Shown: positions 1-33,158 of the stretch, in pieces
How positions within the stretch are numbered: position 1 is the stretch's first letter
Layout of the letters: every line of letters starts with the position of its first letter
From: an uncultured cyanobacterium
GTDB taxonomy: Bacteria > Cyanobacteriota > Cyanobacteriia > Cyanobacteriales > Microcystaceae
Assembly (NCBI GenBank): GCA_903869185.1
Contig: CAIPYC010000102.1
Location: forward strand, 1-33,158
Reading direction: 5' to 3'
DNA length: 33,158 nucleotides
Translations under genes and position numbers: made by a program
The notes under the pieces: generated by a model
Seen by the model: the letters and a program-made list of their open reading frames with translations, nothing else
Database searches by the model: none
What the model was told of the DNA's origin: nothing

Positions 1-236
1 CCTAATTCCAATTTATTACGTGGATTCAACTACTTCATCGGTACAATGAATCAATTTAAAACCTTTTATTCTTCTGGGTGATGAGCAATTATTTCCTACT
101 CACTTATTTTGGAAAGTGACAGCAGAGGAATATAGTCTGAGCAATCATTTTAAATTAAAGCCGAAAATCAGGACGCATTGCAGTCAAGATTATTAACCAT
201 CTCGGCGATGAGGTGATGAGGGTTTTTAATATCTAG
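1..236. other. Gene-free flank with decayed coding traces
   Basis: No intact gene is visible on either strand. One plus-strand frame stays open for about 40 codons around 75-200 and reads through the 22-bp repeat at 136-157, but it has no good start and resembles nothing I recognise. Together with the repeat copies here, I infer a decayed gene end and recombination scars beside the VapBC module. Confidence 0.4.
136..157 (+). repeat. 22-bp direct repeat, copy 1
   Basis: These 22 bases are identical to 1609-1630 and in the same orientation. The two copies bracket the vapBC and Uma2 genes, about 1.47 kb apart. The second copy starts at the last base region of the Uma2 stop and ends on the first base of the helicase start codon. 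Direct copies at both edges of an accessory segment suggest a duplication or insertion boundary, which is an inference. Confidence 0.75.
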
Positions 237-286
237 TTAATTGTGAATCCACCAACCGGTTAGGAATCAGGCGAGCGTAATCTTCA
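237..286 (+). pseudogene. Scrap of a Uma2 gene with a nonsense change
   Basis: This stretch matches 1141-1190 of the intact Uma2 gene with two mismatches in 50 bases, and it is much closer to that copy than to the second Uma2 gene at 14870-15478. The mismatch at 262 (A against G at 1166) turns the TGG of the PTGW segment into TAG, so the scrap could not be read through. It abuts the 3' end of vapC, convergently. That repeats the Uma2/VapC convergent arrangement seen at 14696-15478, so I read it as the remains of a Uma2 gene that once stood here. Confidence 0.8.
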
Positions 287-676
287 TCTAATAATCTTGA
301 TAGATATGCCCGGGATTTCTGCCCAGCTTTTATCTCCAGTGACTGCCACTGCATTTCGTATTTTCGCCAATGCTAAACAAGCACGGTCAGCCAATGACAA
401 TCCAAGTGGTTTAGTTATTGTCCATAATTCTGCTGTTGTCTCAGCCTGTTCAAAAGTAAAATCAACTATTTCCACACCTAATAGCTGCAATCCAGTGACC
501 ACTTGATCTGTAGGAATTTTTCTTTGTCTTGCTTTCTGAATAACCTCAGATAGATTTATTGTAGAAATTGCGGACTCTAACAAAAGAAGATCTACAATTT
601 CCGAACCTCTCTCATTGTGTAAAGAAGCCAGTAATGCTGAGGCATCTAAAATATACTTACTCAATTTCAGCCTCAT
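284..676 (-). CDS. vapC: VapC-type PIN-domain ribonuclease toxin
   Basis: The 130-residue protein has the PIN-domain layout: ILDASALL with D11 near the N-terminus, E44 in the INLSEVIQ segment, D97 in LSLADRACLALA and D115 in AVTGDKSW. These four acidic residues form the metal site of PIN nucleases, and the length is normal for the family. VapC toxins cleave RNA, usually tRNA or rRNA, and are held inactive by the cognate VapB. The ATG lies inside the 3' end of the antitoxin gene (20-bp overlap, 657-676), the usual translational coupling of such pairs. All catalytic acids are present, so it is probably functional. A truncated relative lies at 14696-14863. The RNA target cannot be told from sequence. 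Confidence 0.88.
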   Translation of the reverse strand: MRLKLSKYILDASALLASLHNERGSEIVDLLLLESAISTINLSEVIQKARQRKIPTDQVVTGLQLLGVEIVDFTFEQAETTAELWTITKPLGLSLADRACLALAKIRNAVAVTGDKSWAEIPGISIKIIR

Positions 677-893
677 TACGACGTTCGAGAATCAGCTCAT
701 CAACCATACTGATTTCAGATGGAATTTGCGCAAAAAGCTTCTTGAGCCGATTCAAAACCGCTGTACGGGTTTCTAAAATCAAGCATTCACCTTCAACCCT
801 TGCTACTAATTCAGTTCCCACCTCTATCCCTAGCTGCTTACGAAGGTCTGAAGGAATTACCATTCTTCCTTGTTCACCGACACGTAATTTCAT
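657..893 (-). CDS. vapB: AbrB/MazE-type antitoxin (VapB)
   Basis: A 78-residue protein whose first half (MKLRVGEQGRMVIPSDLRKQLGIEVG) is a SpoVT/AbrB swapped-hairpin DNA-binding domain, with the typical G-RMVIPSDLRK core. The charged, E- and R-rich C-terminal tail is where such antitoxins wrap their toxin. It precedes and overlaps vapC, the normal antitoxin-first order. By family knowledge the VapB-VapC complex represses its own promoter. An imperfect inverted repeat at 919-936 lies 26 bp before the start and is the likely operator. Confidence in a TA pair is high, while assignment to VapB rather than another AbrB-fold antitoxin rests on the PIN partner. Confidence 0.85.
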   Translation of the reverse strand: MKLRVGEQGRMVIPSDLRKQLGIEVGTELVARVEGECLILETRTAVLNRLKKLFAQIPSEISMVDELILERRNEAEIE

Positions 894-918
894 ATCTGCT
901 ATTGTTTTTATGAAGTGT

Positions 919-936
919 CATAATATTTATATTGTG
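919..936. promoter_or_regulatory. Inverted repeat, candidate vapBC operator
   Basis: CATAATAT (919-926) and ATATTGTG (929-936) form an inverted repeat with one mismatched pair and a 2-bp spacer, in the 106-bp gap between the divergent vapB and Uma2 genes. An 8-bp palindrome TAACGTTA follows at 964-971. The position suits autoregulation by the VapBC complex. Operator function is inferred only from position and symmetry. Confidence 0.4.
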
Positions 937-999
937 CCACCTAAATAAATCGTTGGCAAAACTTAACGTTATGCTGTTAGTTTAAAGCACCCAAATAAT

Positions 1000-1608
1000 A
1001 TGGTACAATCAACAGCCAAACTAAATACACATTCTCTTGAAGTACCCGATACACTCAAGTTACAAGTTACTCCTGAGCAATTTGAACAATTGGCCATTGT
1101 AAACCGAGAGCTTCGACTAGAGAGGACTTCAACAGGAGAATTAATTGTGAATCCACCAACCGGTTGGGAATCAGGCGAGCGTAATCTTTATCTTTCTACT
1201 CAACTTGGAATGTGGTGTATAGAAAATGAAAAGTTAGGCAAGGGTTTTGATTCTTCTACTGCCTTCACCTTACCTAATGGAGCAATCCGCTCTCTTGATA
1301 CTTCTTGGATTTCTCGCAAGCTCTGGGATTCTCTATCAGCTTCACAAAAAAAGGGTTTTGCCCAGGTTACACCAGAATTTGTAGTCGAGTTGCGTTCTCC
1401 CTCAGATAGTCTAGATACTCTCAGAGAGAAGATGAGAGAGTATATTGATAATGGTTCTCTATTGGGTTGGTTGATTAATCCTCAAGATAACCAAGTCGAA
1501 ATATATAGAACAGGGCAAGCAGTAAAAATCCTAGAAAATCCTACTCAACTATCAGGTGAGGATGTCCTACCTGGTTTCTCTCTGAATTTAGAAAAAATAA
1601 TGGGGTAA
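1000..1608 (+). CDS. Uma2-family (DUF820) endonuclease-like protein, copy 1
   Basis: A 202-residue member of the Uma2/DUF820 family, a large PD-(D/E)xK nuclease-fold family expanded in cyanobacteria and of unknown biological role. The fold's acidic positions are visible as D100 in the RSLDTSW segment and E130 with R132 in EFVVELRSPSDS, followed by the family's REKMREY and WLINPQDNQVEIYR elements. The paralogue at 14870-15478 is about four-fifths identical by eye and has the more usual RSPDASWV. Here that reads RSLDTSWI, and residues 55-85 have drifted, so copy 1 may be degenerating. It is transcribed away from vapB. The helicase start follows within 22 bp, so the two are probably one transcript. 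Confidence 0.85.
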   Translation: MVQSTAKLNTHSLEVPDTLKLQVTPEQFEQLAIVNRELRLERTSTGELIVNPPTGWESGERNLYLSTQLGMWCIENEKLGKGFDSSTAFTLPNGAIRSLDTSWISRKLWDSLSASQKKGFAQVTPEFVVELRSPSDSLDTLREKMREYIDNGSLLGWLINPQDNQVEIYRTGQAVKILENPTQLSGEDVLPGFSLNLEKIMG

Positions 1609-1630
1609 TCTGAGCAATCATTTTAAATTA
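1609..1630 (+). repeat. 22-bp direct repeat, copy 2
   Basis: Identical to 136-157. It fills the whole gap between the Uma2 stop and the helicase start codon, ending on the A of the helicase ATG. It carries no Shine-Dalgarno sequence. Confidence 0.75.
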
Positions 1631-3702
1631 TGGAATTTCGTATTGCCGATACTTTCACCGATAGCCTAGCCAAGCTAACCAACCAAGAACAAAAAGCAGT
1701 GAAAACCGCCGCCTTTGATCTACAAATCAATCCCACAAGTTCAGGAATACGTTTTCATAAGCTTGAACGTATCAAAGATCCCAACTTTTGGTCAGTCAGC
1801 GCTAATTTAGATATTCGTCTCATTATTCATAAAACCGACAATAGTATATTGCTCTGTTACGTTGATCATCATAACGACGCATATAATTGGGCTGCTCGTC
1901 GTAAATTAGTACGCCATCCCAATACAGGTGCTGCGCAGTTAGTAGAAGTTAGAGAAACAATAGAAGAAATCAAGATCCAGTCAATAGTTCAAAAAACAGC
2001 AGAAAAACAGAAACCCTTACTTTTTGCTAATTTATCCCAAGCCGAACTTTTAAACTATGGCGTTCCTCCAGAATGGTTAGAAGATGTCCAAAAAGCCACT
2101 GAAGAAACTCTATTTAATATTATTGAACATTTACCACAAGAAGCAGCAGAAGCACTCTTGGAAATTGCTACAGGTGGTAAACCACAAAAGCCCACCTTAT
2201 TATCTATAGATAGTAATCCGTTTGATCACCCTGATGCTCAGCGTCGTTTCCGAGTTATGGGCAACATCACTGAGCTAGAAAGAGCATTAGAATATCCTTG
2301 GGAAAAGTGGACAGTCTTTCTACATCCTAGTCAACGAAAAATAGTTGAGAAAGACTACAGTGGTCCTGCGAGAATATCAGGTTCTGCTGGAACAGGAAAG
2401 ACCATTGTCGGACTTCATCGCGCAGTTTATCTAGCAAAAAAACATCCTCAATCTAGAATTTTATTAACAACCTTTTCTGTAGCCTTGGCCAATTCCTTAA
2501 AAATCAAATTAGAAAGACTAATAGGAAATGAAACTGAGATATTAGAAAGAATCAAAGTTGCTGGAATACAGAACATTGCTCTTGAAATATATACCAAAGC
2601 TTTTGGTAAACCCAACATAGTTGAAGAGAATCAATTAAAATCCTTTCTTTTGGACTTAGCCGCTAAAAACCCTGATTTGCGTACTACAAAATCATTCCTG
2701 TTAAGAGAATGGAGTGAAGTTGTAGATGCTTGGCAGCTCAATACCTGGCAAGATTATAAAGATGTTCTTCGTTTAGGCAGAAAAACCCGTATAGGCAGTA
2801 AACAAAGAGAACTGTTATGGGAAATCTTTCAAAATACCCATAATTGGCTTGAGCAGAAACAGCAAATCACATGGTCTAGTCTCTTTTATCAAGCTAAAGA
2901 TCATCTAGTTGAACAAGGTATTTATCCATATGATTTTGCCGTAATAGATGAAGCCCAGGATATCGGGATTCCCGAATTAACTTTTCTCGCCTCAGTCTGT
3001 CAAAAACATCCCGACAGTCTTTTTTTTACAGGAGACTTGGGACAACGTATTTTCCAGCAACCATTTTCTTGGAAGAGCTTGGGAGTTGACATCCGAGGAA
3101 GATCCCAGACATTAACTATCAATTACCGAACCTCGCATCAAATTCGTCAACAGGCAGATCGCTTATTACCTAACTCTATTACTGATGTAGATGGCAACCT
3201 GGAGCAAAGACGAGGTACAGTTTCAGTATTTAATGGTTCCCCGCCGGTTATCGAGATTTATGAAAATCAACAAGCCGAAATTCAGGCAGTAAAAAAATGG
3301 ATTGAGCATTGGCTAAAATCTGGTCTCCAACCGGATGAAATTGGTATTTTTGTAAGAGATAAATCTCAAATAGAGCGAGCAGTTGAAACCGTCAACCACA
3401 TAGGCTTAACCTCGGTTGAATTGGATAACCTAGTAGAACCCTGTAGAGGATCTATTGCAATTAGTACAATGCATCTAGCTAAAGGATTGGAATTTCGCGC
3501 TGTTGCAGTCATAGCCTGTGATGATGAAGTCATCCCACAGCAAGAGAGAATTGAAAGCATCTCGGATGAATCTGACCTCGAAGAAGTCTATACTACCGAA
3601 AGACATCTTCTCTATGTAGCCTGTACAAGAGCCCGGGATTACCTGTTGGTAACAGGAGTAAAGCCATCTTCGGAATTCTTGGATGATTTAAGAAGGAATT
3701 AA
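1630..3702 (+). CDS. UvrD-like SF1 helicase with N-terminal RelE/ParE-like domain
   Basis: Residues 1 to about 95 look like a RelE/ParE/YafQ toxin fold: FTDSLAKL near the start, then FHKLERIKDPNFWSVSAN, DIRLIIHK and YVDHHNDAYNWAARRKL. After a linker, a superfamily I ATPase starts with Walker A GSAGTGKT near residue 253 and Walker B VIDEAQD near 436. A TINYRTSHQIR motif IV region follows, then STMHLAKGLEFRAV near 610 and LLYVACTRARDYLLV near 660. The 690-residue length is longer than the helicase domains alone because of the toxin-like head. By family it should be an ATP-dependent 3'-5' DNA translocase. The head may be a sensor, an RNA-binding module or a nuclease, which I cannot decide. No separate antitoxin gene follows, and the gene ends 15 bp from the convergent cupS. 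Confidence 0.85.
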   Translation: MEFRIADTFTDSLAKLTNQEQKAVKTAAFDLQINPTSSGIRFHKLERIKDPNFWSVSANLDIRLIIHKTDNSILLCYVDHHNDAYNWAARRKLVRHPNTGAAQLVEVRETIEEIKIQSIVQKTAEKQKPLLFANLSQAELLNYGVPPEWLEDVQKATEETLFNIIEHLPQEAAEALLEIATGGKPQKPTLLSIDSNPFDHPDAQRRFRVMGNITELERALEYPWEKWTVFLHPSQRKIVEKDYSGPARISGSAGTGKTIVGLHRAVYLAKKHPQSRILLTTFSVALANSLKIKLERLIGNETEILERIKVAGIQNIALEIYTKAFGKPNIVEENQLKSFLLDLAAKNPDLRTTKSFLLREWSEVVDAWQLNTWQDYKDVLRLGRKTRIGSKQRELLWEIFQNTHNWLEQKQQITWSSLFYQAKDHLVEQGIYPYDFAVIDEAQDIGIPELTFLASVCQKHPDSLFFTGDLGQRIFQQPFSWKSLGVDIRGRSQTLTINYRTSHQIRQQADRLLPNSITDVDGNLEQRRGTVSVFNGSPPVIEIYENQQAEIQAVKKWIEHWLKSGLQPDEIGIFVRDKSQIERAVETVNHIGLTSVELDNLVEPCRGSIAISTMHLAKGLEFRAVAVIACDDEVIPQQERIESISDESDLEEVYTTERHLLYVACTRARDYLLVTGVKPSSEFLDDLRRN

Positions 3703-3717
3703 CCCTGGGCATTGATA

Positions 3718-4119
3718 TCATCCCATCAGAATCACTCGGTCGATAACATGAATTACTCCATTGTCCGCTTCAATATCAGCAGCAATGACTGTAGCATTTT
3801 TAACCTCAAACTCCTCCCCACAATTTATCCTAATTGGAGAGCCTTCTAGAGAAATTACTGAATTAACTTTTTCTAAATCAGCCTTCATTAATTTTCCTGA
3901 TACTACGTGAAAAGTGAGAATGCGAGCTAGTTGTGGTGTATTTTGTACTAAGGTTTTAATGGTTCCAGGCGGCAGCGCAGCAAAAGCATCGTCTGTAGGG
4001 GCGAATACGGTAAAAGGCCCTGGGCTCTTTAACGCTTCAACCAAGTTAGCTGCTTTAACTGCTGCAACAAGTGTCTTAAATCCATCCGCGCTTACTGCTA
4101 TATCGACAATATCAGCCAT
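3718..4119 (-). CDS. cupS: CupS, fasciclin-domain subunit of NDH-1MS
   Basis: This 133-residue protein is a single fasciclin (FAS1) domain: [28 protein letters not shown] and the closing [13 protein letters not shown] are diagnostic. In cyanobacteria the small FAS1 protein encoded last in the ndhF3-ndhD3-cupA operon is CupS, a subunit of the inducible high-affinity CO2-uptake NDH-1MS complex that sits with CupA on the cytoplasmic side of the thylakoid membrane. It has no signal peptide, in line with that location. It starts 26 bp after cupA and has the strongest ribosome binding site of the operon (4123-4130). Confidence is high from domain plus gene order. Confidence 0.95.
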
Positions 4120-4122
4120 TTT

Positions 4123-4130
4123 TCCTCCTT
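4123..4130 (-). promoter_or_regulatory. Strong Shine-Dalgarno of cupS
   Basis: AAGGAGGA on the minus strand lies 3 bases before the cupS ATG. It fixes the start and contrasts with cupA, ndhD3 and ndhF3, where I see no comparable site. Confidence 0.75.
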
Positions 4131-4145
4131 GTAAATTTAAAAGAG

Positions 4146-5432
4146 CTAACGATAATCAGGATTTTGGATATCCTTTAATCTTGCTTCAGGTCGTAAAAAA
4201 CGATCCATTTGGGCTTCAAAGAATTCACGATTGGCCATGAGATGTTTAGGATTAGGATCATCTAGTGGATACAACAAGGCAGTTCTAAGGGCTTGAATCA
4301 CTGCTGAGGTAACATTGTACATAGAGCGTTGAAAGGTAATCCCCAGCTGAATTAAGACATCATCTTGACCTCGACAGTGCTTGTCATAATATTGAATGAG
4401 ATAATCAGGCAAGAAATGATACATATCATCCATCAAGAGGGTCGGGGGGATACCTGCAGTCCCGACAGGAAAAACATCAGCATATAAAATGCCATAGTGA
4501 AAGTCTTTTTGTTGATCCGGTACCTGTTTGGCCTGGGCATTGTATGACTTGGTACCACGAAAAGGAGCAGTTCGATAAAATACAGCTTCTACATAGGGTA
4601 GCGCAGCTTCATACAGCCAAGTAAAACCTTTGGATTTGGGTATGATTTCATATTGTTGACCCCGAATATATACATGATGATAGATAGGACGACCAGCGAT
4701 TGCAAAAATTCCATTAACGAGAAAATTCATAGCATCTGGTACTCCTTTAAATCCTCCCTCATCATAGATATCTGACATTTCAAAAAAGACCGGAGCCATT
4801 ACTTCCCAAAATAGTCCCAAGTTGGAATAATAGGACATCATGCGGACTTGTTCTAAGAACATATCAGGAAAAAGATGATAGAGTCCCAACATGGCCGGAT
4901 TACCTTGAAAATAGGCTTTGATTGCCAGATCCGCATTGACTCGATATTCATCAGTATCAAGATAAGCATCAAACTTACCCCAGCCCATATCACGACCATG
5001 CCATAACATCGATTGCATACAGGCTTCGGCAAATTCCATATTTATCCTGTCATGCCAGAGATGATGAAAGAGTTTAGGCATTTTGCGGGTTTTTCCCTTA
5101 GACATGAACTCTAATAGCTCTCTATGGGCTGTAGCTTCTCCCCGCCAAAAACGCCAGTCTGCATTTTCCCCTGCATAATGGTTAGGTAAATCTAAATATT
5201 CCTGAGGAAGAAAGTATTTAAAAAACGCAAAAGGATCTAAGAATACCCTTTCGGCGATGTAGAGTAAATCTCGCCAATAAAAGTCCATTGGTACAGCATA
5301 GGCTTTGTATATACCAATGATCTGCATTAAGTTTTCTGGCGTATCTGGCAACATTGAACCACCATCTTCTAGGCGATGAATGATCTCAGCATAGGGATGG
5401 GTAGAGGGGGGTAACTTAGTAGTGGTAGTCAT
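4146..5432 (-). CDS. cupA: CupA (ChpY), CO2 hydration protein of NDH-1MS
   Basis: A 428-residue soluble protein with the CO2-hydration protein (Chp) family pattern, for example [27 protein letters not shown] near residue 50 and [62 protein letters not shown] near the C-terminus. CupA binds NdhD3/NdhF3 and carries out carbonic-anhydrase-like conversion of CO2 to bicarbonate coupled to cyclic electron flow. Rich His, Asp and Cys content near the C-terminus is in keeping with a metal site, but I do not assign ligands. The stop of ndhD3 is only 5 bp upstream. Position between ndhD3 and cupS separates it from the constitutive paralogue CupB, which accompanies NdhD4/NdhF4. Confidence 0.95.
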
Positions 5433-5437
5433 TATTA

Positions 5438-6898
5438 TTAAAATAAAGAGGTGATTGGGGTAGCGGTTGTCAAACCATCGACAGTGTTTTCCATTGAACT
5501 TAGAAGCAGATTGGGCTGAACACCCAAGAGAATGATCAAGAAAGTCAGTATCAAAGGCGGTAAGCTCTCCCTGATGGTCACTTTAGGATAATAGGCTAAC
5601 TGATTGTTCAGCCGGCCAAAACAGGTTCTATTGAGTAGAATTACAAAATAGACAGCGGTAAGACCTGAGGCAATAATACAAAGAAGAGTAGCCACTGGAA
5701 ATATTGAGAAGCTACCTTGAAAGATAATGAACTCGGCTACAAAACCGACTAGTCCAGGAATTCCGGCACTGGCCATACCTCCCAAAATCAGAAGAGCGCT
5801 AATTAAAGGTAAACCCCGAATCGGATTCATTAAACCATTGAGGATATTGAGATCTCTGGTTCCTGTTTTTCTTTCCACAATTGCAACTAGATAAAACAGT
5901 AAAGCCAAGATCAACCCATGACTCACCATCTGGGCTACTGCTCCCAATACACTCAGACGATTACCGGCAGCAGAGGCAACCAGGATATAACCCATATGTC
6001 CGATGGAGCTATAGGCCACCATCCGTTTTATGTCCTGTTGAGAAATTGCACAGAACGCGCCATAGAGAACACTCAGAGTACCAATGAAAGCTAAAGAGGG
6101 AGCTACTAAAGACCAAGCGGTTGGAAATAGCTCGAGGCCAAAGCGAATCAATCCATATGTTCCCAACTTAGCCAATATTCCTCCTAGTAGTATAGTTGTT
6201 GCAGGACTTGCCTCGGTATAGGCATCGGGTAACCAAGTGTGCAGAGGAACTAGGGGAATCTTGATAGCAAAGCCAGCTATAACTAAAATCAGTAAGATTA
6301 ATTGAGATTTAGCCGCTAAAGAATCCACTGTCAAACTAGAATAGTCAAAGCTTAAAGAGCCGCTCGCCCAAGTCATCCCTAAAAAAGCAGCCAAGATCAA
6401 AAGACCTGAAAGCGCTGAATACAGTAGAAACTTGATCGCAGCATAGCCTCTTTTTTCACTTCCCCAAATCGAGATCATCAAATAAAAAGGTATCAACTCT
6501 AGTTCGTAAAACAAAACAAACAGTAGTAGGTTTTGGGCAACAAAAGCGCCGGTCATCCCTGCATTGATTAATAGAATCAAGCAATAGTGCAGTCTTGGTC
6601 TTTCTACCTTATCTTCTATAGTGAAGATTGCAATAAGAGTAACTAAACCATTGAGGACAACTAGAGGTAAAGAGAGACCATCGACTCCCAGACTGTAGCT
6701 AAGTCCAATATGGGGAAGCCAAGGGAGATATTCAGTAAATTGAATCCCATCAGCGTTGGGTTGAAATTGCCACAGTAGCCAAAGTGACCAGAGAAAACAC
6801 AAGGTAATAACTAAAGTAGTAATTTGTTGTGCATATTTATCCAAAAGCAATATCAACAAACAGCCAACAATGGGCAAGATCAACAAAATAGATAACAT
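5438..6898 (-). CDS. ndhD3: NdhD3, antiporter-like subunit of the inducible CO2-uptake NDH-1
   Basis: A 486-residue polytopic membrane protein of the NuoM/NdhD family. Its proton-channel segments include YELELIPFYLMISIWG with the conserved Glu, [29 protein letters not shown], and KRMVAYSSIGHMGY. It belongs to the distal arm of the thylakoid NDH-1MS complex and couples ferredoxin-driven electron flow to proton pumping and CO2 hydration. The reading frame extends upstream to 6949 over the end of ndhF3, but the ATG at 6898 (MLSILLILPIVG) begins 8 bp after the ndhF3 stop and starts directly with the first membrane helix, so I prefer it. Assignment to D3 rests on the ndhF3/cupA/cupS context. Confidence 0.94.
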   Translation of the reverse strand: MLSILLILPIVGCLLILLLDKYAQQITTLVITLCFLWSLWLLWQFQPNADGIQFTEYLPWLPHIGLSYSLGVDGLSLPLVVLNGLVTLIAIFTIEDKVERPRLHYCLILLINAGMTGAFVAQNLLLFVLFYELELIPFYLMISIWGSEKRGYAAIKFLLYSALSGLLILAAFLGMTWASGSLSFDYSSLTVDSLAAKSQLILLILVIAGFAIKIPLVPLHTWLPDAYTEASPATTILLGGILAKLGTYGLIRFGLELFPTAWSLVAPSLAFIGTLSVLYGAFCAISQQDIKRMVAYSSIGHMGYILVASAAGNRLSVLGAVAQMVSHGLILALLFYLVAIVERKTGTRDLNILNGLMNPIRGLPLISALLILGGMASAGIPGLVGFVAEFIIFQGSFSIFPVATLLCIIASGLTAVYFVILLNRTCFGRLNNQLAYYPKVTIRESLPPLILTFLIILLGVQPNLLLSSMENTVDGLTTATPITSLF

Positions 6899-6906
6899 AA
6901 GAACTC

Positions 6907-8754
6907 CTAACTTACAAAGACGAGGAAAAATGGCTTGAGAATTGGCCAAGCAATAAGTAGACCAAAAACAACCACACTCAAAAAGATTGAGAGAATATAA
7001 GACTGACCTTGACCACTGTTGTTGTACTTAAGTCCTTCACCACTGACTAATGTGACTAACCCAACCAGGTTGACCAGCCCATCTACGACATAACGATCTA
7101 ACCAAGCCAAGGCATGGGAGAATCCGCCAACTACTGCCACGATCGTGATTCGGTAAATCTCACTGGTGTAGAGGTCAAATCCGAAGAAATCTCTGAGACC
7201 ACGGGGAACCAGTCTAACTGGTTTAGGGATTGATTTATTGAGATAGATATAACCGGCAAGTCCTCCCCCCAATAGAGTAGAAAGGGTCAACATGAGAGCT
7301 GCAAAAAAATCAACCTCCTTGATCAAATTCAATGATTTTAGGATCAGTGGTAAATGAAGAGCAAAGCCAGCCATGACTGTTGTCGGTATAACCAAAGGCC
7401 AGAGCGCTTCGGGAGAGCGAACTGTAAACGGTTTGGCTGAGCCACCAAAAATTAGACAGAATTCGCGGATCACACTGAATGTTGTTAAGCCGTTGACTAG
7501 AATAATTACAAAAGCAATCAAAGGTTCTTGTCTTGCAAGCAACTCAGTAAGTGCCCAAAAGGAACCAAGCGGGGCAAAACCCACCAAAGAGGCGCTTCCT
7601 ATTAAAAAACAGATTCCTGAAATAGGACGACGTGACCAGAGTCCGCCGTATTGCGTAAGATCTTGGCTAACTGTGTTTCCAATAATTCCACCAATGACCA
7701 TAACCAAGAGCGACATAGCCACTGTATAGGTTAATAGAAGGCTTAAGGCAGTACGCCCATGATCGCTGCCGACTGCGATAAAAATCAAACCCATATATGC
7801 ACTGACCGAATAGGAAAGAGACCGTTTGAGATCTATTTGTGCAATGGCAATACAGGAAGCTCCTACTGCCGTCACTGCTCCAATGGCTATCATTACTGTC
7901 TTTGCTATAGGTGAAAGTGCAAGGATTGGTTCTAATTTGAGCAAGACCCAAGCTCCGCTAGAAACTACAATCGTATTGCGCAATATAGTTGCTGGCAGTG
8001 GTCCCTCCATAGCCTCGTCTAACCAGAGATGAAGCGGGAACTGGGCACATTTACCAAGCGGACCGGCGATGAGGGCTAAACAAAGCAAGGTAAGTACTTT
8101 AGGATCAACCTGCGCATCCCTTGCCCAGAATGCTAATTCATCGAAATTCCAGGTCTTAGCCAAGGGTAAGAGGGCAACAACACCCATTAATAGTATTAAA
8201 TCACCTACCCTCTTGGTTAAAAATGCATCTCTAGCACCTGTAACCACCAAGGATTGATTAAACCAGAAGCCAATCAGCAGATAAGTCCCTAGTGTGAGGA
8301 TTTCTAAGATAACGTAGCTAAAGAAAAGGGAATTACAGAGAACCAAAAAAGCAAGTCCTGCCTGGAACAGACCCAGCAGGGAATAGAATCTAGCCCAACC
8401 CCAATCCATCTCGAGGTAACCAACAGCATAGAGTTGAGCCAATAGATTAAGTCCTGTAATAACGATCAAGGCACCTACATTGAGCTGCGAAAACTTAAGA
8501 TCTAGAGAGATTTTCAAATCCAGGGTGTTTAACCATTGCCAAGCTAGTGTTTCGGTTCCATGACTTCTGAGATAGCTAAAAGCTAGAATGGCATGGATCA
8601 AACCTAGCAATGTCAGCGCTATATTGATATAACCAGCTGGACGGGGACCGGTATTGCGAATTAGACCTGGAGACCATAGCAAAGCTAGGAGAGACCCTAT
8701 CAAGGCATAGAAAGGTACTAGCCAAAGGGTATGCAAAAGGCTATCTGAAAACAT
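6907..8754 (-). CDS. ndhF3: NdhF3, antiporter-like subunit of the inducible CO2-uptake NDH-1
   Basis: A 615-residue NuoL/NdhF family protein with about 15 hydrophobic segments. Family landmarks include FSYVILEILTLGTYLLIGFW, LTKRVGDLILLMG, GKCAQFPLHLWLDEAMEGPLPATILRNTIVV and LKRSLSYSVSAYMGL. It is the most distal proton-pumping subunit of NDH-1MS and, with NdhD3, specifies high-affinity CO2 uptake. First structural gene of the operon, it begins 30 bp downstream of the LysR regulator on the same strand, so it is probably read through from the regulator's promoter or from a promoter inside the regulator gene. No clear Shine-Dalgarno precedes the ATG. Confidence 0.94.
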   Translation of the reverse strand: MFSDSLLHTLWLVPFYALIGSLLALLWSPGLIRNTGPRPAGYINIALTLLGLIHAILAFSYLRSHGTETLAWQWLNTLDLKISLDLKFSQLNVGALIVITGLNLLAQLYAVGYLEMDWGWARFYSLLGLFQAGLAFLVLCNSLFFSYVILEILTLGTYLLIGFWFNQSLVVTGARDAFLTKRVGDLILLMGVVALLPLAKTWNFDELAFWARDAQVDPKVLTLLCLALIAGPLGKCAQFPLHLWLDEAMEGPLPATILRNTIVVSSGAWVLLKLEPILALSPIAKTVMIAIGAVTAVGASCIAIAQIDLKRSLSYSVSAYMGLIFIAVGSDHGRTALSLLLTYTVAMSLLVMVIGGIIGNTVSQDLTQYGGLWSRRPISGICFLIGSASLVGFAPLGSFWALTELLARQEPLIAFVIILVNGLTTFSVIREFCLIFGGSAKPFTVRSPEALWPLVIPTTVMAGFALHLPLILKSLNLIKEVDFFAALMLTLSTLLGGGLAGYIYLNKSIPKPVRLVPRGLRDFFGFDLYTSEIYRITIVAVVGGFSHALAWLDRYVVDGLVNLVGLVTLVSGEGLKYNNSGQGQSYILSIFLSVVVFGLLIAWPILKPFFLVFVS

Positions 8755-8784
8755 ATTGAAAGCTAGTTAAAAAAAGATAAGGAT

Positions 8785-9708
8785 TTAGTAGGCCATGCCC
8801 AAATTGGGAGATCTAAGGGGTGGATTTTGAGTGAGTAGGTATTGTAGAAAACTCTCGGCAATCACCGAAAGCTCTTTTCCAGCCAAATGAGCAATATACC
8901 AACGACAATGGATAGGAAAATTCTGGATATCCAAGATGACTACTTCACTATCAGTACATTGAGAAATCAAGGTGTGTTTTGATAGCACGGAAATACCTAG
9001 CCCTGCTGCAATGGCTTGCTTAATAGCTTCGTTAGAACCTAATTCCAGTTTTACCTTTACATTTACCCCATGTTGAGCAAACAAAGTCTGCAGAGCCTGA
9101 CGAGTGCCAGAACCGGATTCTCTCATAATGAATGGTTGATTATTTAGCTCCTCAATTGGAATATTTTTTCTACCGGCTAGCGGATGGTCTTTATGAGCCA
9201 AGACAACTAGTGGATTTTCCAAGAACGGTTGGGCTATTAGATCAAGGTCACTAGGTAAATGACTGAGCACATAGAGATCGTCTTTATTGCCAAGCATTCT
9301 TGTCTGGATCACATCATGGTTGTTGACTTGAAGCGAAATATCAATTCCTTCGTGTAGATTCAAAAATGAACCCAACATTTTGGGAATAAAATATTTAGCT
9401 GTAGTTACTACCGATAGTCTCAGCCTTCCCTGCTTAGCTCCTTTGAGGTCAGCTACTTTCATCTCAAAGTTGTCTAATTTTTCAAAAATACCCTGACAAG
9501 TTAAAAACAGCTCATTACCGGCCTCGGTCAAATAAAGTCGCTTACCTATCTGCTCAAAGAGCGGCAAACCAACTGTATTTGTTAGCTGCCGGATCTGACT
9601 AGAGACAGTTGGCTGGGTGATGAGCAACTCCTCGGCGGCCTTGGTAAAGCTCCCAAGACGAGCAGCCGATTCAAACACCTTGAGCTGATGAAGCGTAGCA
9701 TGGATCAA
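8785..9708 (-). CDS. ndhR: LysR-type carbon-status regulator (NdhR/CcmR/CmpR group)
   Basis: A 307-residue LysR regulator. Residues 4-65 form the winged helix-turn-helix (LHQLKVFESAARLGSFTKAAEELLITQPTVSSQIRQL), and residues from about 92 form the two-lobed effector domain with RLRLSVVTTAKYFIPKMLG, PFIMRESGSGTR and LELGSNEAIKQAIAAGLGISVLS, typical of the CbbR/CmpR/NdhR branch. In cyanobacteria this branch senses carbon status (for example 2-oxoglutarate, 2-phosphoglycolate or RuBP) and controls CO2 and bicarbonate uptake genes. Its place directly before ndhF3-ndhD3-cupA-cupS favours NdhR (CcmR), which controls that operon and itself. CmpR is the main alternative, since the two are close in sequence. 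A LysR-type palindrome lies 33 bp before its start. Confidence 0.8.
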   Translation of the reverse strand: MIHATLHQLKVFESAARLGSFTKAAEELLITQPTVSSQIRQLTNTVGLPLFEQIGKRLYLTEAGNELFLTCQGIFEKLDNFEMKVADLKGAKQGRLRLSVVTTAKYFIPKMLGSFLNLHEGIDISLQVNNHDVIQTRMLGNKDDLYVLSHLPSDLDLIAQPFLENPLVVLAHKDHPLAGRKNIPIEELNNQPFIMRESGSGTRQALQTLFAQHGVNVKVKLELGSNEAIKQAIAAGLGISVLSKHTLISQCTDSEVVILDIQNFPIHCRWYIAHLAGKELSVIAESFLQYLLTQNPPLRSPNLGMAY

Positions 9709-9740
9709 AACTTCCCCCTTTTGCCCTAAAAGAACTATAC

Positions 9741-9760
9741 ATAGATTTCAATCAATCTAT
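9741..9760. promoter_or_regulatory. LysR-type palindrome upstream of ndhR
   Basis: ATAGATT (9741-9747) and AATCTAT (9754-9760) are a perfect 7-bp inverted repeat around a 6-bp AT-rich centre, giving a T-N11-A core as expected of a LysR recognition site. It ends 33 bp before the regulator's ATG. I infer an autoregulatory site that, given gene order, may also control the whole CO2-uptake operon. Confidence 0.6.
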
Positions 9761-9816
9761 TCTGTTTTATCATAGACGATCATCAATGTTTTTGTGGATA
9801 AGCATTCTTTTATATC

Positions 9817-9832
9817 TATGATGAGATTCATA
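9817..9832. promoter_or_regulatory. Second, weaker LysR-like inverted repeat
   Basis: TATGA (9817-9821) and TCATA (9828-9832) form a 5-bp inverted repeat with the same 6-bp spacing as the site at 9741-9760, about 75 bp further upstream. Paired recognition and activation sites are normal for LysR regulators. Such short arms also occur by chance, so this is tentative. Confidence 0.3.
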
Positions 9833-9860
9833 AGTTTTGTCAATGATTCATCAAACACTC

Positions 9861-10403
9861 CTATTTATGTAGAGAGCCTCCTAGGGAAATTACCCAAATA
9901 TCAAAAATCCACAGAAAAATACTTAACAAAAAGAGGGTAAAATACATCCAAGGTTGGGCTAATGGACGGATATCGGAAGTATCTAGTCCGGTTTGAGCTG
10001 TGACGTATTTTAGCAAACGAGAAAAACCAGCAATTCTCATTGGTAACAGGTAAGCCCTATCTTGAGCCTGGGTAACAAAATAGTAGACTATTCCTCCTTG
10101 TCCTGTTGTTCTGAGTTTTAGTTCTTTGATTTGAGCCCAGTTTAAACTCCAACCAGGTCTTGGTAGCCAACGAGGATGAACTAGCTCTATCTTCTCGGGA
10201 TTGACAAGCACTTTTTCGCCCAAAATAGCCCAGAGCAAAACAAAACCTAGCAATATTGCTAGCCATAACAAAAGAGGCGGGATTGGCGCATCTGTGGTCT
10301 GAGCTAGAAATGGCAGGGGAAAGCTCAAGGCTCCATAAAAGCTCAATAGGGTGACTCGAACGATAGGAGATACCGAAAAGCTGAGTTCATCAGAAGGTGT
10401 CAT
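9861..10403 (-). CDS. Uncharacterised three-helix membrane protein
   Basis: A 180-residue protein that I do not recognise as a named family, though it has the feel of a conserved cyanobacterial protein. Hydrophobic segments lie near residues 15-35, 43-63 and 150-172. The stretch between, about 65-145, is soluble (EKVLVNPEKIELVHPRW, LNWAQIKELKLRTTG, YFVTQAQDRAYLLPMRIAGFSRLLKYV) and reads like a small PH-type beta domain, which is an inference from the alternating pattern. It lies 30 bp downstream of another membrane protein gene on the same strand, so the two are likely co-transcribed. Function unknown. Confidence 0.7.
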   Translation of the reverse strand: MTPSDELSFSVSPIVRVTLLSFYGALSFPLPFLAQTTDAPIPPLLLWLAILLGFVLLWAILGEKVLVNPEKIELVHPRWLPRPGWSLNWAQIKELKLRTTGQGGIVYYFVTQAQDRAYLLPMRIAGFSRLLKYVTAQTGLDTSDIRPLAQPWMYFTLFLLSIFLWIFDIWVISLGGSLHK

Positions 10404-10433
10404 AAATTTTAGTCCCAGTATATCCAGGATTAA

Positions 10434-10919
10434 TCATTGAATAAAATTGATTTTATTCCAAATAGAAAAAAGAGACTGTTTCATCTGTTTCTTTAACTTC
10501 CAATGTAAAAAATCTCTTTCATAATCTTCACCTTTAGTCTGTAAAGTTTTCCAGAACTCAAGAGCAATAGTTAAACCCCAAAAGAGTGACAGGTAGAATA
10601 ACCATGCCAAGTAACCCGCACTCATCAAGTTGGCAGAAAGTAGAAACATATTAATGATCAAATAACGGACTGCTCTATTTTTGAGTTTTGTGCGTCTGTA
10701 AAGATTAAAATCCTGTTTTTTTTGATGAACTAACTGAAGGTTCAGCCAATCTTGCTCAGCTTTTTGCACTACATCTATGCCCATTCCTAAATCCATAGCA
10801 ATCTCCAGGAGTTGATCACGAGAAAGCTCAGGTTGAACAGAGCTTCTGACAATAGCAAGATTCAATATTTGTTGGACTTCTTCTGAACTATAAAATTTAG
10901 GCGATGGCAATTGCGACAT
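10434..10919 (-). CDS. 2TM-domain protein of unknown function
   Basis: The ATG at 10919 gives a 161-residue protein beginning MSQLPSPKFYSSEEVQQIL. The longer frame up to 11015 adds a hydrophobic stretch that is probably not translated. Residues 10-60 are a soluble helical region (EEVQQILNLAIVR, LSRDQLLEIAMDLGMGIDVVQKAEQDW). They are followed by two membrane helices at about 85-125 in the N-x7-S-x-G-Y-W-x4-W-G pattern of the 2TM domain, then a basic tail. Related cyanobacterial proteins combine the same two parts, and no function is established that I know of. It precedes the 9861-10403 gene by 30 bp and follows the petL-like gene by 108 bp. Confidence 0.72.
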   Translation of the reverse strand: MSQLPSPKFYSSEEVQQILNLAIVRSSVQPELSRDQLLEIAMDLGMGIDVVQKAEQDWLNLQLVHQKKQDFNLYRRTKLKNRAVRYLIINMFLLSANLMSAGYLAWLFYLSLFWGLTIALEFWKTLQTKGEDYERDFLHWKLKKQMKQSLFSIWNKINFIQ

Positions 10920-11027
10920 AATCGAGACGAAACTAACAATATGAATGATTTTAACGCAACTATCTCTGAAGATATAGAAAAGAATACCCCCCAAACAATG
11001 GGAGGTAAACACCAAACTATAGCGAGC

Positions 11028-11126
11028 CTAGATCAGTTTGAAAGCGCGAAAACTCAAATAGATCCCCAAAGCAACTGCTGTAAAAGCCAAGAGAAAAGCA
11101 ATATAGATAATTGTAGTAGAAACCAT
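11028..11126 (-). CDS. petL: PetL-like cytochrome b6f small subunit (32 residues)
   Basis: A 33-codon frame encodes a 32-residue single-helix peptide (MVSTTIIYIAFLLAF at the start, RAFKLI at the end). Length, lone helix, the central A-x-G-I and the C-terminal basic residue followed by KLI match cyanobacterial PetL as I remember it. PetL is the small peripheral transmembrane subunit that stabilises the b6f dimer in the thylakoid membrane. Only a weak purine-rich ribosome site precedes the ATG. It lies in the gap between aroB, which is divergent, and the 2TM gene. A chance ORF is possible at this length, but the uniform hydrophobicity and matching end make that less likely. Confidence 0.72.
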   Translation of the reverse strand: MVSTTIIYIAFLLAFTAVALGIYLSFRAFKLI

Positions 11127-11246
11127 TGGTATTTTTCTCTAAAATAAATAGGTTCAGTGATTCATGTCCTAGAATACAACAAAATGAGTAGGGCCAATCA
11201 GTTAAGATGAATATTGTCTTTATTGCAAATTCTTTCCAAAACCATT

Positions 11247-12332
11247 ATGGAAGTCAGTATTTCTGTACCTCTTCCCCACAACCCTTATGATGTGAAGATC
11301 GCTCCAGGCATTCTAAATGAGTTGGGAGAGAATCTATTGCCCCTAAAACTGGGAAAGAAAGTTTTGCTGATTTCTAATCCGGAGATTTTTGAGCATTATG
11401 GTAAGACCGCTATTGAATCTTTAAAAAAAGCAAATTTTGAGGTCTTTACCCATCTGATACCGGCAGGAGAAAACCACAAAACTCCAGAATCGCTAATGTC
11501 AATCTACAATAATGCCTTGGAGAACTATCTGGAAAGATCGTCTACCATGATTGCCTTAGGAGGTGGTGTAATTGGAGATATGACTGGCTTTGCAGCAGCT
11601 AGCTGGTTGAGAGGAATCAACTTTGTTCAGGTTCCAACCTCTCTTTTATCAATGGTTGATGCCTCAATTGGGGGCAAAACCGGGGTCAACCATCCTAGAG
11701 GAAAAAACTTAATTGGGGCGTTCTATCAACCTCGCCTTGTTTTAATTGATCCTTATGTTTTGGGAACATTACCAATAAGGGAGTTTAGAGCCGGCATGGC
11801 TGAGGTGATCAAGTATGGAATAATTTGGGATCGAGACTTATTTGAACGTCTAGAACAAGCCGAGAGTATAGATGATTTTACCAGTTTTCCTTCAGAACTT
11901 TTACAATTAATCTTGGTTCGCTCCTGTCAAGCCAAAGTAGATATAGTTAGTCAAGATGAAAAAGAAACAGGTATCAGGGCTATTCTCAATTATGGACATA
12001 CTATCGGACATGCCATTGAGAGCCTAACCGGTTACACCATGATTAACCATGGAGAAGCCGTAGCAATAGGGATGGTAGCTGCAGGTAAAATAGCCCTCAA
12101 ATCAGGTTTGTGGAATGAAACCGAAGATAGGAGGCAATATCTCTTAATTAAAAAAGCAGGACTACCGACAGATATCCCTAGTCAAATCAACGTAGAAAAC
12201 ATCCTATCATCTCTCAAGACTGACAAGAAAGTAAAGGAAGGATCGATCCACTTTATACTACCCGAGGGTATAGGTAAGGCCCTCATTACTGAGGGGATCT
12301 CAAATGAATTGATCTTATCGAGCCTAAGATAA
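11247..12332 (+). CDS. aroB: 3-dehydroquinate synthase
   Basis: A 361-residue protein with all AroB hallmarks: NAD-binding [19 protein letters not shown], then [33 protein letters not shown]. The metal-binding Glu lies in MAEVIKYG, and the His ligands in [11 protein letters not shown] and [10 protein letters not shown]. It converts DAHP to 3-dehydroquinate, the second step of the shikimate pathway. The frame can be extended to a TTG at 11214, but the ATG at 11247 ([18 protein letters not shown]) gives the usual family start. It is monocistronic here, divergent from petL. An IS630 remnant begins about 25 bp after the stop, so the original downstream neighbour has been lost or displaced. Confidence 0.96.
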
Positions 12333-12357
12333 CTTATGGATAAATCATCTAAAATTG

Positions 12358-12753
12358 ATTGTCGTCTGACAATACTGGCGCTCAACCTGACTCCAGTAAT
12401 TTCTTCGCAATACTCACAGTATTCTTCTAGAGTATAGTCTGGATATTGAGCTACCATCTCTATTACTTGCACTTTATATCTTTCCAGTTGACTTGGCTTT
12501 CCTCCGGATGGTTTTAATGGAGCCAAATTGTTTTTTGTTCTTTTTAGGTTGAGCAAACATTGTACAACTTCTAGGCTTACACAAAACCGCTTTGCTACCC
12601 CTCTAACTGTGGTGTTTCCTTCAAGATATGTATTTACTATTTTTCCCTGATATTTAGTGAGTATGAACTCATATCTATTCCCGTTTTCGTTTTCTCCAAT
12701 TATACTTGTTGTACCTTTATGTTTGACAAGTTGCTGTATCGCGTTATAGCTAC
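12358..12753 (-). pseudogene. IS630-type transposase N-terminal remnant
   Basis: Reading the minus strand from about 12753, an open frame without a clear start carries a helix-turn-helix (KYQGKIVNTYLEGNTTVRGVAKRFCVSLEVVQCLL). The linker GGKPSQLERYKVQVIEMV and PDYTLEEYCEYCEEITGVRLSASIVRRQ follow, the layout of the DNA-binding half of IS630/Tc1-type transposases. The catalytic DDE half is missing: homology stops beside the 3' end of aroB. An upstream in-frame TAG lies near 12755. This is a different subfamily from the remnants at 13870-14095 and 14462-14596. It fills most of the gap between aroB and the amidotransferase. Confidence 0.75.
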
Positions 12754-12821
12754 TCTAATCCCCTATAGAAAGTGGTGATATTGCACTATGATCTAAGTAA
12801 ATTTGCATAGAGAAAATAAAA

Positions 12822-13556
12822 ATGAAATTTTTAGTAATTAAGCACGTTGTTGTTGAGGGACTGGGAATATTTGAAAAGTTTATCTCCCAAGCAGGTATAG
12901 CAATTGATACTGTAGAGTTAGAAAAGGGCGATCCTTTTCCCAATCTAGAAAATTATGAAGCTCTTTGGGTCATGGGTGGTCCAATGAATGTTGACGATGA
13001 ATTAGATTATCCTTGGTTAATTGAAGAGAAGGCATTAATTCAAAAAGCTGTAGAAAATTTTAAGATTCCCTACATAGGTATTTGTTTGGGCGCACAATTA
13101 TTGGCCGTTGCCTTAGGAGGAGAAGTCGGTCCGATGTCAGCTCCTGAAGTTGGTCTTCTCCCAATTACTTTAACCCAAACAGGACTGAATGATTCTCTTA
13201 TGTCAGGACTATCGGAAACATTAAAAGTTCTTCAGTGGCATGGACAAGAAGTAAAAAAATTACCATTAGGTTCAAAAGTTCTGGCAAACTCAGACCATTG
13301 CCATATACAGGCTTTCTCCGTAGGAAAACTTTCTTACGGGCTTCAATTTCATAGCGAGATAACCGATATAACTGTAGATGATTGGATTCAAATTCCTGAA
13401 TATAGAGCAGATCTAGAAAGGGTTTTAGGTTCAGAAGGAACCAGAGATCTCAAACAGGCGGTTTCTCTTCAATTTTCAATGATGAATACTCATGCAAAAC
13501 TTTTATTTGATAATTTCTTAACAATTGTTAAGGAACAGAAGAATACAATGCATTAA
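12822..13556 (+). CDS. Class I glutamine amidotransferase-like protein
   Basis: A 244-residue single-domain GATase1 protein. The nucleophile elbow is GICLGAQ with C88, and the rest of the triad is H177 and E179 in LQFHSEIT. The oxyanion-side WVMGGPMN lies at residues 49-56. Such stand-alone GMP-synthase-like amidotransferases hydrolyse glutamine or gamma-glutamyl bonds, and the substrate is not known for most members. No synthetase partner is adjacent, and both sides are decayed IS630 DNA. It is the only intact gene between aroB and the second Uma2 gene. The last 16 bases belong to a 13-bp inverted repeat (13540-13552 with 13626-13638). The catalytic residues are intact, so it is probably active. 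Confidence 0.85.
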   Translation: MKFLVIKHVVVEGLGIFEKFISQAGIAIDTVELEKGDPFPNLENYEALWVMGGPMNVDDELDYPWLIEEKALIQKAVENFKIPYIGICLGAQLLAVALGGEVGPMSAPEVGLLPITLTQTGLNDSLMSGLSETLKVLQWHGQEVKKLPLGSKVLANSDHCHIQAFSVGKLSYGLQFHSEITDITVDDWIQIPEYRADLERVLGSEGTRDLKQAVSLQFSMMNTHAKLLFDNFLTIVKEQKNTMH

Positions 13557-13638
13557 CTATAAATTTTTCAGATATTTATTATATGTTTGATATATTTGAA
13601 TTTGAAAATGATTTTGTCCAAACATTGCATTGTATTCT
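13540..13638. repeat. 13-bp inverted repeat across the amidotransferase 3' end
   Basis: The arms AGAATACAATGCA (13540-13552) and TGCATTGTATTCT (13626-13638) are perfect reverse complements, separated by 73 bases. The left arm covers the last codons and stop region of the amidotransferase. The loop is too long for a simple terminator. It may be the ends of a small deleted element or a coincidental scar. Confidence 0.55.
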
Positions 13639-13696
13639 CATGCAAGTCAGGCTAAAACTTGATATGTCCTCAATCAAACTCAAATTAGAACAGTGA

Positions 13697-13868
13697 AATG
13701 CCCTATCTGATAAGCAAAAGCGACAATTACTCACCTTGGGTTGCAATAATTCAGAACAGATCAATTACTACCGAGAATTTTTAATAGATTTAGTCAGAAA
13801 TGTTACCGGAGAACAACTTAAAGATATTTTTATAGGATCCAATCCACCTTGGCAACAAACTCAACAAT
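13697..13868 (+). pseudogene. Unrecognised gene fragment
   Basis: A frame opened after a TGA near 13695 reads ALSDKQKRQLLTLGCNNSEQINYYREFLIDLVRNVTGEQLKDIF and runs to about 13868, where it meets the IS630 remnant in another frame. It looks like real coding sequence (charged, helical, no stops) but has no convincing ATG, and I do not recognise the family. Confidence 0.3.
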
Positions 13869-13869
13869 T

Positions 13870-14095
13870 ACCGATTGGCAAAAATTCACTGACTTCGCTA
13901 AGACTCATGGAAATAAAACCCAAAAAGAAATGGCTCAACTATGGGAAGGACAAATAAGTGCCAGAACTATTTGTAGAGCTCTTATGAAAATTGGTTTTAC
14001 TCGAAAAAAAAGACCTATGGGTACCAAGAGCGAGACGAACTAAAAAGGGAGAATTTTCTTAAAGTCATAGATGAAATTGTACAATATTTTTCCTA
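13870..14095 (+). pseudogene. IS630-type transposase middle fragment with a frameshift
   Basis: The plus strand encodes ITDWQKFTDFAKTHGNKTQKEMAQLWEGQISARTICRALMKIGFTRKK, the second helix-turn-helix of cyanobacterial IS630-type transposases. At the A8 run before 14020 the frame slips by one base. The expected continuation (KKTYGYQERDELKRENFL) is found in the shifted frame and stops near 14095 at KVIDEIVQYFS. The DDE domain is absent. The fragment could be the continuation of the N-terminal piece at 14462-14596, now inverted relative to it. Confidence 0.7.
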
Positions 14096-14246
14096 AAAAG
14101 CAATACCTTAAAACTATCTCACTCATAAGTCACTTACTTGAGTCTTTTTTGCAAAAGTCATTCATCATTTGCCAATACTCATGTTCGATCTCAGGTATCG
14201 GGAGTGTTTAATTAAAGGAAGTAATCTTTTTTTGGACATAAAAACA
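14096..14246 (+). promoter_or_regulatory. Upstream region of the disrupted secreted protein
   Basis: About 150 bp between the transposase scrap and the signal-peptide ORF. An imperfect hairpin lies around 14119-14143 (CTCATAAGT with ACTTGAG), and TTAATTAAAGG precedes the start. It may be the remains of that gene's promoter. I see no coding sequence. Confidence 0.25.
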
Positions 14247-14465
14247 ATGTTGAAAAGAACAACGCTCATTGCAGGACTAGCCATCTCCGCTATCGGTTTT
14301 AGTAACGTACCAGCCAAGGCTTTAAATCATACCGGCAATCTTTTTGTAAGTGATGCTAGCTTTAGAAGTATCTATGAATACACACCAAATGGAACCAAAA
14401 GTACTTTTGCTTCTGGTCTGAGCGATACACGGGGTCTAGCTTTTGATAGTAGTGGAAATCTTTTT
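14247..14465 (+). pseudogene. Secreted NHL/SMP-30-like repeat protein, cut by an IS630 remnant
   Basis: The ATG at 14247 begins a clear signal peptide (MLKRTTLIAGLAISAIGFSNVPAKA, likely cut after AKA). It is followed by one beta-propeller-type repeat: GNLFVSDASFRSIYEYTPNGTKSTFASGLSDTRGLAFDSSGNLF. After GNLF, where such proteins continue with further repeats, the sequence becomes the minus-strand IS630 transposase remnant at about 14462. About 73 residues survive, too few for a propeller, so the gene is broken. Many cyanobacterial members have a C-terminal PEP-CTERM sorting tail, which would have been lost. Confidence 0.7.
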
Positions 14466-14596
14466 CGTTTAAGCCAGAGCGCTATTGTGTTGTGGTTGAT
14501 GTGAAATAATTTAGCAGCCTGGCAAATCTTTAGACCATCTATTTCAATTGACTCTATTACTTTTGTCCGTAAGTCGTAACCATAAGCTTTGGTCAT
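14462..14596 (-). pseudogene. IS630-type transposase N-terminal fragment
   Basis: From an ATG at 14596 the minus strand encodes MTKAYGYDLRTKVIESIEIDGLKICQAAKLFHINHNTIALWLKRK, the first helix-turn-helix of an IS630-type transposase. After about 45 residues it runs into the secreted-protein gene in antisense. The junction lies in the run TTTTTCG at 14461-14467. The bases 14597-14638 upstream may hold the element's end, but I could not define a terminal inverted repeat. Confidence 0.75.
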
Positions 14597-14638
14597 TCTT
14601 CTATCTTACCTCTTTGTAAGGTCCGACTTCAGCTATAC

Positions 14639-14695
14639 AATGATTCAACTAACGAATTGTGGGTAGCTTTAGCTGAAAAAGCCTATGTCCAATTA
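14639..14695 (+). pseudogene. Possible calpain-type protease scrap
   Basis: In the frame that continues into the PIN fragment, these codons read NDSTNELWVALAEKAYVQL. The LWVALAEKAYxQ pattern recalls the segment after the catalytic Cys region in cyanobacterial calpain-like (C2) proteases. Only about 19 residues remain, so the assignment is weak. Confidence 0.25.
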
Positions 14696-14863
14696 TCAGA
14701 AATTGTAGATCTTCTTTTGTCAGAATCGGCAATTTCTACAATAAATTTATCATTGGCTGACCGTGCTTGTTTAGCATTAGCGAAAATAAAAAATGCAGTT
14801 GCAGTCACTGGAGATAAAAGCTGGGCAGAAATCCCCGGCATATCTGTAAAGGTTATTAGGTGA
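14696..14863 (+). pseudogene. Truncated VapC (PIN) gene, internal deletion
   Basis: The frame matches residues 25-43 and 95-130 of the VapC at 284-676, nearly identically in the second part (LADRACLALAKIKNAVAVTGDKSWAEIPGIS). Residues 44-94 are missing as an exact 51-codon in-frame deletion, which takes out the catalytic E44, and the N-terminus with D11 is replaced by foreign sequence. It cannot be an active PIN nuclease, and no antitoxin gene accompanies it. It ends 6 bp before the convergent second Uma2 gene, reproducing the arrangement at 237-676. Confidence 0.85.
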
Positions 14864-14869
14864 ACCCAA

Positions 14870-15478
14870 TTAAGCCATCACTCTCTTCAAATTGAGAGAG
14901 AAACCGGGCAGGACATCTTGCCCTGAAAGTTCAGTAGGATTTTCTAACAGTTCTACTGCTTGCCCTTTTCTATAAATTTCCACTTGGTTATCTTGAGGAT
15001 TGATCAACCAACCCAATAGAGAACCGTTATCAATATATTCACGCATCTTCTCTCTGAGAGTCTCTAGGCTATCTGAAGGAGAACGCAACTCCACTACAAA
15101 TTCTGGCGTAACCTGAGCAAAACCTTTTTTTTGTAAAGCTGTTAGAGAAGTCCAAAGTTTGCGAGAAACCCAAGAAGCATCGGGAGAGCGGATAGCTCCA
15201 TTAGGCAAGGTGAATGCAGTGGAAGAATCAAAAGCTTCACCTAATTCTTCATTTTCTTCATACCAGCGATCCAATTGACCTGTAATACTACGATTACGCC
15301 GCCCCGATTCGCTCCCTGTAGGTGGATTTACAATTAACTCTCCAGTTGAAGTTCTCTCTAGTCGAATATCTCTATTGACAATAGCCAATTGTTCAAATTG
15401 CTCCGGAGTCACTTGTAACTTGAGTGTATTGAGTACTTCAAGAGAATGTATATCTAGTTTGGTTATTGATTGTACCAT
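14870..15478 (-). CDS. Uma2-family (DUF820) endonuclease-like protein, copy 2
   Basis: A 202-residue paralogue of the gene at 1000-1608, the same length and about four-fifths identical by eye. Residues 55-105 here keep the common family wording (FDSSTAFTLPNGAIRSPDASWVSRKLW), including the RSPDASW acidic motif that copy 1 has lost in part. The later EFVVELRSPSDS and WLINPQDNQVEIYR are shared. The frame stays open to 15652, but the ATG at 15478 aligns with the start of copy 1. Similarity with copy 1 extends about 20 bp upstream of it (AAGCACC-AAATAATATGGTACA). Biological role unknown; by fold, a PD-(D/E)xK nuclease. It is convergent with the VapC fragment. Confidence 0.86.
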   Translation of the reverse strand: MVQSITKLDIHSLEVLNTLKLQVTPEQFEQLAIVNRDIRLERTSTGELIVNPPTGSESGRRNRSITGQLDRWYEENEELGEAFDSSTAFTLPNGAIRSPDASWVSRKLWTSLTALQKKGFAQVTPEFVVELRSPSDSLETLREKMREYIDNGSLLGWLINPQDNQVEIYRKGQAVELLENPTELSGQDVLPGFSLNLKRVMA

Positions 15479-15545
15479 ATTATTTAGGTGCTTCAGGCTA
15501 GCACTACTGCCTAGATTAACTCTATGGTATCTCAATTCGATTTTA

Positions 15546-16898
15546 TTAAAGGTATAAGCTGAGCCGAAAGCCAGCATGTTGATAAAAACCAGGACGAAAC
15601 CAATTGCGATAATAGCCCCTTGCTTGATTGCCAGCAGTTGCCCAAGAACCACCCAACATCATTTTGTGATCACTATTGAAAAAAGGTTCAGAGTAGTCCA
15701 GATAGAGAAAATGTGGATCAAAACCGGCAAAAGGATTAAAATCATCGCTAAGCCATTGCCAAAGATTGCCACGAAGATCACAAATTTTAGAATTCTGTTC
15801 TAGCATACCTACAGGACAAGGTGAGCCAAATTTCAAATTCAGATTATATCTGCTCAAATCATCCCGGTTAGGATCATAGCTATCATTTTTATTGGTTCCA
15901 TAGGTAACAAGATTCCACTGGGATTCACTCATCAGAGCAGCCTTTTTATCTTGAGCCCGGCAATAGGCCATAGCCTCAAAATGATTAACTTCTACAGGCC
16001 AATCCAAAGGTAATGGCAAAATATCAAAGATAGCTCTATATTTATATTCCCCGTATTCATCAACTAGCCAAAATTTGGGATGTTTTGCCTGATAGTAATT
16101 TTTCCATTGCCAGCCGGCTGCATCCCAATATTCCCGGCATTGATAACCTCCATTATCTACAAAGATTTTGAATTCTCTATTGCTAATAGGGTATTTATTG
16201 GTTAAAAAAGGAGCAACTTGAACTTGGCGATAACCATACTCATTATCCCAGCCATAAAATGGAGAATCTCTTCTCTTGCCAAATTCTACCAGTCCTCCAG
16301 AAATCTCAACCATTTCATTGGGAAGAAATCGTTCATTTTCGTAGGGAGCATATTGCCAAGTGGAGGAACAATGAAGATTTTCTACAGAGATTTGTCTTAT
16401 GAGCATTGAAGAAGTTTCAAAATGAGTCAATTGGTGTTCCATTGACATCAGCAACGCCCAAAGATGTTGATCAGAAAAAATTCCTATATTATTAATAATA
16501 TCAATAACAGATTGATATACTTGTTCGCGGTATCGCCATATCTTATCTACACAAGGCCATTCTAGATTAGTATTGGCCTTGGTCAATTCACCGGGAGTAG
16601 CCGGATCTACTCCAAATCCAAAGAGCATTTCATAGGACTGATTGATTCCCTTATCCAGTAGGCCAACCAGCATCAACTTATTGACATAGAAAGCAGCGCA
16701 ATGACCTAAATAAAAAATTAAAGGATTGCGCAGATTATCGGGACTAGAATAGAATATATGCTCATGAATTACGCTCTTAAGTAGCAGATCTTCTAAATAC
16801 CAGGCTTTTACAAAGTAATCAAAAAGATCTTCTTTTCTACAATGATCCAGACGAATTGCCGGAAAAATCTTTATATTATTCATATCGCTAATAGTCAT
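15546..16898 (-). CDS. OvoA-like non-heme iron sulfoxide synthase (ergothioneine-type)
   Basis: A 450-residue protein with an N-terminal DinB-like iron-binding domain and a C-terminal formylglycine-generating-enzyme-like domain. The iron motif HX3HXE is HQLTHFE in SMEHQLTHFETSSMLIR. The second domain has GGLVEFGKRRDSPFYGWDNEYG, MSESQWNLVTYG and GGSWATAGNQARGYYRNWFRPGFYQHAGFRL. The wording (RLDHCRKEDLFDYF, NLRNPLIFYLGHCAAFYVNKL, GWDNEYGYRQVQV) is that of OvoA, the 5-histidylcysteine sulfoxide synthase, rather than classical EgtB. OvoA's usual C-terminal methyltransferase is absent. With egtD immediately upstream (5 bp), the likely reaction is oxygen-dependent coupling of hercynine to cysteine or gamma-glutamylcysteine. 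The start could also be 16883, or 16934 inside egtD. Confidence 0.82.
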   Translation of the reverse strand: MTISDMNNIKIFPAIRLDHCRKEDLFDYFVKAWYLEDLLLKSVIHEHIFYSSPDNLRNPLIFYLGHCAAFYVNKLMLVGLLDKGINQSYEMLFGFGVDPATPGELTKANTNLEWPCVDKIWRYREQVYQSVIDIINNIGIFSDQHLWALLMSMEHQLTHFETSSMLIRQISVENLHCSSTWQYAPYENERFLPNEMVEISGGLVEFGKRRDSPFYGWDNEYGYRQVQVAPFLTNKYPISNREFKIFVDNGGYQCREYWDAAGWQWKNYYQAKHPKFWLVDEYGEYKYRAIFDILPLPLDWPVEVNHFEAMAYCRAQDKKAALMSESQWNLVTYGTNKNDSYDPNRDDLSRYNLNLKFGSPCPVGMLEQNSKICDLRGNLWQWLSDDFNPFAGFDPHFLYLDYSEPFFNSDHKMMLGGSWATAGNQARGYYRNWFRPGFYQHAGFRLSLYL

Positions 16899-16903
16899 CA
16901 ATA

Positions 16904-17875
16904 TCAGCGCTGAGCCAAAATTAACGCAAACCATTGCTGAGGATCACTCCAGGTTCGCAAGGGTTTAATCTGGTGTTTTTGTAGCTTATTTTGCATATCT
17001 AATAGATCATATTTACGAGAAATTTCAGTAAGTATTCTTTCGTTTTTTTGCAAATCAACTTCAAAATCGAGTCCCGCCAGACAAATATGCTGATCTTGGG
17101 TAGAGCAGAGATACATTTCAATTTGATGTTGAGCTTGATTGTATATAGCCTGATGAGTAAACAGAGAAAGATTAAAGTTTGCCCGAAAACGTTGATTTAT
17201 ATGAGAGAGCATATTTAGATTAAAAGCTTCTGTCACTCTTTGCTTGTCATTGTAGGCTGCCTCTAAAATCTCTAAAGATTTATGGAGATCTACGCCCAAG
17301 AGAAAATAATCTCCAGGATTTAAAGTATTTGATATTTGCTCTAAAAACAAATCAGATTGATGCTCATCAAAGTTTCCTAAAGAGCTACCGAGAAAGAAGA
17401 TCAATCTTCTCGTTTGTTTATGGGATTTGAGGAAATTCAATGCCTGTTCATAGGATCCCGCCAGACCTTGAATAAAAAAACCAGGATATTGGAGTTCAAG
17501 TTTAGCTACACTACTACTGAGTATGCCACTACTGACATCAACAGGCAAATATCTGCAATATTGTGATTTTTTTTGATAAGAATCAAGCAAGATGCGACTC
17601 TTGGTTGAACTGCCACTTCCTAACTCTACCAATTCACTAATTCCGGTAATCTGCGCAATTTCATCGGCACATCCATTTAGAATTTCAGTTTCAACCCTGG
17701 TAGGATAGTATTCCTGAAGCTGACATATCTGCTCAAATAGCTGCGAACCACGATCATCATAAAAGTATTTGGCTGGAAGTGTTTTAGGTACTTTACCTAA
17801 ACCCTCAACGATATCTTGGCCATCATTGGTTTGGGCAAAATGACTATCTAAAATTAGAACTGATTCGGCAATCAT
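16904..17875 (-). CDS. egtD: Histidine N-alpha-methyltransferase EgtD
   Basis: A 323-residue SAM-dependent methyltransferase of the EgtD family: LPAKYFYDDRGSQLFEQICQLQEYYPTRVETEIL near the N-terminus, the SAM site VELGSGSSTKSRILL, FFLGSSLGNF, LLGVDLHKS, and the substrate-proximal EISRKY near the C-terminus. It trimethylates histidine to hercynine, the first step of ergothioneine synthesis. The normal length and all motifs indicate an active enzyme. It is first of a two-gene unit with the sulfoxide synthase. The C-S lyase for the last step is not in the window, and in cyanobacteria it is often unlinked. The divergent 130 bp to the DUF4337 gene should hold the promoter. Confidence 0.93.
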   Translation of the reverse strand: MIAESVLILDSHFAQTNDGQDIVEGLGKVPKTLPAKYFYDDRGSQLFEQICQLQEYYPTRVETEILNGCADEIAQITGISELVELGSGSSTKSRILLDSYQKKSQYCRYLPVDVSSGILSSSVAKLELQYPGFFIQGLAGSYEQALNFLKSHKQTRRLIFFLGSSLGNFDEHQSDLFLEQISNTLNPGDYFLLGVDLHKSLEILEAAYNDKQRVTEAFNLNMLSHINQRFRANFNLSLFTHQAIYNQAQHQIEMYLCSTQDQHICLAGLDFEVDLQKNERILTEISRKYDLLDMQNKLQKHQIKPLRTWSDPQQWFALILAQR

Positions 17876-18005
17876 AATACAGAAATAGTTGAATCTTTCA
17901 TTCTATGATATTCGAGCCCAGTAATCCCTGTTACTCAATAAACCACACCAGTATTAAAATGGTAAAGTCGATGTAGTTATTATTTTTGTACTTTGAATAA
18001 ACTAT

Positions 18006-18644
18006 ATGCCTGAAGAAATGGGACCTGAGACATTAGAGCTACAGAAAAATGTTGCCGAGGCGATCGAAGATCAGATCAAGGAAATAAAAGAAGAACAGGA
18101 CTCAGAAAGGGCCAGAGAAAAAAAAGACAGTAACTGGTTCAATCTAATAGGTTTAAGTACAGGGATTATTTCTACTCTGGCCGCTATTGCCGCAATGAAA
18201 GGTGGATATCTGGCCAATGAGGCGACATTGGATCAAATGAGATCTAATGATCAATGGGGTTTATACCAAGCTCAATCCACAAAACGCCATATAGACGAAA
18301 GTACGGTTACTTTGCTTAATACTTTCGGAAAACCCGTCTCTACCACAATCACTGGCGAAATTCAAAAATACAAACGCCAACAATCAGAAACGAAAAAAGA
18401 AGCTGAACATCTCCAGGAAGAATCTGGGGAAAATCTTCGCAGGCATGAATTATTTGCTCTTAGTGTAGCTGCTCTTCAAGTTAGCATATCTCTAAGTGCT
18501 ATAGCGGCGTTGTTGAGAAAAAAGCCAATCTGGTTCTTGGGACTTGCCATTGGTGCAATTGGCGTTACTTTTATGATTCAAGGGTTCTTGCCTTCTATGA
18601 AAATATCCAATCAAAACACACCTATCGAGCATTCCAATCTATAA
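18006..18644 (+). CDS. DUF4337-family membrane protein
   Basis: A 212-residue protein of the DUF4337 type: a charged, coiled-coil-like N-terminus (residues 8-40) and a first membrane helix at about 42-65 (STLAAIAAMKGGYLANEATLDQ). The family's DQWGLYQAQSTKRHI follows, then a long amphipathic helix to about 145, and two closing membrane helices at 147-168 and 174-196. No function is known for the family. A 7-bp AT-only inverted repeat covers the stop codon (18640-18646 with 18654-18660). The serpin gene follows 37 bp downstream on the same strand, so co-transcription is possible, though nothing links the functions. Confidence 0.82.
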   Translation: MPEEMGPETLELQKNVAEAIEDQIKEIKEEQDSERAREKKDSNWFNLIGLSTGIISTLAAIAAMKGGYLANEATLDQMRSNDQWGLYQAQSTKRHIDESTVTLLNTFGKPVSTTITGEIQKYKRQQSETKKEAEHLQEESGENLRRHELFALSVAALQVSISLSAIAALLRKKPIWFLGLAIGAIGVTFMIQGFLPSMKISNQNTPIEHSNL

Positions 18645-18681
18645 ATGTCACAGATTTATACAATACAAAAACAAGATAATA

Positions 18682-19878
18682 ATGAACAGAAGAACTGCAA
18701 TTTGGTTATTTTCTCTCTCTCTTTTTTCATCCGTTTTTTCTTCGAGAGCTATCTCTACTAAAGTTGAAAATACACAAGCCCAATTTGCCCTTAAGCTTTT
18801 TAGCACAATCATTAAAGATGGATCCAACAACAATGTAATAATATCGCCTACCAGTATCTTTTTGGCACTTTCACTGCTTTACAATGGCGCCCAGGGAACC
18901 ACTAAAGAGCAAATGAGGCAACTACTGCTAGAGAACCAAAACCTGGATTTAGCCAACTTTAATCAAGATAATCTGCAACTTCAAAAGATCCTCAGTAAAG
19001 TTCGTGATAATAATATTCTCTCAATTGCCAATTCACTCTGGGTAAAATATGGTGTCAATCTCAAAACAGATTATGTTGATTCTCTTAGATATTCTTACCA
19101 GGCGCAGATAACTAATCTAGATTTTAATAATCCTCAAAGCCCTGTTGCTATCAATGAATGGGTCAGAAGAAAAACCAACGACAAAATCACTAAAATTATT
19201 GACAGGATCTCCGCTGATCAAGTGATGCTCTTAATTAATGCTATATATTTCAAAGGAATATGGGCAAGTACTTTTGATAGTAACTTAACACAAAATGAGC
19301 CATTTTATCTCCTAAATGGTTCGACTAAAGAAGTTTCCATGATGTCTAAAGAGGCAGATTATTGGTACTTAGAAAATGAGCTTTTACAACTTGTAAGTTT
19401 GCCCTACCAGGATCAGAATTTATCTTTAGATATTTTCCTACCGAACAAGAATATTGATTTTAATTCTTTTTTAGATCAATTAAATATAAAAAACTGGCAA
19501 AACTGGATATCTCAAATGAGAAAGAGGAAAGGAACGGTCAAAATTCCTCGTTTCAAACTCGAATACGAAACTACACTCAATGGAGTTTTACAAAGACTAG
19601 GAATGATCTCAGCTTTTAAGTCCAACCAGGCTGACTTTTCTGCCATAACCAAAGCAAAAGTCTATGTCAGTGACGTACTGCATAAAACCTATCTCGAGGT
19701 CAATGAAGAGGGTAGCCAGGCCGCGGCAGTAACCACAATTGGCGTTAGAGCTACCGCTATGCCTGTTAACGAAGAACAACCATTCATCTTGAGAGCTGAT
19801 CGGCCTTTTGTCTGTATTTTGAGAGAAAAGCAATCCAACTCCTTAATCTTTATGGCCTCGATTGTTGAAACCAGTTAA
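18682..19878 (+). CDS. Secreted serpin-family protease inhibitor
   Basis: A 398-residue serpin. Residues 1 to about 23 are a signal peptide (RR near the start, then a hydrophobic run to SSRA), so the protein acts in the periplasm or outside. Serpin landmarks are [59 protein letters not shown] and the C-terminal [19 protein letters not shown]. The hinge [11 protein letters not shown] is of the inhibitory type, with small residues at P12-P10. Counting 17 residues from the hinge Glu places the scissile bond near RAT-AM, pointing to a protease that likes small or basic P1 residues. Its stop overlaps the convergent ndhD stop by 4 bases. Bacterial serpins are patchily distributed, so horizontal origin is possible. 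Confidence 0.92.
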
Positions 19879-21518
19879 AAATCTATTCTGGATTGAACCG
19901 GTAAAGCAGAATAGTGATGGTCATGATAGGATTGGTTCATTTGTGCATTAATTGCTACTGTTTTAGTATCATAAAGTTGGGTTGCCAATTTAGGATATAC
20001 CCCTATCAGTACGATCATGGCCAGGAAAACCAAGGAAATAAATATCTCCCGAGTATTGGCATCACTGAATTTGGACTCCTCGGGCAATAAGCAGTCAGTA
20101 CCAAAACATGCTGCCTGTTCATTTCCCAGATTTTTTAGATCTCCATCGTCTAGATCACAAGAAGCATTGATGTCACAAATCATCTCGGAGCCGTTTCCAT
20201 AGAATACCTCTCTGAGCATTGATAACAGATATATAGGCGTGAGAATCAACCCTATAGAAGAAAGTAGAATTGTGACAGTGCGAAAAGTTGAACTGTAGAT
20301 TTCTGACCTTGCCATACCCAGAAAAACAGAAATCTCCCCGACAAATCCACTCATTCCCGGCATGGCCAGAGAGGCTAAGGCGCCCATGGTAAATAGGGCA
20401 AAGACTTTGGGCATAGCTTGACCAATCCCACCCATTTTCTTCATGATCATTGTGTGAGTGCGATCATATGTGACTCCTGCCAAGAAAAACAGGACTGAAG
20501 CTATAAGCCCATGCGAAATCATTTGGAGCATGGCCCCATTGACTCCCAAGTCGCTAAAAGAGGCAAGTCCTAAAAGCACAAAGCCCATATGGGAAATCGA
20601 AGAAAACGCCAGACGACGTTTCATATTAGTCTGGGCAAAGGAGTTAAGCGCGCCATAAACTACATTGACTACGCCAAGAATAGCTATCACTGGAGCGAAA
20701 TACACATGGGCATCAGGTAACAGTTCCATATTCAAACGGATGAGACCATAACCACCCATTTTAAGTAGCACGCCCGCTAACACCATAGATACTGGAGAAG
20801 ATGCTTCACCATGGGCATCGGGTAGCCATGTATGTAGGGGGAATATAGCCAATTTCACGCCAAAAGCTATTAATAAACCTGCATATAGGAACAATTCCAA
20901 CGCCAGCGGAAATTCTTTGAGGTGAAGCTCGGCAATATCAAAAGTAATATTATTACCAGAAAGAGCCATCGCCAAAGCTGCTATCAAAATAAAAATTGAA
21001 GCAACTGCAGTATATAGTAGGAATTTAGTTGCAGCATAGCCCCGCTTTTGTCCGCCCCATATGGAAATCAGTATGTAGACAGGAACCAGTTCGACTTCCC
21101 ACATAATGAAGAACAGCAAAAGATCCTGAGCCACAAAAACTCCAATCTGAGCCGAGTAGAGCAAAAGCATCATGGCGTAGAAAAGACGAGGTCTGCGATC
21201 TACTTGCCAGGCTGAAAACATTGAAAGTGTAGTGACTAACCCAGCTAGAAGCAAAAGAGGTACTGAGACTCCATCAATAGAAACAGCCCAGCTCAACCCT
21301 AATTGGGGTAGCCATGTGAATTTTTCGACGAGCTGGAAATTAGGATTATTGGAATCATAGTATCTCCAGAATACGTAACACATAGTCATGAATTCTGTGA
21401 TACCTACTCCAAGAGCGTACCACCTCACTACATTATTTTTTGCTGGTAGTAAGGGTATCAAGAAAGCAGCAAACAGGGGAAAAAGAACAAGCGCACTTAG
21501 CCAGGGAAAGCCATCCAT
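19875..21518 (-). CDS. ndhD: NDH-1 subunit NdhD (D1/D2 type)
   Basis: A 547-residue NuoM/NdhD protein with about 14 membrane helices. Proton-channel segments are [76 protein letters not shown] and [18 protein letters not shown]. The [12 protein letters not shown] wording and stand-alone location place it with NdhD1/NdhD2 of the respiratory and cyclic NDH-1L complex, not with CO2-uptake D3/D4. Between the penultimate and last helices (about residues 440-485) it has an acidic insertion with four cysteines (ICDINASC and ACFGTDC). I recall a similar insert in other cyanobacterial NdhD proteins, so it is probably a subtype mark. Confidence 0.92.
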
Positions 21519-21588
21519 TGTCGTTGGGAGTAGGAATAGTAAAATATATTAACGCTTTATATGAACATCTGTAAGTATTTTACTGGAT

Positions 21589-22419
21589 TTACGAAATTAT
21601 TTTATTTCTTCTTTGCATGATTTGAGCCAGAAGAGTTAAAAACAATAGGCCCATCACTCCAGAAAGAGGATTATGATTGATCCCGGTTAACCAATCTGGA
21701 ACATCAGATTTATAGGATAACAACTGCCCGACGTTCAATATGTAATAGCCCCAAATCAACCCTGCATGAATACCTATCGATAGCCCCAGTTTATCGCGAC
21801 AGGATCTTTTAGCCCAGACCAGAATAAGACCGAGCAAAAAAAGAGCGGGAAATTGGGGAAAAGTTCTAATTGCAGCTGCTATTGGTTTTAGGAAATGCAA
21901 TAAAGCAAAGATTAAGGAGCTGGTCACAAGCGAGGTCAATTTACTGTAATTGTGTTCTAATTCTTTCAATAGCCAACCCCTAAAGAACAACTCCTCAAAA
22001 AAAGCAACTGCCAGAGCCGACAATAGTCCCTGTGCCACAACTAATATTAAATTACCAGAGCCTGGCTTTATTTCTAGCCAACCAAAAAGCGATTCTACAA
22101 AAAAAAGACAAAGGCAGAAAGAAAAACCAATACTTATTCCCTTGAGTAAATTACTCAGGTTAAAGTAAGTCCATTCCCAACCATAATATTGAAAACCATT
22201 GGGGATCTTCTCAACGAACTTACTCCACAATTTGAGCAGCAACAAGTACTCTAAACCCAATAAAGACATGGTTAAAATACTGACCAAATTAGAGTCCTTG
22301 GCAAACAACAGGCTAATTGGTAAAGCAAAAGGAATCCAAAAACAAAGCAAGAGCAATATAAATAAAAGCAGTCTTGCTATTAATGGCAGCCTTGTTATAT
22401 TTTCTAGATACACTTTCAA
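21589..22419 (-). CDS. CPBP-family intramembrane metalloprotease
   Basis: A 276-residue polytopic protein with about eight hydrophobic segments and the CPBP (Abi/CaaX-protease) motifs: EELFFRGWLL (EExxxR, near residue 142), FALLHFLKP (FxxxH, near 170) and GIHAGLIWGY near the C-terminus. The family comprises glutamic-type intramembrane endopeptidases, and some members work in prenyl-protein processing, bacteriocin self-immunity or as membrane-protein scaffolds in cyanobacteria. The substrate here is unknown. It starts 5 bp after the clpS stop, so the two are almost certainly co-transcribed. Confidence 0.88.
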   Translation of the reverse strand: MKVYLENITRLPLIARLLLFILLLLCFWIPFALPISLLFAKDSNLVSILTMSLLGLEYLLLLKLWSKFVEKIPNGFQYYGWEWTYFNLSNLLKGISIGFSFCLCLFFVESLFGWLEIKPGSGNLILVVAQGLLSALAVAFFEELFFRGWLLKELEHNYSKLTSLVTSSLIFALLHFLKPIAAAIRTFPQFPALFLLGLILVWAKRSCRDKLGLSIGIHAGLIWGYYILNVGQLLSYKSDVPDWLTGINHNPLSGVMGLLFLTLLAQIMQRRNKIIS

Positions 22420-22424
22420 GAGAG

Positions 22425-22712
22425 TTAATCGTCAGGCTCTATAGTACTAGTGAGCCCATGGACTTGGAGGGTTTCACAATAGAATTCTGCATGCTCAAGA
22501 GCGCAGACAATCACCAGAGCAAGTCCATTGAGATGCGCTTCCATCATGATATCAACTGCCTGAGGCTGAGTCATTCCAGCAACTGTCTGGATCAGTACTT
22601 GAATTACATGTTCCATGCTATTGTGATCATCGTTATGCAAGAGCACTCGGTAACGTGGTGCGGGTTTTCGCAGGGTCTCTACAACATTCTTGTTGAGTAC
22701 CTCTGTATTCAT
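22425..22712 (-). CDS. clpS: ClpS, adaptor of the Clp protease
   Basis: A 95-residue ClpS with the core PRYRVLLHNDDHNSMEHVIQVL, in which the NDD and the following residues line the N-degron pocket, and the helix AVDIMMEAHLNGLALVIVCALEHAEFYCETLQ. ClpS delivers N-end-rule substrates to ClpAP/ClpCP. Cyanobacteria often have two ClpS forms; the sequence and length suit the conserved ClpS1. A good Shine-Dalgarno (AAAGGAGAG, 22718-22726) fixes the start. It follows cphA by 33 bp and precedes the CPBP protease by 5 bp on one strand. Confidence 0.93.
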   Translation of the reverse strand: MNTEVLNKNVVETLRKPAPRYRVLLHNDDHNSMEHVIQVLIQTVAGMTQPQAVDIMMEAHLNGLALVIVCALEHAEFYCETLQVHGLTSTIEPDD

Positions 22713-22745
22713 AAACTCTCTCCTTTCATAGATTTATAAAAGTTA

Positions 22746-25385
22746 TTACCCTTGAGCAATATAACCTGTCTTGTCTTTTATTGCTTTAATGGCGCAAGTG
22801 ACACTTTCTGGGAAAATGACAATCAAATCACCTTTCTTTATTTTACTTACAGCTATTTCTAGAGCTTCTATTTCATTTAATATTATTTGATAATCGGCGT
22901 TAGGTTTGACGCTTAAAATACCTTTAGCAATGATATCTGCAACCTCTCGGGGTTCTCTACCTCTTCTGTCTAGATCCTCTTTAACAATAATTTTGTCAAA
23001 TATTGTAGCTGATAGTCTTCCGAGCTCAAAAAGATCTTCATTGCGACGATCGCCAGGTCCGCCTACTATACCCACTCTCTCTCCAGAATTCCAGTTCTTG
23101 ACAAAGACACCTACTGCTTCATACCCTGCAGGATTATGTGCATAGTCTAGCAGAATATGATAGTTTCCCAGATCGAAGAGGTTCATTCGCCCCGGAGTCT
23201 GCTCTTGAGAGAGTTTGAAGCTGTTGACTGCTATCTTGATCGTTTCAATGTCTACTCCTTGAACAAATGCTGCCAAACAAGCGGCTAAGGCATTGGCAAT
23301 CATGAACGGAGCCATACCCTTCAATGTGACAGGAACATTGATCGCTGAATCAATCACATATTCAGTATCAATGCCCCGCCATATGGATAGATTGCCTTGA
23401 TGATAGATTGCGGCAATTCCTCCAGAGAGTAGATGCTGCTTTATGATGGGGTTGTCTTTAGTGAGACTGAAATAGGCCACCTTGCCTTTGACCTTTTTGG
23501 CCATTGCAGAGACTAGGGGGTCTTCAGCATTTAGAACTGCGTAACCATTGTCTGATTTGACAACCTCAGCAATCACTGACTTGACCTTGGCCATCTGTTC
23601 AATGGTATCTATATCTCCCAATCCAAGATGATCTGCGGCAACATTGAGGACAACGCCGACATCACACTGCTCAAAGGCTAGTCCGGATCTCAGTATTCCA
23701 CCACGAGCGGATTCTAGAACCGCAACCTCTACGGTAGGATCTTTGAGAATGACTGAGGCGCTTTGCGGACCAGTGTTGTCACCCTGTTCTACCAGATATT
23801 GTCCAATGTAGATGCCATCAGTTGTGGTTAAACCAACCACCTTATTGGACTGAGTAAAAATATGGGCAATCAGTCGAGAGGTCGTAGTTTTACCATTAGT
23901 ACCAGTTATGGCAACAATGGGAATATATGGAGAATCTGGCTCTGGAAATAACATATCAAGCACAGCAGCGGCTACATTGCGTGGTTGTCCTTGACTAGGT
24001 GCTACATGCATACGAAAACCAGGAGCAGCATTGATCTCAACGATTACTCCATCTACCTCTCTCAAAGGCTTGCTGATATCAGGCGTCACAATATCTATAC
24101 CACCAATATCCAGTCCAATGAGTTTAACGGCTCTTTCGGCAATCCATATATTCTCTGAATGAATCTCATCGGTACGATCTATCGCTATACCACCTGTACT
24201 GAGATTTGCGGTGTCCTTAAGATAGGCTATTTCATCATTTGGCAAAATAGTGTCCAAGTTGTAACCCTGTCTTTGGAGGACTCCTATAGAAGTTCTATCA
24301 ATAGTAATCTTTGTTAAGACATTATCATGGCCTATTCCCCTGCTGGGATCAGTATTAGTTCTTTCAACCAGTTGTTCTATCGTTGATTTTCCATCACCTT
24401 TGACAAAAGCTGGTACCCTTTGTGCTACGGCAACAACTTTTCCGTTTACCACCAGAACACGATGATCGCTTCCCTTGTAGTAACGCTCTAAAATAACCGA
24501 GCGATTTTTTGATTCGGATTTAGCTATGGCATAGGCCTCTTGAGCATCTTCTAAAGTGGTGATGTTGATAGTGATTCCCCTACCATGATTACCGTCGAGG
24601 GGTTTAATAACAATTGGGTATCCACCTACTTCTTCAATAGCTTCTGGTAGATCATTTCTGTATTCAATTACCACGCCTTGCGGTACAGGTATTCCGGCTT
24701 CTTTAAGAATTGTTTTTGTACCTTCTTTGTCACAGGCTAGCTCGACACCTAATATACTAGAGTGCTGACTGAGGGTTGCCTGCAATCTCTTTTGCTTAAA
24801 TCCGTAACCTAATTGGATCATTTCTCTAGAGCTAAGAGCCATCCAAGGTATCTTTCTCGACTGGGCCTCTTCAACAATAGTCTCAGTACTCATTCCCAAG
24901 GCAGAAGCTTTAGATAGATGTTTGATATCTTCGATATCTTGGATTAATTCTTTATCGAGATATCGTCCATTATCTACAATACTTCTGCAGATTCTAACGG
25001 CAGCCCTGCCCGCGTATCGTCCAGCTTGTTCATCTGTGTACTCAAAAACGACATTGTAGACTCCAGCAGTACTTGTCTCCCTAGTTCTTCCAAAGCCAAC
25101 ATTGAGATCAGCCATTTCTTGCAGAGAAAGTGCTACATGTTCAATTATGTGCCCCATATATGTGCCAGTATTGAGTCTCTCTAGAAAACCGCCTTGGTAG
25201 CCTGGTGAGCAAAAATGTTCTCGTAAAATTGGCAATAGATTGACAAGTGATTCAGAAAAGCCTGGCAGATCCACGCTTGACTTCTCGGCCAAGTCTTCCA
25301 AATCAACGCGCATGACAATCAACTTATTGCGCCTTATACTCCAGTAGTTCGGTCCACGTAGCGTTAGAGTTTTAAGAATTTTCAT
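22746..25385 (-). CDS. cphA: Cyanophycin synthetase
   Basis: An 879-residue CphA1 of normal length. The N-terminal domain (to about 160) is followed by an ATP-grasp domain (KPLDGNHGRGITINITTLEDA near 255-280 and VVEINAAPGFRMHV near 450) that adds aspartate. A Mur-ligase-like domain with GTNGKTTTSRLIAHI near residue 493 and DHLGLGDIDTIEQMAKVKS adds arginine. The enzyme builds multi-L-arginyl-poly-L-aspartate, the nitrogen and carbon reserve granule. It lies 78 bp downstream of cphB on the same strand, the common cyanobacterial cphBA arrangement, and clpS follows it. All nucleotide-binding motifs are intact. Confidence 0.97.
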   Translation of the reverse strand: MKILKTLTLRGPNYWSIRRNKLIVMRVDLEDLAEKSSVDLPGFSESLVNLLPILREHFCSPGYQGGFLERLNTGTYMGHIIEHVALSLQEMADLNVGFGRTRETSTAGVYNVVFEYTDEQAGRYAGRAAVRICRSIVDNGRYLDKELIQDIEDIKHLSKASALGMSTETIVEEAQSRKIPWMALSSREMIQLGYGFKQKRLQATLSQHSSILGVELACDKEGTKTILKEAGIPVPQGVVIEYRNDLPEAIEEVGGYPIVIKPLDGNHGRGITINITTLEDAQEAYAIAKSESKNRSVILERYYKGSDHRVLVVNGKVVAVAQRVPAFVKGDGKSTIEQLVERTNTDPSRGIGHDNVLTKITIDRTSIGVLQRQGYNLDTILPNDEIAYLKDTANLSTGGIAIDRTDEIHSENIWIAERAVKLIGLDIGGIDIVTPDISKPLREVDGVIVEINAAPGFRMHVAPSQGQPRNVAAAVLDMLFPEPDSPYIPIVAITGTNGKTTTSRLIAHIFTQSNKVVGLTTTDGIYIGQYLVEQGDNTGPQSASVILKDPTVEVAVLESARGGILRSGLAFEQCDVGVVLNVAADHLGLGDIDTIEQMAKVKSVIAEVVKSDNGYAVLNAEDPLVSAMAKKVKGKVAYFSLTKDNPIIKQHLLSGGIAAIYHQGNLSIWRGIDTEYVIDSAINVPVTLKGMAPFMIANALAACLAAFVQGVDIETIKIAVNSFKLSQEQTPGRMNLFDLGNYHILLDYAHNPAGYEAVGVFVKNWNSGERVGIVGGPGDRRNEDLFELGRLSATIFDKIIVKEDLDRRGREPREVADIIAKGILSVKPNADYQIILNEIEALEIAVSKIKKGDLIVIFPESVTCAIKAIKDKTGYIAQG

Positions 25386-25463
25386 AGCTTTTTTTCACTG
25401 GGGAATCCCGCAAATAGCGAGCATCATAGATGATCATAATGTTTTATTATCTAGAGAAAAAGT

Positions 25464-26345
25464 CTATAGTGGACAATTTTGGTCATTAATTAAGGTCTTT
25501 TTGGCGAAAGCTAGATTTCTTTCCATATGATAAACATCTCCACGAGAGAGAACATGAAGTTTTAAGTTGTGGAGACTTAGAGGGTCTTCTGTACCCACTT
25601 CGTCTCGATTGGTATAGGACATCTCACCGGCATTTACAATGGTGACTGTTCCTTTGCCAAGTATATTAACGGTGCCATCTCTTTCAAACATAGCGCAGGT
25701 ATCTTCGTCAATGCCAATAGCCAGGCGATCTGGATGGGCAGAGACTGCGCTGAGAAGGCGAGCCATTCGGTTGCGATTGTGAAAATGTTGATCTACAATC
25801 ACTTCAGGTATCATTCCAAAACCCAAGGTCAAATCCACCAATGAACGGTTGGGTGATTCGGCACTCCCTCCTCCTGCTATCATGTGATAGCCCATCACGG
25901 CAGCGCCAGCACTAGTGCCAGCCAGGGTGACATCACCCGAGTGAACTCTTTGACGAATACGCTCTAGGATACTGGTTTCCGATAGTAGTCCACAAAGACG
26001 CAATTGGTCTCCTCCTGTGAGAAAAATACCAGTACACTCTTCGATATATTCTCTGAATTGCGGATCTTCGCTTTGGGTGCGGTCTCTGATATCCAATATC
26101 TTAATCTTTTTGGAGCCGAATTCTTCAAAAATGGTTTCATAGCGTCCACCAAGAACCGCAGGCTCCCTAGAAGCCGAAGGAACAATTGCCAAGATGGATT
26201 CACTCCCGCCCGATCTAGACCAAAAAGTACTCAAAATCTCACGGAAGTTCACTTTATCTTCAGCGCCGCCGATTACCAAGATAGCAGACTTGGTGTTCAG
26301 GATGTTTTGGCATATTATCGTAGACTCTGTTCTCACTTCTAACAT
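25464..26345 (-). CDS. cphB: Cyanophycinase
   Basis: A 293-residue member of the S51 serine peptidase family. The nucleophile elbow is GTSAGAAVMG, with ILVIGGAEDKVNFREIL at the start, GIFLTGGDQLRL in the middle and DQHFHNRNRMARLLSAVSAHPDRLAIGIDEDTCAMF toward the end. It hydrolyses cyanophycin to beta-Asp-Arg dipeptides in the cytoplasm. The frame extends to 26441, but the ATG at 26345 (MLEVRTESTIICQ) starts where family members do, and the extra residues upstream look like non-coding sequence. It is first in the cphB-cphA unit. The promoter should lie in the 195 bp shared with the divergent leuS. I looked for an NtcA-type GTA-N8-TAC there and did not see one. Confidence 0.95.
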   Translation of the reverse strand: MLEVRTESTIICQNILNTKSAILVIGGAEDKVNFREILSTFWSRSGGSESILAIVPSASREPAVLGGRYETIFEEFGSKKIKILDIRDRTQSEDPQFREYIEECTGIFLTGGDQLRLCGLLSETSILERIRQRVHSGDVTLAGTSAGAAVMGYHMIAGGGSAESPNRSLVDLTLGFGMIPEVIVDQHFHNRNRMARLLSAVSAHPDRLAIGIDEDTCAMFERDGTVNILGKGTVTIVNAGEMSYTNRDEVGTEDPLSLHNLKLHVLSRGDVYHMERNLAFAKKTLINDQNCPL

Positions 26346-26540
26346 AGCTATAAGCACTATTGTATCTTCAATGAAAATGGCTGAGTAAAAATAGGTAGCA
26401 CTTCCGTTTCCCAGAATATCCCAACCTGCTAAGGAGATCAAGAGTCATCAACAAAAAAACTGAGTAAAAAAATATTCAGTCAATCATCTGGCAAAATAAA
26501 AAGAGATATACAGGTAGATAGAATCATCGGAGTTTTCCTA
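26346..26540. promoter_or_regulatory. Divergent promoter region cphB/leuS
   Basis: 195 bp without coding sequence between the divergent cphB and leuS starts, so it must hold both promoters. It contains two near copies of CTGAGTAAAAATA (about 26380 and 26459), the second followed by TATTCAGT, which makes a short inverted repeat. I cannot assign -35/-10 boxes with confidence. Confidence 0.4.
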
Positions 26541-29084
26541 GTGGAGCGTCAATACAAACCCCTTGAGATTGAAAAGAACTGGCAAAAAGAATGGGATCTC
26601 TTGCCCAAAGAGCAAGAAAGTCACAAGCCCAAGTTCTATGCACTATCTATGTTTCCTTATCCTTCAGGCAATCTCCATATGGGGCATGTTCGAAACTATG
26701 TGATTACCGATGTCATTGCACGTCTCAAGAAAATGCAAGGTTTTCGTGTACTTCATCCAATGGGCTGGGATGCTTTTGGTCTCCCTGCTGAAAATGCTGC
26801 TATCGAAAGGCAAATTTCGCCAGCTACCTGGACATATCAAAATATTGCTCATATGAAACAAACCCTACAAAAATTAGGGTTATCCGTTGATTGGAACTAT
26901 GAAATCACTACTTGCTCGAGTGACTATTACAAATGGACGCAATGGCTATTTTTGCAACTTTACCAAGCGGGTTTAGCCTACCAAAAGGAAGCATTTGTTA
27001 ACTGGGATCCAATAGATAAAACCGTCTTAGCTAACGAACAGGTTGACAGTGAAGGAAGATCCTGGCGCTCAGGGGCCCAAGTAGAACGCAAATTGTTACG
27101 TCAGTGGTTTTTGAAAATTACTGACTATGCCGAGGAACTTCTCAATGATCTCGAATTGCTAAAGGATTGGCCTGAAAGAGTAAGGTTGATGCAAGCCAAC
27201 TGGATCGGCAAGTCAGTCGGAGCTTATCTGGAATTTTCCATCATTGGCTCTAGTGAAAAAATAGGAGTCTTTACCACTAGAGCTGATACTGTTTACGGTG
27301 TTAGCTATCTGGTTTTAGCCCCAGAGCACCCTTTAACTGAAAAAATTACCACTTTTGAGAACAAAATAACTGTAGAGGATTTTGTTGCTGAGGTTAAAAA
27401 AAGTAGTGAGCTAGAGAGAACCAAAGAAAATAAACCCAAAAAAGGAGTTAGAACAGGGGCTTTTGCTACAAATCCTTTTAATGGAGAGACTATTCCTATC
27501 CTGATTGCGGATTATGTTCTTTATGAATATGGGACCGGCGCAGTCATGGGGGTACCCGCGCATGATACCAGGGATTTTCAATTTGCCCACAACCATTCTC
27601 TACCAATAAAAGTAGTAATAGTTCCCGATAGTAAATCACAGCAGAACATTCAATTAAATGAAGCGTTCACTGGAGCTGGAGTTTTAGTAGATTCAGATCA
27701 ATTCACTGGGATGAACTCTCTCAAAGCTCAAGAGTTAATCATCGCCAAAGCCGAGAAAGAAGGATATGGTAAAGCAAAAGTGCAATATCGACTAAGAGAT
27801 TGGTTGATATCACGCCAACGCTTTTGGGGCACACCAATACCTATCGTTCATTGTCCCGAATGCGGAGCTGTTCCAGCTGGAGATCTGCCCGTAATTTTGC
27901 CCGACTATACAGAACTGACTAAGCGTGATGTATCCCCCCTAACCAAATTAGAGGACTGGATAAATGTATCATGCCCACAATGTCAAGCTTCGGCCAAAAG
28001 AGAGACAGATACAATGGATACATTCATTGATTCTTCTTGGTATTTTTTGCGTTTTTGCGATCCTCATAATCAAGAGCTTCCTTTTGCCCCCGATTTAGTC
28101 AATGATTGGTTACCAGTAGATCAATATGTAGGTGGTATAGAACATGCCATATTGCATTTACTCTATTCTCGTTTCTTTACCAAGGCTCTGCGAGATAGGG
28201 GACTGTTAAACTTTACTGAACCTTTTCAAAGACTCTTGACTCAGGGTATGGTACAGAGTCTTACTTACAAAAATCCTAAAACTGGCAGATACATTCCTGC
28301 CGATCAAATCGATCCTAATCATCCCCAAGATCCAGAAACCGGTGAACCACTAGATGTCTTTTATGAAAAGATGTCCAAGTCTAAGTACAATGGAGTCGAT
28401 CCGCTGGATATTTTGGCCAAATATGGCGCGGACACAGCCAGAATGTTTATCCTCTTCAAGGCTCCACCTGAAAAAGATCTAGAATGGGATGGCGCCGATG
28501 TAGAAGGTCAGTATAGATTTTTAACTAGGGTATGGCGCTTAATACAAGAGTATATTAATACTGGCAACAGATGCACATCAAGTGGTAATCTCTCCAAGGC
28601 TGAAAAAGAACTGAGATTTTTTATCCATAATGCTATTAGAGAAACTTCTGAAGATTTAGTAGGTGAATATCAATTCAATACAGCTATCTCTGAATTGATG
28701 AAACTCAGCAATGCCTTGGGCGAATTCAAACAGAAAAGTTCAATCATCTACAGTGAAGGTATCAGGACACTATTGCTACTTCTGGCCCCCTTTGCCCCCC
28801 ATATCGCCGAAGAGTTATGGCATCAAATAGGAGAGTCCGATTCAGTCCATCAACAAAAATGGTTAGACTATGATCCTAGCGCTCTAGAGATTGAGGAAAT
28901 CAATTTAGTTATCCAGATAATGGGAAAAACCAGAGGAGTTATCCAGGTTCCCTCTAACTTATCTACTCAGGAGTTGGAAGAATATGCCCGAAACTGCGAA
29001 ATTACCCAGCGCTTCCTGGTAGACAAGAATATTGACAAAGTTATCGTTGTCCCTGGTAAATTAGTGAATTTTGTTATTAGTTAA
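26541..29084 (+). CDS. leuS: Leucyl-tRNA synthetase
   Basis: An 847-residue class I synthetase. The HIGH signature is HMGH in [15 protein letters not shown], and KMSKS is in [15 protein letters not shown]. The editing (CP1) domain is visible in between ([43 protein letters not shown]), and a CPxC-type zinc pair is seen as HCPECGAVP and SCPQCQAS. It charges tRNA-Leu in the cytoplasm. Translation appears to start at a GTG (26541), since [18 protein letters not shown] aligns with the usual family start and no ATG precedes it suitably. Length and motifs are complete. Confidence 0.97.
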
Positions 29085-29163
29085 TTTCAAAAAAGTTATT
29101 GCTATTTCCAGTACTTAAATAGCTTAATCAATCCAAAAAATAAAGATATTGGGATATGATCAG

Positions 29164-30786
29164 ATGAATTTCGATTTTTCAATACCTGCAGGAATGTCTC
29201 AGTTAAAGATTAATGGACGTTATAACGTTCAAAAAAAATTGTCTAGCAAAGCAGCAGTAGGATGCTCTGTTTATATAGCTGAGGATACACATAGATTTAA
29301 TGAGCTTTGCACATTACAAGAATGCCCAGCCCAAGAAAAGGCTTTACAAGAGGCTGCCAAAATTCTTTACCAACTCGAACATCCTCAGATAGTACGATTT
29401 AGGGGGATTTTCAATGCTTTTAGAGAAGCTAGGGAATATAGCTACCTTGTTGAGGATTATATAGATGGTTTGAACTATGCAGAACTATCTCAGCTTTACT
29501 ATTCTCATGAAAGCCAACTGAGCGAAAAAGAAGTCTTGGAGAAAATTAAAGATATTCTCTTGGTTTTAGATTTCCTTCATCAAAAAAGCATAGCCCACGG
29601 AGATCTTACTTTATTCAATTTGATTGAAGATAATGAGACACATAAGCCTATACTAATAAACTTTGCCAATGCTCGACAAGATTCAGCAGGGTGCAGTAAA
29701 GATATTGCCGATTTGGCAGAGGTTGCAAATTCTTTTTTGCATGACGAACCTTCTCCTCAAATGTCAAATCTGCTTGAAGGCATGCGAAAGAGAGAATTCC
29801 CCTGCGCCATTTCTTTATTAAAGGAAATAGACTCATTAGCATTAAATCCAGTGGAATCAGATACCACAGTAGTTACCCCTGTCAAAAAAAATAAAAAAAC
29901 AAGCTCAATCAATCCCCTCTTGGGTTGTCTAGGCAAAATTGCCCTAGTGTTGGGATTGAGTCTAGGGGCAGGGAGAATTGGTTGGATGGCCGGCAAATTT
30001 TGGCTCAGTAATAAAATCGAATCCCCTAAAACCAATGAAGTTACGCAAAGTCCAAGCCCAACTGTCACCCTTACTCCGGCTTCAATCAACACTAATAGCG
30101 ATGTTCATCAAAGACTGTTGGATCTAAAGATCTCTGATGAGAAATATTTCAATTCACTGGTAGATCAGGTTTTTTATGGACGTTTTCCCGAACTAAGAAA
30201 TAAAACCAATAATGATATCATCCAAAAAAAATGGGATCAGGTGGCAGATGAAATCCTAGATCACCTAAATACAATTAAGCCACAAGCATTGGATAATCTT
30301 GGCAAATATACTCCTGAGGATATATCACGCTGGTCTTTAGCAGCCAACACACTTCATCTTAGTAGTAGATCTTTGTTCGCTCTAGCTGATGGTCAGTATC
30401 GTAATTGGTTTGGTGGTTTAGATTTTCAAGGACAACCCTCTGATCAAATCAGAGATGCCCTGATCTATTCTCAGCTACTGTCACTAAAGGCAGGAGAAAA
30501 TTATCAAAAACTAAATTCGTTACCGCCTTTGTTACAAGGAACCCTTCAGTCAGGGCAGGGACAAGCCTACAGCGTCCGCCTGATTCAAGGCAAACAAGTT
30601 GCGTTTAATCTCGAGCCGACTGATAACCTCCAACTTTCAATTTATAGTCCAACTGGAAAGAATAATCTGCTCGAAGAATCTTCCAAGGGGCAATGGTCAG
30701 GAACTTTACCAGAAACTGGCTACTACGAGATCATTATCAGTTCGCAATCTAAAGAACCGATCAACTATCAACTTAAATCCAACTGA
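29164..30786 (+). CDS. Membrane-anchored kinase-like protein, predicted pseudokinase, with PPC-like C-terminus
   Basis: A 540-residue protein from the ATG at 29164 (an in-frame TTG at 29149 is less likely). Residues 20-210 follow the fold of cyanobacterial Ser/Thr kinases (AEDTHRFNELCTLQE, ILYQLEHPQIVRFRGIF, ILLVLDFLHQKSIAHGDLTLFNLI). Three catalytic positions are altered: the beta-3 Lys is Q52, HRD is HGD (145-147) and DFG is NFA (166-168). D147 and N152 remain. A membrane helix lies at about 250-282, and an external part ends in a PPC-like beta domain (458-540: GQAYSVRLIQGKQVAFNL, TGYYEIIIS). I infer a signalling or scaffold protein with little or no phosphotransfer, reading the outside through its C-terminal part. 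Partner unknown; leuS upstream is unrelated. Confidence 0.82.
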   Translation: MNFDFSIPAGMSQLKINGRYNVQKKLSSKAAVGCSVYIAEDTHRFNELCTLQECPAQEKALQEAAKILYQLEHPQIVRFRGIFNAFREAREYSYLVEDYIDGLNYAELSQLYYSHESQLSEKEVLEKIKDILLVLDFLHQKSIAHGDLTLFNLIEDNETHKPILINFANARQDSAGCSKDIADLAEVANSFLHDEPSPQMSNLLEGMRKREFPCAISLLKEIDSLALNPVESDTTVVTPVKKNKKTSSINPLLGCLGKIALVLGLSLGAGRIGWMAGKFWLSNKIESPKTNEVTQSPSPTVTLTPASINTNSDVHQRLLDLKISDEKYFNSLVDQVFYGRFPELRNKTNNDIIQKKWDQVADEILDHLNTIKPQALDNLGKYTPEDISRWSLAANTLHLSSRSLFALADGQYRNWFGGLDFQGQPSDQIRDALIYSQLLSLKAGENYQKLNSLPPLLQGTLQSGQGQAYSVRLIQGKQVAFNLEPTDNLQLSIYSPTGKNNLLEESSKGQWSGTLPETGYYEIIISSQSKEPINYQLKSN

Positions 30787-30791
30787 TTACT

Positions 30792-31988
30792 TCAAGATGG
30801 ATCAACCCAGGCTCCATCTGATTTTATCAAGTTGATCAGTTCCTCGACTCCTGCGGACTCAGGTACACGTTTTATTTCTTCCTTGCCCCGATAAAGAGAA
30901 ATATAACCAGGCTGCTTTCCTACATATCCATAGTCAGCATCAGCCATCTCCCCGGGTCCATTGACAATACAGCCCATCACGGCAATATCTAGACCAGTCA
31001 AATGCTTGGTTGCTTCCCTAACTTTATGTAGCACTTCTTCTAAATTAAACAAAGTACGGCCACAAGAAGGACAGGCAACATACTCAACCATGGTTTTACG
31101 CAACCCCAGCGCTTGAAGTATTCCGTAGCAAACTGGAATTTCCTTTTCCGGTGCTTCTGTCAAAGAAACCCGAATTGTATCTCCAATACCACTTGCCAAT
31201 AAAGTAGCGATTCCAGCGGTCGATTTGATCCTGCCGTATTCACCATCACCTGCCTCGGTTACACCCAAATGAAGAGGATATTGCATACCGAGTTCATCCA
31301 TTTTTTCAACCATCAATTTATTGGCCGCTATCATTACCGGAACTCTTGAGGCTTTCATGGAGATAACAATGTTGTGAAAATCCAAGGATTCACAGACTCT
31401 GATAACTTCCAGCGCAGATTCCACCATCCCTATTGGAGTATCACCGTAAGTAAAGAGCATTCGCTCTGCTAGAGAGCCATGGTTAACTCCAATTCTCATG
31501 GCTTTACCTTCATCTCTGAGTAAGACTACAAGAGGCTCTAAGGTTTCTCGAATCTTGTCTCCAATCTCTTCAAATTCTGATCTGGTATACTCAAGGCGAT
31601 CAGCTTTGGCTTTTTCAAAAACATAAAGACCGGGATTTATACGAACTTTATCTACATGTTTAGCAACTTCTAACGCTATCTTCATCCCATTATGGTGAAC
31701 ATCGGCAACCAAGGGGACCATTTGATAGGTTTTGGACAATTGTTCTTTGATTTTAGAAAGAGCCTTGGCATGAGCCATACTGGGAACAGTTACTCTAACT
31801 ATTTCACAGCCTAACTCATGTAGACGAATAATCGCAGAAACCGAACCTGCAATATCTAGAGTATCTTCATTGATCATTGATTGCACAACCACCGGATAAC
31901 CACCACCTATGATCACCGATCCAACTTTTACTGGTAGGGTTTTGCGTCTTTGGATCATCGAATCAGGGGTTTTTGTTAATGTCTGCAT
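30792..31988 (-). CDS. ispG: 4-hydroxy-3-methylbut-2-enyl diphosphate synthase (IspG/GcpE)
   Basis: A 398-residue IspG of the short bacterial type. The N-terminal TIM-barrel part has [26 protein letters not shown] and [29 protein letters not shown]. The C-terminal [4Fe-4S] part has [17 protein letters not shown] with two Cys ligands and [21 protein letters not shown] with the third. It converts MEcPP to HMBPP in the MEP isoprenoid pathway, with ferredoxin as reductant in cyanobacteria. It lies 23 bp after a small secreted-protein gene on the same strand, and its stop is 5 bp from the convergent kinase-like gene. All ligands are present. Confidence 0.97.
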
Positions 31989-32011
31989 AATTCAATGGTA
32001 AAAATTTTAAG

Positions 32012-32338
32012 TTATTTATTGTTAAAAGTAGGGTTATCGGAATCTCCACTGCCAATTGTTTGCTTCTGTTGTTTTTTGAATTGCTCAGCTGCAGAGGTTA
32101 TCCCGTCATGAGAGTCACTCTCAAAATCACTCGAACTTCGACCTGGTGAAAGATTCATTTTATGTAGCAGATCCATCGGATTGATACCTGCCCCAAAAGC
32201 ATCATGCATTTGATCTACTTGATTGTTTTGAAAAGAGTTAGGATCGGCTTGGTTAGAATCTTGGGGCATTGCTCGAACACAAACATCTGCCCCAAACAAC
32301 AATAAAAAACTAATACCAAGTATGCGTAGGATTTTCAT
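32012..32338 (-). CDS. Small secreted protein of unknown function
   Basis: A 108-residue protein with a signal peptide (MKILRILGISFLLLFGADVCVRA, probable cut after VRA) and a mature part of about 85 residues rich in Asn, Gln, Ser and Asp, including INPMDLLHKMNLSPGR and AAEQFKKQQKQ. I do not recognise a named domain. The NPMDLLHK segment looks like something conserved rather than random. It sits 5 bp after the ABC permease and 23 bp before ispG on one strand, so it is probably part of the same transcript. Confidence 0.7.
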   Translation of the reverse strand: MKILRILGISFLLLFGADVCVRAMPQDSNQADPNSFQNNQVDQMHDAFGAGINPMDLLHKMNLSPGRSSSDFESDSHDGITSAAEQFKKQQKQTIGSGDSDNPTFNNK

Positions 32339-32343
32339 ACAAC

Positions 32344-33158
32344 TTAAGCAAGACGACGTCTCAATAAAGGTTGAATAGCAAAAAGAATCACCAAATCAAA
32401 AGCTAAAAGTATTACCATTAAAATGAGGAAATTTAAACTTAACCAGGGAGTTTGTAGCACATTGTCGAACAAATTCCACTGTTGGTGGGCATAAATATAG
32501 CGAATAGGTTCAATAGCATAGGTGAGAGGATTAAAAAGAACCAATACTTTCAACCAATCGGCCATAAAAGTAATTGGAGCTAGAGCAGTGCTAGCAAAAA
32601 GCAAAGGGAGGTTAACTACAAAGATTAAAGCAATCAGTTCAATATGTCCTGGCAGGGCAAAAGCAAGTCCTAAACTCAAGGCAGTCACACCGAGAACAAT
32701 CAATAGAACAATGATAGCTATCATCGAAAGTCCCAATAAACCAGGCAAATCAGCTCCAAAAAGGCTACTGGACAAGACAATCACGGCTGTCTGGATAAAA
32801 GTCAGAACAATGATATATAAGGTGGAAGATGCCACAATAGAATATCGGCTGGAAAGGGGGGCTACCAAAAGACGATTTAGAAAGCCAAATTCACGATCAA
32901 ACATAACCGGAAGTCCAGCATTTAGCGCAGCCGAAAAAGCTGTAAATATTATGATGCCAGGTGCCAGAAACTTAGCATAGTCAAGATCACCACCAAAAAG
33001 TCCTCTAGGCATTTTCTCGAAAAGTGCACCAAACAACAATAGCCACATGAACGGCTGGATTATTCCTGCAATCAAGGTAGATGGACGACGGCGCAACTGA
33101 ATAAATAGCCTTTTGGTCATGGCCATAGTCTCTTGCCAAAAGTCGGCAAATTCTTTGC
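32344..33158 (-). CDS. ABC-2 type transporter permease (5' end outside window)
   Basis: The frame runs to the window edge without a stop. An internal Met lies at 33126, but in-frame codons reading KEFADFWQETMAMTKRLFIQLRRRPSTLIAGIIQPFMWLLLFG continue upstream of it. They match how such permeases normally begin, so the true start is beyond the window. About 271 residues are present, with six hydrophobic segments of the DrrB/ABC-2 export-permease type (DREFGFLNRLLVAPLSSRYSIVASS, NPLTYAIEPIRYIY). It should pair with an ATPase encoded upstream, outside the window. The substrate cannot be told. The following gene starts 5 bp after its stop. Confidence 0.85.
   Translation of the reverse strand, partial: KEFADFWQETMAMTKRLFIQLRRRPSTLIAGIIQPFMWLLLFGALFEKMPRGLFGGDLDYAKFLAPGIIIFTAFSAALNAGLPVMFDREFGFLNRLLVAPLSSRYSIVASSTLYIIVLTFIQTAVIVLSSSLFGADLPGLLGLSMIAIIVLLIVLGVTALSLGLAFALPGHIELIALIFVVNLPLLFASTALAPITFMADWLKVLVLFNPLTYAIEPIRYIYAHQQWNLFDNVLQTPWLSLNFLILMVILLAFDLVILFAIQPLLRRRLA

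Follow-up and report, generated by a model that had tools for sequence, protein, structure and literature searches.

Liao and Seebeck, in 2017, are reportedly the source for the recruitment of a sulfoxide synthase by cyanobacteria. Where two reviews touch on these bacteria, they state that some of them took the enzyme from another pathway (PMC9516567, PMC11993508). The account in PMC9516567, citing Liao and Seebeck 2017, agrees with the first-pass annotation of the locus studied here, which had named as known the recruitment of an OvoA-type enzyme for ergothioneine in some cyanobacteria. In Table 1 of PMC12071650 the type IV EgtB is MaeEgtB of Microcystis aeruginosa. Known members of this type are further represented by the PDB entries 8vih, 8vii, 8vik and 8vil of Crocosphaera subtropica and 8vig of Geminocystis sp. 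By their titles, 8vih is the C. subtropica EgtB-IV with hercynine, 8vii the same with cysteine, and 8vig the protein of a Geminocystis isolate; both 8vih and 8vig carry the label "Sulfoxide synthase EgtB-IV".

The window analyzed here is a contig of 33,158 nucleotides from an uncultured cyanobacterium of the Microcystaceae. Two of its genes adjoin each other:

16904..17875, minus strand: egtD, L-histidine N-alpha-methyltransferase, 323 aa (TIGR03438, PF10017 and PDB matches)
15546..16934, minus strand: egtB type IV, open reading frame of an OvoA-like sulfoxide synthase, 462 aa (TIGR04344, PDB matches, trees)
16881..16883, minus strand: probable egtB start, the codon for Met18 in the frame (sequence; aligned start of the Microcystis-type relative)

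Both frames are open in the ORF list. The true egtB start is probably Met18 (window position 16883), giving 445 aa, because the Microcystis-type relative begins at the aligned residue. With this start, 20 bases separate egtB from the egtD stop, whereas the full frame overlaps egtD by 31 bases. We are highly confident that the pair is an ergothioneine operon, egtD-egtB (type IV), of the known EgtB type IV route. This reading is built on sequence: identity, clade, retained active-site residues, the EgtD partner, and the lack of any EgtC or classical EgtB over cut-off.

The family assignments were clear for both proteins. EgtD scored 383.6 bits on the NCBIfam equivalog TIGR03438 egtD (cut-off 290.9) and 374.5 bits on Pfam PF10017, and its PDB matches at E <= 0.001, six distinct sequences, are all EgtD/histidine N-alpha-methyltransferases (best 1.8e-67). 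The best-scoring NCBIfam family of the synthase was TIGR04344 ovoA_Nterm, described as 5-histidylcysteine sulfoxide synthase, with 504.9 bits (cut-off 400) over residues 30-458, the N-terminal half included. The same protein stayed under the cut-offs of the equivalog TIGR03440 egtB (184 bits vs 360, a threshold that also misses many cyanobacterial classical EgtB) and of SenA (174.5 bits vs 420). Pfam recognized the C-terminal FGE-like domain alone (residues 206-458), and the N-terminal half forms a helical bundle in an AlphaFold2 model. Since the FGE-like match ends at residue 458 and the frame at 462, the C-terminal methyltransferase domain of ovothiol enzymes, found by neither Pfam nor NCBIfam, is absent. 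Thus a sulfoxide synthase without this domain lies beside egtD, as the first-pass annotation had it, and the strings that it quoted, together with HQLTHFE, are present in the translation.

Comparison with known structures led to the same type. By sequence, the PDB entries nearest to the synthase were 8vih (E 8.8e-157) and 8vig, followed by the OvoA 8khq and then by classical EgtB. The AlphaFold2 model, made from 28 sequences (mean pLDDT 79.1, pTM 0.83), had EgtB-IV 8vih and 8vii as its top structure matches, with TM by query length of 0.84 and 0.85. It is weak at residues 391-450 (block means 41-63), the stretch that holds Asn444 and Trp445, and therefore the model alone gives the hercynine site no support.

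Relatives were collected by an alignment-based search of contigs, of which the best 80 named loci were used; a single-sequence scan of the genome contigs had found no relative, whereas the alignment-based search did. The nearest relative among these 80 was Microcystis novacekii, at 58-59% identity. In a tree of 97 proteins the window synthase was sister to the Microcystis-type proteins (n=3, SH-aLRT 99), inside the cyanobacterial EgtB-IV group (SH-aLRT 100) and apart from classical EgtB. This is the tree with EgtB and OvoA references that the first-pass annotation had proposed as a check, and it places the protein outside the classical EgtB clade and in a cyanobacterial OvoA-like clade near Microcystis. 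A 53-protein EgtB-IV tree repeated the sister position to Microcystis EgtB-IV (100/98), and the EgtB-IV group with the window protein, to which the crystallised EgtB-IV proteins belong as well, returned in two further trees (96/94 and, without signature columns, 100/100). All trees omit L096, a partial protein, and two EgtB/OvoA trees also omit long-branch, partial and near-duplicate rows. The branch of the window synthase is long, 0.49 in the 97-protein and 0.58 in the 53-protein tree, and the protein is the lowest scorer of the 60 TIGR04344 matches over cut-off in 386 cyanobacterial genomes. As a rate control, NdhD (window 19875-21518) is 73% identical to two Microcystis-type genomes, and 73% and 75% identical to two genomes of family f5.

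Active-site positions were compared with 88 other non-identical cyanobacterial EgtB-IV, some of which are one gene taken twice with a different start; this set leaves out L056, identical rows and anything shorter than 400 or longer than 520 aa. The positions are:

16701..16703, minus strand: His78, first iron-site histidine (His in 88/88 other EgtB-IV and 12/12 OvoA)
16416..16436, minus strand: HX3HXE motif HQLTHFE with His167, His171 and Glu173 (each kept in 88/88 other EgtB-IV)
15702..15704, minus strand: Tyr411, counterpart of Tyr377, the catalytic tyrosine in M. thermoresistibile EgtB (profile alignment to 4x8b)
15693..15695, minus strand: Tyr414, aligned with OvsA M401Y (alignments; title of 8ux5)
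15600..15605, minus strand: Asn444-Trp445, hercynine-site pair aligned with OvsA Q430N/A431F (alignment)

From the alignment we take His78 to be an iron ligand, and with His167 and His171 all three predicted iron ligands are present in the window protein. So is Tyr411, which is Tyr in 88/88 other EgtB-IV and 12/12 OvoA; its equation with Tyr377, a residue whose catalytic role is described in PMC10903977, uses an inferred offset, the 4x8b chain index being one above the published number.

The predicted hercynine-site residues Tyr414, Asn444 and Trp445 are present as well. Position 414 is Tyr in 11, Asn in six and Gln in two of 19 EgtB-IV, and Phe in 24/24 OvoA. Asn-Trp occupies 444-445 in all 88 other cyanobacterial EgtB-IV, and classical EgtB has Asn there in 13/13 and Trp in 10/13. 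Long-frame OvoA proteins have Tyr/Phe at the first and Ala/His at the second of these places in 41/41, with Asn and Trp in none of them. By its title, PDB 8ux5 is OvsA M401Y/Q430N/A431F, "a hercynine-binding variant", which we mapped onto the window protein by our own alignment, inferring that the numbering is shifted by 20. Because the three residues fit this variant and OvoA differs, the alignment points to hercynine, not histidine, as the predicted substrate.

The window protein is less typical elsewhere. It differs from the 88 other EgtB-IV at 17 positions on which 90% or more of them agree, and the third place of HQLTH, Arg in 79/88, is Leu here. For these reasons its activity may possibly be lowered or altered. 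The "OvoA wording" noticed in the first-pass annotation is real insofar as GWDNEYG is present and its Asn occurs in 12/12 OvoA, but it is atypical of EgtB-IV, where only 7/88 have this Asn.

In the following scheme the activity and product in the window organism, the transcription of both genes together, the sequence of steps and the lyase are predictions. EgtD would add three methyl groups to histidine, which yields hercynine. The second enzyme, EgtB-IV, is of the non-haem iron kind, its N-terminal half helical and its C-terminal half FGE-like. It would use O2 to join free cysteine to hercynine, and its product would carry the cysteine, as sulfoxide, on ring carbon 2 of hercynine. Ergothioneine would then be released from the sulfoxide by a C-S lyase from another locus. 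Binding of hercynine and cysteine by the window protein is presumed by analogy with the related EgtB-IV structures. Where gamma-glutamylcysteine serves as donor, EgtC removes the glutamate (PMC11993508). In the window organism the donor is likely to be free cysteine, since a profile search of the window's genome (96.6% complete) gave no EgtC match and 8vii has cysteine bound. Classical EgtB over cut-off was likewise missing from this genome, whose only two FGE-family proteins are the window synthase and a C76 protein that by score is no EgtB.

No EgtE (TIGR04343) over cut-off was detected in the window's genome, where the best score was 73.8 bits vs 400. Three PLP proteins were weakly matched by this model, two cysteine desulfurases of the IscS/NifS type and one C-DES-like lyase. 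This C-DES-like protein, L076 on contig C14, has a match to C-DES, the L-cysteine/L-cystine C-S lyase, with E 6e-131, and is at most a reasonable candidate for the predicted lyase. A census of 75 relative loci plus the window counted the synthase 76 times and EgtD 52 times; 19 loci encode a DUF427 protein, the next commonest family. We rejected it as the missing lyase: it offers no lyase evidence and has matches in 154/386 genomes, one of which, G177, is without an egtB-model match.

How are the two synthase types distributed across cyanobacteria? Over the TIGR04344 cut-off were 59 of 386 genomes. By frame length, 56 have EgtB-IV, G053, G021 and G026 have a long OvoA alone, and G360 has both kinds. 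Classical EgtB was counted in 97/386 genomes (egtB model, at least 238 bits), from hand-picked rows of 601.5 down to 238.5 bits with the line set after the scores had been seen. This count omits the intermediate proteins of G041 and G053 (269 and 265 bits); the lower, uncounted rows G247 (234 bits), G085, G241 and G089 may be partly matched classical EgtB, and none of them is an EgtB-IV genome. The two types almost never occur in one genome: they coincide in 1/386 (G048, about 530 contigs) with about 14 expected, and the hypergeometric value of 5e-7 is not a true probability, related genomes being non-independent. EgtC was over cut-off in 65/386 genomes, namely in 6/56 with EgtB-IV vs 54/60 with moderate-scoring and 1/37 with high-scoring classical EgtB. 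Its absence is therefore not special to EgtB-IV.

In the window egtD adjoins egtB, so that EgtD is present in the same genome. Of 55 other EgtB-IV loci, 41 have egtD on the strand of the synthase and inside the retrieved stretch, in either order, with 27 of the 55 stretches spanning just about 1.5 kb per side. A sample of 148 genomes from the same taxonomic order, 21 of them EgtB-IV genomes by our own count of the list, included six without an EgtD match, and none of these six has EgtB-IV.

Other readings of the synthase have to be weighed against the ergothioneine operon. It might be a shortened OvoA acting on histidine, for ovothiol or 5-thiohistidine, given that TIGR04344 is its best family and GWDNEYG carries the Asn of OvoA. 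We consider this very improbable. In the 97-protein tree 22 OvoA rows, including L128, which has no methyltransferase part, form a separate group (SH-aLRT 98). In a tree where Microcystis is absent the OvoA group closes without the window synthase at 99/99, again with the short OvoA-like L128, and it still leaves the window protein outside at 94/77 when signature columns and L128 are omitted. The pair Asn444-Trp445 in none of 41 long-frame OvoA, the adjoining EgtD and the absence of the C-terminal methyltransferase all argue the same way. Hardly conceivable is a classical EgtB that merely resembles OvoA. An EgtD neighbour and 184 bits on the egtB model would suit such a protein; however, this score is about half of the 360 needed, EgtC is unmatched in the genome, and the synthase falls outside the classical group in all three trees that contain it.

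There is also a small chance, the largest among these alternatives, that the pair is decaying or has been repurposed in the window lineage, with an EgtB-IV that is slow, inactive or changed in its donor. The long branch, the 17 departures and HQLTH fit this, as does the result that three other same-family genomes of 2.8-3.1 Mb are matched by neither EgtB model. Against it, both frames are open, and the iron ligands, the catalytic tyrosine and the hercynine-site residues are kept. The ergothioneine operon of type IV is the reading that we retain.

The two genes of this operon do not seem to share one history. EgtD trees unite the window EgtD with five others (97/95), from Brasilonema bromeliae, two Oscillatoriales-type MAGs, G382 and G033, away from Microcystis. 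Forcing it beside Microcystis was 26.6 log units worse (AU p 0.0008), and forcing the window EgtB together with four of the five EgtD-group partners was 122.7 log units worse (AU p 3e-6). In these trees the closest relatives of the window EgtD are not those of the window EgtB. It seems that one of the two genes was exchanged, more likely egtD; this claim is a moderate one because the branches are long (EgtD 0.78, EgtB 0.58) and the groups were named after the trees had been seen.

If EgtB-IV is OvoA-like, then we can ask: which of the two came first? Rooted on classical EgtB, EgtB-IV is sister to OvoA and not nested within it, and therefore the published direction, "recruited", is not forced by the present data. 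With signature columns omitted, AU tests spoke only mildly against placing EgtB-IV inside one or the other half of OvoA (p 0.032 and 0.028). The neighbour of EgtB-IV varies, since short non-cyanobacterial proteins group with OvoA (93/82) or, when signature columns are omitted, with EgtB-IV (89/81). Classical EgtB, the intermediates L062, L063 and L165 and EgtB-IV share the Asn, mostly with Trp, and OvoA has neither. By parsimony this residue pattern would fit an ancestor that used hercynine, OvoA being the derived branch, given an assumed root and with convergent regain as the alternative.

We raise, as a doubtful possibility, that the ovothiol pathway was not the source of EgtB-IV, and that the enzyme from which both EgtB-IV and OvoA descend already worked on hercynine, for ergothioneine, with OvoA as the derived branch. 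OvoA would then have gained its methyltransferase domain and exchanged Asn-Trp for Tyr/Phe-Ala/His, taking histidine. If true, the cyanobacterial "convergent second origin" would be an old enzyme, retained, that spread and took the place of classical EgtB. In the Tychonema-type genome G195, pieces of egtC and of a classical egtB lie directly upstream of an intact egtD (L197), with EgtB-IV on a different contig; we read these pieces as a trace of replacement. The second-origin pathway proposed in the first-pass annotation stands insofar as the protein belongs to the OvoA-like EgtB type IV clade, as sister to Microcystis, but recruitment from OvoA is unproven. As to its warning that a plain EgtB label would mislead, the accepted name is EgtB type IV, and "EgtB" is imprecise rather than wrong. 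The gene should be annotated as egtB type IV, neither plain egtB nor ovoA, and a simple residue test for the use of hercynine versus histidine suggests itself from the sequences.

Among the known systems, OvsA and SenA, the selenium relatives, share the superfamily with the window protein but are remote (18-21% identity in the structural search). Classical EgtB (TIGR03440; 4x8b) has in common with it the hercynine-site Asn and the aligned catalytic tyrosine, but forms a separate clade, and its moderate-scoring cyanobacterial type is mostly paired with EgtC. OvoA, the 5-histidylcysteine sulfoxide synthase of the ovothiol pathway, shares the N-terminal synthase part and a TIGR04344 score over cut-off; in contrast to it, the window protein lacks the C-terminal methyltransferase, has Asn-Trp in place of Tyr/Phe-Ala/His and belongs to another clade. 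The closest likeness is to EgtB type IV: the window protein is 59-60% identical to the Microcystis-type proteins and shares with this type the two-part build, the clade and the iron- and hercynine-site residues, and the order egtD-egtB is that of Microcystis-type loci. It differs from them in its long branch, in HQLTH and in the lineage of its egtD. The window pair is an ordinary further example of the already described EgtB type IV and no new system.

The egtD-egtB pair of the window (15546-17875) seems to be of mixed origin, because in the phylogenetic trees its egtB is closest to Microcystis but its egtD clusters with Brasilonema and Oscillatoriales-type egtD. Two genes flank this pair:

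18682-19878, strand opposite to egtD: serpin gene (PF00079)
14870-15652: Uma2-family ORF, longest form

The serpin gene lies about 0.8 kb from egtD. The longest form of the Uma2-family ORF overlaps the 3′ end of egtB, and translation of this ORF probably begins at a more internal codon.

The genome carrying the window, 2.76 Mb in size, has kept the pathway, in contrast to three genomes of the same family (G147, G183 and G268; 2.8-3.1 Mb), in which neither EgtB model matched. Two further genes of the window's genome are located on other contigs:

L076:701-1891 (contig C14): C-S lyase resembling C-DES, matching 1elq with E 6e-131
L074:1207-2379 (contig C165): protein of 390 aa, weakly similar to EgtD-like methyltransferases

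The lyase is a candidate for the last step to ergothioneine. In the 390-aa protein, residues 99-388 match PF10017 with 50 bits and the N-terminal part before them is unmatched; on the egtD model the protein scored 30.5 bits against a cut-off of 290.9.

A gene for a DUF427 protein (about 164 aa) was compiled from 25 loci, some of which are one genome fetched twice. By our reading of the coordinates, 18 of the 25 have it no more than about 250 bases away from egtB or egtD. Examples of the 25 loci are:

L158:2274-2768: DUF427 protein
L048:3465-3959: DUF427 protein
L100:5389-5883: DUF427 protein

It occurs next to the OvoA-like type IV EgtB and, in Picosynechococcus PCC 7002, next to a classical EgtB. 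No paper naming DUF427 and ergothioneine together was found in the literature searched. The sole DUF427 protein of the window's genome is short (93 aa) and is encoded on a contig other than the window.

In genome G195, pieces of egtC and of classical egtB precede an intact egtD on contig C118 (L197:3821-5669), and type IV EgtB is encoded on another contig. Most of the classical egtB gene was not found at this locus, and the pieces are an apparent relic of a replaced pathway. EgtC also exceeded the cut-off in type IV genomes G068, G125, G167, G376 and G320, none of which has classical EgtB by our count; here it is perhaps a remnant of the replaced pathway.

One cyanobacterial genome, G360, encodes both a long OvoA and a type IV EgtB, on contigs C4 (L004) and C69 (L052), the latter synthase with egtD adjacent. 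Short OvoA-like synthases were also observed in Bacteroidota, Gemmatimonadota and one gammaproteobacterial MAG (L118, L119, L120, L121, L122). They form a separate clade in the tree and have Leu-Trp in place of the Asn-Trp pair of the hercynine site; among these fetched stretches an EgtD-like piece occurs only at L119 (37%, opposite strand). The synthases of L062, L063 and L165 branch between classical EgtB and the type IV EgtB/OvoA group and possess Asn-Trp. At L063 the gene beside the synthase, encoded in the opposite orientation, is EgtD-like.
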